DNA of 64,000 nucleotides from Alistipes senegalensis. GTDB lineage: Bacteria > Bacillota > Clostridia > Oscillospirales > Ruminococcaceae. Both the position numbers and the translations under genes were made by a program. Positions 1 through 64,000 of this stretch are shown here, piece after piece. Below the pieces are notes generated by a model. That model had not been told where the DNA came from. It searched no databases and worked only from the letters and a program-made list of their open reading frames with translations. The stretch's first letter is position 1; every line of letters starts with the position of its first letter. The stretch lies in assembly GCA_023665275.1 (NCBI GenBank), contig JAMPEF010000001.1:227135-291134 (forward strand), in the 5' to 3' direction.

Positions 1-528
1 AAGGCAGACGAAGATGCAGTTTACGATGAAGTTATAGATATAAATCTTTCTGAAATAGAGCCGACTGTATCATTCCCGCACTTACCGGAGAACGCTAAAA
101 CATTTAATGAAATTGGTGACATAAAAATAAATCAGGTTGTAATTGGTTCATGTACAAACGGCAGACTTGAAGACTTACAGGAATCCGCCGAAATCATGAA
201 AGGCAAAAAATGTGCAGACGGTGTACGTGTAATAGTAATTCCGGCAACACAGCAGATTTATCTTGATGCTATGGAACAGGGACTCTTAAAGATATTCATT
301 GAAAGCGGTGCGGTAGTTTCCACACCAACTTGTGGACCATGTTTAGGCGGACATATGGGTATACTTGCAAAGGGTGAACGTGCAGTAGCTACTACAAACA
401 GAAATTTTGTAGGACGTATGGGTCACGTTGAATCTGAAGTTTACCTTGCAAGTCCGGCAGTAGCCGCTGCAAGTGCTATTACAGGAAAAATTTCAAGTCC
501 GTGGGAGGTTATGAACTATGAAGTATGA
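1..528 (+). CDS. leuC: 3-isopropylmalate dehydratase large subunit, 3' part only
   Basis: Last 175 codons of LeuC, open at the left edge of the window. LeuC with LeuD isomerises 2-isopropylmalate to 3-isopropylmalate in leucine synthesis, using a [4Fe-4S] cluster in the cytoplasm. Cluster ligands are visible: the Cys of GSCTNGR (about base 150) and the two Cys of TCGPCLGG (about base 330-345). The reading frame is open from base 1, so an internal ATG at 196 is not the start. The stop lies inside leuD (11-base overlap), which points to translational coupling. The N-terminal two thirds and the promoter are outside the window. Confidence 0.96.
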
Positions 529-1012
529 GGGTAAAGTTATTAAATATGGTGATAACGTTGATACGGACGTAATAATTCCGGCACGTTATCTTAACACAAG
601 CGACCATGCAGAACTTGCTTCACATTGTATGGAAGATTTGGACAAGACTTTTGTTACAAGAGTTCAGCAGGGTGATATTATCACAGCAGGCTTTAATTTC
701 GGTTGTGGTTCGTCAAGGGAACACGCACCAATTGCTATCAAGGCAAGCGGAATATCTCTTGTTATCGCAAAGAGTTTTGCAAGAATTTTTTACAGAAATT
801 CAATAAATATCGGACTTGCTATTGTTGAGTGTCCGGAGGCTGTCGACGGTATCAGTGAGGGCGACAAGGTAGAGGCTGATATGGACAATGGTATTATCTG
901 CAACCTTACAACAGGCAAGGAATACAAGACAGCACCGTTTCCGGAGTTCGTGCAGAAAATCATTGAAAACGGCGGTTTAATTAATTCTATCGCTGAGGGC
1001 ATTATAAAGTAA
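518..1012 (+). CDS. leuD: 3-isopropylmalate dehydratase small subunit
   Basis: 164 aa, the usual length for the clostridial and archaeal-type small subunit. It supplies the swivelling domain that completes the isopropylmalate isomerase active site with LeuC. The N-terminal [15 protein letters not shown] segment and the [14 protein letters not shown] substrate-binding loop (about residues 62-75) are intact. The start ATG lies inside leuC, with a GGGAGG site about 9 bases upstream. leuB is not directly next: two unrelated small genes intervene. Confidence 0.96.
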
Positions 1013-1052
1013 TGTAAGTGGAGTTATTAAGTAAAAAAGGAGGTGAATAATT

Positions 1053-1337
1053 ATGAAATTGAAATATAGTGTCTATAGCCATTATCCAATATGGATTGCT
1101 GGTGAAGCAGAGTATCGTATTGAAGATATGAGTAATGAACATCTTCGTAATGCTTATAATCGTTTAAAGGAAATGGAGAAGATGTGTTTTCAATATACTT
1201 TTGATGAGTTAAAAGTTAATACAAATGATATTGAAAATTATTCTGTTTTGTCTATGCCAGGTTTTTTGTTTAATAACAATGGAAAGATATATATTAAAGC
1301 TTTTGAAGAGGAAATGAAAGAGCGAGGTTTATTATAA
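1053..1337 (+). CDS. small orphan protein between leuD and leuB
   Basis: 94 aa, family not recognised. It has a strong ribosome binding site (AAAGGAGGTG) 8 bases before the ATG. The protein is charged, with no signal peptide or membrane segment. A central helical stretch (HLRNAYNRLKEMEKM) is followed by a short C-terminal part ending FEEEMKERGLL. It interrupts the leu operon, and an imperfect copy of the last 20 bases of leuD lies just after it, suggesting arrival by insertion or local duplication. Codons are more AT-rich than in leuD and leuB. Function unknown. Confidence 0.7.
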   Translation: MKLKYSVYSHYPIWIAGEAEYRIEDMSNEHLRNAYNRLKEMEKMCFQYTFDELKVNTNDIENYSVLSMPGFLFNNNGKIYIKAFEEEMKERGLL

Positions 1338-1394
1338 AAATCTTGACAGCAACTGTATATAAAAAATGAGGGCATAATAAAATAATTTCTTTAT

Positions 1395-1423
1395 ACGGAG
1401 TGGGAAAAATATTCCTGCTCCGT
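1395..1423 (+). other. hairpin in the leader of the next gene
   Basis: Arms ACGGAG and CTCCGT with an inner GGAA/TTCC pairing enclose a small A/T loop, ending 17 bases before the ATG at 1441. It lacks a T-run, so it is not a convincing terminator. A processing or translation-modulating role is possible. Confidence 0.4.
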
Positions 1424-1440
1424 GCATACAGGAGATTTCT

Positions 1441-1875
1441 ATGAATGAAATAATAAAAAATATTATTGTCGTTGACGATGACGGCACTTTGGAGGGAACT
1501 TTTACAAGTAAAATTTTTCCGAACGACGACACACAGGAAATGACTATATATATCCGCAATAAATCTTTAATGGACTATGCGGAAAAATGTATAAATCATT
1601 TCAACTCAATGCCTGATGATATGGTTGACGGAATATGTCGGAGAATAATAAAAAACTTACAGTTTATAGGTGCAGATTTTGAACTTTCAGAGTTTGAAAA
1701 CGTAAGGGATATTTTAAATTACTGCTGGTTTACTACAATGGCAGTTGATATTCCTGAAAATGAAGAAATATCATACTTGATTGAGGGCGAGGGCGAATGG
1801 GGTGAAATCGTCGGAATTGTCGTAAAAAACGGCAGTATTTCATATGTCGGTGACAATTATTATTCTTATATTTAA
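1441..1875 (+). CDS. orphan acidic protein, immunity-like (possibly DUF6985-like)
   Basis: 144 aa, cytoplasmic and strongly acidic. It starts after ACAGGAGATTTCT. The N-terminal half looks like beta strands ([17 protein letters not shown]). A helical middle follows (residues about 40-80), and the C-terminal motif [20 protein letters not shown] resembles the end of DUF6985-type domains often found as lone immunity or house-cleaning proteins. That family link is from memory of the motif and is tentative. It is cotranscribed with leuB (15-base gap). No toxin gene is nearby. Confidence 0.6.
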
Positions 1876-1889
1876 AGGAGATTAAAAAA

Positions 1890-2963
1890 ATGGAATTTAA
1901 TATTGCACTTCTTAAAGGTGACGGCATAGGTCCTGAAATCGTGGACAGCACCGTTGCCGTACTTGAAAAGGTGGCTGAAAAATTCGGTCATAAGTTCAAT
2001 TTCACACCGTATTTAATAGGCGGTTGTGCATACGACGCTACAGGCGAGCCACTTCCGAAAGAAACTGTTGATGGCTGTCTTGCAAGTGACAGCGTACTTT
2101 TAGGAGCAGTAGGCGGTTACAAATGGGATAATCTTTCCGGCGACAAGAGACCTGAAAAGGCTTTACTCGGAATACGTTCCGCACTTGGACTTTTCACGAA
2201 TTTACGTCCGGCGAAACTCTATCCGGCATTGCGTACGGCGTCACCGCTTAAAGAAGAAATCGTCGGTGATGGTTTCGATTTGATGATAGTCCGTGAGCTC
2301 ACAGGCGGTATTTACTTTGGTGACCGTGGTTACAGACAGGGAAAGTATGGCGAAGAGGCTTACGATACGGAGGCTTACAGTGTTACGGAAATCGAACGTA
2401 TTGGACGTGTTGCATTTGAGACAGCCATGAAACGTAACAAGAAACTTACAAGTATTGATAAAGCGAATGTTCTTGAAAGTTCACGTTTATGGCGTAAGAC
2501 AATGCATGAACTTGCTGAACAGTATCCGGAAGTAGAATACAGTGATATGTTTGTTGATAATGCTGCTATGCAGTTGGTAAGGAATCCACAGCAGTTTGAT
2601 GTTATTGTAACTTCAAATATGTTCGGTGACATCCTTTCCGACGAGGCATCACAGATAACGGGTTCTATTGGTATGCTTGCATCTGCATCACTGGGAGCAG
2701 GTACAAGGGGTATGTATGAACCAATTCACGGCTCTGCACCGGATATTGCCGGACAGAACAAGGCTAATCCGATTGCTACAATACTTTCCGGAGCTATGAT
2801 GTTGCGTTATTCTTTTGAACTTTCCGAAGAGGCGGACTGCATAGAAAAAGCCGTTGACAGCGTTCTTAATGCCGGCTACCGTACCGCTGACCTTATGGGC
2901 AATGCAGAGGGTATACCGCTTAGCTGTACAGAAATGACCGAAAAGGTTCTTAAGGCTTTATGA
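1890..2963 (+). CDS. leuB: 3-isopropylmalate dehydrogenase
   Basis: 357 aa, full length. It oxidises and decarboxylates 3-isopropylmalate with NAD+ to give 2-ketoisocaproate, the third step of leucine synthesis. Visible family motifs are GDGIGPEI at the N-terminus, the substrate-contact segment [11 protein letters not shown] (about 133-143), the metal-binding [13 protein letters not shown] region (about 242-254), and the NAD-binding [18 protein letters not shown] (about 277-294). The start follows AAAGGAG. The TGA overlaps the ATG of the next gene (ATGA), so the downstream ATPase is translationally coupled. Confidence 0.97.
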
Positions 2964-4156
2964 ATGAAAAAATTGAAAAGCTTGCATTAAAGCGTGATTC
3001 CATAGCTATTTTTTACGGAATAGGTGATAATCCGGTAATAAGCGGATTATATTATCTTCTTGATTCATATTGCGGTGATATAAATGAATTTATTAGATAT
3101 TATGCTTATACTGTGAATTCTCTTTATAAAAGCGGTTATGTAAATCTGAGTGAATATATATTGAAAATCATTCTTGAAATGGATAATTTTTATATAAAAA
3201 AGTACGCCGACAGTGATGAAATTCCCACTGAAATGACAGACTGTCTTATAAATGAACTGAAATTTTTTCAGGAACTTTCAGAGCTTACACCAGAAGACTT
3301 CCTGTCGGAACTTGACTATAGTGGCTTTATGCCAAGATGGAAAAATTCACAGGTTGATATAGTGGGCAGTTATCTTGAAAGACTTAAACTTGTCCACAGA
3401 TACGGCTATGGACAGTATGCGGAGTATAAAATGTTTATTTTTAAGGATTCAAAAATTACTCCGGTGAAATACCCCGATACACAACGTCTTGACCACCTTT
3501 ACGGCTACAAAAGAGAACGACAGGCGGTTATTGACAATACACTTGCACTACTTGACGGCAAACCGGCTCAGAACGTTCTTTTATACGGTGATGCAGGTAC
3601 GGGAAAATCATCATCTGTTAAAGCAATAGTCAACGAATACGCCGACAAGGGTTTACGCCTTATTGAGATAACAAAGGAACAGTTACGGGACATTCCACAA
3701 ATTATTGACGATATAAGCCATAATCCGCTTAAATTCATAATTTTTATAGATGATTTGACTTTCAATTCCGGTGAAGACTGTTTCGGTTCGCTGAAAGCCA
3801 TGTTAGAGGGTTCAGCGTCGGCACGTTCGGACAATATAGTTATCTATGCCACAAGCAACAGAAGACATCTTGTCAAGGAGACGTTTTCCGAACGTGAAGG
3901 CGACGACGTTCACCGCAATGATACCATGCAGGAATTAATATCACTTTCGGCACGTTTCGGATTGCGTGTTAATTTCAGCAGACCCGACAAGAAAGAATTT
4001 ATCCGCATAGCCGGTGAACTCGCTAAACAGAAAGGTCTTTCACTGGACGAAAATGAATTTGAATTAAAGGCTGAACGTTTTGTAATGACTTCCGGAAACG
4101 GTCGCTCACCACGAACCGCAAAACAATTTGTCAATCAGCTTATAAACGAAAAATAA
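2960..4156 (+). CDS. AAA+ ATPase of the DUF815 family
   Basis: 398 aa. The C-terminal half is a P-loop ATPase. Walker A is [10 protein letters not shown] (about 209-218), Walker B is [10 protein letters not shown] (about 252-261), sensor 1 is YATSNRRH, and the arginine-rich end [10 protein letters not shown] is typical of DUF815. The N-terminal 170 residues are a family-specific, mostly helical region. DUF815 proteins are widespread conserved ATPases without a settled role. The 4-base overlap with leuB makes it part of the leu operon here, but nothing in the sequence ties it to leucine synthesis. Confidence 0.85.
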
Positions 4157-4178
4157 TCAGGGAGGTTTAATTTTTAAA

Positions 4179-5378
4179 ATGCTTACTCTTGACAAAATAT
4201 ATCACGCAAGATATGTACTTAAACAGGTTATCCGTGAAACAGATGTAATTCATGCACCTAATATCAATACGGAATCTGATATTTATCTGAAAACTGAAAA
4301 TCTTCAGATAACGGGTTCTTTTAAGGTAAGAGGTGCATACTATAAGATGTCACAGCTTTCTGACGAGGAAAAGTCACGAGGTGTTATAGCGTGTTCTGCC
4401 GGAAATCACGCACAAGGTGTAGCACTTGCCGCACAGAAAAACGGTATTCCAGCGATAATATGTCTGCCAGACGGTGCGCCTATTTCAAAAGTTGAGGCTA
4501 CAAAGAGTTACGGTGCAAATGTCTGCCTTGTAAAAGGTGTCTATGATGACGCATACGCCGAGGCACTCCGACAGCGTGACGAAATGGGTTATACATTCGT
4601 ACACCCGTTTGACGATGAAAACGTTATAGCCGGACAAGGTACAATAGGTCTTGAATTACTGGAACAGCTTCCGCAAATGGACGCTGTAATAGTTCCCGTC
4701 GGTGGTGGCGGACTTATTTCAGGAGTTGCCTATGCAATAAAAAGCCTTAACCCTGATATAAAGGTCTATGGCGTACAGGCTTCCGGTGCGCCGAGTATGT
4801 TTAATTCAATTCACGACCACAAAATAGAATGTCTTGACAGTGTTTCCACAATTGCCGACGGTATAGCGGTTAAAGAACCAGGGGAGAATACATTTAAATA
4901 TGTTACAGAATATGTTGATGACATAGTGACAGTAACCGATGATGAAATTTCGGCGGCTATACTTGCCCTTATGGAAAAGCAGAAACTTGTCACGGAGGGT
5001 GCTGGTGCTGTATCCGTTGCGGCGGCGATGTTCAATAAAGTTCCTATCAAAAATAAAAAAGTAGTATGTCTTCTTTCCGGTGGCAATATCGACGTTACAA
5101 TATTATCAAGGGTCATCAAGCGTGGACTTCTTATGACGGGTCGCACCTGCTCACTCAACATTGAACTTATTGACAAACCAGGTCAGCTTTTAGGTGTATC
5201 AGGCATTATCGCCGAACATGGTGGAAATGTCATCTCTATTCACCATGAACGTGCTAACGAGGGTTCGGCAGTGAACGGCTGTTATCTGCGTATAGTCCTT
5301 GAAACACGTAACTATAATCATATTGAAGAAATCAAAAACGCACTCAGGGAAAACGGTTTTAAAATCGTCAACGAATAA
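4179..5378 (+). CDS. ilvA: threonine ammonia-lyase (threonine deaminase)
   Basis: 399 aa. A PLP-dependent fold-type II enzyme that converts threonine to 2-oxobutanoate and ammonia, the entry to isoleucine synthesis. The PLP lysine is in TGSFKVRGAY (about 47-56), the phosphate-binding loop is VGGGGLISG (about 174-182), and SGGN is near residue 300. The last 75 residues form one ACT-like regulatory domain (NIELIDKPGQLLGVSGIIAEHGG), so allosteric control by an amino acid is likely. It has a good AGGGAGGT site. ridA follows at once, matching the reactive enamine product. Confidence 0.93.
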   Translation: MLTLDKIYHARYVLKQVIRETDVIHAPNINTESDIYLKTENLQITGSFKVRGAYYKMSQLSDEEKSRGVIACSAGNHAQGVALAAQKNGIPAIICLPDGAPISKVEATKSYGANVCLVKGVYDDAYAEALRQRDEMGYTFVHPFDDENVIAGQGTIGLELLEQLPQMDAVIVPVGGGGLISGVAYAIKSLNPDIKVYGVQASGAPSMFNSIHDHKIECLDSVSTIADGIAVKEPGENTFKYVTEYVDDIVTVTDDEISAAILALMEKQKLVTEGAGAVSVAAAMFNKVPIKNKKVVCLLSGGNIDVTILSRVIKRGLLMTGRTCSLNIELIDKPGQLLGVSGIIAEHGGNVISIHHERANEGSAVNGCYLRIVLETRNYNHIEEIKNALRENGFKIVNE

Positions 5379-5393
5379 ACAGGAGGTATTAAA

Positions 5394-5771
5394 ATGAAAA
5401 AAATCCATACTGATAAAGCACCGGCTGCTGTAGGTCCTTACTCACAGGCTGTAATTTCCGGCGGAATGGTCTACACTTCCGGACAGATTGCAATTAATCC
5501 GGCTACAAACACTGTAGAGGCTGTTACGATTGAGGAACAGACAGAGCAGGTTATGCAGAATCTCAGGGCAGTTTTAGAAGAATCCGGCTCGTCTTTCGAT
5601 AGGGCTGTAAAGACAACCTGTTTTCTTGCCGATATGAACGACTTCACGACATTCAACGGCATTTACGGAAAATATTTCACATCACTTCCGGCAAGAAGTT
5701 GTGTAGCTGTAAAGACGTTACCGAAAAATGTTCTTGTTGAAGTTGAAGTAATCGCCGAAGTAAGCGAATAA
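5394..5771 (+). CDS. ridA: RidA-family enamine/imine deaminase
   Basis: 125 aa, typical of the family. It hydrolyses reactive 2-aminoacrylate and 2-aminocrotonate released by PLP lyases such as IlvA, protecting PLP enzymes in the cytoplasm. Hallmarks are APAAVGPYSQAV at the N-terminus, YTSGQIAINP, and the catalytic arginine in LPARSCVAVKTLPK (about 99-112) followed by VEVEVIA. It starts 15 bases after ilvA with AGGAGG, a tight functional pairing. Confidence 0.95.
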   Translation: MKKIHTDKAPAAVGPYSQAVISGGMVYTSGQIAINPATNTVEAVTIEEQTEQVMQNLRAVLEESGSSFDRAVKTTCFLADMNDFTTFNGIYGKYFTSLPARSCVAVKTLPKNVLVEVEVIAEVSE

Positions 5772-5785
5772 TCGGGGAGTTTATT

Positions 5786-6712
5786 ATGAAAGTAAGTGAT
5801 TTACAGGAAGAAATCCTGAAATTAAAAAAAGAAACTAATACCGTGATACTTGCACACTGCTATCAGGCACGGGAAATAGTCGAAATAGCGGACTTCACCG
5901 GTGACAGCTATAAACTCAGCGTCGACGCAAAAAACACCGACGCTGAAAATATAATCTTCTGTGGTGTGCATTTCATGGCTGAAACTGCTAAAATCCTCGC
6001 ACCACAGAAACGTGTTTTTCTTGCAAACAGAAACGCCGGCTGTCCTATGGCTGAACAGATGGACGCCGAAATGATTTCCATGCTGAAAGACAAAGAACCC
6101 GACCGGACTGTTGTTGCATATATAAATACGACTGCTTCATTGAAAACAGTCTGTGATGTATGTGTTACGTCGTCAAGTGCGTTGAAAATTGTCCGCAAAA
6201 TAGATAATGATAAGATTTTATTTATTCCGGACTGCAATTTAGGTGACTACGTAAAAAGAAACATTCCGGAAAAGGATATAAAATTACTGAATGGTGGTTG
6301 TCCTACCCATGCGGGAGTTACGGTAAAAGAAGTACAGAAAGCAAAATCTGAACACCCGAACGCTTTATTTTTGGTACACCCTGAATGTAGTCCGAAAGTC
6401 GTTGAACTTGCTGATTATGTAGGCTCTACTTCAGGAATTATGGACTATGCTAAAAAGTCAACCGCACAGGAATTTATAATAGGTACGGAAACTTCAATAG
6501 CTGAACATCTTCAATATGACTGTCCGGATAAGAAATTTTATCCGGTAACTAAAGATATTGTATGTCATAATATGAAGATAACTACACTTCCGGACGTTTA
6601 CAGTACCTTAAAGGGCATGGATAACGGTGAGGCTTTTGAAATTCTGATGTCAGACGAACTTATAGCAAAAGCCGGAAAGTGTATCGACGAAATGATAAAA
6701 CTTGGCGGTTGA
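5786..6712 (+). CDS. nadA: quinolinate synthase
   Basis: 308 aa. Condenses iminoaspartate with dihydroxyacetone phosphate to quinolinate in de novo NAD synthesis, with a [4Fe-4S] cluster held by three cysteines. Candidate ligands are in VCDVCVTSSSA (about 110-120), HPECSPKV (about 197-204) and IVCHNMK (about 258-264). Other motifs are ILAHCYQ near the N-terminus, GVHFMAETAKIL and PDCNLGDYV. nadB and nadC, its usual partners, do not follow; hydE overlaps or abuts it instead. It may depend on aspartate oxidase or dehydrogenase encoded elsewhere. Confidence 0.95.
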   Translation: MKVSDLQEEILKLKKETNTVILAHCYQAREIVEIADFTGDSYKLSVDAKNTDAENIIFCGVHFMAETAKILAPQKRVFLANRNAGCPMAEQMDAEMISMLKDKEPDRTVVAYINTTASLKTVCDVCVTSSSALKIVRKIDNDKILFIPDCNLGDYVKRNIPEKDIKLLNGGCPTHAGVTVKEVQKAKSEHPNALFLVHPECSPKVVELADYVGSTSGIMDYAKKSTAQEFIIGTETSIAEHLQYDCPDKKFYPVTKDIVCHNMKITTLPDVYSTLKGMDNGEAFEILMSDELIAKAGKCIDEMIKLGG

Positions 6713-6713
6713 T

Positions 6714-7745
6714 ATGGATTCTTTAATAAAAAAGCTCTATCATGAAAGAAATCTTTCCGATGACGAATTTAAAACCCTGATTGAAAGTTCCGGAGGTTCG
6801 GAACTGCTTGTTAAATACGCCGATTCAGTAAGACGGAAATATTACGGGAAAAAAGTTTTTTTACGTGGACTGATTGAGATTTCAAGCTACTGTAAAAATG
6901 ACTGTCTATATTGCGGAATACGTCGGAGCAACAAAAATGCTGAACGTTACCGGCTCACCCGTGAGGAAATATTATCATGTTGCGATAATGGTTATAGACT
7001 TGGATTCCGCACTTTTGTTATGCAAGGTGGGGAGGATTCGTATTTTACTGATGATTTTATGTGTTCTCTGATTTCAGAAATAAAACAGAAATATCCGGAT
7101 TGTGCCGTTACGCTGTCACTTGGTGAGCGTTCATATGATAGTTACAGACGGCTGAAAAATGCCGGTGCTGACCGCTATTTATTACGACATGAAACGGCAT
7201 CACCGGAATTTTACAGGAAATTACATCCGTCGGAAATGAAACTTGAAAACCGTCTTGAATGTTTATATAATCTCCGTTCACTCGGCTATCAGGTGGGAGC
7301 AGGGTTCATGGTAGGTGTACCGTTTCAGACGACGGAAAATATTATTGAAGATTTACGGTTTTTACAGGACTTAAAGCCACAAATGATAGGAATCGGAGCA
7401 TTTATTCCGCATCATGATACGCCTTTCCGGAACGAAAAAGCCGGAACGCTTGAAATGACATTAAAACTTCTCGGAATATTGCGTTTAATGTTTCCGGTGG
7501 CACTTATTCCGGCAACTACAGCACTCGGTACAATAGCTCCGGACGGTCGTGAACTCGGCTTGAAAACGGGTTGTAACGTCGTTATGCCTAATCTTTCACC
7601 GGTGAACGTCCGGAAAAAATACAGTTTATATGATAATAAAATCTGTACCGGAGAAGAGGCGGCAGAATGTAAAGACTGTCTGCACAGACGTATAGAAAGT
7701 GCAGGTTATGAAATTTCCGCTGAACGTGGTGACGCTTTAATTTAA
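6714..7745 (+). CDS. hydE: [FeFe]-hydrogenase H-cluster radical SAM maturase HydE
   Basis: 343 aa from the ATG at 6714; a TTG at 6702 is in frame but lies inside nadA without a better site. The radical-SAM cluster motif is CKNDCLYCG (about 58-66), and the barrel carries MQGGED and GAGFMVGVPFQT. A Cys-rich C-terminus (CTGEEAAECKDCLHRR) is typical of HydE and would hold a second cluster. HydE helps build the dithiolate-bridged diiron subcluster of [FeFe]-hydrogenase. hydF, hydG and hydrogenase genes are not in the window. Thiazole-synthase-like relatives (ThiH, BioB, PylB) are the alternative, but the overall match favours HydE. Confidence 0.88.
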   Translation: MDSLIKKLYHERNLSDDEFKTLIESSGGSELLVKYADSVRRKYYGKKVFLRGLIEISSYCKNDCLYCGIRRSNKNAERYRLTREEILSCCDNGYRLGFRTFVMQGGEDSYFTDDFMCSLISEIKQKYPDCAVTLSLGERSYDSYRRLKNAGADRYLLRHETASPEFYRKLHPSEMKLENRLECLYNLRSLGYQVGAGFMVGVPFQTTENIIEDLRFLQDLKPQMIGIGAFIPHHDTPFRNEKAGTLEMTLKLLGILRLMFPVALIPATTALGTIAPDGRELGLKTGCNVVMPNLSPVNVRKKYSLYDNKICTGEEAAECKDCLHRRIESAGYEISAERGDALI

Positions 7746-7751
7746 ACAAAA

Positions 7752-7791
7752 ACCGGACGGCTTTTTTTAAAAGCTGTCCGGTAATTTTTTT
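7752..7791. terminator. bidirectional intrinsic terminator
   Basis: A 14-base-pair stem with one G-U pair, arms ACCGGACGGCTTTT and AAAAGCTGTCCGGT, is followed by TTTTTTT on the plus strand and preceded by A-rich DNA, so it can serve both converging genes. Confidence 0.85.
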
Positions 7792-8590
7792 ACTGTATGG
7801 TGGTATTGTCGGGAGTGGAGTTTTCCGCATTGGCGGCATAGTTCATAGTATCCTGAAGTCCCTGTGAATTTGCATATAAGTCACCTGATTCACCGGAATT
7901 GTTATTGATTTCAGGCTGTGAATTTACCTGATAGTCCGGATTTTCGGGTGTATTCTGATAATTCTGATTTTCTTGTGTGTCGGGAGTATTTACATCAGGC
8001 TGGCTTTCAACGGGTGTTTCCGGAGTTACGGGGTCAACAGGTGTTTCGGGAACTGATACCGCACCTGTTACAGTAACTTTTATCTGTACTTCAATTGCGG
8101 GGTTATTATCGAACTGCAATATAATGTTACATTCGCCAGGGTTTACGCCTGTTATGTTACCTAAATCGCTTACGGTAGCAATGTTGGAGTCAGAACTTGT
8201 CCATATTTCATTAGTTTCTGCTGAGCCGTCCGGATAGCTGTATATATATGGCATATCGCTTTCACCGACACCAATAGTTATTTCACGGGTTGAAAGCTGT
8301 ACCATTGCCGAAAGATTCGGGTCAACTACAGGAGCAGGCGGAGCAGTCGTTGTAGTTGTCGGCGGTTCTGTGATGATTTCCGTTGTGGTTGTTGTGGTAG
8401 TAGTAGTTGTGGTAGTAGTCGTGCCTTTTTTACCGTCTTTTCCGGATTTGTCGGTGCAGGCATTGGCAATAAGAATTATAAATATAAGTACGATTAATGC
8501 AATGACTGCGAGGGCGGCAAGCTGTCTGCGCCGGAGAACTTCTTTAGTAACCTTTTTGCGTGGTCTCTGGGAGTTATTGTTATTGTCCAT
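7790..8590 (-). CDS. membrane-anchored protein with poly-Thr linker and Ig-like (BIG2) domain
   Basis: 266 aa. A basic cytoplasmic N-terminus (about 1-23) is followed by one hydrophobic helix (about 25-44), a run of 14 threonines, a bacterial Ig-like group 2 domain (about 93-175, with IWTSSDSNIATVSDLGNITG), and a Pro/Gln/Asn-rich C-terminal tail. The topology is cytoplasm-in, long exposed outside part, no cleavage site. BIG2 domains are surface-adhesion or spacer modules; a specific function cannot be read. The start follows AAAGGGA. It is transcribed alone from the promoter at 8816-8844 with a leader of about 220 bases. Same architecture as the SH3 protein at 29582-30766. Confidence 0.8.
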   Translation of the reverse strand: MDNNNNSQRPRKKVTKEVLRRRQLAALAVIALIVLIFIILIANACTDKSGKDGKKGTTTTTTTTTTTTTTEIITEPPTTTTTAPPAPVVDPNLSAMVQLSTREITIGVGESDMPYIYSYPDGSAETNEIWTSSDSNIATVSDLGNITGVNPGECNIILQFDNNPAIEVQIKVTVTGAVSVPETPVDPVTPETPVESQPDVNTPDTQENQNYQNTPENPDYQVNSQPEINNNSGESGDLYANSQGLQDTMNYAANAENSTPDNTTIQ

Positions 8591-8815
8591 TTTTTAGAAT
8601 CCCTTTCTGTATTTTAATCAATATCTCTTCTGAGATAACAAGTTTCTTTTTCACACGGAAACTATAATTAAAATATTTAAATCCAGCGTTTTTCCGAACC
8701 CGACATTTGTACATGTCGATAGTACCGAAGTAGATTTTATGACTTCTGCTGAATATGGCAACTGACGGAAATTTTAGTATTCCGGATAGTTTTCATGGAA
8801 AAAGTCCTTTAATAT
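8591..8815 (-). promoter_or_regulatory. long structured 5' leader, possible riboswitch-like element
   Basis: The gene-free stretch 8591-9019 holds this leader, its promoter and an AT-rich remainder. Read on the minus strand, ATCCGG (near 8786-8781) can pair with CTGGAT (near 8686-8681). That closes a roughly 100-base junction containing hairpins GAAGT/ACTTC and CGACAT/ATGTCG and a CGGAA/TTCCG hairpin beside the closing stem. No T-run terminator was found between this fold and the ATG. It does not match the core motifs I know for c-di-GMP-I, THF, fluoride or preQ1 riboswitches. Fold is by eye only. Confidence 0.45.
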
Positions 8816-8844
8816 ATTATAGCATAATGTTACAGAATTGTCAC
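8816..8844 (-). promoter_or_regulatory. sigma-A promoter for the Ig-like protein
   Basis: Minus strand: -35 GTGACA, 17-base spacer, -10 TATAAT. Predicted start near 8809, about 220 bases before the ATG at 8590. Confidence 0.75.
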
Positions 8845-9019
8845 GTACTTTTGAAAAAATTCCGCACATTGCCATATATTCAACAGAATTTTTGTCATTT
8901 TTTGCCAATAAAAACGAACAAACGTTTTAACTAATAGATGCTTTTCATGAAAATAAGGGGATTTTATACATATTTTTGCATATAAGTTATTTTATTATTG
9001 CCTTTTTCGGCAATATATT

Positions 9020-11434
9020 TTATCTCCAGAACTCTATAAAATCATGAAACTGACTTGTTATTACCGGATAGTCATATTCATAGAATGTAAAAGTGAATAT
9101 CTGAGGAATATTTAAAACTACAGAAACCACAACAGAAACAGCAAGAAAATATTTCATTAAATTTTTAATAGTTTTGTTTTCGGAGTTCTGATACAGGAAG
9201 AATAATATTACAAGTGCGCCGGTTACTATCTGCCATGAAAAATCTGCAACGTATCGTACAGCATAACCGCTTTCCCATATTGAAAAAATTATAACAAGCG
9301 GCATTATAACGCATGGAAGTCCTGTAACCGCAATAGCTTTAAGCCTTGATTTTCTGTCCGGAAGTTTTTTCAGTGCCTTACCGGTCAGAAGATAGCTGAA
9401 TACGGGAAGTGCAAGCCATATTATACCGGAAGTCTGTCCGGCGTCCTTGAAATAGTAACCGCTTGCCCTGAAATACGTGAACCATGTATCAATATACGGG
9501 TAATCGGCTTTTACCGTCGGGAACTGGAAAAGATACGCAAAAAGTCCTATAAGCACGAAAATAGTATGATATTCAGCGTCCGTGAAGTCGTTTATAGTAA
9601 GTGAGTATTTTATTCCGAAGTCAAATGGTGAATCAAATCTTACATAGTTATACCACATCTGTACAGAACCAAGTACCACAAATGGCAGTAATGCACATAC
9701 AATATATTTTATACGACGCTTTTTATCTGTTTTTATATTTCCCTCTTCATCGAGAACTTCACCGGATTTCCTGAATCCTATTGCATAGTATACACAGGCA
9801 CATATTGAATATACTGCCAGTGTAGGTCGGCAGAGTACGGCTATAGCTAAAAATAATGATGCAAGAACAGTCCTTGGAAGTGAAGTCTTTCCCGTGCTGA
9901 TTACGTTTGATGTTATAAGGAAATATGCACCCATAGTCACGAATGCAAAGCCCGAAGATATGGATATTTCATAGAAGAGCGGTCTTCCGGTACTGAACCA
10001 TATTCCGCATACCATATTAATTATAAGAAGTCCCGCAAGGTAGCACCCCGACGGTATACGGCTGAACCAGCGTTTTATTATGGCGTTATACGTCATTGTA
10101 AGGAATGTAAGTCCTATAATTGCAAAAATCATTACGGCAATATCAGTCGGGAAGAAATGCCCTGTAATCAGATGATACGGCAGAAACAGCAGTATAACAG
10201 GTGCTATGCCGTAATATGAATAATATTTTCCGTCATACATTACGTGGTCCCATTTTGCCGAAACATTTTCACTGTTTCGGAGGTTAGTATCATACGGGTC
10301 TGATAATTCAAGAAGTCTTTCCGAAACATCGTCAAGAAGTGATACCTGATGATTTTCAAACGCCAATACAAGTTCTTCTGAAATCTGGTTACCTGATTTA
10401 GCTTGAAAATGTTTCTTGAAAGTATCTGTAATTTTTGCTGTTGTCATGCCTGTTGCAATAAGAATGGCAACAACTGTCACTACGTAAGAAGACCACCGGC
10501 AGAATTTTCTGTTATCTTTGTATTCCCTGTTCAGAAATGCGGAGAATATAACGGCATATACAACAGTTGATATAGTCACTATCAGAAACATTCTCAGATA
10601 TGATATATCAAATGGTATGGGTGCATTTATTATAACTGCTTCTATCGTGAATAAATCTGAATTGTGTTCACACTTGAAATCAAAGCGGAGTTTTTCACTT
10701 TTTCCGGATAAAAGCATAGGAATATATCTTGAACTTTCATTCTCCGTGACAACTTCCGTTTTGCCTATATCGTCCCTGTAGGTTGAGGAAGTTTCGTCAG
10801 TGGCGTCAACATTGACATAAAGTCTGTGCGGATTTTCTGTTGAAGTGGCAACGTCAATGCGTATAGTGCCGACTTTTTTATTTATATCAGTAAATTCTAT
10901 AGAAGCCATTTCCTCACCGGTGACTTTAAGATTTCCGGTATCTGTTTCTGTTTCGGTGTTTTCGCTTGTTATAGTTCCTTGTGATACGGGAAGTTTCATA
11001 CGGGGATAGTCGCCGTGCAGAATCCTGTATGATGGCATCTGAAATACTATCAGTTCAATGAAAGCTGTTACGGCAAGCATTTTACTTATAAATTTTACAG
11101 TTCGGGATGTTGTATTATATCTTATTATACTGCATATTTTTTCAAGAATCATTATTATACCTATTGCGGTAAATGCTCCGTGAAATATATCGGTCTTGAT
11201 AATGCCGAAGGCATCGGGAACTGCCATTATCACAGTGAATGCCACAAATATATTTGCAATCAGTTCAAATTTTGAGGCTTTGACCGTTGGTAAATATATT
11301 TTTCGTTTTGGTTTTTCGTTTTCTTCTGATGTTTCCGGAGCTTTAAGGGCTTTTGCGGATACTTTTGTTTTCATAAATACTGCTGTTGCAATAATTAACA
11401 TTATAAGTTCCAGAAAAAACAATAGTTCAAACAT
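9020..11434 (-). CDS. large polytopic membrane protein, GT-C glycosyltransferase-like
   Basis: 804 aa from the ATG at 11434, chosen because AGGAAAGG lies 10 bases before it; an ATG at 11458 lacks a site. Layout: an N-terminal membrane segment; a short charged linker; several membrane helices to about residue 140; an outside beta-rich part (about 150-290); then about ten helices to the C-terminus. This resembles dolichyl-phosphate-type mannosyltransferases and other GT-C enzymes of the cell envelope, but I see no decisive catalytic motif, so the family is an inference from topology. It lies downstream of the solute-binding protein gene on the same strand. Confidence 0.6.
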   Translation of the reverse strand: MFELLFFLELIMLIIATAVFMKTKVSAKALKAPETSEENEKPKRKIYLPTVKASKFELIANIFVAFTVIMAVPDAFGIIKTDIFHGAFTAIGIIMILEKICSIIRYNTTSRTVKFISKMLAVTAFIELIVFQMPSYRILHGDYPRMKLPVSQGTITSENTETETDTGNLKVTGEEMASIEFTDINKKVGTIRIDVATSTENPHRLYVNVDATDETSSTYRDDIGKTEVVTENESSRYIPMLLSGKSEKLRFDFKCEHNSDLFTIEAVIINAPIPFDISYLRMFLIVTISTVVYAVIFSAFLNREYKDNRKFCRWSSYVVTVVAILIATGMTTAKITDTFKKHFQAKSGNQISEELVLAFENHQVSLLDDVSERLLELSDPYDTNLRNSENVSAKWDHVMYDGKYYSYYGIAPVILLFLPYHLITGHFFPTDIAVMIFAIIGLTFLTMTYNAIIKRWFSRIPSGCYLAGLLIINMVCGIWFSTGRPLFYEISISSGFAFVTMGAYFLITSNVISTGKTSLPRTVLASLFLAIAVLCRPTLAVYSICACVYYAIGFRKSGEVLDEEGNIKTDKKRRIKYIVCALLPFVVLGSVQMWYNYVRFDSPFDFGIKYSLTINDFTDAEYHTIFVLIGLFAYLFQFPTVKADYPYIDTWFTYFRASGYYFKDAGQTSGIIWLALPVFSYLLTGKALKKLPDRKSRLKAIAVTGLPCVIMPLVIIFSIWESGYAVRYVADFSWQIVTGALVILFFLYQNSENKTIKNLMKYFLAVSVVVSVVLNIPQIFTFTFYEYDYPVITSQFHDFIEFWR

Positions 11435-11464
11435 GATAATTTTTCCTTTCCTGTGCATAACATA

Positions 11465-11489
11465 CGGGACATTTTTTTAATATGTCCCG
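11465..11489. terminator. intergenic hairpin between the solute-binding protein and membrane-protein genes
   Basis: Perfect 8-base-pair stem CGGGACAT/ATGTCCCG. The T-rich tail (TTTTAT) is on the plus strand. On the minus strand, where the genes run, no T-run follows, so it may attenuate or protect a processed end rather than terminate fully. Confidence 0.5.
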
Positions 11490-11502
11490 TTTTATCTATT
11501 AC

Positions 11503-13005
11503 CTAATATTCATTAATCATCTGATTTATTGCATTGTAATATGAATTACGGAGATTTTTCCAATCGCTTTCATAGCCGCCGTTGATAAGGAACGAATTTG
11601 AAAGACCGTTCATAACGCCGTTAGGGTCATTCATGCTCCATATATAATCAAACATGGGCATAGTTATTGCGGGGTCAAGATATGTCTGTAAAGCGTCATA
11701 TTGTTCAGCGGTTATGTAACTTTTCACTACACCGCTTGAAGACTGTACCGGTGTGGTGGCGTAAGTTTTTGCACCGGCTTTATATTCCGGCTGTGATGCT
11801 ACTATTCGTTCACACATTATGTAGGTTGCTACAGCGTCGCCCATTGTTGAATTTTTCACAAGCATTTTAGCATCAAAGTCACACGTTATATAATTGCCCT
11901 CTGTTCCGGCTTGTTTCGGTACTGGTACAATCATTAAATCCATTCCGGAATTTTTGACGTTTTCAGTGCCTAAAATCCAGCTTTCAGTGGCAAAGAATAA
12001 AGTTTCCGTTGAAAATGATTCGTTCCAGTTTGAAGAATAAAGAGACTTTCTGCCTAATTCCTGTAAGAACAGTTCAGCATAGCGAAGAGGCGCATGATTT
12101 ATATTATTAACAAGTTTTCCGTTTTTTGAGCCGATAATCCTGAATCCCGTTGAATGTATTAAAGCGTCCCCGAACTTTCCGCCTCTAACAGCCGCCTTGC
12201 CGGTTTTTGAACGGTATGTTTCGGAAATATTCAAGAAAGTATCCCAGTTCCACTGGTCATTTTTATAGAGTTCGTATGGGTCATCAAGTCCGTAATCACG
12301 TATAAGTTTCCGGCTGTACATAAGTACAATAGGATTTGAAAAGGAATATGGTATAATATAATGTTCACCCTTATATGCAAGAGCGTCAATTACTTCTTCC
12401 ATATTTTCCCATATATCATAGTTAAGACCCATTGACCTGAAATAAGGGTCAAGCGGCTGATATTGCTGACTTAATACGCCATTCGGAAACGTTCCCTGTT
12501 CATATTCAACCATATCAAGCTGTTCACCGGAAAGCAGCATAGCGGAAAAAGTATTATACTTGTTTTTCAATGAAGTCTGTACATAACGGATTTTACCGCC
12601 GTATATATCTTCAAAAAGCGCAACGGGTGTAGGACGTTTCTGCCCCACCTGTGCATTGAGGTCATAATCTGAAAGCCATACTATTTCCGTACCGCCTATG
12701 TCGGCACGTTCTCCGTAATCCTGTGCCTGTACTGTTTCGGGTTCTGTTTCTGGTTCAGCGACCAGAGGTTTTGTGGTTCTGGTGGAAGTAGCCTTTTCAG
12801 ACTTTTTAGCTGTAGTTTTTTTTGTAGTGGCGGTTTCAGATGCCGTTGTAGTAATTTCCTCGGCTGTGGTTTCAGTAGTGGTTGTCTCTTCAGGTATTGA
12901 GAGACTGCCTGCCTTATGACTTTTGTCTGCACTGCATGAAACTGCTGGGGTCATTACAATTGATACGGCAATGATTCCCGTCAGCATTTTCTTTATTTTT
13001 TTCAT
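11503..13005 (-). CDS. lipoprotein solute-binding protein, ABC type (family 1-like)
   Basis: 500 aa. Signal peptide with lipobox AVSCS (Cys at about 25) anchors it to the outer membrane face. A Thr/Glu/Lys-rich linker (about 37-95) separates the anchor from the binding domain. This domain resembles extracellular solute-binding proteins of sugar ABC importers (DMVEYEQGTFPNG, QYQPLDPYFRSMG, ALAYKGEHYIIPYSFSNP). No permease genes are adjacent, so it may use a shared translocator or act as a sensor. Start follows AAAGGAGC; the promoter is at 13047-13076. The ligand cannot be read; an oligosaccharide is likely given the organism. Confidence 0.8.
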   Translation of the reverse strand: MKKIKKMLTGIIAVSIVMTPAVSCSADKSHKAGSLSIPEETTTTETTAEEITTTASETATTKKTTAKKSEKATSTRTTKPLVAEPETEPETVQAQDYGERADIGGTEIVWLSDYDLNAQVGQKRPTPVALFEDIYGGKIRYVQTSLKNKYNTFSAMLLSGEQLDMVEYEQGTFPNGVLSQQYQPLDPYFRSMGLNYDIWENMEEVIDALAYKGEHYIIPYSFSNPIVLMYSRKLIRDYGLDDPYELYKNDQWNWDTFLNISETYRSKTGKAAVRGGKFGDALIHSTGFRIIGSKNGKLVNNINHAPLRYAELFLQELGRKSLYSSNWNESFSTETLFFATESWILGTENVKNSGMDLMIVPVPKQAGTEGNYITCDFDAKMLVKNSTMGDAVATYIMCERIVASQPEYKAGAKTYATTPVQSSSGVVKSYITAEQYDALQTYLDPAITMPMFDYIWSMNDPNGVMNGLSNSFLINGGYESDWKNLRNSYYNAINQMINEY

Positions 13006-13046
13006 TTTTCAGAAGCTCCTTTTATATTTTTATGAAACTTGATTTA

Positions 13047-13076
13047 ATTATACATTATTATAGCTGTATATGTCAA
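13047..13076 (-). promoter_or_regulatory. sigma-A promoter for the solute-binding protein
   Basis: Minus strand: -35 TTGACA, 18-base spacer, -10 TATAAT; both hexamers are consensus. It lies in the gene-free stretch 13006-13340, which also holds the divergent rimP promoter and a hairpin. Confidence 0.8.
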
Positions 13077-13123
13077 GTATTTTGTGGAACACAAGATTCT
13101 GAAAAGAAATTTTCTGAAAAGAC

Positions 13124-13152
13124 TTGATTTTTATTGAAAGCCGTGATATAAT
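13124..13152 (+). promoter_or_regulatory. sigma-A promoter of the rimP-nusA-infB operon
   Basis: Plus strand: -35 TTGATT, 17-base spacer, -10 TATAAT. The predicted leader to the rimP ATG is about 180 bases and contains the hairpin at 13174-13197. Confidence 0.75.
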
Positions 13153-13173
13153 AAATATGGTAATAGCTGACAC

Positions 13174-13197
13174 AAAGACCGGATATATCCGGTCTTT
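13174..13197 (+). promoter_or_regulatory. hairpin in the rimP operon leader
   Basis: A perfect inverted repeat with 10-bp arms AAAGACCGGA and TCCGGTCTTT, 15 bases or so after the predicted start of transcription. The following CGCTTATTTATTTG is only loosely T-rich. It could be a weak terminator or attenuator, or a stabilising 5' hairpin; the rest of the leader to 13340 shows no other strong structure. Confidence 0.5.
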
Positions 13198-13340
13198 CGC
13201 TTATTTATTTGACTGTCATTATGGTAAATTCTCTCAGATTAAGGAATTTTTTTGTCATATGTGACAGAAATATTATATCTGATATGTGCATTTTTCACAT
13301 AAATACAGCTATGCTTACTTATGAAAGGAGATGATGTATT

Positions 13341-13814
13341 ATGAAGTTTAAAAAATTCGGTGCTACTGAACAGAAAGTCTATGACCTTATAAAACCAATA
13401 ACTGACGAACTGGGTTATTACCTCTGGGACGTATGCTATGAAAAGGAAGGAGCAGTCTGGCATCTATGCATATTCATTGACAGCGACGACGGTATAACTA
13501 TTCAGGACTGTGAAAGAGCTACCGCACCCATAAATGACATTATGGACGAGGCAGACCCTATATCACAAAGCTATGTACTGGAAGTCGGTTCAGCAGGTCT
13601 TGAAAGGGAACTTGTCAAGGAAGAACACTTTGAAGTATGCACGGGCGATACCATAAGAATACGTTTTATAAGAAACATTGACGGCGAAAAGGAAATAGTC
13701 GCCGTGCTTTCCGGTGCGGACAAAAATGGTGTTTCCGTTATTCTTGACGACGGAAGTATGAAGACTTTTCCACTTGCCGATATAGCATATGTCAAACTTT
13801 ATTTTGAAATATAA
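13341..13814 (+). CDS. rimP: ribosome maturation factor RimP
   Basis: 157 aa. Assists late assembly of the 30S subunit. Typical signatures are LGYYLWDVCYEKEGAVWHL, IFIDSDDGITIQDCE and VLEVGSAGLERELVKEEHF (about 77-95), followed by the Sm-like C-terminal domain. First gene of the conserved rimP-nusA-infB operon; GAAAGGAGATG precedes the start. Confidence 0.96.
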   Translation: MKFKKFGATEQKVYDLIKPITDELGYYLWDVCYEKEGAVWHLCIFIDSDDGITIQDCERATAPINDIMDEADPISQSYVLEVGSAGLERELVKEEHFEVCTGDTIRIRFIRNIDGEKEIVAVLSGADKNGVSVILDDGSMKTFPLADIAYVKLYFEI

Positions 13815-13852
13815 AATCAAAAAAATATAATATACTGGAGGAATATACAGAA

Positions 13853-15037
13853 ATGAAAATCAATAACAGCTTTTTCGAGGCTCTTGAATTGCTCGGGTCT
13901 GAAAACAGCGTGGAGACTGAACTTCTTATCGAAAAAGTAAAATCTGCTATGCTTAAAGCAGCAAGAAAGGCTTATCCGCACAGTGAGGAGCGTATAAGAG
14001 TGGATATTGACCCTCTTACAAAAAAATTCGCTATGTACATTGAACAGGAAATCATTGATGATTACCCGATTGATGAAAACGAAATCAATATTGATGTTGC
14101 ACGCACTATTGACCCTAATGCTTACGTAGGCGGAAAAATCCTCAAGGAAATTGATATTTCCAGACTCGGCAGAATGGCAGCACTTTCCGCAAAGCAGTCA
14201 ATAAAGGGCGACCTCAGGGAAATTAACCGTGAACAGATGCTCAGCCGTTTTGAATCCAAAGAACATGAATGCATTACCGGAAAAATTGCACAGATTGACG
14301 CCGGCAGAGGTACTGCAACTATCGAATACGATGGCACCGAACTTTATTTATTTAAGAATGAACAGATTCCCGGTGAGGTACTCGAAGAGGGCAAGCCTAT
14401 AAAAGTTTACGTTACAAGCATTGTCGGAAAGAATAAAAAACCCATCGTGAAAATTTCACGTACCCATAAAGACCTTGTAAAGCGTCTTTTTGAACTTGAA
14501 GTACCTGAAATTTACGACGGCACAGTTGAGATAAAAGCTATTTCAAGAGAGGCTGGCTCAAGAACCAAAATAGCTGTATGGTCAAGAGACCCTAACATTG
14601 ACCCTGTAGGTGCTTGTATAGGTACTAAACACGCAAGAGTAAAAGCTGTTGTAAAGGAACTCCACGATGAAAAAATAGATGTTATTCTATGGAGTGAAGT
14701 TCCGGAAGAATTTATTTCAAAGGCACTTGCACCGGCTGAAGTTCTTAAAACTATAATAACTTCAGAAACAGAAAAAACCTGTACGGTTATAGTACCTAAC
14801 AATAAACTTTCACTGGCTATCGGCAATAAGGGACAGAACGCCAAACTTGCCGCAAAGCTGACCGGTTATAAAATCGACATAAAACCACAGTTCGATATTG
14901 AAACTAATCAGGAAGCACCGGAACTCAGTCCGGATTTCAAGTTTGAAAAACCTGAAGAAACAGTTACGGAAGAAGTTTCAGAAACTCCGGAAATTCCGGC
15001 AGAAGAAACAAAATCTGAAACTTCGGTAGAGGAATAA
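13853..15037 (+). CDS. nusA: transcription termination/antitermination factor NusA
   Basis: 394 aa. Binds RNA polymerase and modulates pausing, termination and antitermination. Domains in order: N-terminal RNAP-binding domain (1-125), S1 (about 135-200, ITGKIAQIDAGRGTATIEY), KH1 (about 205-275, with VGACIGTKHARV), KH2 (about 280-345, SLAIGNKGQNAKLAAKLTG), and an acidic Glu/Pro/Thr tail (350-394). As usual in Firmicutes it lacks the AR repeats of the E. coli protein. Start follows GGAGGA. The next gene begins 3 bases after the stop. Confidence 0.97.
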   Translation: MKINNSFFEALELLGSENSVETELLIEKVKSAMLKAARKAYPHSEERIRVDIDPLTKKFAMYIEQEIIDDYPIDENEINIDVARTIDPNAYVGGKILKEIDISRLGRMAALSAKQSIKGDLREINREQMLSRFESKEHECITGKIAQIDAGRGTATIEYDGTELYLFKNEQIPGEVLEEGKPIKVYVTSIVGKNKKPIVKISRTHKDLVKRLFELEVPEIYDGTVEIKAISREAGSRTKIAVWSRDPNIDPVGACIGTKHARVKAVVKELHDEKIDVILWSEVPEEFISKALAPAEVLKTIITSETEKTCTVIVPNNKLSLAIGNKGQNAKLAAKLTGYKIDIKPQFDIETNQEAPELSPDFKFEKPEETVTEEVSETPEIPAEETKSETSVEE

Positions 15038-15040
15038 ATT

Positions 15041-15310
15041 ATGAAACCGAAGAAAATTCCTGTAAGAATGTGTCTTGGCTGTAACGAAATGAAACCTAAA
15101 AAGGAGCTTATACGTGTTGTCAGGTCTCCAGAGGGTGAGGTAAGCCTTGATTTTACCGGCAAGAAGTCCGGACGTGGTGCTTATATATGCCGTAATGCTG
15201 AATGTTTCGGCAAGGCACGCAAAGCAAGGCGTTTTGAAAAGGCATTTTCATGTAGGATAGAAGATGATATTTACGGGGGAATGGCTGATGAACTCGAAAA
15301 AAACAGCTAA
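15041..15310 (+). CDS. ylxR: YlxR/RnpM-family RNA-binding protein
   Basis: 89 aa. DUF448 family. Motifs RMCLGCNEMKPKKELIRVV and SGRGAYIC are diagnostic. Relatives are reported as RNA-binding modulators of RNase P. The gene sits in its usual place after nusA, and its end overlaps the start of the L7Ae-like gene by 23 bases, suggesting coupled translation. Confidence 0.93.
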   Translation: MKPKKIPVRMCLGCNEMKPKKELIRVVRSPEGEVSLDFTGKKSGRGAYICRNAECFGKARKARRFEKAFSCRIEDDIYGGMADELEKNS

Positions 15311-15590
15311 TCTGCTTACCATATGTATTAAGGCAGGTAAAGCCGTAAAGGGTTTTGACAGTGCCTGTGACGCCGTCAGAAACGGCACGGCGTACTGTGT
15401 TCTTACTGCTTCGGACGCATCAGAAAAAACCGTCAAGGAAACTGAATTTATCTGTAATAAGTATTCAGTTCCCGTTTTAAAGACTGAACTTTCAAAGGAA
15501 GAAATTGTCAGTTTATGCGGAAAAGTCACGGCGATTATTGCCATATGTGACAAAGGATTTGCGGACGGTTTTGTTAAAATTCATACCTGA
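15288..15590 (+). CDS. ylxQ: L7Ae/L30e-like kink-turn RNA-binding protein (YlxQ-type)
   Basis: 100 aa from the ATG at 15288, chosen because GGGGGA lies just upstream; an in-frame ATG at 15264 has no site. The L7Ae fold signature is in LLTICIKAGKAVKGFDSACDAV cut into LTICIKAGKAVKG and the later SVPVLKTELSKEE. Such proteins bind kink-turns in RNA; a role in ribosome biogenesis or RNase P is assumed from context. It ends 73 bases before infB. Confidence 0.9.
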   Translation: MNSKKTANLLTICIKAGKAVKGFDSACDAVRNGTAYCVLTASDASEKTVKETEFICNKYSVPVLKTELSKEEIVSLCGKVTAIIAICDKGFADGFVKIHT

Positions 15591-15663
15591 ATAAAATAAT
15601 TATCGCTATACAAACAAAGCCGTATATTTTTTACGGCGCAATTAAATGGAGGTATACGAGCCT

Positions 15664-18192
15664 ATGACCAAAAAGATAAAAATTAGTGAAGCCGCTATTG
15701 ATTTCAATGTTTCCGCACAGGAAATTATTGACTTCTTTGCAGCAAAGGACAACAAGAAAAGAAACGCATCAAGTTCTCTCAATGAAGCAGAAATGAATTT
15801 ACTTCTTGAACACTACACAAAAAAACATGAAGTAAAGAATTTCGATTCATACTATCAGTCAAGAAACGACGAAAGACCAAACAGACGTGACAGAAGAAAT
15901 TCAGGTAGAAAACGTGAAAATAACAACAATAATAACAATAATAAAAAATCTGAACAGGCTAAAAAATCTGATAAGAAACCGGAAACTCCTAAAAAGTCAG
16001 AACCTGTAAAAACTCCTGAAAAACCGGAGATAAAAATTTCTGCTGATACAGTTTCAAAAACGGAGAATGTTAAAGCTCCTGAAACTACAGCACAGCCGAA
16101 AATTAAAACAGGTCGGAAAAACGACAAGCAGAAAACTCAGGCTAAAGCTCGTGAAAGAGGTGAACGCTCTGAATTTAATGCTACATTCAGTTCGGAGACC
16201 GCACAGACTTCTACACAGCGCAGAACCGTTGATACAAGGGGAAGTTATGTTGACCTCGACAAGTACAATGAACGCTATGAACAGATAGCACCTACAAACA
16301 AGCACAAGAATGATAATTATTCTTCAAAGAAACAGAAGATAAATCAAAAATCCGCACAGCGTGCAAGACAGCAGTATTCCAGAAAGGAAACTGAAACTGA
16401 AAAGCTGAAGCGTCTTGAACTCGAAAGAGCAAGAAAACAACAGCTTAAAGTGCTTATTCCGGACAGTATCACAGTGAGTGAACTTGCTACCCGTCTTAAA
16501 GTCACGGTTACAGAAGTAATTAAAAAACTTATGGGTCTCGGAATAATGGCTACTATAAATCAGGAGATTGATTTTGATACAGCGTCACTTGTTTCTGAGG
16601 AACTTGGTGCAAAAGTAGAAAAAGAAGTAATCGTTACCATTGAAGAGCGTCTTATTGACGACAGCGACGACGATGACACAAATCTTGAGGAACGTTGTCC
16701 GGTTGTTGTAGTAATGGGACACGTTGACCACGGTAAAACATCTATTCTTGACCGCATAAGAAATGCACACGTCGCCGACGGTGAAGCCGGTGGTATTACA
16801 CAACATATCGGCGCATATCAGGTAAAAGTTAACGGACAGAGTATTACTTTCCTTGATACCCCCGGACATGAAGCATTTACATCTATGCGTGCAAGAGGTG
16901 CTAATATCACGGATATAGCAATACTTGTTGTTGCCGCTGATGATGGTATAATGCCACAAACTGTTGAGTCTATCAACCACGCTAAAGCCGCAGGAGTTTC
17001 GCTTATCGTTGCCATAAACAAAATGGATAAAGACGGTGCAAATCCTGACAGAATCAAGGAAGAACTCACTAAATACGATATTGTATGCGAGGAATGGGGC
17101 GGTGACGTTATTTGTGTACCCGTTTCCGCAAAGACTGGTGAGGGTATCGACGAATTACTTGAAAACGTATTACTTGTTGCAGAAGTAAAGGAACTCAAAG
17201 CAAATCCGGACAGACTTGCAAAAGGTACTGTAATTGAAGCACGTCTTGACAAGGGCAGAGGTCCTATAGCTACACTTCTCGTACAGAACGGCACACTACA
17301 TCAGGGTGATGTACTTATAGCAGGTACGGCAGTGGGACACGTAAGAGTTATGACAAATTACAAGGGTCGCACTGTAAAATCTGCCGGACCATCTGTGCCG
17401 GTTGAGATTACAGGACTTGCAGAAGTGCCAAGCGCTGGAGATATTTTCAATGCCGTTGAGGACGAAAGACTTGCCCGTGAACTCGTCGAGGAAAGAAAAC
17501 ACGAGGCTAAACAGGAACAGTTTAACGCATACAGAAAGGTTACACTTGATAACCTGTTCAGTCAGATTGCAGAGGGTGAAATAAAAGAACTCCCGATTAT
17601 TGTAAAGGCAGATGTTCAGGGTTCTGTTGAGGCTGTAAAGCAGTCACTTGAAAAGCTCTCCAATGATGAAGTAAGAGTACGTGTAATTCATGGTGCTGTA
17701 GGTGCGGTAAAGGAAAGCGATGTTATGCTTGCTAACGCCTCCAATGCAATTATTGTAGGTTTCAACGTAAGACCCGACCCCGTCGCCGCTGAAAATGCAG
17801 TCCGTGATGGCGTTGATATACGTCTTTACAGAATTATCTATGATGCTATAGAAGAAATCACAACCGCCATGAAGGGTATGCTTGCACCTAAATTCCGTGA
17901 GGTAGATTTAGGACGTGCGGAAGTAAGACAGGTATATAAAATTTCTAACGTCGGTATGGTTGCAGGAAGTTACGTTCTCAACGGTAAGGTTACAAGAGGC
18001 TGTCAGGTTCGTATCGTCCGTGACGGAATTATTATAGCCGATGACAAGATAGCAGGTCTTAAACGTTTTAAGGACGATGTAAAGGAAGTCGCCGACGGTT
18101 ACGAGTGCGGTATAAGTCTTGACAAGTTCAGCGACGTTAAAGAGGGCGATATATTTGAAGCATACATGGTTGAAGAATACCGTGAGGACTGA
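15664..18192 (+). CDS. infB: translation initiation factor IF-2
   Basis: 842 aa from the ATG at 15664. An ATG at 15646 overlaps the GGAGG that must be the ribosome binding site, so it is rejected. A lysine- and asparagine-rich N-terminal region (about 60-255) precedes a second IF2_N domain (about 265-315, [20 protein letters not shown]). The GTPase follows, with G1 GHVDHGKTS (about 352-360), G3 DTPGHEAF and G4 NKMD, then the beta-barrel domains II-IV binding initiator tRNA and the ribosome. The N-terminal insertion (poly-Asn, Lys) is low-complexity and lineage-variable. Confidence 0.97.
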
Positions 18193-18206
18193 TATATAAG
18201 ATTTAA

Positions 18207-18242
18207 TCAGGGCGTATCCGGATTTTTTCGGGTATGCTCTGA
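18207..18242 (+). other. stable hairpin after infB
   Basis: A 14-base-pair stem with three G-U pairs, arms TCAGGGCGTATCCG and CGGGTATGCTCTGA, loop of eight mainly T. No T-run follows, so it more likely protects or separates mRNA ends than terminates the operon. It could lower expression of the downstream genes. Confidence 0.55.
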
Positions 18243-18269
18243 ATAATCATTGAAAGAACGGCGGATTTT

Positions 18270-18680
18270 ATGGACAATACCAGAATGAGTAACACTGATA
18301 TGATTCAATACTGTAATGAGGCACTTGCATGGGAAGATTTCGGGTTTGTTGACAGATATTTCTTTGAATCCGTCAAGAAAATTCTTCTCGGTGAATGCAG
18401 TGCAGTTGAAGAATCCAGTGAGGAAAACAATAATTTTTCAGATATAAAGCGTCCTGTTACATCGGAGGAGCTTGAGCCTGAATATAAAAATTTTCCCGAC
18501 GAATACTATATTGATAAGGAAAACAAATCTCCGGAAAAGAATGAAATTTCAGAAGAAGATGCTTTCAGTGACAGTATGTTCAATGACGGATTTTTTATTA
18601 TATCTCCGGAGGGACAGAAATATAAAACTGAAAGGTCCAGTAAGAAAAATGACAATACGGGCTTTACAGTGAAAATCTGA
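18270..18680 (+). CDS. acidic orphan protein inserted between infB and rbfA
   Basis: 136 aa, not recognised. The first 45 residues (MSNTDMIQYCNEALAWEDFG...FFESVKKILLG) look like a small helical domain. The rest is acidic and probably disordered (ESSEENN, PDEYYIDKENKSPEKNEISEED), with a hydrophobic FNDGFFIISPEG near the end. No signal or membrane segment. It keeps the operon direction and spacing (19 bases before rbfA), so a link to translation is possible by position only. Confidence 0.65.
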   Translation: MDNTRMSNTDMIQYCNEALAWEDFGFVDRYFFESVKKILLGECSAVEESSEENNNFSDIKRPVTSEELEPEYKNFPDEYYIDKENKSPEKNEISEEDAFSDSMFNDGFFIISPEGQKYKTERSSKKNDNTGFTVKI

Positions 18681-18699
18681 TTTTAAGAAAGGACTATTA

Positions 18700-19041
18700 A
18701 TGGCAAATTTTAAAAACAGCCGTATGGCAGAAGATATTAAACGTGAAATGACAGCTATTCTCCGTGAACTCAAAGACCCACGCATAGACCCTATGTTAAC
18801 TATTGTAAGGGCTGATTTATCAGGGGATATGTCCGTATGTAAAATATACGTTTCAAGCTATTCAGGTGTGGAAAAGGCACTTGATTCTGTAAAAGGTCTC
18901 ACAAGTGCAAGCGGATTCATAAAGCGTGAACTTTTCCACCGTCTTAAAATGCGTAAATCACCGGAACTTACTTTCATAGCGGATAACTCCATTGAAAGAA
19001 GTGCCGAAATAAGCAGAAAATTAAACGATTTACTAAAATAA
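18700..19041 (+). CDS. rbfA: 30S ribosome-binding factor RbfA
   Basis: 113 aa, KH-like fold, needed for 16S rRNA 5' end maturation and cold adaptation. Signatures are SRMAEDIKREMTAILRELKDPRI (as separate RMAEDIKREM and LKDPRIDPM) and CKIYVSSYSG, with LRMRKSPEL-type KMRKSPELTFIAD in the C-terminal part. Start follows AAGAAAGGA. Standard neighbour of infB. Confidence 0.95.
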   Translation: MANFKNSRMAEDIKREMTAILRELKDPRIDPMLTIVRADLSGDMSVCKIYVSSYSGVEKALDSVKGLTSASGFIKRELFHRLKMRKSPELTFIADNSIERSAEISRKLNDLLK

Positions 19042-19073
19042 TATAAGAAAATAAAGACAAGAGGTGTATTTTT

Positions 19074-20024
19074 ATGTATATAGGTTTTAGTGAGGCGGAA
19101 ACTTTCCTCCGAAACTGCAAAGACGCTGTAATAATTACTCACCGCAACCCCGACGGCGATTGTGTAGGCGCTGGATTTGCAATAAAAGAAATTCTCGGAC
19201 AGCTCGGAATAAGAAGCAGGGTTGTATGTCATGATGTATTCCCTAAAAGATATGATTTTCTTACAGAATCCGGAGCAGGTGAGGAGTTTGAACCACAGAC
19301 TATAATTTCCGTTGATGTTGCAGACCCTAAACTTATGGGAAAATATCAGGAAATTTACGGCGATAAAGTCCAGTTATGCATTGACCACCATGTTTCCAAC
19401 AAAAATTATGCCGAAAAAACTCTTTTAAGAGCAGAAGCTGCCGCCGCTTGTGAAGTTATCTATGATTTGGCAAAATTCATGGGCATTAAAATAACCGAAC
19501 ACTGTGCAAAATGTCTTTATACCGGAATTTCAACGGATTCAGGCTGTTTCAAGTTTGCGTGTACAAATCCGCATACCCATGAAGTCGCTGCTGAAATCAT
19601 GAAAGAATACAGCAATATTGACTTTGCAAGGATAAACCGCTATATGTTTGATGTCAAGTCTATGGGTCGTGTAAGGCTTGAAAGCAGACTCAATGAACTT
19701 GTTGAAACTTATCTTGACGGAAAATTATATATAATTGCAGTCACAAGGGAAATGATGTCAGAATTTGGCTTAAAAGACGAGGAACTTGAAGGCTTTGCAC
19801 CTCTTACAATTCAGTACGAAACCGCTGAAGTAGGTATTTTCATACGTCAGCGTGCAGACGATTATAAATGTTCATTCCGTTCAGCAGATAAAATAAACGT
19901 TTCAGAAATCTGTGAAACTCTCGGTGGCGGAGGTCATGCAAAAGCTGCTGGCTGTAATCTTTCCGGAAATCTTGACGATATAAAGAAACAGCTTGTTGAG
20001 GCTGTCGAAAAGGCTTTATCATGA
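19074..20024 (+). CDS. nrnA: DHH-family phosphoesterase, NrnA-type oligonuclease
   Basis: 316 aa. DHH-DHHA1 architecture. Metal-binding motifs are THRNPDGDCVGAG (about 22-34), SVDVADP (about 83-89) and DHHVSN (about 107-112). The DHHA1 glycine motif GGGGHAKAAG is at about 286-295. Relatives degrade short oligoribonucleotides and dephosphorylate pAp. Starts after GAGGTG. The TGA overlaps truB's ATG. Confidence 0.93.
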   Translation: MYIGFSEAETFLRNCKDAVIITHRNPDGDCVGAGFAIKEILGQLGIRSRVVCHDVFPKRYDFLTESGAGEEFEPQTIISVDVADPKLMGKYQEIYGDKVQLCIDHHVSNKNYAEKTLLRAEAAAACEVIYDLAKFMGIKITEHCAKCLYTGISTDSGCFKFACTNPHTHEVAAEIMKEYSNIDFARINRYMFDVKSMGRVRLESRLNELVETYLDGKLYIIAVTREMMSEFGLKDEELEGFAPLTIQYETAEVGIFIRQRADDYKCSFRSADKINVSEICETLGGGGHAKAAGCNLSGNLDDIKKQLVEAVEKALS

Positions 20025-20914
20025 ACGGTATATTATGCATAAACAAACCACAGAATTTCACATCATTTGATGTTGTAGCAAAGTTAAGAGGTATACTCGG
20101 CATGAAGCGTCTTGGTCATGCCGGTACTCTTGACCCTATGGCGACGGGTGTTCTGCCGGTTTTTGTCGGCACAGCTACAAAAGCGTGTGACATTATGCCG
20201 GATAACTCAAAAAGCTATTCTGCCGGTTTTCGTCTCGGACAAACCACAAACACTCAGGATGTGACCGGAAAAATTCTGACTACTTCCGACAAATCAGTAT
20301 CAGAAAATGATATTAATAAAATAATTCCCGAATTTATGGGAAAAATCATGCAGATACCGCCGATGTATTCGGCTGTGCAGGTCAATGGAAAGCGTCTTTA
20401 TGACCTTGCACGTCAGGGAATAGAAGTTGAACGTCAGCCACGTGAAATAGAAGTGGAAAATATTAATCTTATCAGCTATGACGAAAAAACACGTACCGGA
20501 AATATTTCTATATCGTGCGGAAAAGGTACTTATATACGGACTATTATTCACGATATAGGCGGAAAATTAGGCTGTGGCGGTATTATGACTTCTCTTGTAA
20601 GGACTTCCGCAAGTGGTTTTACTCTTAACGACTGCTACACGTTTGAAGAGGTTCAGCAGGCACGTGACGAAAATAATCTTGAAAGCCTTATACTTCCGGT
20701 TGAGAGGGTATTTAATTCCTTACCGAAACTCCGACTTAATGAACATCAAACAAAACTTTACAGAAATGGTGTCAAACTGGATTTGTCAAGAATACACAAC
20801 ATAAAAACAGATTGTAATTTATATTCCGTCTATGGATTCGACGGTGCTTTTATTGGTACAGCACTTGCGGAACACGAAAACGGTATATTGCGTGTCGGGA
20901 AAAATCTTGTGTGA
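20021..20914 (+). CDS. truB: tRNA pseudouridine(55) synthase
   Basis: 297 aa. Makes pseudouridine 55 in the T-loop of tRNA. The catalytic aspartate is in GHAGTLDPMATGVL (about 32-45), and QIPPMYSAVQVNGKRLYDLAR in two pieces (IPPMYSAVQVNGKRLY, ARQGIEVER) is the second signature. A PUA-like C-terminal end is present. 4-base overlap with the upstream gene; ribF follows 9 bases later. Confidence 0.96.
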   Translation: MNGILCINKPQNFTSFDVVAKLRGILGMKRLGHAGTLDPMATGVLPVFVGTATKACDIMPDNSKSYSAGFRLGQTTNTQDVTGKILTTSDKSVSENDINKIIPEFMGKIMQIPPMYSAVQVNGKRLYDLARQGIEVERQPREIEVENINLISYDEKTRTGNISISCGKGTYIRTIIHDIGGKLGCGGIMTSLVRTSASGFTLNDCYTFEEVQQARDENNLESLILPVERVFNSLPKLRLNEHQTKLYRNGVKLDLSRIHNIKTDCNLYSVYGFDGAFIGTALAEHENGILRVGKNLV

Positions 20915-20923
20915 GGTGATACA

Positions 20924-21808
20924 ATGGAAACAAAAAAACGTGCTGTAGCACTGGGACTTTTCGACGGCGTACATCTCGGACACCGTGCCGTGCTTGACCT
21001 TGCACTTGAACAGAAAAAAAACGGTCTGCAACCGGCTGTATTTACATTCAATCCGACGGCTGTACTCCGCAAGACAAGCGGTCAGGACGGCTATATATAT
21101 ACCCATATCCATAAATATAATATGCTTGCGGAATACGGTTTTTTATGTAATATATATTCTGTTCAGTTTGAGGAGCTTTGCGGAATGTCCGGTGAAGAAT
21201 TTGCGAAAAATATTCTTGCAAAGAAAATGAATGCGAAAATAGTCTGTTGCGGAAATAATTTCAGGTTCGGAAAAAATGCGTCATGCGGTGTTGAGGATTT
21301 GAGGCGTTTCGGTGAGCGTTACGGTTTTGAGGTACACACCGCTGAACCGGTAAAAATTAATGATATAACCGTATCTTCCGGTGAAATCAGGCGTTGCCTT
21401 GTCAGTGGTGAAATCGAAAGGGCAAATACTTTTTTAGGTATGCCGTATAAAATTTGTAATACAGTAGTTCACGGAAACGAAATAGGCAGAACTATAAATT
21501 TTCCGACGCTTAATCAGGAGTACTCAAAAGGGCAGCTTGTACTTAAATACGGTGTATATTTTACGACAACATATATAAATAAAATAAAATATAAATCTAT
21601 AACAAATATCGGAGTAAAACCCACTATTGCCGGAAAGCGTACACCTCTTGCGGAAACTCACATACTTGACTTTGCAGGTGACCTTTACGGGAAAAATATT
21701 ATGGTTGAGTTTCATAAATTTATCCGTCCTGAAATGAAATTCTCGTCTGTTGAGGAACTCAAAGAACAGATTTCAAAAGATATTGCCGTTGTACGTGAAA
21801 TTTTATAA
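20924..21808 (+). CDS. ribF: bifunctional riboflavin kinase / FAD synthetase
   Basis: 294 aa. The N-terminal FMN adenylyltransferase domain carries GLFDGVHLGHR (about 11-21) and VSSGEIRRCL (about 148-157). The C-terminal riboflavin kinase domain has GNEIGRTINFPTLN (about 183-196) and NIGVKPT. It makes FMN and FAD from riboflavin. Last gene of the infB operon in this genome; the following 92 bases have no clear terminator but include a TATAAT at about 21853. Confidence 0.94.
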   Translation: METKKRAVALGLFDGVHLGHRAVLDLALEQKKNGLQPAVFTFNPTAVLRKTSGQDGYIYTHIHKYNMLAEYGFLCNIYSVQFEELCGMSGEEFAKNILAKKMNAKIVCCGNNFRFGKNASCGVEDLRRFGERYGFEVHTAEPVKINDITVSSGEIRRCLVSGEIERANTFLGMPYKICNTVVHGNEIGRTINFPTLNQEYSKGQLVLKYGVYFTTTYINKIKYKSITNIGVKPTIAGKRTPLAETHILDFAGDLYGKNIMVEFHKFIRPEMKFSSVEELKEQISKDIAVVREIL

Positions 21809-21900
21809 AAATTCGCTTTACTTTCACGGCACTATCACAAAAAAATACTATTATATAATATCTGCAAAAATCAATGAAGCTGTTTCAGGGAGGGAATAGA

Positions 21901-22953
21901 ATGATTGAGGTTAAAAATCTCAGCAAGAAGTACGGCGACAAGCAAGCCGTGAAAAACATAAACTTTAAAGTAGAACAGGGTGAAATTTTAGGTTTTTTAG
22001 GTCCTAACGGAGCAGGAAAGTCAACTACTATGAATATGCTGACCGGTTATATTTCGTCAACGTCCGGACAGGTACTTGTAAACGGCGTTGATATATTTGA
22101 AGACCCTAAAAAAGCAAAGTCATCTATTGGTTATCTGCCGGAAATTCCGCCACTTTACATCGATATGACAATTGAGGGCTATCTTAATTTTGTATATGAC
22201 CTTAAGAAGTGCAAGCTACCACGCAAGGCACATCTTAAGGACGTATGCGACTTATGCAAGATAACGCACGTAAAAGACCGTATAATAAAAAACTTGTCAA
22301 AGGGCTATCGGCAGAGGGTAGGACTCGCACAGGCACTTATAAATAATCCGCCTGTTCTTATCCTTGACGAGCCAACAGTGGGACTTGACCCTAACCAGAT
22401 TATAGAAATCAGAACTCTTATTAAAAAATTAGGCAAAAAACATACAGTTATATTGTCATCGCATATACTTCCGGAAATTCAGGCGGTATGCGACAGGATA
22501 ATTATTATCAATAAAGGCGAGGTAGCCGCCGACGGTACAGCCGACGAAATCGCAAAACAGCTTACCAATGAACACAAAATGACTTTACGCATTGAGGGTA
22601 CAACAAAGACTTCCGCCGACAAGGAAGAAATAGTAAAGGCTATAAAATCACTCAAAGGCATAAAATACGTCCGTGCCGATATGGAACGTGAAAAAGGTAT
22701 TTACGATTACGACGTTGAAGCGGACGAATCAACCGACATACGCCGTTCACTTAATGCACTTTGTCGTGAAAAAGGCTGGAATATACTGATGTTACAGCTT
22801 TCAGACCTTACACTTGAAGATATATTCCTTAAAATTACTATGGGTGAAAATGATATTAAAATTGAACCCGAAAGACCACGCATAAATATAAAGTTTGAGG
22901 ACAATTCAGCAAACGATACCGACAACGAACAGGAAAACGGAGGTAATGAATAA
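21901..22953 (+). CDS. ABC transporter ATPase, GldA-like
   Basis: 350 aa from the ATG at 21901, which follows GGGAGG by 7 bases; an upstream in-frame ATG at 21874 precedes this site and is rejected. Walker A is GPNGAGKST (about 38-46), the signature is LSKGYRQRVG, and Walker B is PPVLILDEPT, then VGLDPNQI. The C-terminal extension (about 220-350) ends in an acidic tail. It energises the export-type ABC-2 permease encoded next (1-base overlap). The set resembles Bacteroidetes GldA-GldF-GldG; gliding is not implied here. Confidence 0.93.
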   Translation: MIEVKNLSKKYGDKQAVKNINFKVEQGEILGFLGPNGAGKSTTMNMLTGYISSTSGQVLVNGVDIFEDPKKAKSSIGYLPEIPPLYIDMTIEGYLNFVYDLKKCKLPRKAHLKDVCDLCKITHVKDRIIKNLSKGYRQRVGLAQALINNPPVLILDEPTVGLDPNQIIEIRTLIKKLGKKHTVILSSHILPEIQAVCDRIIIINKGEVAADGTADEIAKQLTNEHKMTLRIEGTTKTSADKEEIVKAIKSLKGIKYVRADMEREKGIYDYDVEADESTDIRRSLNALCREKGWNILMLQLSDLTLEDIFLKITMGENDIKIEPERPRINIKFEDNSANDTDNEQENGGNE

Positions 22954-23657
22954 TGGGGGCAATTTACAGACGTGAAGTAGGTGCATTTTTCACATCGGGA
23001 GTAGCTTATGTATTTCTTTCGGTGTTCTATCTTCTTTCGGGGTATTTCTTCTATGCTGGTGTAATAGGTTCAGGCAGGACGGATACATCACCTATGTTTA
23101 GCAGTATGTTTTTAATAATACTTTTTCTTATACCCATACTTACAATGCGACTTCTCAGCGAGGAAAAGAAAAACAAGACCGACCAGGGCTTATTGACTGC
23201 ACCCGTCGGGTTATGGGATATAGTTTTAGGTAAATATTTTGCGGCACTTACGCTTTTTATCATAGCGGAAAGCGTTGTATTTATTTATTCAATATTCCTT
23301 GCCGTTCTCGGTGATGTGGTATGGACAACTCTTTTAGGTAATTATTTTGCCATGTTGTTTTTAGGTTCGGCGTTCATAGCAGTGGGACTTTTCATATCAT
23401 CACTTACGGAAAATCAGATGGCATCTGCCGTGGCGAGTATGCTGGCGCTTTTCGTACTGTATCTTTTTGATTCGTTTGCTGTAAATATTTCAAATGAATA
23501 TATCAGCAAAGCAATTACATCACTTTCATTCTATTCAAGATATATTGAGTTCACACAGGGAATTTTCAGTCTTCCGAGTGTAGTATTTTTCCTTAGTGTT
23601 GCGTTTCTGTTCAATTTCTTCACTGTAAGAGTTCTTGATAAGAGACGCTGGGGATAA
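22953..23657 (+). CDS. ABC-2 type permease, GldF-like
   Basis: 234 aa with six predicted membrane helices. First residues IYRREVGAFFTSGVAYVFL and RLLSEEKKNKTDQGLLTAP (split as LLSEEKKNKTDQGLL) match the ABC2_membrane/GldF family. It is the membrane channel partner of the ATPase before it. TAATG overlap shows coupling. Substrate unknown. Confidence 0.9.
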   Translation: MGAIYRREVGAFFTSGVAYVFLSVFYLLSGYFFYAGVIGSGRTDTSPMFSSMFLIILFLIPILTMRLLSEEKKNKTDQGLLTAPVGLWDIVLGKYFAALTLFIIAESVVFIYSIFLAVLGDVVWTTLLGNYFAMLFLGSAFIAVGLFISSLTENQMASAVASMLALFVLYLFDSFAVNISNEYISKAITSLSFYSRYIEFTQGIFSLPSVVFFLSVAFLFNFFTVRVLDKRRWG

Positions 23658-23682
23658 TTTACAGAAAGGAAGGTATTTTCAG

Positions 23683-25284
23683 ATGAGCAAAAAAGAAATT
23701 GTAACAGATACGGCTTCAGTACCGGAAAAGCCAAGAAAACCTAAAAAAAATATGAAAAAATTTAAGTATGGCTCTATGTCGTTTGCGGTTATAGCACTTG
23801 TAATTGTACTTGTTGTTATCCTTAATCTTATATGCAGTATGCTTGCAAAGCGTTCACCGCTGAAAATAGACCTCACTGCTGATAACAGATACGAAATCAG
23901 TGAAGAATCAATAGATGCTATAAAAAATCTTAAAGGAGATGTTGAAATTACTGTCACATTCTCTAAGAGTGATTTTACATCAATGGCAAATTATTATCAG
24001 CAGATGTATCTTGCATATTACGGAATAAACGTCGAAACACCATATGATATGATACCATCTGTACTTGAAAAATACGAAATGTATGCACAACAGGGACAGG
24101 GCAATATTAAAGTACAGTACGTTGACATGAACAAAGACCCTGATATTATCGCAAAATACAGAAAGTTCTATAACAATGACATTCCGGAAGGAAGTATTAT
24201 AGTATTTTCCGGAAATAATGATAACGGACGTGTAAAAGTTATAAGTCAGGAAGAAATTATACAGATGATTGTACCAGCTAATACAAGTACAAATACAGCC
24301 GTTACTATGAATTTTGTCGGTGAAAGTACAATTACGTCGGCTGTTTTAGGCGTTACGGACTCAAACCCGATAAAAACGGCTTTTGCCTCCATGATGAACG
24401 GCGTTTCGATTACCGGTCAGGGCTATGAAACAATGACTTCAGATTTCATGTCATTTTTAGGTAAGAACGGCTATGACTGTACAGAGATTGATATTGCTAC
24501 AGATGAACTCAGTCCGGAAGAATACGACTTTGTAGTAGTACCTATGCCGGCTGTTGATTTCAGTGCGGATATTATAGGAAAATTAGGCGATTTCCTCTAT
24601 AACGGCGGAAATTATCAGAAAAATATGCTTTATATCCCTAATCTTTACGTCAACGATTTGCCGAATATAACTGAATTTCTTGCCGACTGGAGCATACAGG
24701 TTGACGAAAGTGCAGTACTTGACGATACAAACTGGATTGAGACTTATTTAGGATTTAATCAGAATGTAAACGTTAAACTTGAAATAAGCGATACTGAATC
24801 AGTAGGAACACTTCCTAATGAAACACTCCCCGTAGTTGCACCCGCAACAAGAAAACTTTCCATACTCTCAAAAAATAACGACAGTGTAGCAACATCTGTA
24901 CTCAAATCTATGGATACTTCATATGACCAGGATAATTCACAGACAGGTACAAGAGATGCCGTTGTTATATCCGTAAAGGAAACAAGTGCAGGTCTTGACA
25001 GATATTCAAGTCATCTGCTTGTGCTGGGAAGTTCTTTCATGATAAGTAATTCACTTCTCACACAGACAAACGCTTTCAATAATGCAAACGTAATCATGGG
25101 AATGATTAACACTATGACAGGTAAGGAAGCCTCCGCTGTAATTCCTGAAAAGGCATTACAACAGGCACTTATAACTCCGACGGCAAATCAGATGAACGGT
25201 ATAAAGATATTCACTATATATGTGATACCGGCTGTAGTCGCCGCCGCCGGAATAATTGTATTCTTAAGGAGACGCAACAAATGA
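23683..25284 (+). CDS. GldG-family ABC transporter auxiliary protein
   Basis: 533 aa from the ATG at 23683 after GAAAGGAAGG; the longer frame from 23635 runs through the permease end and is rejected. A charged cytoplasmic start, one membrane helix (about 38-62), a large outside domain (about 65-500, ABC_transp_aux-like, with KIDLTADNRYEISEES early), and a C-terminal helix (about 508-527) followed by RRRNK. GldG proteins are thought to bind or present substrate outside. Overlaps the next gene by 4 bases. Confidence 0.85.
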   Translation: MSKKEIVTDTASVPEKPRKPKKNMKKFKYGSMSFAVIALVIVLVVILNLICSMLAKRSPLKIDLTADNRYEISEESIDAIKNLKGDVEITVTFSKSDFTSMANYYQQMYLAYYGINVETPYDMIPSVLEKYEMYAQQGQGNIKVQYVDMNKDPDIIAKYRKFYNNDIPEGSIIVFSGNNDNGRVKVISQEEIIQMIVPANTSTNTAVTMNFVGESTITSAVLGVTDSNPIKTAFASMMNGVSITGQGYETMTSDFMSFLGKNGYDCTEIDIATDELSPEEYDFVVVPMPAVDFSADIIGKLGDFLYNGGNYQKNMLYIPNLYVNDLPNITEFLADWSIQVDESAVLDDTNWIETYLGFNQNVNVKLEISDTESVGTLPNETLPVVAPATRKLSILSKNNDSVATSVLKSMDTSYDQDNSQTGTRDAVVISVKETSAGLDRYSSHLLVLGSSFMISNSLLTQTNAFNNANVIMGMINTMTGKEASAVIPEKALQQALITPTANQMNGIKIFTIYVIPAVVAAAGIIVFLRRRNK

Positions 25285-26804
25285 ATAAATCCGTTAAAAC
25301 TATTATCGGACTCGGAGTGGCTGTGGTCGTTCTCGGAGGCGGTCTTGCTGCACTTATGCTTACAGAACCTAAAAATACAGATAATAATGAAAATCCCGTT
25401 TCAACTTCTGAAGAATCGTCGGAAACTTACGGTGATGGAATAGCTCTTATCAGGGACGAAAAATCCGGTGAGGAAGAGGGACTTATAAAAGAAGTGACTG
25501 TCAAGAATACTACAGATAATCTTCATGTTGTAATGAATACCGCACCTACAGAAGATTCAGCGGCGACATATACTCTTGATGGCTATGAAGACATTCCGCT
25601 GAATACCGCTGTAGTCGGAACTCTTGCTAATAATGCCGCTAATATGGTGACAAGCTCCATAGTTGACGAAAACTGCGAAAATCTTTTAAAATTCGGTCTT
25701 GACAAGCCACAGGCGGAAGTTGAAGTAAAATTCCAGACCGGAACGGTAAAGAAATTTCTTGTCGGAGATAAAGCACCGGCGAACTCCGCAACATATGTCA
25801 TGATTGATGGTGAAAAAACTGTCTATACGGTTGATACTTCATACGTCGCAAACTACAGCAAAACCCTTGACGAATTTGTAGATATTGTCATACTGGAAGA
25901 ACCGGCAGAAGAAGAATATCCGATAATAAACAGTCTCCGTATAGAGCGTGAAGACATTGATTATGATATTTTTCTTGAATACGACAAGAAAAGCAACGAT
26001 GGCAAATATACCGGTGGTACATCTGCAACGCACGTAATGATAGAGCCAACAGATGCTTATCTTACTGTGGAGCGTTCAGAGCCGGTAACTAACGGAATGT
26101 TTGGACTTACATCAGAGGGGGTATATTCGATTCACTGCAAGGAATCCGATATAGCCGGAGCAGGTCTCAAAGAGCCATTCTGTCGTGTAATTATGGATTG
26201 TGACGACGGCAATAATTATGTACTCCTTATGAGTGAGCCTTTCACGGATGAAAACAACAAAAAATGCTGTTATGCGATGTTTGAGAACGGCAATATAATT
26301 TATATTGTTGATACTGAAAAAGCTAAATGGAGTACTGTAATGCCTATTGATATAACATCAAGGATTATGATTGGCTCTTACGTATGGAATATAACTGAAT
26401 TAAGCGTCAGAACTGCCGATATATCGGAAGAATTTGTCATTGAACCTAAAGACAAATCCGCTGACAACAATAAAGCAGAATATTTCAACGTTAAAAGAAA
26501 CGGTGAAATTTTCGACAGTGAACGCTACAGAAAGTTCTATGGATTCCTTATAGATGCTGCCGCTGAAGAGTTCGCACTTGATGCTAAAATACCAAATACT
26601 TCACCGGCTGTCACTGTTGAATACACTGATTCTTATATGAAAAAATCTGTGAAAATAGAATTTTATGATAATACTGCACTTACAACGCTTATTGTCGTTG
26701 ATGGAAAAAGCAAATATATCTGTGCAAAATCATACGTAGATACTCTTGTTGAGAATATAAGGAGAATAGGAACAGGGGAGGACTATATTACAACATGGAA
26801 ATAA
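25281..26804 (+). CDS. membrane-anchored DUF4340 protein
   Basis: 507 aa. One N-terminal helix (about 6-28), then an exported region built of two DUF4340-like repeats (for example KFQTGTVKKFLVGDKAPAN and AKWSTVMPIDITSRIMI). DUF4340 proteins commonly follow GldA-F-G-like transporters. The role is unknown, probably substrate handling at the outer membrane face. ATGA overlap with the GldG-like gene makes this the fourth coupled gene of the module. Confidence 0.85.
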   Translation: MNKSVKTIIGLGVAVVVLGGGLAALMLTEPKNTDNNENPVSTSEESSETYGDGIALIRDEKSGEEEGLIKEVTVKNTTDNLHVVMNTAPTEDSAATYTLDGYEDIPLNTAVVGTLANNAANMVTSSIVDENCENLLKFGLDKPQAEVEVKFQTGTVKKFLVGDKAPANSATYVMIDGEKTVYTVDTSYVANYSKTLDEFVDIVILEEPAEEEYPIINSLRIEREDIDYDIFLEYDKKSNDGKYTGGTSATHVMIEPTDAYLTVERSEPVTNGMFGLTSEGVYSIHCKESDIAGAGLKEPFCRVIMDCDDGNNYVLLMSEPFTDENNKKCCYAMFENGNIIYIVDTEKAKWSTVMPIDITSRIMIGSYVWNITELSVRTADISEEFVIEPKDKSADNNKAEYFNVKRNGEIFDSERYRKFYGFLIDAAAEEFALDAKIPNTSPAVTVEYTDSYMKKSVKIEFYDNTALTTLIVVDGKSKYICAKSYVDTLVENIRRIGTGEDYITTWK

Positions 26805-26828
26805 TAACACAATAAAGGAGGATATTTA

Positions 26829-27110
26829 ATGAACGAAAATTTTTACACTTATAAAGGTTATCCGCTTGTGAGATGTCGGAATACTATTTACTATGGCTAT
26901 ATGTCCGATGATTACGTGATAATGATGAATATAATGTCTAAACAGAAGATAAATGATATGGAAGTTGCTGGAAAAGTAAAGGTCATACAGATGTCCACCG
27001 ACCCGACGCTTGACCCGTTAAAAGCCTGTACACGTAACATGGAGTGCATAGGGCTTTATGAAGCTCTTGATACTGCATATATATGGCTTGAAAAGGCACT
27101 TAATAAATAA
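26829..27110 (+). CDS. small conserved-looking orphan protein
   Basis: 93 aa, not recognised. Strong AAAGGAGG site. Compact, soluble, with several Met and Tyr (YKGYPLVRCRNTIYYGYMSD) and a C-terminal helix (YEALDTAYIWLEKALNK). The N-terminal part resembles a small beta-sheet. It closes the Gld-like operon, 24 bases after DUF4340, and precedes a strong terminator. Confidence 0.7.
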   Translation: MNENFYTYKGYPLVRCRNTIYYGYMSDDYVIMMNIMSKQKINDMEVAGKVKVIQMSTDPTLDPLKACTRNMECIGLYEALDTAYIWLEKALNK

Positions 27111-27114
27111 AAAG

Positions 27115-27147
27115 AAATTCCGGAATTTTTAAAATTCCGGAATTTTT
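27115..27147. terminator. bidirectional intrinsic terminator
   Basis: Perfect 15-base-pair stem, arms AAATTCCGGAATTTT and AAAATTCCGGAATTT, T-run on the plus strand and A-rich side on the other. It separates the converging 26829-27110 and GH94 genes. Confidence 0.9.
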
Positions 27148-27169
27148 TGTATTATGTGTGTGAATTTTT

Positions 27170-29551
27170 TTAACCAAGTATAACAGTTATATCATTGTTT
27201 TCATTGAGTAAATCAGCAGGAATATAATTTCCGTCAAGAGTGTTTCCGTTCAGGGTGATTGCCTTTACACCACTTTCAACGTGTGCGGAGTTGTCAATAT
27301 TAATATTGAGTTTTTTTCCACGGAAAACTTTTTCAATTTTAAAGCTGTCCCATTCAGCCGGAATTGACGGGGAAATTTTAAGACCTTTCATATCCGGACG
27401 CATACCACATATGCCCTCTACACAGCCTACCATTACAGTAGATGCTGTGCCGGTAAGCCAGTGAACGTGTGAACGTCCTTCATAGCGTGAGCCTCTTGAT
27501 TCTGTGAACTGTCCGTGTACGTATGGTTCGGAAACACGTATTTCTGCCTTGTCGTTCATGGAGGCGGGTGAACTTTCCATGAAGTATTCAAAAGCTCTGT
27601 TACCGTGTCCGAGAATTGATTCCGCAAGAATCAGCCAGCCTTGTGACTGTGAGAATATACCACCGTTTTCCTTTGTATCGTCGTTAAAGATATGCATTAA
27701 TGCACCGTCGAAATAGTGTTTTTTGTATGGTGGGTCAAGAAGTTTTGCACCATAAGGTGTATTTAAAATTTCGTGTACGCTGTCCATAGCTTTTCCGGAT
27801 TGTTCAGCGTTTGCAAATCCTGAAATAACGCTCCATGACTGAGGATTCAGCCACATATTAGCTTCAGGGTCTTTCCTTGCACCGACTAAAACACCGTCTT
27901 CACGGATACCACGGATAAATCTGTCATCGTCCCAGCATTTTCCGAGTGCTTCGGAAAGTTTTTCCTGAACATCATTTATATATGCTATATAATCGCTGTC
28001 GTTTCTTGATTCTGCCATATCTTTTATGACGTTCATTGCATAGTATAACTGGAATGCCACAAAAGTAGATTCACCCTTTGCACCAAGACGGAGACAGTCA
28101 TTCCAGTCTGCATGAAGTCCGGCAGGCATATTATGGTCACCCATATGATTCATTGAAAATTCTATAGCTTTTTTGAGGTGGTTATATACAGTATCTTCAC
28201 CGCCGTTAGCATAGACAATTACTTCATCAAGGAATTTTTCATTACCGGATTCGCCTAAATATTTAACAATAGTCGGGAAAAGCCATAATGCGTCATCGGC
28301 ACGGTATGAAGGGTGTCCGGTTTCCTTGACATATTCGGGGTCATCGGGGGTATTTTCGTGACCTGCATTGTGTGTGAACTTTACAAGCGGAAGACCTCCG
28401 CCGTTATCGACCTGTGCAGAAAGCATAAAGCGTATTTTTTCAAGTGCCATTTCGGGATTAAGATGTATAATTCCCTGAATATCCTGAACTGTATCACGAT
28501 AGCCGTAACCGTTACGCAATCCACAATAAATGAACGACGCCGCACGTGACCATATGAACGTAATAAAACACTGATATGCATTCCAGACGTTAATCATATT
28601 ATTAAATTCTTCGGACGGTGTTTCAACATTGAAATTTTCCAGCTGACCATGCCAGTAGTCTTTTAACTGTTTTATTTCTCCGTCGACTTTTCCGGACTGC
28701 TTGTATTCATTGAGGATTTTTTCAGCCTGTTCGTTATTGCGCTGACCTAAAATATAAATAAGTTCGATAGTCTCACCGGATTTTAAAGTTATATCGGACT
28801 GCAATGCACCACATGAATTAGAATTATAGTTCATGACGTTGCTGCACTTACCGGATTCAACGGCTATCGGATTGGAATAAGTTCGGTAAGCACCGATAAA
28901 ATCTGAAAGACTTCCGCATGATGCAGAAACATCAGCACCGACCATACCAAAAAATCTGTCTCTTCTGTCTTTTGCACTGTTTGAACTTATAGTCTGTACG
29001 ATTTTATTGTTGATAAATTCAGTCTGTGAGATAAAAAGCGAATACTGTAAATTAACCTGGTCTTGTTCGTAATTGTCTTCATTGGTGAACTCAACAAAAC
29101 CGAAAGTTGAAAGATTTCTGTCATTCTTGCCGGTATTTGTTATTTTAGTACGCCATACTTCATAAGTTTTTCCGTATGGGACGTAATATGTCACTTCTGA
29201 CTTGATTTCAGCGTATTCAGCGGAAATAACCGTGTAGGCTGTACCATGACGGCATTCTGATTTATACGTATCAAGTGGCTTTCCTACCGGTTGCCACGAT
29301 GCTGACCAGTAGTCGTTTGTATTGTTGTCCCTGATATAGATATAGCGTCCGGGAAGCGCCATATCTGAATTGAAACGGAAACGTGTTATTCTGCCGTTTG
29401 CACCGGACTTCACAAAGCTGTAGCCGGAGGCGTTGTTTGAGATGATAGCACCATATTCAGGGTCTCCGAGATAGTTTGCCCATGGTGCAGGGGTTGCGGG
29501 GTTAGTGATGACATATTCCTTGTTTTCAAGGTCAAAGTGTCCATACTGCAT
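27170..29551 (-). CDS. GH94 disaccharide phosphorylase (cellobiose/chitobiose phosphorylase-like)
   Basis: 793 aa, no signal peptide, so cytoplasmic. GH94 enzymes split a beta-linked disaccharide with phosphate, giving a sugar 1-phosphate and saving ATP. The start FDLENKEYVITNPATPAPW is the family N-terminus. The general-acid Asp lies in HADWNDCLRLGAKGES (about 475-490). DTVQDIQG and DALWLFPTI are also present. CSNVMNYNSNSCGAL and TPAPWANYLG look closer to chitobiose phosphorylase than to cellobiose phosphorylase as I remember them, so the substrate is left open (cellobiose, chitobiose or cellobionate). Good AAAGGAGT site; probably cotranscribed with the SH3 protein (30-base gap). Confidence 0.88.
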   Translation of the reverse strand: MQYGHFDLENKEYVITNPATPAPWANYLGDPEYGAIISNNASGYSFVKSGANGRITRFRFNSDMALPGRYIYIRDNNTNDYWSASWQPVGKPLDTYKSECRHGTAYTVISAEYAEIKSEVTYYVPYGKTYEVWRTKITNTGKNDRNLSTFGFVEFTNEDNYEQDQVNLQYSLFISQTEFINNKIVQTISSNSAKDRRDRFFGMVGADVSASCGSLSDFIGAYRTYSNPIAVESGKCSNVMNYNSNSCGALQSDITLKSGETIELIYILGQRNNEQAEKILNEYKQSGKVDGEIKQLKDYWHGQLENFNVETPSEEFNNMINVWNAYQCFITFIWSRAASFIYCGLRNGYGYRDTVQDIQGIIHLNPEMALEKIRFMLSAQVDNGGGLPLVKFTHNAGHENTPDDPEYVKETGHPSYRADDALWLFPTIVKYLGESGNEKFLDEVIVYANGGEDTVYNHLKKAIEFSMNHMGDHNMPAGLHADWNDCLRLGAKGESTFVAFQLYYAMNVIKDMAESRNDSDYIAYINDVQEKLSEALGKCWDDDRFIRGIREDGVLVGARKDPEANMWLNPQSWSVISGFANAEQSGKAMDSVHEILNTPYGAKLLDPPYKKHYFDGALMHIFNDDTKENGGIFSQSQGWLILAESILGHGNRAFEYFMESSPASMNDKAEIRVSEPYVHGQFTESRGSRYEGRSHVHWLTGTASTVMVGCVEGICGMRPDMKGLKISPSIPAEWDSFKIEKVFRGKKLNINIDNSAHVESGVKAITLNGNTLDGNYIPADLLNENNDITVILG

Positions 29552-29581
29552 AAATTTTTACTCCTTTGTTTTTATTCACTC

Positions 29582-30766
29582 TCAGAACGAGAGATAATCA
29601 GTGCTTGCATAACCTCTTGTGCCGTTGTATTCAACATAACACCAGCTACTTCCGTATTCAATTATGTTTACAGTAGTTCCGTTAGGCATTTTGTCAAGTA
29701 TATTGCCGTCCATAGATGCGGCATCACGGATATAGAGATTTGAACCGTTTGTCTTTACAGTAGCCGTTGAATAGTCGGTATAACCATAATAGCCACCTGA
29801 AAGTACAAGCGTTATGTAATCTGCATTTACGTAACCGCTTACACCACCGTAAGTTGTATAGTACCAGTTACTGTTATTTGTCATATAAAGGTCAATAGTA
29901 GTACCTTTTGGAATAGTAGTTACAACTGATGCGTCTGTTGACGGTTCAGAACGTACATTCAGAGGGTCTTTTTTAGTTGCAACTACTCCGGAACAAAAAT
30001 AGCCTTGAATATCTGTCATGTGATAATTATCAAAACTTATGTATTCTGAACTTACGAACCCTGTTTGTCCGTTGTACGTTGTGTAATACCAGTCTGAAAA
30101 CTCTGATTCATATATTTCAACAGATGTACCCTTAGGTATTGAAGTGAGTATTTTTGCATCTGAATCCGGTGCGCAACGGAGATTGAGAGGGTCTTTTTTT
30201 GTGACAATCTCACCTATGCCAATATAGGTGATACTACCATTTTGTGATGCAATATCAAAATTAATCCAGCCACCAGATTCTAACTTTCCCCAGTTCTGAT
30301 ACTGGTCGACTATAGTATAAGTTCCTCTGTCGCTGATATACCCTGTTGGTTTTGAATCAAAACTAGCGTTTTCGTATACTACAAGACCCACGTTGTTTAC
30401 TTTGTATGTATATGACGGGAAAGCCGGTTCTGTAACTGTAACTATAACGGTCACGGTAACTATTTCCGTTATTGGTTCGACTGTGGTTGTAGTAATTGTT
30501 GTTGTCTGTGTGGTAGTAGTTTCTTCTTCTGTGATTTCTTCAGTGGTTACCTGCTGATTTTCTGTAGTCATGATATTATTCTGATTGTTGCTTTCCGGCT
30601 GATTGTTTCCGCCGTTAATCATTGCACGCATTGAAGTTGACATTAATACAATTATGACCACAAAGAATATTATTACAGCTATAAGTATCATGTATATAAT
30701 TCTGGAATTTCCGGACTTTACCGGTTGCTGAGATTCTTTAGAAAAATCATTATTTAAATCTGACAT
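29582..30766 (-). CDS. membrane-anchored protein with four SH3b domains
   Basis: 394 aa. Cytoplasmic N-terminus, one helix (about 24-46), a Thr/Glu-rich linker (about 66-100), then four bacterial SH3 repeats (about 115-175, 178-240, 243-310, 320-394). The two middle ones share KKDPLN-R--P and SDWYYTTY/SNWYYTTY. SH3b domains usually bind peptidoglycan, so it likely sits outside, tethered to the membrane and touching the wall. No enzyme domain. Its ATG lies 1 base after the upstream transferase stop, with AAAGGGGA inside that gene. Confidence 0.85.
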   Translation of the reverse strand: MSDLNNDFSKESQQPVKSGNSRIIYMILIAVIIFFVVIIVLMSTSMRAMINGGNNQPESNNQNNIMTTENQQVTTEEITEEETTTTQTTTITTTTVEPITEIVTVTVIVTVTEPAFPSYTYKVNNVGLVVYENASFDSKPTGYISDRGTYTIVDQYQNWGKLESGGWINFDIASQNGSITYIGIGEIVTKKDPLNLRCAPDSDAKILTSIPKGTSVEIYESEFSDWYYTTYNGQTGFVSSEYISFDNYHMTDIQGYFCSGVVATKKDPLNVRSEPSTDASVVTTIPKGTTIDLYMTNNSNWYYTTYGGVSGYVNADYITLVLSGGYYGYTDYSTATVKTNGSNLYIRDAASMDGNILDKMPNGTTVNIIEYGSSWCYVEYNGTRGYASTDYLSF

Positions 30767-30767
30767 T

Positions 30768-31310
30768 TTAAAAATCCCCTTTGTTTCTGGTGCATACCGA
30801 TACTATAAACTTTCCGTCTTTAAATATATACTGCCTGAAAGCATGGTCTTTGACGGAAGATATTATCTTTTTGCCGTCGAATGAAAATTCAACGGTATTC
30901 AATGGATATGAAATCCCTATACCTATTGCCTTTACGTATGCTTCTTTTAAAGTCCATAGACGGAAAAATAATAAATCACGTTCATTTTCGGAGGCGTTTT
31001 CTATAAGTATTTTTTCATTTTCGGAAAACGCACGTTTAATGACGTTAGGACGGTACGGGCGTACACCCTCACAGTCAACACCGCATTCAGTATCTGCTAC
31101 AAGACATACTGCTATTCCGTTAGCATGGGAGAGGTTATATTTTATTTCAGGGTGTTCCGCAAGTGACGGCTTGCCGTGTTCGTTCCGGATAATTGGTGTC
31201 TCGTCAGTGACATACTCTATATGTCTTGTCCGTAGGCACTCACGGAGTAATTTATGTGCATGGGAACGCTGTTCCTTTTTCGGAACTTCTTTCAACGATA
31301 TAAGCAACAT
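30768..31310 (-). CDS. 4'-phosphopantetheinyl transferase, Sfp type
   Basis: 180 aa from the ATG at 31310, which has AAGGTGG 8 bases before it. A GTG at 31322 is part of that site and is rejected. It transfers phosphopantetheine from CoA to carrier proteins. Motifs present: GVDCEGVRP (Mg-binding Asp, about 77) and FFRLWTLKEAYVKAIG (about 118-133), with KPSL...NLSHA upstream. Its size fits Sfp/AcpT rather than the shorter AcpS. No carrier protein or NRPS/PKS is in the window. Confidence 0.9.
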   Translation of the reverse strand: MLLISLKEVPKKEQRSHAHKLLRECLRTRHIEYVTDETPIIRNEHGKPSLAEHPEIKYNLSHANGIAVCLVADTECGVDCEGVRPYRPNVIKRAFSENEKILIENASENERDLLFFRLWTLKEAYVKAIGIGISYPLNTVEFSFDGKKIISSVKDHAFRQYIFKDGKFIVSVCTRNKGDF

Positions 31311-31348
31311 ATTTTTAACCACCTTATAATAAAAAATCTTTTACGGAT

Positions 31349-31377
31349 ATTATATCACATTAATGACAAAAATGCAA
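31349..31377 (-). promoter_or_regulatory. promoter of the transferase-SH3-GH94 operon
   Basis: Minus strand: -35 TTGCAT, 17-base spacer, -10 TATAAT. Confidence 0.6.
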
Positions 31378-31382
31378 GAAAA

Positions 31383-31400
31383 AAGTGACAAATGTCACTT
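31383..31400. promoter_or_regulatory. inverted repeat between divergent promoters, candidate operator
   Basis: Arms AAGTGAC and GTCACTT separated by AAAT. It touches the -35 of the plus-strand promoter and lies 6 bases upstream of the minus-strand -35, so one dimeric regulator could control both directions. Confidence 0.5.
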
Positions 31401-31428
31401 GTTTTCATAAAATTCAATATGTTATAAT
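31399..31428 (+). promoter_or_regulatory. promoter of the small membrane-protein array
   Basis: Plus strand: -35 TTGTTT, 18-base spacer, -10 TATAAT. Only clear promoter before the array at 31512-36124. Confidence 0.6.
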
Positions 31429-31511
31429 TTGTATATGAAATGTATCTGTTTTGTAAAAGCGGATTAATTGTATGAAAGATTTTTATATGCTACAATAAAG
31501 GAGGACTTTAA

Positions 31512-31757
31512 ATGTGGGATTTTTTAAAGTTTATTATACCTACATTATTTGTTATATCTTTTATTCTGCTGAAAACTATTCCGAAAGACAATGAAATTTA
31601 TTCCGGAATAAAAAAATTTTTTAAGTTTTCGGTTTTGCTTTTCAGAATATTTATATCAATGTATATATTTATTTTTATAATAGATATAGTTTTCAGCATT
31701 TTTATTAGTTCAATACTTGAAGGAGTCCGTGAATTTTTACTTGGATTCGGATTTTAA
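31512..31757 (+). CDS. small membrane protein, first gene of the array
   Basis: 81 aa, two to three hydrophobic segments (about 6-22, 36-66). AAAGGAGG site 8 bases before the ATG. LLKTIPKDNEIY after the first helix resembles the LLKKTPKDSEKY loop of the next three genes, so it may be a diverged member of the same family (family A). No known domain. Confidence 0.65.
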   Translation: MWDFLKFIIPTLFVISFILLKTIPKDNEIYSGIKKFFKFSVLLFRIFISMYIFIFIIDIVFSIFISSILEGVREFLLGFGF

Positions 31758-31782
31758 AATAAATATAAAGGAGGATTTTTAT

Positions 31783-31998
31783 ATGGATATTATTTTTTCA
31801 TTTCTGCTGTTTATCGGAATGCCTGTGGCAGTAATTATATTTTTTATAATGTCACTGCTTGAATTTAAGGGTACTCCGAAAGACCATTTATACTATAAGA
31901 AAAGAAAGACAAAGTTTATAATTTCGGCTGTGCTTATGGGGATAATTTTGGCGTCAGTTGTAGTGTTGTTTATAATGATAATGATGATAATCAGATAA
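31783..31998 (+). CDS. two-helix membrane protein, family A
   Basis: 71 aa from the ATG at 31783 after AAAGGAGG; a longer frame from 31717 overlaps the previous gene. Two hydrophobic helices (about 4-26 and 43-69) joined by a basic loop (EFKGTPKDHLYYKKRKTKF). The loop should face the cytoplasm, with both ends outside. Paralogue of the products at 32014 and 32484. Confidence 0.7.
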   Translation: MDIIFSFLLFIGMPVAVIIFFIMSLLEFKGTPKDHLYYKKRKTKFIISAVLMGIILASVVVLFIMIMMIIR

Positions 31999-32013
31999 AA
32001 GGAGAAATTTTAT

Positions 32014-32451
32014 ATGTCAAGTATTATATCAGATATTATATTATATATTATATTTAGTTTTTTGGATATCGGAATACCAGTAGGAATAATTGTATTTTTT
32101 ATAGTATCACTGGTTTTGCTGAAAAAAACTCCGAAAGACAGCAAAAAATACAAGTCAAGAAAAAATACTTTTATAGTATCGGCGTTACTTGCCGGAATAC
32201 TTATAACAGTAATTGTGTTATCATTTTTAAATGCTGATATTATATTGGAAGGTCTTTTTTTCTGTATACCAGTCGGAATAATAATATTTTTTATAGTATC
32301 GCTGATTTTGCTGAAAAAAACTCCGAAAAACAGCGAAAAATATGAGTCAAGAAAAACTGCTTTTATAGTTTCAGCAGTACTTACCGGAATACTTGTGACA
32401 GCAGTTGTGGCATTGTTTATAATGACACAGATGATAATCAGGTATATGTAA
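32014..32451 (+). CDS. tandem-duplicated family A membrane protein
   Basis: 145 aa, two complete family A units in one frame (about 15-72 and 84-142). Each has GIPVGII-FFIVSL-type helix, LLKKTPK loop and a second helix (FIVSA-L-GIL). DNA of the two units and of the 32484 gene is nearly identical over about 80 bases, so duplication and fusion are recent. Four helices in all. AAAGGAG site. Confidence 0.75.
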   Translation: MSSIISDIILYIIFSFLDIGIPVGIIVFFIVSLVLLKKTPKDSKKYKSRKNTFIVSALLAGILITVIVLSFLNADIILEGLFFCIPVGIIIFFIVSLILLKKTPKNSEKYESRKTAFIVSAVLTGILVTAVVALFIMTQMIIRYM

Positions 32452-32483
32452 CCGATAGAAAATAATAAAGGAGGATTTTTTAT

Positions 32484-32717
32484 ATGGAAATTATTTTTGA
32501 AACTATTATATCGTGTCTGTTATTTATTGGAATACCAGTGGGAATAATAATATTTTTTATAGTATCGCTGGTTTTGTTGAAAAAAACTCCGAAAGACAGC
32601 GAAAACTATAAAAAAAGAAAAACTGCTTTTATCGTTTCGGCTGTGCTTGCCGGAATACTTGTAATGGCAGTTGTTGTGTTATTTATAATGATTTCAATTT
32701 CACTTACACATATGTAA
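32484..32717 (+). CDS. two-helix membrane protein, family A
   Basis: 77 aa with helices at about 10-35 and 52-72 and the loop LKKTPKDSENYKKRKT. AAAGGAGG site. Closest to the units of the 32014 gene. Confidence 0.72.
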   Translation: MEIIFETIISCLLFIGIPVGIIIFFIVSLVLLKKTPKDSENYKKRKTAFIVSAVLAGILVMAVVVLFIMISISLTHM

Positions 32718-32730
32718 AGGAGTGTATAAA

Positions 32731-32868
32731 ATGAGTGACAAGCTTTTTAAGAAAATATTAATAACTGTTCTGATTATCGGTGCAGTAAGTACAGCTGTAC
32801 TTGTCGGATATACATTTTATCTGCACGAACATTGTTCTATAATTTCCTACATAGCAAACGGAGGTTAA
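32731..32868 (+). CDS. 45-residue single-helix membrane protein
   Basis: A short frame ATG at 32731 to TAA at 32868. AAAGGAGTG lies 8 bases upstream. Sequence: MSDKLFKKI, one hydrophobic helix (about 9-30), then a short outside tail ending IANGG. Its last codons contain the GGAGG that serves the PstS-like gene (ATG 5 bases after the stop), so the two are tightly coupled. Its spacing, site and helix support a real gene, but no homologue is known to me. Confidence 0.6.
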   Translation: MSDKLFKKILITVLIIGAVSTAVLVGYTFYLHEHCSIISYIANGG

Positions 32869-32873
32869 TTATT

Positions 32874-33827
32874 ATGAAACTTTTCCGACAGATTACGGCG
32901 ATATTGTTAATAATACTTGTCTTTGCGGGATTTGATTTTTCCGTTTATAACCTGTTCACGAAACGCTACATAAACAATACAAGCGAACAGATGCAGGCAA
33001 AATCAATAGAGCTTGATAAATATTTACCGTTTGCAGAAAATTCAGAAGTTGTAAAAATTGATACGGACTTTAAATTGACTGAAAATTTACCCGTTATAGA
33101 TGGTGCGGCGGCATTGTATCCGGTATTTTCGGGATTTGTAGGTTCTGTATATCCGGAAGAAAGTGTTATTTTTGACGGTGAAAATTTCACGTCTGAAAGT
33201 TCGCTACAATATACAAATACTCTCAGGGCTTATAAATCGGTTGTGGACGGGGGAGCAGATATTATTTTCTGTGCCGAACCCTCACAACAACAGCTTGACT
33301 ATGCACGGGAGCAGGGTGTTGAACTGGAGTTCTTGCCGGTAGGACGTGAGGCTTTTGTTTTTATCGTCAATAATGATAATCCGGTTGATAATCTGACTGT
33401 TGAAGAGATACGGGGAATTTACTCCGGAAAATATAAAAACTGGTCGGAGGTCGGCGGTGACAATACCATAATTGACCCCATACAGAGAATTGAGGGAAGT
33501 GGGAGTCAATCTGTTATGGTGTCATTCATGGACGGCATACCCATGAAAAAAAATCCGTTCGGATTTATGGGACGTGCTATAGGTTTTTCGTTCAGATACT
33601 ATGTTTCCGGAATAGTAGCAAATGGTGGTGTGAAAATGCTTTCCGTGAACGGCGTATATCCCGACAAGGAAAATATATCGTCCGGAAAATATCCGATAAC
33701 GGTTGACTTCTATGCGGTTTACAGAAAAGATAATACTAATCCGAATGTTGATTTAATGCTTGACTGGATTCTTTCAGACGACGGACAGGAAATTGTTGAA
33801 AAATCAGGATATATTCCAATAAAATAG
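32874..33827 (+). CDS. membrane-anchored PstS-like phosphate-binding protein
   Basis: 317 aa from the ATG at 32874 with GGAGG before it; the longer frame begins in the small gene upstream. One N-terminal helix (about 6-25), no lipobox. The rest is a PstS-type periplasmic-binding fold: DGAAALYPVFSGF (about 79-91), VFIVNNDNPVDNLT, IYSGKYKNWSEVGG (about 179-192) and the anion-binding RIEGSGSQS (about 202-210). PstCAB genes are absent. It may be a sensor or scavenger rather than a transporter part. Its 3' end recurs as a remnant at 34213-34250. Confidence 0.82.
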   Translation: MKLFRQITAILLIILVFAGFDFSVYNLFTKRYINNTSEQMQAKSIELDKYLPFAENSEVVKIDTDFKLTENLPVIDGAAALYPVFSGFVGSVYPEESVIFDGENFTSESSLQYTNTLRAYKSVVDGGADIIFCAEPSQQQLDYAREQGVELEFLPVGREAFVFIVNNDNPVDNLTVEEIRGIYSGKYKNWSEVGGDNTIIDPIQRIEGSGSQSVMVSFMDGIPMKKNPFGFMGRAIGFSFRYYVSGIVANGGVKMLSVNGVYPDKENISSGKYPITVDFYAVYRKDNTNPNVDLMLDWILSDDGQEIVEKSGYIPIK

Positions 33828-33837
33828 GAGAATTTTT

Positions 33838-34194
33838 ATGAAAAATATTCTTGCTAAAATTTTCATTATTATAGGGGATATTCTGCAAATTTTATGGGAG
33901 TATTTTATGCTTGCAATATTTTACACTTTGGCTTTTAAGAAGTGGGTTGCATATGAAACATTTGACGGAGTAAAAATTTCTTTTGAAATACAGGATATAT
34001 TTCATATTGCTATAGTAACGCTGATATTTCTTGTGTTTGCGTTTCTGCCGTATGGATTGAGTAAGTGTTTATATTGGTGGTATTACGAGGAAAGAAAAGT
34101 TTCGGAACACTGGATTATACCATCAAAAATAATAAGCATTATAACAGTATTAATATATATAATTGGGAGTATAAGCGATTTTCTGAACATATGA
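33838..34194 (+). CDS. small membrane protein, family B
   Basis: 118 aa, three hydrophobic segments (about 5-28, 50-70, 95-117). TAGGAG, overlapping the previous stop, is the ribosome binding site. Characteristic blocks: IGDILQILWEY, FLPYGLSK and WIIPSKIISIITV, shared with the next gene. No recognised domain. Confidence 0.7.
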   Translation: MKNILAKIFIIIGDILQILWEYFMLAIFYTLAFKKWVAYETFDGVKISFEIQDIFHIAIVTLIFLVFAFLPYGLSKCLYWWYYEERKVSEHWIIPSKIISIITVLIYIIGSISDFLNI

Positions 34195-34212
34195 AAAGAC
34201 AATAAATGTATT

Positions 34213-34250
34213 TTGTCGAAAAAATCCGGATATATTCCGGTAGAATAGGA
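34213..34250 (+). pseudogene. remnant of a duplicated PstS-like 3' end
   Basis: This stretch matches the last 37 bases of the PstS-like gene (33794-33830) at about 32 positions with one inserted A. In the right frame it still reads KSGYIPVE-stop against KSGYIPIK-stop. It lies in front of the second family B gene exactly as the real 3' end lies before the first, so a PstS-family B unit was duplicated and then mostly lost. Confidence 0.7.
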
Positions 34251-34256
34251 AATGTT

Positions 34257-34850
34257 ATGTATATAATTATTGCAATAATTCAGATTTTCTGGGGGATATT
34301 ATGTGAGTTCGGGAATCCGTATGTGTTTTTTGCATTGCTTGCGGTTATGGGATTGTTAGGATTTTTTATGGAAAGTTCAAGAAAAAATACCTTAATTAAA
34401 ACTTTCATTATAACAGGGGATATTTTTCAGATTTACTGGGAATATCTTATATTTCTGATATGTTGTCTGTTTACATTTCCACGAGGTACTGCTAGCGAAA
34501 CAATGGATGGGACAGAGTACTATTGTGATTTTGATAATGTTATTATAATTATTATAGTAATACCGATATTATTTTTATTAGCGTTTTTGCCGTACATGAT
34601 AAGCAGACGTTTATATAATAACTGTTACAGTTACCGGAAAATGTCTGAAAACTGGATTTTTCCGTCACGACTGATAAGCATTATTACAGTTACGGTATAT
34701 TTTGCCGTTATAATAGATTTTCTTATCGAAAGCGGGGAAATATTATTTACAGCGTTAATAATTGCATATATTGTTATATTTCTGCTGATTGTGAGAAGAT
34801 GTTTCCGGAAAAAATCGATGAATAAAAATATTGATAATGTGAGGCGTTAA
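34257..34850 (+). CDS. larger membrane protein, family B
   Basis: 197 aa from the ATG at 34257, after AGGAAAT at the position equivalent to the first family B gene. An upstream ATG at 34206 would read through the remnant and is rejected. Residues about 48-150 align with the 118-aa paralogue (TFIITGDIFQIYWEY, FLPYMISRRLY, WIFPSRLISIITV). The N-terminal 45 residues (IIIAIIQIFWGIL) look like a further partial copy, and a C-terminal helix ends in a basic tail. Five to six helices. Confidence 0.65.
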   Translation: MYIIIAIIQIFWGILCEFGNPYVFFALLAVMGLLGFFMESSRKNTLIKTFIITGDIFQIYWEYLIFLICCLFTFPRGTASETMDGTEYYCDFDNVIIIIIVIPILFLLAFLPYMISRRLYNNCYSYRKMSENWIFPSRLISIITVTVYFAVIIDFLIESGEILFTALIIAYIVIFLLIVRRCFRKKSMNKNIDNVRR

Positions 34851-34853
34851 TAT

Positions 34854-35318
34854 ATGAAAAAAATCCCATTGCATACTATTATATTTTTTTATCTTTCGTT
34901 AATTCCGATGGTATTTGCTGTTAGTATAGGCGGTATTTTCTCGGTTTTCCTGTTGCCAACAGTTTTTATGTATATTTTTCAGGATATAAATGCAATGATA
35001 TTAACACCTGTTATTATATTTCTGCAAATATGTGCAATTGTTAACTATATTGACGCTTATAAACAGGTACATAGTTATAACTGCGAACTGTACAATAAAA
35101 ACAAAATACCATTATGGACAGTTAAATTTTTTTATTTTTCGATTGTAATGATGATATTGTTTTTTATGATGTGCGGATTTACCTTGTATGAAGGTGCAGA
35201 TTTGAAATATGTTATATTTTCGCCTGAAGCACTTATTTTAGTAACTGTTGCAGTATTATCAATCAGAAATTATTTAAAAGTCCGTAAAAACAAAAGTATT
35301 TATAAAGATAAGGAGTGA
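34854..35318 (+). CDS. membrane protein, family C copy 1
   Basis: 154 aa, four predicted helices. Starts MKKIPLHTIIFFYLSL; internal YIDAYKQVHSY is conserved in the next gene. Its first 45 bases are identical to those of copy 2. GTGAGGCG in the end of the previous gene serves as the site. Unknown function. Confidence 0.68.
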   Translation: MKKIPLHTIIFFYLSLIPMVFAVSIGGIFSVFLLPTVFMYIFQDINAMILTPVIIFLQICAIVNYIDAYKQVHSYNCELYNKNKIPLWTVKFFYFSIVMMILFFMMCGFTLYEGADLKYVIFSPEALILVTVAVLSIRNYLKVRKNKSIYKDKE

Positions 35319-35322
35319 TTTT

Positions 35323-35808
35323 ATGAAAAAAATCCCATTGCATACTATTATATTTTTTTATCTTTCGCTTGTGCCGGTGGTGCTTTTTATGATTGCATGG
35401 GGAATATGTATATTTCAAGGAGACCCCGGCGAGATTTTCGACGGAATGGCATACTCTTTTGCATCGTTCCCTGCAACAACCTTTTTAGCAATTATTGTGG
35501 TGTATTTGCAGATATCAGCTATTGTTAATTATGTTGATGCCTATAAACAAGTATACAGTTATAGTTATAAAAGATATAATGAAAATAAAATTCCTTTATT
35601 CACCGTTAAATGTTTTTATTTTTCTATTGTGATATCATTAATTTTTGTTATAGTATGCGGAACACTTTTATTTTACGGTTTTCCACTGGCAATAATAATT
35701 CTTTTAGCACCTGTTGTAATATTTTTGCAGACAGCGGCAATTGTAGGTTATTCTGATGCCCGTAAACAAGTCCGTGAAAACAAAGAAAGTCATACAGATA
35801 AGGAGTGA
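35323..35808 (+). CDS. membrane protein, family C copy 2
   Basis: 161 aa, four helices. The stop codon of copy 1 lies inside its leader AAGGAGTGATTTT, the same junction seen before copy 3. Contains YVDAYKQVYSY and a C-terminal GYSDARKQVRENKES, showing the internal repeat of the -DA-KQV- motif after each helix pair. Confidence 0.68.
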   Translation: MKKIPLHTIIFFYLSLVPVVLFMIAWGICIFQGDPGEIFDGMAYSFASFPATTFLAIIVVYLQISAIVNYVDAYKQVYSYSYKRYNENKIPLFTVKCFYFSIVISLIFVIVCGTLLFYGFPLAIIILLAPVVIFLQTAAIVGYSDARKQVRENKESHTDKE

Positions 35809-35812
35809 TTTT

Positions 35813-36124
35813 ATGAAGAAAATCCCAGCGCATACTACTTTATTGTTTGTTCTTGCGTTAATGCCGGCAGTAGTGTTTGTTGTTTTCTTAATAATAGGTA
35901 TAATTTACGGAGATATAGAGGAAGTTATAGGAGGATTTTTTTTGATTGTTCCTGTGATTTTCTGTTTCAAACGTGGAATCAATCCTGATATTCTTTCGAT
36001 ACCTGCCTTTATTATACCGGTTTTACAGATAGTAACTGTTATAAATTATATTATTGCCCGTAAAAAAGTCCGTGAATACAAGGAAAGCCAGCCGGATAAC
36101 GAGGACTATGAAAGTATTCTATGA
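35813..36124 (+). CDS. membrane protein, family C copy 3
   Basis: 103 aa from the ATG at 35813 with the repeated AAGGAGTGATTTT leader. A longer frame from 35756 overlaps copy 2. Shorter than its paralogues, with about three helices, start MKKIPAHTTLLFVLAL and end YIIARKKVREYKESQ. Last gene of the array; it stops 5 bases before a converging gene and no terminator is visible. Confidence 0.66.
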   Translation: MKKIPAHTTLLFVLALMPAVVFVVFLIIGIIYGDIEEVIGGFFLIVPVIFCFKRGINPDILSIPAFIIPVLQIVTVINYIIARKKVREYKESQPDNEDYESIL

Positions 36125-36129
36125 TTTTA

Positions 36130-36474
36130 TTATTCAGTAATATTGTATTCAGATTGTAGACCATACGGAATATCAGTTACATTGACTTCCTTGTACAGCA
36201 TAGCACCGCCGTCCATAGTGAGATAGTTTGCTAACCACTCATCAGGGGATAAGTCCTTATACAGACTTATAATGTCGTCCGTGTTTCCATCAATACAGCC
36301 TATTTTTTTACCGCAGTCACTTTTTGAAACCACACAGAAAGGTATATATGTTTTATCGTCCCATACAATAGAAGTGTATTCGCCATTGTCGGTACGGGTC
36401 ATGCTTGTGAGTTGTTCTTTACATGAACAGAATAGCATCATTACTGGTATAAATATAAATAAAAGTTTTTTCAT
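36130..36474 (-). CDS. small lipoprotein, unknown
   Basis: 114 aa. Signal peptide with lipobox LFCSC (modified Cys at about 18). The exported part has four further Cys/acidic clusters (SKSDCGKKIGCIDG, SPDEWLANYLTMDG). Starts 2 bases after the upstream gene. Not recognised. Confidence 0.7.
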   Translation of the reverse strand: MKKLLFIFIPVMMLFCSCKEQLTSMTRTDNGEYTSIVWDDKTYIPFCVVSKSDCGKKIGCIDGNTDDIISLYKDLSPDEWLANYLTMDGGAMLYKEVNVTDIPYGLQSEYNITE

Positions 36475-36476
36475 GT

Positions 36477-36983
36477 TTATAAAATACCCTCAGCGGTTGC
36501 ACGTATGTTAAAGAACGTCCGGAAAACTTCACCTTCATTATGTATGGTGTCTTTTATGGTACGCAGACGCCTTTTACCTGTCCGACGGTCAAGGAGTGCA
36601 AACACTCTTACAATAGCGTTTTCACTGGAGAGACTTTTTTCTATAGACTGGTTGTCAAACTCATCAAAAGCCCTGTATAAACACCTTTGGTCAAACTGTC
36701 CGAACTGTAAAGCCACATCGTCCATAATGGGAAATTCGTCTGATATTCTTAATCTGTAGTTTTCGTCTTTAGGGAGCAGGTGTGCCTTGCTCCATTGTTC
36801 GCAATAACTGCCCTCTATTATTTCCTTGCCGTCAAGCAGAATTGAAGCACGTCCTTCATTGTCGGGATATTTATTGTAACTTGTCGCAAAGTATCTTATA
36901 TGCCCTCTTAGCGATTCGGCAAGATATTCATTTTCCAGCTTATGTCTGATTTTAGACCATCTTACTGCAAAACATCTTTTCAT
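36477..36983 (-). CDS. SF0329-like conserved protein
   Basis: 168 aa, cytoplasmic. The block WSKIRHKLENEYLAESLRGH followed by IRYFATSYNK and GRASILLDGKEI matches my memory of the SF0329 family (W-K-L...L..SL.GR...TRY...GR..I..DG.EI). No enzymatic role is known for it. The second half (FDEFDNQSIEKSL, RRTGKRRLRTIKDTI) is basic. It heads a two-gene operon with the lipoprotein from the promoter at 37013-37041. Some relatives sit among toxin-immunity clusters; no toxin here. Confidence 0.65.
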   Translation of the reverse strand: MKRCFAVRWSKIRHKLENEYLAESLRGHIRYFATSYNKYPDNEGRASILLDGKEIIEGSYCEQWSKAHLLPKDENYRLRISDEFPIMDDVALQFGQFDQRCLYRAFDEFDNQSIEKSLSSENAIVRVFALLDRRTGKRRLRTIKDTIHNEGEVFRTFFNIRATAEGIL

Positions 36984-37012
36984 ATAATCACAACCTTAAA
37001 TATTTTTTATAT

Positions 37013-37041
37013 ATTATAACATACTATTTTATGAAAGTCAA
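37013..37041 (-). promoter_or_regulatory. sigma-A promoter for the SF0329-like gene
   Basis: Minus strand: -35 TTGACT, 17-base spacer, -10 TATAAT, about 30 bases before the ATG at 36983. The stretch 36984-37373 otherwise holds an AT-rich segment (37042-37187) without visible genes and the RNA gene below. Confidence 0.75.
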
Positions 37042-37187
37042 TATATTTTTAAAAAAATTCGATTTATTGTCAATTTTAAACAGCCTATTAGGTTGACTTT
37101 ATTTGTATAAAACGCCATAATCGCTGTCGATTTATTGGTTAAAATGACAGAAATTGTTGTAAATGAATAAATTTATTCCGATTTCAC

Positions 37188-37216
37188 TTGACTATCACGA
37201 AAAAATAAGATATAAT
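37188..37216 (+). promoter_or_regulatory. sigma-A promoter of a short plus-strand transcript
   Basis: -35 TTGACT, 17-base spacer, -10 TATAAT. Predicted start near 37223. Confidence 0.75.
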
Positions 37217-37222
37217 AATTAC

Positions 37223-37342
37223 AGTGTTAAATAATGTTTTGTTATTTGCACTCGTTTTGTTGTCTCCTTTCTTTTGTTCTACACATATTTATTTTGAATT
37301 TATTTGTGTGAGACAGGGTAATATATGCCCTGTCTGTTTTTT
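37223..37342 (+). ncRNA. putative small RNA of about 120 bases
   Basis: Bounded by a near-consensus promoter and a terminator with stem AGACAGGG/CCCTGTCT and six T. No frame with a convincing ribosome binding site exists inside; a 67-codon frame starting with GTG at 37224 runs through both terminators and is not credible. The body is U-rich with few G, containing TGTTGTCTCC and TTTGTTCTAC that could be unpaired seed regions. Class unknown. Confidence 0.5.
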
Positions 37343-37374
37343 ATCCCCTGCCGGAATGACAGGGGATATTTTTT
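37311..37374 (+). terminator. two tandem intrinsic terminators
   Basis: First: AGACAGGG/CCCTGTCT (37311-37335) then TTTTTT. Second: ATCCCCTG/CAGGGGAT (37343-37367) then TTTTTT. Both tails are on the plus strand, so they serve the plus-strand RNA rather than the spoVAC gene that ends at 37374 on the other strand. Confidence 0.75.
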
Positions 37375-37808
37375 CAGAATATATAATATATTATTCCGTA
37401 AAATACCGCTGCTGCAAGTCCATATAATATAACAGGTCCTGCAATGGTAAATATTTTTGTGCCGACGCCAAGTATAAAGCCCTCAGATTTTGCCTCAATG
37501 GCGGAGGAACTTATAGCATTTGAAAAGCCCGTTATCGGTACAAGTGTACCTGCTCCGGCGTGTTTGGCAAGTTTTTCATACCAGCCGAAACCTGTACATA
37601 TTGCACTTGCCGTGACAAGTATTATAGAAGTCCATGCACTTGCGGAAATTTTGTCCAGTCCTGAATTTTGCAGTATTGAAAGAATTATCTGTCCTATGAC
37701 GCATATTCCGCCCCCGACCGCAAAGGCTGTACTTACATTTGCCTTTACATTTGATTTAGGTGAAGCCTGTTCGGTCATTCGGCTGTACATCTGTGGAGTT
37801 ATGTTCAT
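37374..37808 (-). CDS. spoVAC: SpoVAC-family protein, without SpoVAD/AE partners
   Basis: 144 aa, four to five helices. The block AGAGTLVPITGFSNAI and EGFILGVGTKIFTIAGPVIL is diagnostic for stage V sporulation protein AC, part of the channel for dipicolinic acid and a mechanosensitive-type protein. In spore formers it lies in a spoVAC-AD-AEb unit; here it stands alone. Strong AAGGAGG site. The function may have shifted to osmotic or membrane stress. Confidence 0.88.
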   Translation of the reverse strand: MNITPQMYSRMTEQASPKSNVKANVSTAFAVGGGICVIGQIILSILQNSGLDKISASAWTSIILVTASAICTGFGWYEKLAKHAGAGTLVPITGFSNAISSSAIEAKSEGFILGVGTKIFTIAGPVILYGLAAAVFYGIIYYIF

Positions 37809-37864
37809 AAAAATCAGCCTCCTTACGTGCTATTATGTACATAAAGGGCTGATTTATACTTTTT

Positions 37865-39697
37865 TTACATGGTAACTACAAAAGATATGCTTTTTCCCTC
37901 TTCATTTTCGACGTTTACTTTAAATTTATGCTTGTCAATTATTGATTTTGCTATAGCAAGTCCTAAACCGTAACCACCTGTAGCCTGACGGGTTCTTGAA
38001 TCGTCCGTGCGGTAGAATCTCTCAAATATTTTATCTTTTTCGGAATCCTTAACACCTGTACCGGTATTGTATACAGAAAGAATTTTCTTGTCACCCTGTT
38101 TTTTCAGAGTAACACGGACTATTCCGCCGTCATTGGAGTATTTAAGGGCATTATCTATGAAAATAGCTGTCATTTGTTTTATATGCTTTTCACTTCCGGT
38201 GACCGTCAGACCATCTTCAACATTCACGATAAATTTCTTGTTCGTCTCGAATGCCCGACACTCAAAAGGCAATGCTGTATTAGTCACCGCCTGACTTAAA
38301 TTAAATTCCGAACATATAAAATCAGACGTATTATTTTCAAGTCTTGTGAGATTAAGCAAATCATTTACAAGTAAATTCATTCTTTCCGTCTGTGACTTTA
38401 TGTAATTCAGCCATTTGTTTTCACCGATTTCATCGGAAAGAACATCGGCATTTGCAGATATGACGGTAAGCGGTGTTTTGAGTTCGTGACTTGCATCGGA
38501 AATAAACTGTTTCTGTTTTTCAAAAGCCGTTTTTATGGGTTCAATGCTTTTCTTGCTCAGAAAATATCCGGCAAATGACAGTACTATAAGAGTTATAGCA
38601 CCTATTATTATAGTAGTCCGTATGAACTGATTCATAACTTTTTTTTCTTCGCTTTTGTCGGTGAGGGCTATAAGAGTACCATTGTTTTTTCCGACGTTAT
38701 AGAACTGATATGAATTTATCATACCTGTTATATCTTTCCGGTTGAGAATATTATTTATATATTCCTGTGCATTTTCGTCGGTTAAGTCATCATTGTTCAT
38801 GCAGGCGAGATAATTTCCGTCATTATCAGCCATTATTACAAAGAAATCCACAGAGCCGAAACTTTTCGGGACGGGTTCTTTTTTAGAGTCATTCAACATA
38901 TTGTCAGGGTGTTTTTTTTCCGGAGGGCATGTGACAATATTTTCAAGCTGGATTATATTGTTACTTTCATTATATGACTGTCTGAAAATATTTTCTTCTT
39001 CCGGATTATAGAATTTCCACCCATCCGAATGCCACCAGCGGTCAGGGTTTCTGTGATTATCTTCACGGGGGAAATCTTCTGGACGGCGTTCATTATCCGG
39101 CGGAAAGTCAGGTGGTATGTCATTTTCATTCCGGTTTTCCGTCGGGGGAATATTTTCAGCCGGAACAGTGGGTGTTTCTGTTTCTTCCGGAATTTCAACG
39201 GACGTTTCTTCATAGATTTCTTCTTCCGGTTCAGGTTCTGCCTGAGGTTCGGGGATAATTTCCGGTGGTAAATTTTCTTCTGTTTCGAATTCTTCGGGGA
39301 GTGTTTCTTCCGGAGCAGAAGTTGTTTCTTCTGTGGTAGTTTCTTCCATGACTTCTTCAGTAGTAGTTATCAATTCTTCAACTGTTGTAGTTTCGGTAGT
39401 AGTTTCTGTTCCGGTGGTGGTTTCTGTGGTTGTAGTGGTAGTTGTTTCCGTCGTTGTTTTTTCCGGTGGCGGTATCTGATTATGTTTCCTGTCGTAATTT
39501 TCCGGTGGTGTAAAGCTGAAAGTATCTGTTTTTTCGTCGTATTCTATACCGGAGGCTATTTTTTGCAGAACTTCTTTAGATTGCCTCTGCATGAAAGAAC
39601 TCGTCACTATATTTATTGAACTCAGTACCGCTATAAAAATAGCAAGCAGAATACTTGTTATTACGGCAAAAAGTTTTAATTGTGCCTGTCTGAACAT
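37865..39697 (-). CDS. sensor histidine kinase with large Thr/Glu/Pro-rich outer domain
   Basis: 610 aa. Helix 1 at about 9-30; an outside region of about 300 residues, of which about 70-225 is low-complexity (ETTTETTTVEE, PEPEEEIYEETSVEIPEETE, NDIPPDFPPDN); then a small folded part before helix 2 (about 340-362). HisKA follows with the phosphorylated His in SDASHELKTPLTV, and HATPase motifs N (FIDNALKYS), G1 (GTGVKDSEKDKIFERFY) and G2 (GGYGLGLAIAKSI). I see no HAMP domain. Pairs with the regulator 10 bases upstream. The stimulus is probably at the envelope or wall. Confidence 0.9.
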   Translation of the reverse strand: MFRQAQLKLFAVITSILLAIFIAVLSSINIVTSSFMQRQSKEVLQKIASGIEYDEKTDTFSFTPPENYDRKHNQIPPPEKTTTETTTTTTTETTTGTETTTETTTVEELITTTEEVMEETTTEETTSAPEETLPEEFETEENLPPEIIPEPQAEPEPEEEIYEETSVEIPEETETPTVPAENIPPTENRNENDIPPDFPPDNERRPEDFPREDNHRNPDRWWHSDGWKFYNPEEENIFRQSYNESNNIIQLENIVTCPPEKKHPDNMLNDSKKEPVPKSFGSVDFFVIMADNDGNYLACMNNDDLTDENAQEYINNILNRKDITGMINSYQFYNVGKNNGTLIALTDKSEEKKVMNQFIRTTIIIGAITLIVLSFAGYFLSKKSIEPIKTAFEKQKQFISDASHELKTPLTVISANADVLSDEIGENKWLNYIKSQTERMNLLVNDLLNLTRLENNTSDFICSEFNLSQAVTNTALPFECRAFETNKKFIVNVEDGLTVTGSEKHIKQMTAIFIDNALKYSNDGGIVRVTLKKQGDKKILSVYNTGTGVKDSEKDKIFERFYRTDDSRTRQATGGYGLGLAIAKSIIDKHKFKVNVENEEGKSISFVVTM

Positions 39698-39707
39698 AAG
39701 CCACCAC

Positions 39708-40376
39708 CTATTCCAGTGAATAGCCTATACCTCGTGCCGTCTTAATCTGCACCGGTGCGGAAATTACTGCTATTTTTTTCCGGAGAAAAGATATATAAAC
39801 CTCTATATTATTGTATTCAACATCACTTTCATAGCCCCATATTTTTTCTATGATGCGTTCTTTCGGTAAAATATGATGCGGATTTGCTATAAGCATTTCC
39901 ATTATCTGATACTCCTTGAGACTTAATTTCACATCATTTCCGGCGTATATTATGGCACACGTGTTTTTATTCAGTTCAAGACCGTTAAATTCAAGTTTGT
40001 TGTCGTTGACTATTTCGCCCTTACGTCTTGTCATGGCACGGACACGGGCAAGAAGTTCACCAGTGACAAAAGGTTTTGTTAAATAGTCGTCCGCACCACA
40101 GTCAAGACCGTTTATTTTGTCTTCCACCTCACTCCGTGCCGTAAGGAGCAATACCGGAGTATGTATTTTTTCCTTGCGGATATTCCGGAGTATTTCAATA
40201 CCGTTCATGCGTGGAAGCATTATATCAAGAATAATTCCGTCATAAATTCCTGTAAGGGCGTTGTCAAGACCGTCTATGCCGTCATAGACCGTATCAACAG
40301 TATACATATTACGCTTTAAAATTTCCGTGAGGGCGTCGGCTAACTGCATTTCGTCCTCTACTACAAGTAATTTCAT
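39708..40376 (-). CDS. OmpR/PhoB-family response regulator
   Basis: 222 aa. Receiver domain with acidic pair ED (8-9), phosphorylated Asp in IILDIMLPRMNG (about 51) and K in LTKPFV (about 102). The winged-helix DNA-binding domain (about 125-222) ends ISFLRKKI...VRGIGYSLE-type ARGIGYSLE. Partner of the kinase. Start follows AAAGGAG. Located just after the non-coding RNA's terminator. Confidence 0.94.
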   Translation of the reverse strand: MKLLVVEDEMQLADALTEILKRNMYTVDTVYDGIDGLDNALTGIYDGIILDIMLPRMNGIEILRNIRKEKIHTPVLLLTARSEVEDKINGLDCGADDYLTKPFVTGELLARVRAMTRRKGEIVNDNKLEFNGLELNKNTCAIIYAGNDVKLSLKEYQIMEMLIANPHHILPKERIIEKIWGYESDVEYNNIEVYISFLRKKIAVISAPVQIKTARGIGYSLE

Positions 40377-40446
40377 AAAAAAAATCTCCTTTCATTTCGT
40401 GAAATATATTATAACTTATAAATATTAAAATAACCTTAAATTTCTG

Positions 40447-40480
40447 AAAAAAATAACGGCTCTTTCTGCAAGAACCGTCA
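40447..40480 (-). terminator. terminator of the non-coding RNA
   Basis: On the minus strand, stem ACGGTTCTT/AAGAGCCGT (one G-U) with short loop, then TTATTTTTTT. Confidence 0.8.
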
Positions 40481-40632
40481 TTTATGCATAATTTTCTTTC
40501 AGCATTATCGCCTACGTCAAGTCTGGTTATTTATGCAAACCACTAAAGCTCCATGTACACCTCTTGACTCCTGCGTGACATTTCATAGCTTAGTATTACC
40601 GCATACTCACTGGCAATACTGATTTTTATATC
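40447..40632 (-). ncRNA. structured non-coding RNA of about 185 bases, class undetermined
   Basis: Consensus promoter upstream, intrinsic terminator at its end, no coding frame. Pairings on the minus strand: a 9-bp hairpin (40612-40620 with 40592-40600), a long-range GTCAAG/CTTGAC helix (40563-40568 with 40516-40521), and a GGTT/AACC hairpin (40525-40541) whose loop TGCATAA matches TTATGCA at 40485-40491, a likely pseudoknot. Because the 5' end forms its own hairpin, it does not look like 6S RNA. Length and complexity would suit a raiA-type RNA; I cannot confirm the family. The gene-free stretch 40377-40673 is filled by this RNA and its signals. Confidence 0.75.
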
Positions 40633-40638
40633 AATATT

Positions 40639-40667
40639 ATTATATAATAATCCGGAATATCTGTCAA
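40639..40667 (-). promoter_or_regulatory. consensus sigma-A promoter of the non-coding RNA
   Basis: Minus strand: TTGACA, 17-base spacer, TATAAT, a perfect match. Expected start near 40632; lies 7 bases after the glmU stop. Confidence 0.88.
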
Positions 40668-40673
40668 GTGTTA

Positions 40674-42041
40674 TTATTTTGATTTTAATTTTCTTATTGT
40701 ATAGCCTTCTTTTACTTTCATTATACCACGGTCAATGGCAAGGGCGTAATCGGGTATATCTTTTGTTACAGTAGTTCCGGCGGCTGTATAGACGGCTTTT
40801 CCCAGCTTAACCGGTGCGATAAGGTTAGTATTACAGCCTATAAAGCACTTATCCCCGATAGTACAGCGACTTTTTGCTATACCGTCGTAATTTACCGTTA
40901 CAGTGCCTGCTCCTATATTTACTTTACGTCCAACATCACTGTCGCCGATGTATACGAGATGTGAAATAGCTGTTTTTTCGCCTATAGTTGAGTTCTTTAT
41001 TTCCACGAAATCGCTGATATACGCTCCCTTTTTAATATGGCTGTCCGGTCGGATATGAACATAGTGTTCTATTTTTACGTCATCTTCAACGACAGAATTA
41101 TATATCTGTGCAGTATCTATTGTTACATTGTTGCCGATTGTACAGTTTTCTATGACAGAACCCGCACCGATAGTACAGTTACTGCCGATTTTTGTATTTC
41201 CACGGATTATAGTATTTGGCAGAATTTCAGTTCCCGTGCCTATTTCAACGTTTCTTTCAATAATAACGCCGTCCGTGCAGACAAGACCCACGCCGTTATT
41301 AAGGTGCTTTTCAATAATCATCATACGTGCGTATGTATTTAAATTAAGTAAGTCCATACGGTCATTAGCACCTTTGATAATATCGGCATTGGTGGATTTA
41401 TATGCATCTGCATTAAGTCCCTCTGCAATTGCTATTGAAATGGTGTCCGTGAGATAATATTCTTTCTGGACGTTCTCACAGGTTATCTTGTCAAGAAGTC
41501 TGATTAAATCCGCCGTCCTGAACCAGTAAGCACCGGAATTTACTTCCTTAATCATTCGCTGTATGTCGGTGGCGTCTTTCTGTTCGACAATACCGTTTAT
41601 TCCGTTTTCTGTACGGATTATGCGACCGTATCCGTATGGGTTATCAAGTTCAGCGGTAATGACTGTAACAGCATTTTTATTTTTTTCGTGATATTCAAGG
41701 GAATTTTTTATAGTTTCCCCGTCAATGAACGGTGCGTCACCACAGAGTACAAGTGTATTTCCCGATTCGTCATCTTTCAGGAACGGCACAGCCTGCATTA
41801 CGGCGTGACCTGTTCCCAGACGTTCAGCCTGTAAAACTGTTTTATAACGTCCGTTGAGATATTCGTCAATCATATCCCCCATGAATCCTTTTACAACGCA
41901 TATGTCCCTGACTTCTGCACCCTCACACGCTGAAATGACCCATTCAAGCATAGGCTCACCAAGAACCTTGAAAAGCGGTTTAGGTATATCAGCTTTCATT
42001 CGCTTGCCTTGTCCGCCTGCAAGAATTACTGCTTTATTCAT
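40674..42041 (-). CDS. glmU: bifunctional GlmU (UDP-GlcNAc pyrophosphorylase / acetyltransferase)
   Basis: 455 aa. The N-terminal uridyltransferase has LAGGQGKRMKADIPKPLF (about 7-24) and LCGDAPF. The C-terminal left-handed beta helix has hexapeptide repeats (IGNNVTID, IGEKTAISHLVYIGDSDVG, IGAGTVTVNYDG) and the acetyltransferase His in the ISHL segment. It makes UDP-GlcNAc for peptidoglycan. Preceded by AGGAGG. Cotranscription with the small LRR gene upstream (16-base gap) is likely. Confidence 0.95.
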   Translation of the reverse strand: MNKAVILAGGQGKRMKADIPKPLFKVLGEPMLEWVISACEGAEVRDICVVKGFMGDMIDEYLNGRYKTVLQAERLGTGHAVMQAVPFLKDDESGNTLVLCGDAPFIDGETIKNSLEYHEKNKNAVTVITAELDNPYGYGRIIRTENGINGIVEQKDATDIQRMIKEVNSGAYWFRTADLIRLLDKITCENVQKEYYLTDTISIAIAEGLNADAYKSTNADIIKGANDRMDLLNLNTYARMMIIEKHLNNGVGLVCTDGVIIERNVEIGTGTEILPNTIIRGNTKIGSNCTIGAGSVIENCTIGNNVTIDTAQIYNSVVEDDVKIEHYVHIRPDSHIKKGAYISDFVEIKNSTIGEKTAISHLVYIGDSDVGRKVNIGAGTVTVNYDGIAKSRCTIGDKCFIGCNTNLIAPVKLGKAVYTAAGTTVTKDIPDYALAIDRGIMKVKEGYTIRKLKSK

Positions 42042-42057
42042 GTTTATTCCTCCTTGA

Positions 42058-42444
42058 TTAGTATGTAATTTGTATACCTAAATTATTTAGTTTTCTTATG
42101 ACATCTATTCTAAAACAATTATCAGTTTGTTTGATTATTCCTTTAGAGTTATGTATTTTATTACCCTTTACTTCCATATCGGTGAGATTTTCACAGTGAT
42201 AAAATGCCTTATTGCTTATGTTCGTAATGCCGTTGCCTATAATTACATTTCGGAGACTATTGCACCAATAGAATGCAGTTTCGTCTATACTTGTAACGCT
42301 ATCAGGAATAGTTACACTTATAAGTTGTTTATGTTGAAATGCCTTGAAGCATATGTCTGTAACGCCCTTTGGGATTATGACATTTTTTTCATTGCCTTTA
42401 TAGTTTATTAATTTATTTTCAATTATATAATATTCTGTCGCCAT
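42058..42444 (-). CDS. small leucine-rich-repeat (BspA type) protein
   Basis: 128 aa from the ATG at 42444, preceded by TGGAGGG; an ATG 10 codons upstream lacks a site. Three LRR_5 units: NVIIPKGVTDICFKAFQH, SVTIPDSVTSIDETAFYW, NVIIGNGITNISNKAFYH. Such repeats make a solenoid for protein contacts. Lacks a signal peptide, so it acts in the cytoplasm or is a fragment of a larger surface family. It could be cotranscribed with glmU. Confidence 0.8.
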   Translation of the reverse strand: MATEYYIIENKLINYKGNEKNVIIPKGVTDICFKAFQHKQLISVTIPDSVTSIDETAFYWCNSLRNVIIGNGITNISNKAFYHCENLTDMEVKGNKIHNSKGIIKQTDNCFRIDVIRKLNNLGIQITY

Positions 42445-42530
42445 AGAAAATCCCTCCATTAAAATAACATACACATATTATAACATAAAAATATAGAAAA
42501 GTCTTTGATTTTTTAATTAAAATAAAAAAA

Positions 42531-42552
42531 TATATAAGTCGGAAAGAGGATT
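42531..42552 (+). repeat. direct repeat copy 1 upstream of ppdK
   Basis: Matches 42796-42817 at 21 of 22 bases (core ATATAAGTCGGAAAGA). The gene-free stretch 42445-42864 is otherwise very AT-rich with no frame or strong hairpin. Confidence 0.7.
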
Positions 42553-42765
42553 ATTTCTTTATTCATATTATTTAACCCCTTTACTGTTTATTAATATTTA
42601 CTGATTTTAAATTATTTAAATATATTTCCTGAAAAATTTTCACTTATCTTTATTATGACAAATATTAACAATAATTGCAAGTCTTTTTTTCAATAACCGG
42701 CTTTTTTTATAAATTTTTGTGTATTATGCTACAAAATCACCATAAAATTTTTACTATTGTATATA

Positions 42766-42794
42766 TGGTAATTTCTTCCGGAATGTGTTATAAT
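42766..42794 (+). promoter_or_regulatory. likely ppdK promoter
   Basis: -10 TATAAT at 42789-42794 with a weak -35 TGGTAA 17 bases before it. The weak -35 suggests activator dependence. The leader (about 65 bases) contains CGGAAAGA/TCTTTTCCG, which can form a hairpin before the GGAGG site. Confidence 0.55.
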
Positions 42795-42795
42795 A

Positions 42796-42817
42796 TATAT
42801 AAGTCGGAAAGATGATT
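42796..42817 (+). repeat. direct repeat copy 2 at the ppdK transcription start
   Basis: Second copy of the 22-base repeat; here it spans the predicted +1 region, so the repeat may be an operator. Confidence 0.65.
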
Positions 42818-42864
42818 TGATTTTTGTCTTTTCCGGTAATGTTTAAAAACGGAGGTATAAACCA

Positions 42865-45492
42865 ATGGCAAATAAGTATTGTTACCTTTTTTCTGAGGGT
42901 AACGCAAACATGAGAGAACTTCTCGGCGGTAAGGGTGCTAACCTCGCTGAGATGACTAACATCGGTCTTCCTGTTCCACAGGGCTTTACAATCACAACAG
43001 AGGCTTGTACTCAGTACTATGAGGACGGCGGTATCTCTGATGAGATTATGGCTGAAATCAACGAATATATCGTAAAAATGGAAGAAATTACAGGTAAGAA
43101 GTTCGGCGACAAGGAAAATCCGCTCCTCGTTTCTGTTCGTTCAGGTGCAAGAGCTTCAATGCCGGGTATGATGGACACAATCCTTAACCTCGGTCTTAAT
43201 GAAACTGTTGTTAACACAATTGCTGAAAAGTCCGGCAATGCAAGATGGGCTTGGGACTGCTACAGAAGATTCATTCAGATGTATTCAGACGTTGTTATGG
43301 AAGTCGGCAAGAAGTACTTTGAAGAACTTATTGACAAGATGAAGGAAGAAAAGGGCGTTACACAGGACGTTGAACTTGATGCTGATGACCTCAAGAACCT
43401 TGCTTCACAGTTCAAGGCTGAATATAAGGCTAAAATCGGCGTTGATTTCCCTGACGACCCGAAGGAACAGCTTATGGGTGCTATCAAAGCTGTATTCCGT
43501 TCATGGGACAACCCACGTGCTAACGTTTACAGACGTGACAATGATATTCCTTTTTCATGGGGTACTGCTGTTAACGTTCAGTCAATGGCATTCGGTAACA
43601 TGGGCGACGATTGCGGTACAGGTGTTGCATTTACACGTGACCCAGCTACCGGCGAAAAGAAGCTTATGGGTGAATTCCTTACAAACGCACAGGGCGAAGA
43701 CGTTGTTGCCGGCGTAAGAACTCCTATGCCTATTCAGCAGATGGCTGAAACTTTCCCAGAGGCTTATGCACAGTTTGTTGAAGTATGCAAGACTCTTGAA
43801 AATCACTATCACGATATGCAGGATATGGAATTTACTGTTGAAAACAAGAAACTCTATATGCTCCAGACAAGAAACGGCAAGAGAACTGCTCAGGCTGCAC
43901 TCAAAATCGCTTGTGACCTCGTTGACGAGGGTATGAAGACAGAGCAGGAAGCTGTTGCAATGATTGACCCGAGAAACCTTGACACTCTTCTCCACCCGCA
44001 GTTCGATTCTGCTGCTTTAAAGGCTGCTACACCTATGGGCAAGGGACTTGGTGCTTCACCTGGTGCTGCTTGCGGTAAGGTTGTATTTACTGCCGATGAC
44101 GCTGTAGAATGGGCTGAAAGAGGCGAAAAGGTTATACTCGTGAGACTTGAAACATCTCCTGAAGATATCACAGGTATGAAGGCTGCTCAGGGTATCCTTA
44201 CAGTTCGTGGCGGTATGACTTCACACGCTGCTGTTGTTGCTCGTGGTATGGGCGAATGCTGTGTATCAGGCTGTGGCGACATCAAAATGGACGAAGCTAA
44301 CAAGAAGTTTGAACTCGGTGGAAAGACTTTCGCTGAAGGTGACTTTATTTCAATCGACGGTACAACAGGTAACATCTATGAAGGCGTAATCCCGACTGTT
44401 GATGCTACAATTGCCGGAGAATTTGACAGAATCATGCAGTGGGCTGACAAGTACAGAGTTCTTAAGGTTAGAACTAACGCTGATACACCTGCTGACGCTA
44501 AGAAGGCTCGTGAACTCGGTGCTGAGGGTATCGGTCTCTGCCGTACAGAGCATATGTTCTTTGACCCTGAAAGAATCGCTGCATTCCGTGAGATGATTTG
44601 TTCAGATACAGTTGAAGAAAGAGAAGTAGCACTCGCTAAGATTGAACCTATGCAGCAGTCTGACTTTGAGGCACTTTATGAAGCTCTTGAGGGTAATCCG
44701 GTTGTTATCAGATTCCTTGACCCACCGCTTCATGAATTTGTTCCTACAGAAGAAGAAGACATCAAGGCTCTTGCAGACGCACAGGGCAAGTCCGTTGAGG
44801 CTATCAAGAATATTATCGCAAGCCTTCACGAATTTAACCCGATGATGGGTCACAGAGGCTGCCGTCTTGCTGTAACATATCCTGAAATCGCTAAGATGCA
44901 GACAAATGCTGTAATTAAGGCTGCTATCAACGTAAAGAAGAATCACCCTGATTGGACTGTAAAGCCTGAAATCATGATTCCGCTTGTTGGTGACATCAAG
45001 GAATACAACTTTGTAAAGAAAGTTGTTGTTGCTGCTGCTGATGCTGTAATTGCTGAAGCTGGTGTTGAACTCGAATACGAAGTTGGTACAATGATTGAAA
45101 TTCCAAGAGCTGCTCTTACAGCCGACGAAATAGGTGCAAATGCTGACTTCTTCTGCTTCGGTACAAACGACCTTACACAGATGACTTATGGCTTCTCACG
45201 TGATGACGCTGGTAAGTTCCTTGACGCTTACTATGACAAGAAGATTTTTGAAAATGACCCGTTTGCTAAGCTCGACCAGGTAGGCGTTGGCTCACTTATG
45301 AAGACTGCTGTTAAACTCGGTAAGGGTGCAAATGCAAATCTCCAGTGTGGTATCTGCGGCGAACACGGTGGCGACCCGACATCTGTTGAGTTCTGCCACA
45401 AGATTGGTCTTGACTATGTTTCATGCTCACCATTCCGTGTGCCGATTGCAAGACTTGCTGCTGCACAGGCTGCTATTGCTGACCAGAAGTAA
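42865..45492 (+). CDS. ppdK: pyruvate, phosphate dikinase
   Basis: 875 aa, full length. Interconverts PEP, AMP and PPi with pyruvate, ATP and phosphate; in anaerobes it serves PPi-linked glycolysis. The nucleotide-binding N-terminus has LLGGKGANLAEM (about 20-31). The catalytic His is in GGMTSHAAVVARGMG (about 450-464), and the PEP domain has GLCRTEHMFF, GTNDLTQMTYGFSRDD and CGICGEHGGDP. Start after CGGAGG. Codons are strongly biased to GCT, AAG and CTC compared with neighbours, typical of very high expression. Confidence 0.98.
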   Translation: MANKYCYLFSEGNANMRELLGGKGANLAEMTNIGLPVPQGFTITTEACTQYYEDGGISDEIMAEINEYIVKMEEITGKKFGDKENPLLVSVRSGARASMPGMMDTILNLGLNETVVNTIAEKSGNARWAWDCYRRFIQMYSDVVMEVGKKYFEELIDKMKEEKGVTQDVELDADDLKNLASQFKAEYKAKIGVDFPDDPKEQLMGAIKAVFRSWDNPRANVYRRDNDIPFSWGTAVNVQSMAFGNMGDDCGTGVAFTRDPATGEKKLMGEFLTNAQGEDVVAGVRTPMPIQQMAETFPEAYAQFVEVCKTLENHYHDMQDMEFTVENKKLYMLQTRNGKRTAQAALKIACDLVDEGMKTEQEAVAMIDPRNLDTLLHPQFDSAALKAATPMGKGLGASPGAACGKVVFTADDAVEWAERGEKVILVRLETSPEDITGMKAAQGILTVRGGMTSHAAVVARGMGECCVSGCGDIKMDEANKKFELGGKTFAEGDFISIDGTTGNIYEGVIPTVDATIAGEFDRIMQWADKYRVLKVRTNADTPADAKKARELGAEGIGLCRTEHMFFDPERIAAFREMICSDTVEEREVALAKIEPMQQSDFEALYEALEGNPVVIRFLDPPLHEFVPTEEEDIKALADAQGKSVEAIKNIIASLHEFNPMMGHRGCRLAVTYPEIAKMQTNAVIKAAINVKKNHPDWTVKPEIMIPLVGDIKEYNFVKKVVVAAADAVIAEAGVELEYEVGTMIEIPRAALTADEIGANADFFCFGTNDLTQMTYGFSRDDAGKFLDAYYDKKIFENDPFAKLDQVGVGSLMKTAVKLGKGANANLQCGICGEHGGDPTSVEFCHKIGLDYVSCSPFRVPIARLAAAQAAIADQK

Positions 45493-45540
45493 TTTGTACA
45501 AATAATAACTGTGAATTTTTAATTTCACATAGCTAAAAAG

Positions 45541-45577
45541 AGCCGTTATCTGTTTTTGACGGATAACGGCTTTTCTT
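45541..45577 (+). terminator. ppdK terminator
   Basis: 10-base-pair stem AGCCGTTATC/GATAACGGCT followed by TTTCTTT. Confidence 0.88.
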
Positions 45578-45602
45578 TATATTTTTGAAATAGGTGAATA
45601 TT

Positions 45603-46169
45603 ATGGGCTGTTTCAGCGTGACGACGGTTCTGCGTAACCGTGAAAATTTTAGCAGGGAAGAATTTACGGAATTATTCCGCAAAGAAATGCAGGAAATGGG
45701 CTATGTTGCAACCGACAAGGAAAATGCTGAATTTTTCCGTGCAGTTGCTTTTACTGACAAGTGGATTACATTGGTATCAGACAGTCCGAATATGGCAAAA
45801 CGTTTGAATATGGACTGTATACGTGTTGAAGAAGTGGACAGCGACTTTGTGACAATGGGCGTGTATTCAAATACAGGCGAAAAAATCGAATCTATTCTAA
45901 TGGGTATGCCATACTGGGAAGAGGAAGAAAATGAAGCAATGGGATATTTCGACCCGACCGAAAAAGTCTGGGGCGATTATCTGGAAGACGGCTGTAGCTG
46001 GGAAAAGTTTATGGAAGCATTCTCAGAAGACGAAACCACAGAAGTGACCGAAATGACTGGTATGAATATACATCATATATTTCTCTCGGAAAACGACATT
46101 GAAGAAGATTGTGAGTCTGGATTTGTCAAAGATGACAATATATATTTTCTGTATTTCAGAAAAGCATAA
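45603..46169 (+). CDS. orphan acidic protein
   Basis: 188 aa from the ATG at 45603; the GTG nine bases earlier belongs to the AGGTG site. Soluble, acidic. N-terminus MGCFSVTTVLRNRENFSREE, a middle part with SDSPNMAKRLNMDCIRVEEVDSDF, and an acidic C-terminus. It resembles small proteins found as immunity or contingency genes, but no family is recognised. Stands alone between two terminators. Confidence 0.65.
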   Translation: MGCFSVTTVLRNRENFSREEFTELFRKEMQEMGYVATDKENAEFFRAVAFTDKWITLVSDSPNMAKRLNMDCIRVEEVDSDFVTMGVYSNTGEKIESILMGMPYWEEEENEAMGYFDPTEKVWGDYLEDGCSWEKFMEAFSEDETTEVTEMTGMNIHHIFLSENDIEEDCESGFVKDDNIYFLYFRKA

Positions 46170-46174
46170 AAAAA

Positions 46175-46207
46175 CTCCCCCTATTCTTATGAATAAGGGG
46201 AATTTTT
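46175..46207. terminator. intrinsic terminator between converging genes
   Basis: 10-base stem with one mismatch around the loop TTAT (CTATTC/GAATAAGGGG side), plus-strand tail ATTTTT, A-run on the other side. Confidence 0.75.
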
Positions 46208-46224
46208 GTATTTTGTGTGTGAAA

Positions 46225-46836
46225 TCAGTCTGTCAGCCAAATAACATTTACATTCTTTGTAATTGATATTTTACGGTTGGAAAGTTTAGCTGATTGAGAG
46301 TCAGATGGTTCAACTGACCCGATTTTATGACAAACAGAAGGAGTATAGTACTCGGTTTTATAGTCATGTTGTATTTCTTCAAATCCTATAATGCTACAAT
46401 TAAGAGAAGATATTATCATTTCAGCTTTATTCCTTGAATCCTCCACAGCAGCATTGATTACAAGTTTTTCTTTTTCATTAAGGTTATCAAGTAATGGGTC
46501 AATATCATATTCAATATAATTAAATCCTTGAAGAACATTAATAATTGATTCTGTTGTGCTATGGTCAACGTTTGTTATCATACGAAGTTTTTTATAAAAT
46601 TCAAATGATTCTTCATCACCATAACAAATTCTTGTTTTTTCGTGGGAAACAGTCATATCATTTGGCTTAATATCAAGTTGTCTGTTTAATGTAGTCAATA
46701 AGTCTTCTATTAACTGTCTGCCTTTAGAAATAGCCACTCCTGCCATTTTATCAGTTATTGTTATTTCTATACTGATTTCATAGTAATCGGGTTCAAATTC
46801 CATAGTGGCATTGCCACCCATTTTTATTTTACCCAT
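46225..46836 (-). CDS. SIMPL-like (DUF541) protein
   Basis: 203 aa, no signal peptide. GGNATMEFEPDYYEISIEITI at the start (read as GGNATMEFEPDYYEISI), NRQLDIKPNDMTVSHEK, and a helix with VEDSRNKAEMIISSLNCSI match the layout of SIMPL/DUF541 domains: beta strand, helix, then an A-x-x-A-helix. Most relatives are exported, so a cytoplasmic one is less usual. AGGTGG site. Function unknown. Confidence 0.65.
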   Translation of the reverse strand: MGKIKMGGNATMEFEPDYYEISIEITITDKMAGVAISKGRQLIEDLLTTLNRQLDIKPNDMTVSHEKTRICYGDEESFEFYKKLRMITNVDHSTTESIINVLQGFNYIEYDIDPLLDNLNEKEKLVINAAVEDSRNKAEMIISSLNCSIIGFEEIQHDYKTEYYTPSVCHKIGSVEPSDSQSAKLSNRKISITKNVNVIWLTD

Positions 46837-46873
46837 AATTTCACCACCTGTGGAAAAATGTTTCTGTATTTGT

Positions 46874-49570
46874 TTATACGTTTATATCATCAATGGGGAG
46901 GTCTTCCTGCTTGATAAGATTTATATCAATCATCTGTATAGCCAAAGCGTCTTTTGTTGTTATGCCGTCGCCTCTGCTTACAACGTCGGCGTTGTTCTGA
47001 CCCTGTTTTGTAATTGTAAATTCATCAGGGTTTGAGAGAGCCTGCATTATAAGTACAGCATCGGCAACACTTACTTTATTGTCACAATTTGCGTCACCGT
47101 AAAGAATATCGCCGGAAGTTCCTGAAGCAGTAGTAGTTGTTGTACCAGTGGGCTTTGTGGTAGCAGTAGTTGTTTTCGGAGGTTCAATACTTCCGTCAGA
47201 AATTTCACCGTAAACGATACCACAGCCGACTGTTGACATATAGATTTTACCAAATTCGTTCATATCACCGACAATGAAATTTCCGTTACCAGTACCGCCA
47301 TAGAGGTGGTTGGTGTTAATACATACCCATGTTTTACCGCCGTCCTGTGAACGATAAATACCCTCAACGTCATCTTCATCCGGTTTGCCGTATATAAAGA
47401 GTGTATTAGGGTTGCCTTTCTTTTCAGGTGCGCCATAACCTACAGTCTTTGCATAGAATACATCAGATTTTTCAATTTTGTTTCCGCCGTCGGTTATAAT
47501 GTACAGACCATTCCAGCCGGTAGCCATAGCTATTTTATCTTCTGAAATGTATGCAAGGTCACCGGTGTGGTCGCATTCGTCGTATTTGCATACGATAAAT
47601 TTCTTGAAAGTCTTACCGTAATCCGTACTTATATAGAAATCATACTGTGCGTCGTCAAGAGTAGGCTCTTTTTTGGACGTATCAGATGACCAGTAGGAAT
47701 TATACTTTATGCCTGAACCATATACAATAGCCGGATTATTCGGGTCAACAAGCGGATATGTTGTCTTTGTACCCTCAAGACCGGAGGCATTTTCCCATGT
47801 TGCACCGAAATCATCTGTATAGCTTATAGAGGCATTATCACTGCTTGCCTTGATAATTCTGTATGTGCCATCATCAAGTTTTGTTATGGCAAGTTTTCCG
47901 CCACCGTTAGGGACTTTGAGTTCTTCCCATGTCTTGCCAGCGTCGAGACTGTAGTAACCTTTTGCATCGTGTTCGCTTACACGTGCCATTACTTTTGTAT
48001 CAGCCGGACAATATGCTATAGCACTTGTTGAACCCATATTCGGCTTATACTGGAGACCTATCACATCTTCATCAAGATGTTCAAAGCCGTCATAGTCGCC
48101 GATAGCGGAGAATGGACTTCCACCCGGAACGCTTACAAAGTCAAGTGCAACTACTTCCTCTACACCATCCGGCTGGAAATAGAATTGTACCTCTTTTTCG
48201 TCCCATACGTTGTCACAGGCAAAAACGCCATTACCGGAAGTCATAACTATTCTGTCGGGATTACGTGGGTCAATAAGAATACCGCTTCCCCAGTGACAAG
48301 CCTTACCGTAAATCCAGTCATAGCCGTTTGTATCAATAGGAAGTGAAACAAATTCCTTGTGTGAGCCGTTTGCGTCATAGATAGTCTCACCAGCACCGGG
48401 GGTAATATCCTGCCATGTTGCACCGCCATCTGTTGAGCGGAAGAAGTGATCACCCCATGCTATAGAATCGTCTGTCCATTCTGCCTCGTACCACTGGTCA
48501 GACCATACACCACAGGTACGTGCAACCATTTTGTCGGGGTTGTTGTCGTCAACCTCAATCATACCGATAGCACCACTTTTTGGTGGGGTAATATCGGAAA
48601 CTTTACCGGTTTTTGTGTCATACTTATAAGCACCGCCTGAAGCACCGGAGAACGCAAGACCGGCAATATAAGTAAAGAAAATATTACCATGTTTGTCGCT
48701 TGTAATGGAACACGGATAATTTTCAGTCGGGAGGTCTTTTGTGAGGACTTCAAATTTATCATCTTTAACATTGGCAACGTGAATATTTGCCTCACCAGTA
48801 ACGGAAGTACCAACGTATACTTTACCGTCTTCAATCAGGATACAGCCGATGCCGTTCTGCTGATTATAACCCTGTTCACCTTTGTCCTCACTGCCACGGA
48901 CTACATGGTCAGTCCAGAAAGGATATTTCATGCTGTAGTCGAATAAGCCTAAATCATCATAACCCATTACAGCGTTCCATGTTTTACCGCCGTCAGTGGA
49001 CTTTATAAGTGCAGATTTACCGGCAGTAACATCACCACCGGCATAGATTGTGTCCGGATTATCGGGGTCAACAGCAATAGGCTCTACACATTCACGACCG
49101 TCACCGTTGCCGTGTACCTGAATGTGTTCAGTTACATCAGATTCTGTGAAAGTTTTACCGCCATCGGTTGTCTTGAAAATAACCGTTCTTGCACCGGAGA
49201 AGTAAGCACAACCACACAGGAAATAAGCTGTGTTGTCGTCTGTAGGGTCAATAGCAATGCCCTTTACACTGAGTAAACCTCTGTCTTCTTCATTGAGGAA
49301 ACCGAAAAGCTGTTCCCATCTGGATTTTTCATAGTTCCACTTGTAAGCACCGCCGACGTCTGTACGGAGATACATTTCTTTCTGACCGGTAACGATACCT
49401 GAAGTAAATCCAGCTCCGCCTATACGGAGTGTGTCCCATTTCATAGTATCAGCGACGCTTTCTGATACAGCTGAAACATTATCTGAAATATAGCTGTTTG
49501 AATACGGAATGGCAGAAACTGTAATACAGGAGATTAAAATTCCCGCCATAGTTTTTTTAAATAAATTCAT
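46874..49570 (-). CDS. secreted GH74 xyloglucanase with C-terminal dockerin
   Basis: 898 aa. Signal peptide (about 1-35). Two seven-bladed beta-propeller halves of GH74 (about 40-790) with repeated S/T-D-GGKTW Asp-box-like turns (TTDGGKTF, STDGGKTWNA, STDGGATWQD, SQDGGKTWV). The likely catalytic Asp is in LRTDVGGAYKW; a second is expected in the IDPRNPDRIV segment. A Thr-rich linker (about 795-819) leads to a dockerin (about 820-898) with two Ca loops (GDANCDNKVSVADAVLI and NADVVSRGDGITTKDAL). It should cut xyloglucan outside the cell while docked on a scaffoldin. Promoter at 49608-49636. Scaffoldin genes are not in the window. Confidence 0.93.
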   Translation of the reverse strand: MNLFKKTMAGILISCITVSAIPYSNSYISDNVSAVSESVADTMKWDTLRIGGAGFTSGIVTGQKEMYLRTDVGGAYKWNYEKSRWEQLFGFLNEEDRGLLSVKGIAIDPTDDNTAYFLCGCAYFSGARTVIFKTTDGGKTFTESDVTEHIQVHGNGDGRECVEPIAVDPDNPDTIYAGGDVTAGKSALIKSTDGGKTWNAVMGYDDLGLFDYSMKYPFWTDHVVRGSEDKGEQGYNQQNGIGCILIEDGKVYVGTSVTGEANIHVANVKDDKFEVLTKDLPTENYPCSITSDKHGNIFFTYIAGLAFSGASGGAYKYDTKTGKVSDITPPKSGAIGMIEVDDNNPDKMVARTCGVWSDQWYEAEWTDDSIAWGDHFFRSTDGGATWQDITPGAGETIYDANGSHKEFVSLPIDTNGYDWIYGKACHWGSGILIDPRNPDRIVMTSGNGVFACDNVWDEKEVQFYFQPDGVEEVVALDFVSVPGGSPFSAIGDYDGFEHLDEDVIGLQYKPNMGSTSAIAYCPADTKVMARVSEHDAKGYYSLDAGKTWEELKVPNGGGKLAITKLDDGTYRIIKASSDNASISYTDDFGATWENASGLEGTKTTYPLVDPNNPAIVYGSGIKYNSYWSSDTSKKEPTLDDAQYDFYISTDYGKTFKKFIVCKYDECDHTGDLAYISEDKIAMATGWNGLYIITDGGNKIEKSDVFYAKTVGYGAPEKKGNPNTLFIYGKPDEDDVEGIYRSQDGGKTWVCINTNHLYGGTGNGNFIVGDMNEFGKIYMSTVGCGIVYGEISDGSIEPPKTTTATTKPTGTTTTTASGTSGDILYGDANCDNKVSVADAVLIMQALSNPDEFTITKQGQNNADVVSRGDGITTKDALAIQMIDINLIKQEDLPIDDINV

Positions 49571-49607
49571 AAAAAATTACCGTTCCTTTCATATTTTATT
49601 TAATTAT

Positions 49608-49636
49608 ATTATAATGTTTCCACGTGATTTTGTCAA
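49608..49636 (-). promoter_or_regulatory. consensus sigma-A promoter of the GH74 gene
   Basis: Minus strand: TTGACA, 17-base spacer, TATAAT, perfect. It begins 10 bases after the mfd stop, so the GH74 gene is transcribed on its own. No catabolite-repression-like box was noticed. Confidence 0.88.
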
Positions 49637-49645
49637 GGGATTATT

Positions 49646-52600
49646 TTATGCATTGCTTATTATGTTGATAGTTTCTTTCATCATTTCGAAGGGTTTTGTT
49701 TTCGGGTGAATCTTTATTGAAACGTAAGATTTTCCCGAACCGTTGAAAGTTATACGTCCCTTATAATTTCCGGAAAGTGCCATAACCTGTTCAGTAGAGA
49801 GATATTCCGTATAAAAATACATAGCCCCGTTTTTCTGGGAAATTTCAGTTATTCCGCAATGTGATGCCTTATTTCTGAGTAAGGATATTTCAATAAGACC
49901 GGTTACAGCCTCCGGTGGTTCGCCGTAACGGTCTATTAGTTCGTCTATAAGGTCTTCCTTGTCTTCAGAAGTATTAAGCGTCATGATTTTACGATAAATG
50001 TCTATACGCTGATTGAGACTTGAAATATAATTTTCCGGAATATGCGCATTAATCTGTACATCTATAAGGCATTCCGGAATTTTTTCAGGTTTTTCACCAC
50101 GTTCCTCTGCGACGGCTTCAGAAAGAAGTTTCAGATACATATCATAGCCGACAGCCTCCATATGACCGTGTTGTTTTCCGCCTAAAATACTGCCTGCTCC
50201 TCTTATTTCAAGGTCACGGAGGGCAATGCGAAAACCACTTCCGAACTGTGTAAATTCCCGCATGGCATTGAGACGTTTTGAAGCTATTTCCGTTAAAACC
50301 TTGTCACGCTGATATGTGAAATATGCATAGCCCCTCCGGTTTGAACGTCCTACACGTCCCCTTAGCTGATAAAGCTGTGACAGTCCGAAACGGTCGGAAT
50401 CGTCAATAATCAGTGTATTCACATTAGGAACATCAACGCCCGTTTCAATAATTGTTGTGCATACTAAAATATCTATTTCATGTTCAACGAGTTTTTCCCA
50501 TATATCAGACATTTTTTCTTCATTCATCTGTCCATGTGCGTAAGCTATACGGGCTTCCGGAAAATATTCCTGTAGCTGTGCCGTGCGTGACTGGATAGTT
50601 TCAATTCTATTATGGATATAATAAACCTGTCCGCCACGTCTCAGCTCACGGGTGATAGCCTGAATAATCATGCTGTTGTTGTATTCCACAACATAGGTCT
50701 GAACAGGTTGTCTGTCCTGTGGTGGTTCTTCCAGTACGGACATATCACGTATTCCGGACATAGCCATATTAAGTGTACGTGGAATAGGCGTCGCCGACAG
50801 CATAAGAATATCAACGCCGTTGAAAGACTCCTTGAATTTTTCTTTATGTGCCACACCGAAACGTTGTTCTTCGTCGATTATTGCAAGTCCTAAATCTTTA
50901 AATATAACGCTTTTCTGAATAATTTTATGTGTACCAATAAGAAAATCAATTCTTCCCTGTTTAAGTTTTTTAAGAATTTCAGTCTGTTGTTTAGGAGTGC
51001 GGTAACGTGAGAGAAGTTCTATATTTACCGGAAACTGTTCAAAACGTCTTAAAGCTGTCTGATAGTGCTGATATGCAAGTACTGTTGTAGGTGCTAATAA
51101 TGCACATTGTTTGCCGGCAAGGACGCACTTCATGGCAGCACGGAATGCAACTTCAGTCTTGCCGAAACCGACGTCACCGCACAGAAGCCTTTCCATAGGC
51201 TTAGGACTTTCCATATCTGATTTTATTTCGGATATTGCTTGTAACTGGTCATCTGTTTCTATATACGGAAAACGTTCTTCAAAATCGTGTTGTATTTCGT
51301 CGTCCGGATAGAACGCAAAACCTTTGCTTTGTTCACGTTTTGCATAGAGTTCTGTGAGTTCGTGTGCCATATCTTTAACGGCACGACGGACGTTATTTCT
51401 TGTTTTCTGCCATTCATTTGAGGAAAGTTTATTCAGTTTAACACCGCTGTCGTCCCGTGAACCAATATATTTTGATACCATATCAAGCTGTGTGACCGGT
51501 ATATATAATTTATCAGTTCCTGCATACTGGATAGTTATATAATCTTTTACGACGTCTTCAAATTCAAGTTTTCGTATACCTATGAAACGTCCTATACCGT
51601 AACCGGAATGCACAATCAAATCACCCTCAGCGATATCCGCCAGACTTCGTATTTCTTCGGCTTTGTTTTTCTTACGACGTTTTTTGTTTCGGGTATCCAT
51701 AGAGCGACCCTGTGTGATAAGGACGGTTTTATTTTCGGGATATTCAAAACCACTGCTGAAACTTCCCGACATAAGACATACTCGGCTGATTTCAGGTATG
51801 GTATTATCAGTGCATATATCGCACGGAATATTATTTTTCTGTAAATCTTCACGGATAAGCGGTAAAGTCTTTTCACTTCCTGCACAAAGAATAATCCTGT
51901 ATTTACGCTTTATGAAGTCCTGTAAATCTTCTGTAAGCTGTTTCATTTCACCGCTCCATACAGCCGTATGCATAGCTTCAAAACTTACTATCTGTTTGAA
52001 ATCTATACGTTCACCGCTTTGTATGAAGTTACTGATATAAAGACATATGTGCTTTTCTGCAAGTTTCTGAACTTGTGGGAGTTCCATTATATGACCATTA
52101 AGCCCTCTGCATAACTGACCCTCTTCAATAAGAAGTTTAACATCTTCATTATGGCGGAGAGTTATTCCGGAAGCGTTGTCCATGACGGAAGAGTAGTCGC
52201 TGAAAAATACAACGCCGTCGATATAGTCAAAAATTGTCGCCGGAGTATCATATATCAGGTTATAATATTTCTGACCGTGCGGGATAACTTCACCAGTACG
52301 TAATCTTTCAACGTCACCGCCCAGATTTTCCCGTACCGCCTCCATACGTCTGCCACGTACTTTTTTCATAAGTTTTTCTATCTGTCCGGCGAGTACATCG
52401 TTATCATAAAGCATTTCACTTGCCGGCGGAATATTTATACTTTCAAGATTTTCTGTACGTCTTTGTGTATCGGTTTCAAATTCTGAAACAGAATCAATTT
52501 CATCGCCCCATAGTTCAATTCTGACCGGTTTTTCAGCCTGTACCGGAAAAATATCAATAATATTTCCCCTCACTGAAAACTGTGAAGCACCTTCTACTTT

Positions 52601-53092
52601 TTCGCACCGCTGGTAGCCATTCCGGACAAGTTTATTTATAAAATCCATGACATTTAGTTCCTGACCGGCTGTAATTTCGATACCGGCGGAAATAAGTTTA
52701 TCTGCCGGTATAGTCGGCTGCATTACAGCTTCCGTGCTGGCGCATATCACACCGGAACGGCGTTTCAGCATTTTTGCGAGCGCCGATATACGCATATATT
52801 CATATTCATGATTGGCGGTGTCTACGGACGTGAAAAGAAGTTCCTTTGATGGAAAAACCACAGCGGTTTCCTCACCGGACATCATATTTATATCGTCGCA
52901 TATTTTACGGGCTTCAGCTTCTGAACCAGTTATAAGCAGATTTATTTTATCTGTAGTGAGTGCATATACAAGATTTGCCCTATGCACGTGGGAAAGCCCT
53001 GTTACTGAAACAGGGGATATTTTTTTGTCAATGACTTCACGGAGACTTTTATATCCGGCAAGTTCACTGAAAAGATTTCTGAAAAAGTTCAT
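49646..53092 (-). CDS. mfd: transcription-repair coupling factor Mfd
   Basis: 1148 aa. Displaces stalled RNA polymerase and recruits UvrA. UvrB-homology N-terminal domains (1-340), RNAP-interacting domain (about 480-550, SGYGIGRFIGIRKLE), then the RecG-like translocase: Walker A CGDVGFGKTEVAF (about 640-652), DEEQRFG (about 745-751), SATPIPRTLNMAM, and LRGRVGRSNRRGYAYF (about 910-925). C-terminal TRCF domain to 1148. Preceded by pth, its usual neighbour in Firmicutes. Confidence 0.97.
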   Translation of the reverse strand: MNFFRNLFSELAGYKSLREVIDKKISPVSVTGLSHVHRANLVYALTTDKINLLITGSEAEARKICDDINMMSGEETAVVFPSKELLFTSVDTANHEYEYMRISALAKMLKRRSGVICASTEAVMQPTIPADKLISAGIEITAGQELNVMDFINKLVRNGYQRCEKVEGASQFSVRGNIIDIFPVQAEKPVRIELWGDEIDSVSEFETDTQRRTENLESINIPPASEMLYDNDVLAGQIEKLMKKVRGRRMEAVRENLGGDVERLRTGEVIPHGQKYYNLIYDTPATIFDYIDGVVFFSDYSSVMDNASGITLRHNEDVKLLIEEGQLCRGLNGHIMELPQVQKLAEKHICLYISNFIQSGERIDFKQIVSFEAMHTAVWSGEMKQLTEDLQDFIKRKYRIILCAGSEKTLPLIREDLQKNNIPCDICTDNTIPEISRVCLMSGSFSSGFEYPENKTVLITQGRSMDTRNKKRRKKNKAEEIRSLADIAEGDLIVHSGYGIGRFIGIRKLEFEDVVKDYITIQYAGTDKLYIPVTQLDMVSKYIGSRDDSGVKLNKLSSNEWQKTRNNVRRAVKDMAHELTELYAKREQSKGFAFYPDDEIQHDFEERFPYIETDDQLQAISEIKSDMESPKPMERLLCGDVGFGKTEVAFRAAMKCVLAGKQCALLAPTTVLAYQHYQTALRRFEQFPVNIELLSRYRTPKQQTEILKKLKQGRIDFLIGTHKIIQKSVIFKDLGLAIIDEEQRFGVAHKEKFKESFNGVDILMLSATPIPRTLNMAMSGIRDMSVLEEPPQDRQPVQTYVVEYNNSMIIQAITRELRRGGQVYYIHNRIETIQSRTAQLQEYFPEARIAYAHGQMNEEKMSDIWEKLVEHEIDILVCTTIIETGVDVPNVNTLIIDDSDRFGLSQLYQLRGRVGRSNRRGYAYFTYQRDKVLTEIASKRLNAMREFTQFGSGFRIALRDLEIRGAGSILGGKQHGHMEAVGYDMYLKLLSEAVAEERGEKPEKIPECLIDVQINAHIPENYISSLNQRIDIYRKIMTLNTSEDKEDLIDELIDRYGEPPEAVTGLIEISLLRNKASHCGITEISQKNGAMYFYTEYLSTEQVMALSGNYKGRITFNGSGKSYVSIKIHPKTKPFEMMKETINIISNA

Positions 53093-53129
53093 TTTATTGT
53101 CTCCAATCGGAAATTTGTTCTTATCTGAT

Positions 53130-53753
53130 TTAATTATATTTGTTCATAGCCTCGTCAGTTTCGTCAAGAATCATAAGGTGTAGTGCATCACAGGCATTTT
53201 CAGCAGAAATTTTCATTTTTTCCATATCGGCAGGGCGGAATTTTCCAAGCACCCATTTAGAAAGGTCATAATCGGGGTGTGGCTTTTTGCCGACACCGAC
53301 TTTTATTCTTTGGAAATCGTCTCTTCCGGTGAGGTCAATAATGTTTCTGAGACCGTTATGTCCGCCGTGACTTCCCTTGCGGCGTATGCGGATTTTACCA
53401 CAGTCAAGTGAAATATCGTCACATACGACAATAAGATTATCAACGTCAAGTTTATAAAACTCCATAGCCTGTATGATAGATTCACCGCTTTTGTTCATAT
53501 ACGTTGTGGGCTTGAGGAGCAGGCATTTAAAGCCCTCAATGGTTACTTCAGCAGTCAAGCCCTTGAAACGCATTCTGTTTATTTCCGTGCCGTACTGTTC
53601 TGCCAGCATATCAACGACGCTGAAACCGGCATTATGACGGGTATTTTCAAACTGCATTCCGAAATTTCCGAGACCTGCAATGATATATTCAGGTGCGCCG
53701 GTGGATTGTGTCGTATTATTTGAGATTTTGTCAAACACATCAAAGATACTCAT
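53130..53753 (-). CDS. pth: peptidyl-tRNA hydrolase, with N-terminal extension
   Basis: 207 aa. Releases peptides from peptidyl-tRNA. Signatures are IIAGLGNFGMQFENTRHNAGF (His about 43 and Asn about 33), LLLKPTTYMNKSGE, and VVCDDISLDCGKIRIRRKGSHGGHNGL (Asp and His-Gly). The first 20 residues (FDVFDKISNNTTQSTG) extend beyond the usual start; AGGAGG fits the ATG at 53753, so the extension seems real. Cotranscribed with mfd. Confidence 0.95.
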   Translation of the reverse strand: MSIFDVFDKISNNTTQSTGAPEYIIAGLGNFGMQFENTRHNAGFSVVDMLAEQYGTEINRMRFKGLTAEVTIEGFKCLLLKPTTYMNKSGESIIQAMEFYKLDVDNLIVVCDDISLDCGKIRIRRKGSHGGHNGLRNIIDLTGRDDFQRIKVGVGKKPHPDYDLSKWVLGKFRPADMEKMKISAENACDALHLMILDETDEAMNKYN

Positions 53754-53939
53754 ATAATTTTTCCTCCTGTAAAAAAAGTTTCTGTACTATGAATTATAAC
53801 ATTTTTTGCGGAAAATTTCAACTGTTAATATATTTTACTTTATTTGTGCATAATCGTCTGATAAAATATAAAAAATATGTCTTTATTCGTCAGAAATAAT
53901 TAATATATTTTAACAGAAAATAATTTATACGTAATCCGC

Positions 53940-53968
53940 TTGACAAAAAGCAAAAAACGTGATATACT
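53940..53968 (+). promoter_or_regulatory. sigma-A promoter of the exported-protein pair
   Basis: TTGACA, 17-base spacer, TATACT. The intergenic stretch 53754-54043 also holds AT-rich DNA; nothing else was seen. Confidence 0.8.
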
Positions 53969-54043
53969 GTATTCTGTTGTAAGTACTGAAATTTTATCAG
54001 GAAAAATATGTTTTCCGGCAAAAAATAAAAGGAGTTTTTTATT

Positions 54044-54829
54044 ATGAAAATGAAAAAGTTTATCACGGCTTTGACTACAGCAGTTTCTGTTTTATCGCTG
54101 TCAGTGATGGGAATTTCAGCTTATGCTGATGATGTAAATATTCCTTATACAGAATCTTCAAAGGCTCTTACTACCAGCGACGATACCAACGAAATCAGAC
54201 TTAACATATGCAATACATGGAGCGGAAATAACATTGAAGACGTCGCTACAAAAACGTCTGTCAGCGAGAAAATCGTTGTTAATTTTACCGTTGATGGTAT
54301 CGGTTCTGACTCTACAAGAAATAATCCCGACGGTACAACTGAAGACCTCTGCGCTTACCTTATCGGAAGCGTGGGCATGAACAGCGCATGGAATGCAGGC
54401 GAAAACGGAAACGAAGTCGTAAAGATATACGGCGACGGTGATTATACTGCAACATGGAATCTTGACGAAGCTTCAGAAACTATTGACAGTCTTATTCTCC
54501 AGTCAAACATAAAACTTGACGAAGGTAAAACTCTTGCTTCAAGCGGAATAACTCTCAAGATAAATTACATATCTACAGTCGGCAATGCCTCAACATCAAC
54601 AACAAATACTACAGACACAGCAACAACATCTGCAACAACAACTACTTCAGCAACAGATTCAGCAGTAACCACTACATCAGACAGTGCCGTAAGTTCAGTA
54701 GCTGCACCGGCATCAGCACCGATAGCCAATGCACCTGCTCCTACAGGTGACGCCGGCGTGGGTACAGCTGTGGCAGTCATGGCACTTGCCGGAGTTTCCG
54801 TAGTGGTAATAAAAAAGAAAAATAACTAA
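54044..54829 (+). CDS. exported surface protein with Thr-rich stalk and sorting-like tail
   Basis: 261 aa. Signal peptide (about 1-28, ending ISAYA). A folded domain (about 32-185, LNICNTWSGNNIEDV, WNLDEASETIDSLILQ) that looks beta-rich, possibly carbohydrate-binding. A Thr/Ala/Ser stalk (about 186-230), then APAPTGDAGVG, a hydrophobic helix and KKKNN. The tail resembles a sortase signal, but the motif is PxTGD rather than LPXTG. AAAGGAG site. Confidence 0.75.
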   Translation: MKMKKFITALTTAVSVLSLSVMGISAYADDVNIPYTESSKALTTSDDTNEIRLNICNTWSGNNIEDVATKTSVSEKIVVNFTVDGIGSDSTRNNPDGTTEDLCAYLIGSVGMNSAWNAGENGNEVVKIYGDGDYTATWNLDEASETIDSLILQSNIKLDEGKTLASSGITLKINYISTVGNASTSTTNTTDTATTSATTTTSATDSAVTTTSDSAVSSVAAPASAPIANAPAPTGDAGVGTAVAVMALAGVSVVVIKKKNN

Positions 54830-54841
54830 AATCAGATTAAT

Positions 54842-54867
54842 GTCCCTCTGGATTTTTTCAGGGGGAC
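54842..54867 (+). other. hairpin between the two exported-protein genes
   Basis: 9-base stem GTCCCTCTG/CAGGGGGAC with one G-U pair and a T-rich loop, ending 12 bases before the next ATG. No T-run follows; it may be a weak terminator or control initiation of the downstream gene, which lacks another clear site. Confidence 0.5.
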
Positions 54868-54879
54868 GTGCTTTAAAAA

Positions 54880-55569
54880 ATGAAATATAAAAATTTAATT
54901 TTATCTTTGTTTTTATTTACTGTTTCATGCAGTACACAAGTGGGGAAGTGGTCTGTGAATATACCCGTACAGGCTGCTGACATTAATGCCGTGACTTTTG
55001 ACAATGGCGATTTTTCCTTTGCGTCTGTGATAACTGACGATATTAATTCCGCACATGGTGAACTTTCCATAGAAAACATTCTGGGAAATAATATGCTGAA
55101 ATTCACCGACGATATGACAGTTGATATTGACGGAAAAGTACAGAAAATCTGCATAAATACCGCTGAACTTATTGGCACGGAAAAACTTCCGGAAGTCCGG
55201 AGCATAGAATTTGACGTCTATGCGGACGCCGTTTCAGATGATTACATCAATCAGGATGGCATACACATAAAAACCTCTGGAACTATATGTATTGGTGGCG
55301 GAACGGTCATAAGCGTGAAAGATTCCGACGGTAACGGCAAATGGTATGATTTTGCTGAAACTCAGGGCGGTGAATATAATCTTTCCATGTCCGGAGCGGT
55401 ACACGGTGAGTTTAAATTTCTGCTTGCCGATACCGGTTACTGCTGGAACGAAAAAATGGATGATGCCAATTTTCTTATAATGCGTTGGGGCAGTGAAAAC
55501 CTCTCTAATCTCTATATCGATAATATAGTTTTTTTCGACGAAAACCATAATTCAATACCTCTTGCATGA
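54880..55569 (+). CDS. exported protein, possible lipoprotein, CBM-like fold
   Basis: 229 aa. Hydrophobic start (KNLILSLFLFTVSC) with a lipobox-like FTVSC; a cleavage after PVQA is the alternative. Beta-rich body with acidic residues (DIDGKVQKICINTAEL, SVKDSDGNGKWYDFAET, IDNIVFFDENHN) as in carbohydrate-binding or jelly-roll domains. Its GYCWNEKMDDANF block loosely recalls GMNSAWNAGENGNE of the preceding gene, hinting at distant homology. Weak initiation region. Family not recognised. Confidence 0.65.
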   Translation: MKYKNLILSLFLFTVSCSTQVGKWSVNIPVQAADINAVTFDNGDFSFASVITDDINSAHGELSIENILGNNMLKFTDDMTVDIDGKVQKICINTAELIGTEKLPEVRSIEFDVYADAVSDDYINQDGIHIKTSGTICIGGGTVISVKDSDGNGKWYDFAETQGGEYNLSMSGAVHGEFKFLLADTGYCWNEKMDDANFLIMRWGSENLSNLYIDNIVFFDENHNSIPLA

Positions 55570-55586
55570 AAGATTGGTGATAATAC

Positions 55587-56111
55587 ATGAAAAAGATAAC
55601 AGAAAAATTAAGGGGCGTATCAGTCGCCGGAAGAATAGCTTTTATAATCATGTGCATTGAAAAATATATTGTTGCACAATATCCGGAAAAAGACTGGACA
55701 CCACTTGCGGAAGAAATGTGGAAATTCAATGATTCCTACTGGGACGAATGGCTGGATTCTTTTGTTGACTTGTTTCCGGAATATATTAATGAATATAACG
55801 AATTTGAAGACTATGCTGGAAAATACAGTCGTGATACTTTCAGAAATCTATACAAAGACCTCAAAAACAATGATGTAAATAAATTACTGAATTTACTGGA
55901 CGATTTTATGGGAATATATCTTTATACAAGTGTCTGGGATGGTACTGAAAGTATGTTTCCGGAAGTTATAGAAGAAGTTGTAAGTTACCTGACGAAAAAT
56001 AATATTCCTGTCCCTGATGTTGAGAAAGTTTCATTTTCTGATTTCAGACAAAATGACGGCTTCGGAGAAAAATTCGACGGCAGATATCTTTCAATAATTC
56101 TGAACAGATAA
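55587..56111 (+). CDS. orphan protein, immunity-like
   Basis: 174 aa, soluble, helical, rich in Trp/Asp/Glu (KDWTPLAEEMWKFNDSYWDE, DLFPEYINEYNEFEDY). Its start RGVSVAGRIAFIIMCIEKYI and length resemble polymorphic-toxin immunity proteins, though no family can be named. Starts 17 bases after the exported protein gene with only a weak GGTG site. Confidence 0.6.
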   Translation: MKKITEKLRGVSVAGRIAFIIMCIEKYIVAQYPEKDWTPLAEEMWKFNDSYWDEWLDSFVDLFPEYINEYNEFEDYAGKYSRDTFRNLYKDLKNNDVNKLLNLLDDFMGIYLYTSVWDGTESMFPEVIEEVVSYLTKNNIPVPDVEKVSFSDFRQNDGFGEKFDGRYLSIILNR

Positions 56112-56152
56112 TATTGTTAACAGAAATTTAAATAATTTTCACAAAAAATTCC

Positions 56153-56181
56153 TTGACAATTTTTTTTATTTGTGATAAAAT
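56153..56181 (+). promoter_or_regulatory. sigma-A promoter of the superoxide reductase-rubrerythrin operon
   Basis: TTGACA, 17-base spacer, TAAAAT; start near 56188, then AGGAGG before the ATG at 56216. No clear PerR-type palindrome was seen. Confidence 0.8.
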
Positions 56182-56215
56182 ATATTGCAGATTTATTTTT
56201 AAGGAGGTTTTTTTA

Positions 56216-56554
56216 ATGAATTTCTATAAAGACGGAAAGTCTGTTCTTGCACTTCTTAGCGGTTCAGCGGAAAATGTTTCTGAAATAACTGCAAATACTA
56301 CTGACGCTGCTGTTGAAAAACACGTACCCGTTTACGAAGTGAACGACGGAAAAGTTTGTGTGAAAGTCGGTTCTGTTGAACACCCTATGGCTGAAAACCA
56401 CTATATAGAGTGGGTAGCTGTTCAGACAGACAAGGGCTTTTATGCAAAGTTCCTCAAACCAGACGAAAAACCGGAGGCTTGCTTTACAGTTGACGGCGAA
56501 ACCGTACAGGCTGTATATGCTTACTGTAATTTACACGGTCTTTGGAAAGCATAA
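56216..56554 (+). CDS. superoxide reductase lacking the desulforedoxin site
   Basis: 112 aa from the ATG at 56216. Reduces superoxide to peroxide without making oxygen. Catalytic iron ligands are all visible: His36 (EKHVPV, with Glu34-Lys35), His56, His62 ([11 protein letters not shown]), Cys104 and His107 (YCNLHGLWK). The N-terminal 30 residues align with the desulforedoxin domain of desulfoferrodoxin, but its four Cys are all replaced, so center I is absent (treponemal-like class). Electrons would come directly from rubredoxin-like donors. Followed by rubrerythrin, which can remove the peroxide. Confidence 0.92.
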
Positions 56555-56576
56555 TCAAAGAAAGGGAGTTTTTATC

Positions 56577-57119
56577 ATGGCTGAAAACAAATACGCAGGT
56601 ACTAAAACCGAACAGAATTTAAAAGACGCTTTTGCAGGCGAATCACAGGCAAGAAACAAGTATACTTACTTTGCATCTGTTGCAAAGAAAGCAGGTTATG
56701 AACAGATTGCAGAAATATTCCTCCATACTGCCGACAACGAAAAGGAACACGCTAAAATGTGGTTAAAGGAACTCGGCGGAATAGGCGATACTGCTGAAAA
56801 TCTCCTTGCAGCTGCCGAAGGTGAAAATCATGAATGGACTGATATGTACGAAAGAATGGCTCAGGAGGCTGAAGAAGAAGGTTTCAAGGCTCTTGCTGTC
56901 AAGTTCCGTATGGTCGGTGCTATCGAAAAACAACACGAAGAAAGATATCGCAAACTTCTTGAAAACGTAAACAATCAGGAAGTTTTTGAAAAAAGCGGTG
57001 TAACAGTATGGGAATGCCGTAACTGCGGTCATATTGTAGTAGGCACATCTGCACCGAAAGTATGTCCGGTATGCGCACACCCACAGAGCTACTTTGAAGT
57101 AAGAAGCGAAAATTATTAA
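56577..57119 (+). CDS. rubrerythrin
   Basis: 180 aa from the ATG at 56577 after AAAGGGAG. Diiron ferritin-like domain with E-x2-H/E ligands ([11 protein letters not shown] about 19-29, [23 protein letters not shown]), then a C-terminal rubredoxin-like iron site (CRNCGHI and CPVCAHP). Peroxide reductase of anaerobes, partner of the superoxide reductase 22 bases upstream. Confidence 0.96.
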
Positions 57120-57130
57120 TAACAGTAATA

Positions 57131-57160
57131 AAGCGGACTCTTAAAAAGTCCGCTTTTGTT
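57131..57160 (+). terminator. terminator of the oxidative-stress operon
   Basis: 9-base stem AAGCGGACT/AGTCCGCTT, then TTGTTT. Nearly the same as the terminator at 59027. Confidence 0.8.
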
Positions 57161-57176
57161 TAACCGGAGAATAAGT

Positions 57177-57881
57177 ATGAAATCAAAAAAATTTATAATT
57201 ATCTTTGTATGTATTTTCAGTCTGATTTTCGGAGCTATCTTTTTCGATACACATTATGCTGTAATTGATAAAAAAATCTATAAAAATGATATTAAAGATT
57301 TATCTGTATACTCATTAAATGATAGTGATATTAAAAACATAAACAAATGTACTGAAATAGAGAAACTGTATTTATCATATGTAAGTGAAAATTCAGTTTC
57401 CAAATTAGGAAACTTTTCTAATCTTAATCATTTAATGATACTGAGTTCTGAGATAAGCAGTTCAGATTCTGAAAAAATTAGTACATTTGATAATCTGAAA
57501 GATTTGATTATTGGTGTTGATTGTACTATTGATTTTAAAGGATTTAATAGTGATACACTTTCTTTCTTAGGATTAAATCTTGAAAGTAAGGCTATAAATT
57601 TTGAAGCATTGTCAGAATGTACATCACTTAAAGAGATATATATACTTAAATCAATAATATCTGATTGCATTGATAATAACTATGTTATGAAAGACAGTTC
57701 AGTTTTTGCATCATTTGATTATGTTGAATCATTGTGGATAAGTGTAGGAAAAATAGAAGATGTATCAGGTTTTCTTGAAATGGATTCCCTTAAAGAGTTT
57801 ACATTTGAGAAAGGAACTCTTTCAGAAGATGATAAAAAATTATTAGAAGATAAAGGAATTTCCGTTATTGAAAATGATTAA
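57177..57881 (+). CDS. membrane-anchored LRR-like orphan
   Basis: 234 aa from the ATG at 57177. A signal-anchor helix (about 6-25), then repeats with the leucine-rich spacing (IEKLYLSYVSENSVSKLGNF, SNLNHLMILSSEISS, LKDLIIGVDCTIDFKGF, ECTSLKEIYILKS). Codons are noticeably AT-rich. CCGGAGA site. Function unknown; LRR solenoids bind proteins. Confidence 0.68.
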   Translation: MKSKKFIIIFVCIFSLIFGAIFFDTHYAVIDKKIYKNDIKDLSVYSLNDSDIKNINKCTEIEKLYLSYVSENSVSKLGNFSNLNHLMILSSEISSSDSEKISTFDNLKDLIIGVDCTIDFKGFNSDTLSFLGLNLESKAINFEALSECTSLKEIYILKSIISDCIDNNYVMKDSSVFASFDYVESLWISVGKIEDVSGFLEMDSLKEFTFEKGTLSEDDKKLLEDKGISVIEND

Positions 57882-57960
57882 GATATATATTTTTAAATTA
57901 TGAAAAAGCTATCAGGACGAACAGGAAAAATCTTTATTTGTTGAATTACAGGAGGTAACA

Positions 57961-59025
57961 ATGAAATATAATATCAATAACCCCGAAGCCGTCGCAATAC
58001 GTGAAAAAATGGAACGGCTTAAAAAATTCGGAGATGTTGAAATATATGATACAATCAGCATTGAGGAAGTAAGAAAGTTTGAGGACGAAAACAATATAAA
58101 ACTCCCTGAAGATTATTTATGGTTTATAACTAACGTTGCCAATGGCTGTAAAAGTAGTGGAGTTCATGACTACAGATACAATTGTGGATTTTATCCGCTG
58201 GAAAAGACATACTTTTCAGATGAAGATATAGGCAATTATTGTGAGGGTGAGGAAGATTTTTCAATTGATATATCAAGCAAGGGCTGTTCTTATTCATACG
58301 GAATTATTCTCAAGGGCGAACATTACGGCGAAATATCCGATAACGCCGATGGTCTTGCTTACTACTACCCGAAAAAAGTTCACGGCTTTAAGGAATGGTA
58401 CAACACACTTCTTGACGAAACACTTCTGGGATATGATACGTTGCGTTTTGACGAAAGAATAAGCGGAAAAATCGAGGATATACTTGACAGCTACAGACAA
58501 AATCATGATATGTTTTATATAAGGTCTGTTCAGTGGAAAGTTGGCTGGGATTGCAAAAAAGATGTCATTACTAAAAAATTAATGAATGATATTTATAAAA
58601 TTTTTGTAAATGAAACAATTCCCGAAAATAAAAAAGTTCTTTTTTACATATTGGAAAATATAGGCTATCCGGATATGTTCAGCGTTATTGAACAGATTTT
58701 CATTCCGGAAAATTACGAAACAATAGTATTTTCCCTTAATACAACAGGTGGTATTTATTTCAAAGGCAGAAATTTTAAAAATGGTGTCATTGACGGAGCA
58801 GGCAGATATTATCCCATGATTAGAAAAATGCTTGATTATCTTTCCGAAAATGAAAGTGAATATTTCCGATACGCTTTCAGAATTGCGGTAATGAATCCGA
58901 AATTTAAGGCAAGCCATATTGAAAATATTTCTAACCGTGATTTTGTCATGAAACATATAAGCGGTCTATATGAAGACGAACTAAAAAAACGTACAGAACC
59001 CTATTACACGCAAGCAAAAAAATAA
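57961..59025 (+). CDS. SMI1/KNR4 (SUKH) domain protein with C-terminal extension
   Basis: 354 aa. Residues about 15-160 form a SUKH domain: SIEEVRKFEDENNIKLPEDY, WFITNVANGCK and ADGLAYYYPKKVHGF. The C-terminal 190 residues are a helical region not recognised. SUKH proteins often neutralise secreted toxins, and the extended form suggests a fused second immunity or adaptor part. AGGAGGT site. No toxin gene is visible nearby. Confidence 0.75.
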   Translation: MKYNINNPEAVAIREKMERLKKFGDVEIYDTISIEEVRKFEDENNIKLPEDYLWFITNVANGCKSSGVHDYRYNCGFYPLEKTYFSDEDIGNYCEGEEDFSIDISSKGCSYSYGIILKGEHYGEISDNADGLAYYYPKKVHGFKEWYNTLLDETLLGYDTLRFDERISGKIEDILDSYRQNHDMFYIRSVQWKVGWDCKKDVITKKLMNDIYKIFVNETIPENKKVLFYILENIGYPDMFSVIEQIFIPENYETIVFSLNTTGGIYFKGRNFKNGVIDGAGRYYPMIRKMLDYLSENESEYFRYAFRIAVMNPKFKASHIENISNRDFVMKHISGLYEDELKKRTEPYYTQAKK

Positions 59026-59026
59026 A

Positions 59027-59052
59027 GCGGACTGTAAAAAGTCCGCATTTTT
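59027..59052. terminator. bidirectional terminator
   Basis: 7-base stem GCGGACT/AGTCCGC with ATTTTTT on the plus side and TTTATTTTTTT on the minus side. Confidence 0.82.
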
Positions 59053-59486
59053 TATAGAAACTGTCTCATGTCAAGGGAAAGTTTTTCTTCTGTACCGATA
59101 AGACGACCGGCGATACTTTTGGAACGTTCATCCGCTGCCTTGTATTGATTGAGATAACGGCTAAGTGATTTTATACCCATATGACAGCCATCTGAAATAA
59201 GTTCGGCAATATTGCTGTCGGATTCGTCCATTTTGAGTTTAACGTTAGTTTTCATCCATGACATACCTTTAGCAATAGGGTTAGGGTCTTTGCCGTCGTC
59301 GTGATAGTCGGCAAGTGCTACCTGTAAATCGGTTTTAAGTCTTTCGTTTTCGCTCTTGCTGTACATAAGAGTATTTTTAAGATTTTGGTCGTGGACGTAT
59401 TCCATTACTTCATCTATAGCGGACACACCCATTTTTACGCCTGCATCACATTCACGGAGCAGTTTTATTGTATCCTGTTCAATCAT
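59052..59486 (-). CDS. ferritin-like helical bundle protein, unknown
   Basis: 144 aa, almost all helix with four amphipathic stretches (DTIKLLRECDAGVKMGVSAID, KNTLMYSKSENERLKTDL, SNIAELISDGCHMGIKSLSRYL, SKSIAGRLIGTEEKLSLDM). Similar to DUF2383-type bundles in layout. No full diiron motif is seen. Possibly stress-related. AAAGGAGG site; 49 bases after the preceding membrane protein gene. Confidence 0.65.
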   Translation of the reverse strand: MIEQDTIKLLRECDAGVKMGVSAIDEVMEYVHDQNLKNTLMYSKSENERLKTDLQVALADYHDDGKDPNPIAKGMSWMKTNVKLKMDESDSNIAELISDGCHMGIKSLSRYLNQYKAADERSKSIAGRLIGTEEKLSLDMRQFL

Positions 59487-59534
59487 ATTATCAACCTCCT
59501 TTGTGATAGTATTTACACAAAAGAAGTTTTTATA

Positions 59535-60110
59535 CTACTCCTCAATAAAAGCATTTTTTAAAACCTTGCTATGCGGATAATATGTAACATGGGCTTTTTT
59601 CTTATAATAGTAAGTATTTGTATTGAAGTTATATATTTCCTCACCGTCTATGTAGTCATTTTCACGGAGTTTTTTAATAGTTTCGTCTGGAATGTCAAGT
59701 CTTATTTCTTCGCCGTCAATTTCGGTATGGAAGTAACCCCATAATGTACTGTATTCGCTTGTAATGATTGTCTTTTCACCGGTGAATATATCTGCTGTAT
59801 AGCCTGTGCATATATATGCATGAAGTACAAAAAGAATTATACATAAAATAGTAAGAACATTGTATCTTTTCCGGTGATTTTTTATTTTTTTTAATTTACG
59901 AAAATATAACATTGTAATATATACTATTAGAAATGTTGATACAACAAACAACATTGTAACAAGATACAAGTGATATGTACCGACTTTTATACGAGTATTG
60001 TTTACATAACAAAGTATTATTCCGTTTACAAGGTTAAATAAGGCACTAAGCCATGAATATTTATTTATAGTTTTAAGTTCTTCGGGAGTAAACTTTTCTT
60101 TATTGTCCAT
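59535..60110 (-). CDS. membrane protein of unknown function
   Basis: 191 aa. Four hydrophobic segments (about 15-35, 45-66, 82-104) and a C-terminal soluble part with a DUF-like beta region (GYFHTEIDGEEIRLDIPD). Starts 14 bases after the Asp23/Gls24 gene, so likely the same operon. Confidence 0.62.
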   Translation of the reverse strand: MDNKEKFTPEELKTINKYSWLSALFNLVNGIILCYVNNTRIKVGTYHLYLVTMLFVVSTFLIVYITMLYFRKLKKIKNHRKRYNVLTILCIILFVLHAYICTGYTADIFTGEKTIITSEYSTLWGYFHTEIDGEEIRLDIPDETIKKLRENDYIDGEEIYNFNTNTYYYKKKAHVTYYPHSKVLKNAFIEE

Positions 60111-60124
60111 GTGTTACTCCATTG

Positions 60125-60478
60125 TCAGCCGTTCATATCATCAACAAAGACATTCACACTGCTGATTTTTATTCCGGCAGTTTCCCCGACAGCAGAATAT
60201 ATCTTATTAATGATACTGTCAACGGCGGTTTTTATATTGACACCGTATGTGACTTTTATATGAAGGTCTATAATAATTCCGTCGTCGTCCTTGCGGATTA
60301 TAACACCACGACGTTTGAAAAACTTGCTGTTTGTGATTGCTGATAAAGCTGAACGGATTTTATTTTTACTGCATACGTCGGAAACTCCGAAACATTCACA
60401 GACTGCATGACGGACTATTTCTGTTATATAATTTTCTGAAACTGAAATTTTTCCCATATGATTTTTTGTATTTAACAT
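60125..60478 (-). CDS. Asp23/Gls24-family envelope stress protein
   Basis: 117 aa. SVSENYITEIVRHAVCECFG (SENYITEIVRHAVCE), VIIRKDDDGIIIDLHIKVTYG and SSVNVFVDDM fit Asp23/Gls24. Such proteins support envelope or fatty acid metabolism; they commonly sit near nusB or similar genes. AGGAGG site; promoter at 60512-60540. Confidence 0.9.
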   Translation of the reverse strand: MLNTKNHMGKISVSENYITEIVRHAVCECFGVSDVCSKNKIRSALSAITNSKFFKRRGVIIRKDDDGIIIDLHIKVTYGVNIKTAVDSIINKIYSAVGETAGIKISSVNVFVDDMNG

Positions 60479-60511
60479 AAAAAAATTAACCTCCTGTTGT
60501 GATTAATAAAT

Positions 60512-60540
60512 ATTATAGCATGAATTACGCATATTTACAA
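60512..60540 (-). promoter_or_regulatory. promoter of the Asp23/Gls24 operon
   Basis: Minus strand: -35 TTGTAA, 17-base spacer, -10 TATAAT. Confidence 0.6.
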
Positions 60541-60562
60541 TAGAATATTTATGAATTTTGTA

Positions 60563-60591
60563 TTGACATTTCTGCATGATATGATTATAAT
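60563..60591 (+). promoter_or_regulatory. consensus sigma-A promoter of ymdB
   Basis: TTGACA, 17-base spacer, TATAAT, perfect; 33 bases from the -10 to the AGGAG site. Confidence 0.85.
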
Positions 60592-60625
60592 TATTACAGA
60601 TTAAATTTAAATAACAGGAGATTTT

Positions 60626-61396
60626 ATGAAAAACTTACTTTTTATAGGCGACGTTGTAGGAAAATCCGGCTGTGAATTTTTAGCCGAAAAACTCCCGAAA
60701 ATAAAGCGTGATTATAATATAGATGTAACTGTAGTAAACGCTGAAAACTCCGCACAAGGTAACGGCATAACACATAGTTCAGCAGATAGCATTATAAAAT
60801 CCGGTGCGGACGTCCTCACGACAGGAAATCACGCCTTCCGTCAGAAAAATGACCTTGATATTTTTGAAAGGGATTATATTATCCGTCCGGCAAACTATCC
60901 GGTGGGAGCAGGCATAGGAAAGGGAATATGTATTCTTGATATGGGTGCTTATTCCATCGCCGTGATAAATATTATGGGGACTGTATATCTTGACCCGCTT
61001 GACAATCCGTTTACTAAAATTGATGATATTCTTGAAAATATTGATACTGGAAATATTTTCGTGGATTTTCATGCTGAGGCTACTTCTGAAAAAAAGGCTA
61101 TGGGTTATTATCTTGCCGGAAAAGTTACGGGTGTTTTTGGTACACATACACACGTACAGACAGCCGACGAAACTATTATAAATTCCCATACGGCTTATAT
61201 AACAGATGTCGGCATGACGGGTGTTGAAAAATCCTGTCTTGGCGTTGAGATAAAACCGGCAGTGGACAGACTTAGATTCCGTATTCCTGTACGTTTCAGG
61301 GAGGCAGAGGGTGAATGTTTCATGTGTGGTGTCATTGTGGCGTTTGACGAAAAAACAGGCAAATCACACAAAATTCAACGGCTTATTATCAGATAA
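60626..61396 (+). CDS. ymdB: YmdB-family metallophosphoesterase (TIGR00282)
   Basis: 256 aa. Calcineurin-like dimetal site: GDVVGKSG (Asp about 8), NAENSAQGNGI (Asn/Glu about 38-48), TTGNHAFR (His about 68), HAEATSEKKAMG (His about 150) and GTHTHVQTAD (His about 174-176). In Bacillus it hydrolyses cyclic nucleotides or regulates biofilm and motility. Usually next to RNase Y and spoVS; here spoVS follows. Confidence 0.93.
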   Translation: MKNLLFIGDVVGKSGCEFLAEKLPKIKRDYNIDVTVVNAENSAQGNGITHSSADSIIKSGADVLTTGNHAFRQKNDLDIFERDYIIRPANYPVGAGIGKGICILDMGAYSIAVINIMGTVYLDPLDNPFTKIDDILENIDTGNIFVDFHAEATSEKKAMGYYLAGKVTGVFGTHTHVQTADETIINSHTAYITDVGMTGVEKSCLGVEIKPAVDRLRFRIPVRFREAEGECFMCGVIVAFDEKTGKSHKIQRLIIR

Positions 61397-61440
61397 TTCA
61401 CAAAATTTATTTTTTGTTATGTTATAATTTTAATTTCCTA

Positions 61441-61469
61441 TTGACAAATTATTCTTTTTATGATATAAT
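61441..61469 (+). promoter_or_regulatory. consensus sigma-A promoter of spoVS
   Basis: TTGACA, 17-base spacer, TATAAT, perfect. A vegetative promoter suggests the SpoVS protein is made outside sporulation. About 50 bases of leader. Confidence 0.85.
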
Positions 61470-61524
61470 ACATTAAATCGGATTATACCGGTGTCTTATA
61501 CTTATTTGCAGGAGGGTCATTATC

Positions 61525-61785
61525 ATGGAAGTTTTAAAAGTTTCATCACGTTCAACACCGAATTCTGTTGCCGGTGCTATTGCAGGTGTCATCAGAGAGC
61601 AGAAAGCTGTTGAGGTTCAGGCAGTCGGAGCAGGTGCGGCTAATCAGGCTATAAAGGCTATAGCAATTGCAAGAGGCTATCTTGCACCTATCGGTATTGA
61701 CCTCGTTTGTATTCCGGCTTTTGCTAACATACAGATTGACGGCGAGGAAAGAACCGCTATAAAGCTCATCTGTGAAAAACGCTGA
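61525..61785 (+). CDS. spoVS: stage V sporulation protein S
   Basis: 86 aa, Alba-like nucleic-acid-binding fold, near-invariant in Firmicutes. Blocks KVSSRSTPNSVAGAIAGVIR (as SRSTPNSVAGAIAGVIR), GAGAANQAIKAIAIARGYL and DLVCIPAFA match. In spore formers it affects coat formation and engulfment; it is kept in many non-sporulating relatives. GCAGGAGG site. Confidence 0.96.
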   Translation: MEVLKVSSRSTPNSVAGAIAGVIREQKAVEVQAVGAGAANQAIKAIAIARGYLAPIGIDLVCIPAFANIQIDGEERTAIKLICEKR

Positions 61786-61810
61786 TGGCGGTTTTTTATT
61801 CTGATTTGAC

Positions 61811-61831
61811 GGGACGGACTGTGTTCGTCCC
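61811..61831 (+). terminator. hairpin between spoVS and recG
   Basis: 6-base stem GGGACG/CGTCCC followed by TGATTTTG, a modest terminator or a recG leader structure. Confidence 0.5.
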
Positions 61832-61856
61832 TGATTTTGTTATGGAGTGATTTATT

Positions 61857-63890
61857 ATGTCAATATTATTCAGCAGTATTGAAACTTTAAATGGCGTCGG
61901 AAAGGCACGGGCTGAAAAATACCATAAACTCGGTATTTATTCAGTCTATGACCTTATATGCTACTTCCCTAAAAAGTATTTTGATTTTCACTGTAATACG
62001 TCTGTACAGAATGTCATCGTGAATGAATATAACTGCATAAAATTAAAAATAAAATCAAAACTGCAACCACAAGTTATAAGAAAAAATCTTGTTTTATGCA
62101 AAGCTATTGCCACTGACGGTGCAGATGATATAACTATTACAATGTTTAATAATGTGTATGCTTTCCAGTATCTCCGGATTGGCTATGAATATTATATGTA
62201 TGGAAAAGTAACAGAAAATTTTTACGGTAAGGAAATGACTTCTCCGATATATATTCATGCGAATGAAAAAAATTATATTCAGGCACAATACAGACTTACA
62301 CAAGGTCTCACAGCAAATATGATAAGAGCAGACATGAAACAAGCAATAGATATAATGTACGATGAACCGTTTGAAACTCTTACCAGTGATATACGTCTGA
62401 AGTATTCTCTTAAACCGGTTGTGTGGTCACTGGAAAATATACACTTTCCAGATAGCTTGAAATCTGCTTCACTGGCAAAAAGAAGACTTGCATTTGAAGA
62501 ACTTTTAAGGTTACAGCTTGGTATGCTTATTATGCGGAGACATTCTAAAAAACATACAGCTTTTAAAATGAACAGTTCAACAGATATTGACGATTTTATA
62601 AAAAGTCTTCCGTTTGAACTTACCGGAGACCAGAAAAAAGCCACAACAGAGATTATTAATGATTTATGCGGAAATGTTCCGATGAACAGGCTTTTACAAG
62701 GCGACGTCGGCAGCGGAAAAACTGCCGTTGCCGTAATAGCGTGTTATTTTGCCGCAAGAAACGGTATACAATCCGCACTTATGGTGCCTACAGAAATACT
62801 TGCTTTGCAACATTACAAGACGTTATCGGGCTTTCTTGAAGCTTTCGGTGTTCGTGTATGTCTGTTGACAGGTTCAATGACCGCAAAGAAAAAATCACAG
62901 ATACGTTCTGAAATATCTGCCGGAAATTATGATGTTATTGTAGGTACTCACGCAATTATTCAGAAAGATGTTGAATATAAGTCACTTGGACTTGTTATAA
63001 CTGATGAACAGCACCGATTTGGTGTATCTCAGCGGAGTGCGCTTGCTGAAAAGGGTGATATGCCACATAAACTTGTAATGTCGGCTACACCTATACCACG
63101 TACACTTGCACTTATGATTTACGGTGATTTGGATATTTCAGTAATTGCACAGCTCCCTAAAGGCAGAAAACCTATAAAAACCTATGCCGTCACCGGAAAA
63201 ATGCGTACAAGAGTTTTTACTTATGTCCGACAGCATCTTGACGCCGGCAGACAGGCTTACATTGTATGCCCGATGATTGAAGACAGTGAAAGTGAATTAT
63301 TTGCGGTCAAATCCTATGCGGAAAATGTCGTGAAATCAGATTTGAAAGACTATAATGTGGAACTTCTCCACGGGAAAATGTCCGCACAGGAAAAAGAAGA
63401 GGTTATGGAAAGATTCCATGACGGAAAAACCGATGTTCTTATATGTACGACTGTTGTTGAAGTCGGTGTGGACGTTCCGAATGCTACAGTAATGGTTATA
63501 GAAAACGCTGAACGTTTCGGAATGTCACAGATTCACCAGCTCCGTGGACGTGTGGGACGTGGTCAGTTTGAGAGTTCATGTATTCTTATAACTGACAGCA
63601 CTTCGGAGGAATGTATTCACCGCATGAAAATAATGTCATCAACAACAGATGGTTTTGAAATCTCTGAAGAAGATTTAAAGCTGAGAGGTCCGGGGGATTT
63701 TTTCGGAAACGCACAACACGGACTTCCGCCAATGAAAATTGCGGACCTTTCATGTAATATTCAGCTTATAAACGATGCTAGACAGTGCGCTATGGAAATT
63801 ATGGCTGATGACCCGCTTTTAGAAAAACCTTGTAATGTTTCACTTAAAATGGAAGTTATAAGACTTTTTGACAAGGATATTATTGGTTAA
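61857..63890 (+). CDS. recG: ATP-dependent DNA helicase RecG
   Basis: 677 aa. Branch-migrating helicase that rescues stalled forks. The wedge/OB domain (about 55-150) follows a helix-hairpin-helix-like LNGVGKARAEKYHKLG. Walker A is GDVGSGKTAVAV (about 282-293), DEQHRFGVSQ (about 382), SATPIPRTLALM (about 405), and motif VI LRGRVGRGQFESSC (about 563-576). ATGGAGTG site. Downstream 110 bases have no gene, only AT-rich DNA and the promoter at the edge. Confidence 0.97.
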   Translation: MSILFSSIETLNGVGKARAEKYHKLGIYSVYDLICYFPKKYFDFHCNTSVQNVIVNEYNCIKLKIKSKLQPQVIRKNLVLCKAIATDGADDITITMFNNVYAFQYLRIGYEYYMYGKVTENFYGKEMTSPIYIHANEKNYIQAQYRLTQGLTANMIRADMKQAIDIMYDEPFETLTSDIRLKYSLKPVVWSLENIHFPDSLKSASLAKRRLAFEELLRLQLGMLIMRRHSKKHTAFKMNSSTDIDDFIKSLPFELTGDQKKATTEIINDLCGNVPMNRLLQGDVGSGKTAVAVIACYFAARNGIQSALMVPTEILALQHYKTLSGFLEAFGVRVCLLTGSMTAKKKSQIRSEISAGNYDVIVGTHAIIQKDVEYKSLGLVITDEQHRFGVSQRSALAEKGDMPHKLVMSATPIPRTLALMIYGDLDISVIAQLPKGRKPIKTYAVTGKMRTRVFTYVRQHLDAGRQAYIVCPMIEDSESELFAVKSYAENVVKSDLKDYNVELLHGKMSAQEKEEVMERFHDGKTDVLICTTVVEVGVDVPNATVMVIENAERFGMSQIHQLRGRVGRGQFESSCILITDSTSEECIHRMKIMSSTTDGFEISEEDLKLRGPGDFFGNAQHGLPPMKIADLSCNIQLINDARQCAMEIMADDPLLEKPCNVSLKMEVIRLFDKDIIG

Positions 63891-63975
63891 ATGAAAATTT
63901 TTATTCTGATTTTTGCCGATATATCGCAAATCTGAAATTTTTTCAAAAAAATCTGAAAAAATTTTCAAAAAACCC

Positions 63976-64000
63976 TTGACAAATTGAAAAAGTTGTGATA
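63976..64000 (+). promoter_or_regulatory. promoter cut by the window edge
   Basis: TTGACA at 63976-63981, 17 bases, then TA at 63999-64000, the first two bases of a likely -10 TATAAT. A gene probably starts just beyond the window. Confidence 0.5.

What the first reader, a model, noticed from the sequence alone, without database searches (positions are those of the whole stretch)
31512..36124. Operon-like array of small membrane proteins in three duplicated families around a PstS-like protein
Seen: ten plus-strand genes with strong ribosome sites and gaps of 3 to about 60 bases behind one promoter. Family A (31783, two fused units in 32014, 32484, perhaps 31512) are two-helix proteins with a TPKD...KRK loop. 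Family B (33838, 34257) and family C (34854, 35323, 35813) are multi-helix proteins. A 45-aa single-helix protein and an anchored PstS-like protein sit in the middle. Near-identical DNA within families shows recent copying. Known: I match only the PstS-like fold. Inference: a co-expressed envelope module, perhaps a phosphate or anion sensor with membrane partners, or a diversifying surface or defence locus.
Basis: partly seen in the sequence, partly recalled or inferred. Interest (0 to 1): 0.72.

Follow-up and report, generated by a model that had tools for sequence, protein, structure and literature searches.

The report
Kinase-switched array of small membrane proteins
In a gut or rumen bacterium related to Ruminococcus, eleven small membrane-protein genes appear to be switched on together by one membrane-sensing kinase system; three form a conserved set that recurs in many Clostridia, while several others are traded between species and change faster, so it looks like an inducible envelope-protection island rather than a phosphate sensor.

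Summary
The array is real: eleven plus-strand genes (31512-36124), gaps 3-62 nt. Three, a 2-TM gene (A3), a 45-aa 1-TM gene (S) and a membrane-anchored PstS-like gene (P), form a conserved core: S lies directly before P in 110 of 111 close loci examined (at least 11 contigs counted twice) and in 4 of 4 genomes found with S alone. S and P are under strong purifying selection. The accessory A, B and C genes vary in copy number, evolve faster and often show lower synonymous divergence between species than P: cassette exchange. P has lost most phosphate-site motifs and adjoins no pst transporter, so a phosphate sensor is unlikely. A perfect palindrome lies 23 nt before a -10 box. Its core occurs twice in the own genome (reversed control once): here, and before an operon with its only detected HisKA_3 kinase. 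The site resembles the published DesR/RR11 motif. I read the locus as output operon of an autoregulated envelope two-component system. This regulation is supported in this lineage only, and the palindrome also faces a divergent sfp-like gene. The protective role is inference. No structure or expression data were available.

The parts
31383..31400 (.). Operator: perfect palindrome AAGTGACAAATGTCACTT, DesR-like
   Evidence: one of two TGACAWWTGTCA sites in the own genome (reversed control 1); same site upstream of related operons
31423..31428 (+). Predicted -10 box TATAAT, 23 nt after the 16-nt operator core
   Evidence: gap 22-24 nt in 29 of 34 box-bearing promoters, 15.5% in shuffles
31512..31757 (+). 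A0, two-helix protein, accessory, fast evolving
   Evidence: (dN/dS 0.87-0.95)
31783..31998 (+). A1, two-helix protein with TPKD..KRK loop
   Evidence: dN/dS 0.61 to L036
32014..32451 (+). A2, two fused two-helix A units
   Evidence: halves 64% aa identical
32484..32717 (+). A3, core A protein directly before S
   Evidence: dN/dS 0.19-0.27
32731..32868 (+). S, 45-aa single-helix protein; C-terminal CSIISYIANG[GR] type here, CSIIYFI[AG]KELW type in other loci
   Evidence: (dN/dS 0.05-0.13)
32874..33827 (+). P, membrane-anchored PstS-like protein with altered ligand motifs
   Evidence: (dN/dS 0.05-0.10)
33838..34194 (+). B1, multi-helix accessory protein
34220..34250 (+). Remnant resembling a pstS-like 3' end (87% over 31 nt); nearer in wording to the GYIPVE ending of relatives than to the window's own GYIPIK
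   Evidence: (D9)
34257..34850 (+). B2, multi-helix accessory protein, homologous to B1
34854..35318 (+). C1, multi-helix accessory protein
   Evidence: dN/dS 0.31 to L042
35323..35808 (+). C2, accessory; 96% aa identical and dS 0.09 to L038, whose P has dS 0.70
35813..36124 (+). C3, accessory, fast evolving
   Evidence: dN/dS 0.69-0.97

Best explanation
The array is the output operon of an autoregulated two-component system (7TM HisKA_3 kinase plus NarL/LuxR-type regulator, encoded on another contig with a 16-TM protein). On an envelope or membrane signal the phosphorylated regulator binds the palindrome at 31383-31400, next to the -35 region, and activates transcription of eleven genes. The products load the cytoplasmic membrane with a conserved core (A3, S and anchored PstS-like P), which I infer forms one complex with P outside, together with species-specific A, B and C proteins that are exchanged as cassettes and diversify. 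Most likely job: inducible protection or repair of the membrane against membrane-acting agents such as antimicrobial peptides. Shown: gene order, conservation of S-P (usually A-S-P), the operator, its sharing with the kinase operon, fixed promoter spacing, selection contrast, low dS of many accessory pairs. Inferred: which regulator binds, activation rather than repression, complex formation, the signal, and the protective role.
For: Operator: own genome holds 2 TGACAWWTGTCA sites, at this array and before the operon with its only detected HisKA_3 kinase. In 120 genus genomes GTGACAWWTGTCAC occurs 141 times against 9 for the reversed control, and in 56 of 71 genomes with the kinase (E < 1e-30) against 9 of 49 without (no phylogenetic correction). 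Box with at most 2 mismatches upstream of 19 of 29 genus triad loci with 400 or more upstream bases, 0 of 29 downstream. Gap from promoter-side box to -10 is 22-24 nt in 29 of 34 promoters, 23 in 23; shuffles give 15.5% and 5.1%. Published RR11 and DesR motifs are alike (PMC11034029, passages); the regulator's PDB hits include VraR 2.8e-40 and DesR 3.7e-29. Core: S before P in 110 of 111 close loci and in 4 of 4 genomes found by S alone. Selection and exchange. In other genomes the box also precedes 4-TM arrays.
Against: In the own genome the reversed control also occurs once, so the count alone says little there. The palindrome also faces a divergent sfp-like gene: all box-bearing triads but L064 (and L045, cut by its contig end) have one beside the box, and a TATAAT-like site lies 29 nt away on that side in 11 of 16 boxes, so co-regulation or sole regulation of that gene is possible. 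Kinase and triad do not co-occur significantly (21 of 71 against 9 of 49, p 0.20). Named set: box in 7 of 78 (1 of 77 downstream), and 6 of those 7 are species already in the genus set. Five triads in kinase-bearing genomes (L050, L051, L052, L054, L062) have no box within 2 mismatches. G006 has perfect boxes but no kinase or 16-TM partner found. Own genome is about 95% complete. No expression, binding, structure or phenotype data; no toxin or peptide partner looked for. The dS comparison picked the most similar homologue of each accessory gene, which favours low dS, although A next to S, treated the same way, shows little of it (6 of 51).
Confidence: 0.55

Rival explanations
1. An anion (phosphate) sensor or scavenging module: P binds phosphate outside the cell and signals through the small membrane proteins.
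For: P belongs to the PstS-like superfamily; one arginine (R205) and S209-G210 of the C-terminal anion loop are invariant in 30 aligned P proteins.
Against: Compared with PstS proteins of 8 relatives, GSTS became GAAA (SAAA in 2 of 30), the GSGSG loop and SSR are gone, SGTRD became GSGSQ; no lipobox cysteine is seen in P; no pstCAB adjoins; PstC not over cut-off in own genome. Relatives carrying the triad (G002, G064, G087, G119) have separate PstS genes next to pst-like transporter genes.
Confidence: 0.1
2. A diversifying immunity or defence island: the accessory proteins are bacteriocin- or phage-specific immunity proteins, and the conserved core is a separate receptor they happen to sit beside.
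For: dN/dS near 1 for A0, some C3 and some B1 pairs, low dS between species, variable copy number, pstS-tail remnant before B2; same operator as the core.
Against: No good PADLOC match (C2 not scanned). Median dN/dS is only 0.39 for B and 0.46 for C pairs and C1, C2 and two of three B1 pairs are at 0.18-0.31. Toxin, bacteriocin or phage genes were not searched for. Relaxed constraint could also give dN/dS near 1.
Confidence: 0.2
3. The operator serves the divergent sfp-like gene, and the array is expressed independently of it.
For: Box-bearing triads other than L064 (and L045, cut by the contig end) have an sfp-like gene beside the box, with a TATAAT-like site 29 nt away on that side in 11 of 16 boxes; triads away from this gene mostly lack the box.
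Against: On the array side the distance to -10 is 23-25 nt, or 44-45 nt with a second box position 21 nt closer in most such cases, the same geometry as at the kinase operons and other targets where no sfp-like gene is seen; L064 has a perfect box and no sfp-like gene; other box sites precede small-membrane-protein arrays.
Confidence: 0.15

Closest known systems
DesK-DesR (B. subtilis) and pneumococcal TCS11/RR11 regulons
   Same: Operator type: ATGACA-N2-TGTCAT (DesR) and ATGACATTTGTCAT-N7-AGTGACA (RR11) (PMC11034029 passages) against AGTGACAWWTGTCACT, in 19 of 34 promoters with a second box within 5 mismatches 21 nt downstream (the window's own site is single); HisKA_3 kinase and NarL/LuxR-type regulator
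   Different: Kinase has an N-terminal HisKA_7TM domain; the target here is an array of small membrane proteins, not a desaturase or ABC genes; the regulator is closer to VraR than to DesR among PDB chains
LiaRS/VraSR envelope-stress systems with small membrane effectors (LiaI type, recalled)
   Same: Regulator family (VraR best PDB hit); operator before its own operon; small two-helix products
   Different: Operator differs from the motif that PMC11034029 gives for pneumococcal VraR (passage); no LiaF/LiaH homologue was looked for; PstS-like core not known there
Bacteriocin immunity regions such as the pneumococcal blp locus (recalled)
   Same: Two-component-controlled tandem array of small, variable membrane proteins exchanged between strains or species
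   Different: Contains a conserved PstS-like core; bacteriocin genes were not looked for
PstS of the PstSCAB phosphate transporter
   Same: PBP_like_2 superfamily domain
   Different: TM anchor instead of lipobox, most ligand motifs replaced, no transporter genes, constant 45-aa partner S

Membership tests
PstS phosphate-binding protein (PstSCAB) | Sequence over the TIGR02136 cut-off | tested here: not met
   91.6 bits against 206.6
PstS phosphate-binding protein (PstSCAB) | Phosphate-site motifs GSTS, GSGSG, SSR, R..SGTRD | tested here: not met
   GAAA, a ..NT segment, A-x-P and R..GSGSQ in P against PstS of 8 relatives; R205, S209 and G210 kept. Which residues touch phosphate is recalled
PstS phosphate-binding protein (PstSCAB) | pstC/A/B next to the gene | tested here: not met
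   No such gene beside P in the window; no PstC over cut-off in own genome
DesR-type two-component regulon | Operator TGACA-N2-TGTCA with a fixed place before -10 | tested here: met
   motif compared with PMC11034029
DesR-type two-component regulon | HisKA_3 kinase plus NarL/LuxR regulator in an operon that bears the same operator | tested here: met
   box (0 or 1 mismatch) before the kinase operon in own genome, G002, G027, G048, G072, G077, G087
DesR-type two-component regulon | Regulator binds the site and responds to membrane state | not testable with these tools
   Needs binding and expression experiments
Bacteriocin immunity array | Cognate bacteriocin or protective phenotype | not tested
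   No search for bacteriocin genes was made; phenotype needs the bench
Known anti-phage defence systems | Match to a PADLOC model | tested here: not met
   Only CARF_TM at 0.0066 and 0.037; 10 of 11 proteins scanned, C2 was not

The most novel reading that the evidence does not exclude
A-S-P is an undescribed three-part membrane receptor: a solute-binding protein that lost its phosphate site and its transporter, locked to a 45-aa single-helix protein with a conserved extracytoplasmic tail and a two-helix protein. In the Ruminococcus lineage it became the conserved heart of a kinase-induced island whose interchangeable small membrane cassettes set specificity against membrane-acting peptides.
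Probability: 0.3. Interest if true: 0.8.

Novelty: new variant of a known kind. Interest (0 to 1): 0.6.

Why it matters
It gives a context to a widespread unnamed gene set of gut and rumen Clostridia: a PstS-like protein with no transporter beside it and a constant 45-aa partner, S, that no Pfam, NCBIfam, PHROG or PADLOC model recognises over its cut-off. In one lineage it ties the set to a single two-component system with one operator, so the regulation is directly testable in a cultured strain (Ruminococcus flavefaciens 007c carries the perfect box, L103). If the protective role holds, it would be an exchangeable inducible envelope defence of gut anaerobes.

Tried and rejected
Rejected or not found: phosphate sensing; PADLOC-type defence; homology of B to C, or of either to the small TM gene that follows several distant PstS-like genes (hhalign: no match; only C against the box-bearing 4-TM arrays gave a moderate one, probability 83%, E 8.5e-6, 78 columns). 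Weak Pfam, NCBIfam and PHROG hits of the small membrane proteins were scattered and are taken as composition effects; of those, Pfam and NCBIfam ones were below their cut-offs. A link between kinase and triad presence was tested and not found. Operator decay where the kinase is missing is only suggestive: the core TGACA-N2-TGTCA is intact in 15 of 21 kinase-bearing triad loci (one, L065, has a broken P) and 1 of 6 kinase-less ones, p 0.027; L047 and L055 (under 400 upstream bases) and L042 and L043 (contigs begin within or just before the array) were left out; with L042 and L043 in, p 0.026; allowing 2 mismatches, 16 of 21 against 3 of 6, p 0.32 (classified by hand; tests; one search had counted L043 but not L042). 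BusR-like sites were considered from memory; one paper search found nothing. Paper searches listed nothing on this gene set; apart from passages of PMC11034029 only listings and starts of abstracts were seen. In one search five of the 34 promoter rows had been left out; one search uses all 34 and adds a shuffled control. On checking, L059-L061 also proved to have the sfp-like neighbour, so the sfp rival was raised and the main confidence lowered from 0.60 to 0.55.
Full report
What is there. The window holds eleven plus-strand genes at 31512-36124 with gaps of 3-62 nt. Repeat units are about 60-80% alike, so most copying is not recent; only the first ~45 nt of C1 and C2 are near identical. Family libraries recognise only P: PBP_like_2 at 1e-17, TIGR02136 well under its cut-off, and a PHROG of phosphate transporter subunits at 8e-18. 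Each library scan took 10 of the 11 proteins: C3 was not scanned in Pfam and PHROGs, C2 not in NCBIfam and PADLOC.

The conserved core. P has matches at E <= 1e-10 in 57 of 120 genus genomes; 29 besides the own genome are close, 49-94% identical over nearly the full length. These 10 (L066-L075) are distant PstS-like genes, at least six of them followed by an unrelated small TM gene. So S precedes P in 110 of 111 close loci. The flanking genes differ widely. As an independent test, a search of 398 genomes of the phylum with S alone hit 4 (the own genome and 3 others); in all 4 S is followed at once by P. The module is thus sparse in the phylum at large. S has an invariant serine after a cysteine kept in 73% of 94 distinct rows and a short conserved tail that should lie outside the membrane (positive-inside inference).

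P is not a phosphate-binding PstS by sequence. Against PstS genes next to pst-like transporter genes of 8 relatives, P replaces GSTS by GAAA (SAAA in 2 of 30), the GSGSG loop by a segment ending in an invariant NT, SSR by A-x-P and SGTRD by GSGSQ; it keeps one arginine and the S-G of the loop, has a TM anchor, shows no lipobox cysteine, and has an invariant FRYY. The position that I match to the PstS aspartate (Asp56, recalled) varies between E, K, G, A, S, R and H in the 30 proteins. The own genome has no PstC over cut-off.

The switch. A perfect palindrome AAGTGACAAATGTCACTT lies at 31383-31400, with TATAAT at 31423-31428. In the own genome the core TGACAWWTGTCA occurs twice, the reversed control once. 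The two sites are here and before an operon coding for a 723-aa 16-TM protein (weak DUF2157, below cut-off), a 494-aa kinase (HisKA_7TM, HisKA_3, HATPase_c), a regulator (Response_reg, GerE) and a nitroreductase. This kinase is the only HisKA_3 protein found in the genome. The regulator frame has no ATG, GTG or TTG at its expected start, so its exact start is open. Its best PDB relatives are VraR, then DevR, NarL and DesR; the kinase's catalytic part matches DesK weakly (1e-5). A paper reports ATGACATTTGTCAT-N7-AGTGACA for pneumococcal RR11 and ATGACA-N2-TGTCAT for DesR (PMC11034029; passages seen).

Across 120 genus genomes GTGACAWWTGTCAC occurs 141 times against 9 for the reversed control; it is in 56 of 71 genomes with the kinase (E < 1e-30; 14 with only weaker matches counted as without) and 9 of 49 without (p 5e-11, without correction for shared ancestry). 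With at most one mismatch it precedes the kinase operon in the own genome, G002, G027, G077, G072, G087 and G048. In 19 of 34 box-bearing promoters a second box within 5 mismatches follows 21 nt downstream; the window's site is single. The gap from the promoter-side box position to the best -10 is 22-24 nt in 29 of 34 and exactly 23 in 23; in shuffles of the downstream bases the shares are 15.5% and 5.1%. Several of these promoters are close relatives of each other. The geometry fits an activator bound around -42 (inference).

Limits of the regulatory claim. The box (at most 2 mismatches) is upstream of 19 of 29 genus triad loci with 400 or more upstream bases, against 0 of 29 downstream; in the named set 7 of 78 against 1 of 77, and L076, L079, L080, L093, L097 and L103 of those seven are species already in the genus set. 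So this control is a lineage trait. Triad and kinase presence are not associated (p 0.20). Nine triad genomes without the kinase all lack the 16-TM partner too, while 8 of 8 compared kinase-bearing ones have it; in two of the nine (L038, L041) the palindrome carries the same two changes. G006 contradicts the simple picture: perfect boxes, no kinase found. The box-bearing triads except L064 (and L045, whose contig ends there) have a divergent sfp-like gene beside the box, and in 11 of 16 boxes a TATAAT-like site lies 29 nt away on that side. The array-side geometry matches that of the kinase operons, the sfp-side geometry does not, but control of that gene too, or instead, is not excluded.

Other genes under the box. 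In other genomes the box lies before 4-TM arrays (L186, L187, L191, L197, L214), two-helix genes (L198; followed by a SecA-like gene in L200, L216, L219), and genes that look by eye like fatty-acid synthesis, acyltransferase and lipid-kinase genes (L194, L177, L185, L179), but also before secreted and other proteins, and some sites have no obvious target. These names are recalled from sequence starts, not from a family search. They suggest, but do not show, a membrane-related signal.

Core against accessory. Between the window and near relatives dN/dS is 0.05-0.13 for S, 0.05-0.10 for P and 0.19-0.27 for A3, but 0.87-0.95 for A0 and 0.69-0.97 for C3; A1 is 0.61, B1 0.22-0.44, C1 0.31, C2 0.18. 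Over 230 best accessory pairs among 13 loci the median dN/dS is 0.32 (A), 0.39 (B), 0.46 (C), 0.30 (A next to S), against about 0.08 for P and 0.12 for S; dS is under half of that of P in the same genomes for 12 of 14 A0, 32 of 134 A in all, 14 of 24 C, 21 of 72 B and 6 of 51 A-next-to-S pairs. Examples: C2 against L038 dS 0.09 with P 0.70; B1-type gene of L036 against L042 dS 0.033, dN 0.042 with P dS 0.89. Choosing the most similar homologue biases dS down, and pairs are not independent. A remnant of a pstS 3' end before B2 (34220-34250) resembles the GYIPVE ending of relatives more than the window's own GYIPIK (reading of the letters by eye), consistent with a cassette that arrived with another allele's tail; among 12 loci tested no comparably strong remnant was seen elsewhere.

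Conclusion. I read the locus as the output operon of a membrane- or envelope-sensing two-component system, with a conserved A-S-P membrane complex and exchangeable accessory proteins, most likely protective. The conserved core is well supported, regulation in this lineage fairly well; complex formation, signal and protection are inference. The paper searches listed no description of this gene set in the open library; most subscription papers are not covered.

Noticed in passing
L059, L060, L061, L198, L200, L216, L219 (box-bearing operons): A second family of small two-helix proteins with C-terminal Cys-Cys (or Cys) and mostly a G[RK][IM]G-like ending, in box-bearing operons, also where no S or P is found nearby.
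   Followed up: partly
L066-L075: Distant PstS-like genes, many with a DGSTATIP-like motif, at least six followed directly by a ~140-170-aa TM gene and without S; no detectable homology of that gene to B or C.
   Followed up: partly
L194, L177, L185, L179: The same palindrome (0 or 1 mismatch) stands before genes that look by eye like fatty-acid synthesis, acyltransferase/acyl-ligase and diacylglycerol-kinase-like lipid genes in other genomes.
   Followed up: no
L201, L205, L217: The palindrome precedes ~600-aa proteins that look caspase-like by eye.
   Followed up: no
L154, 4527-7972: A and S are separated from P by a 579-aa one-TM gene, the only such case among 111 close loci.
   Followed up: no
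window 30768-31310, minus strand: A phosphopantetheinyl-transferase-like (Sfp-like, by eye) gene is divergent from the array and shares the intergenic region with the palindrome; the pairing recurs in most box-bearing triad loci.
   Followed up: partly
window 37865-39697 and the next upstream gene on that strand: A separate two-component-like pair (610-aa membrane kinase-like and 222-aa regulator-like proteins, by eye) lies just downstream of the array.
   Followed up: no
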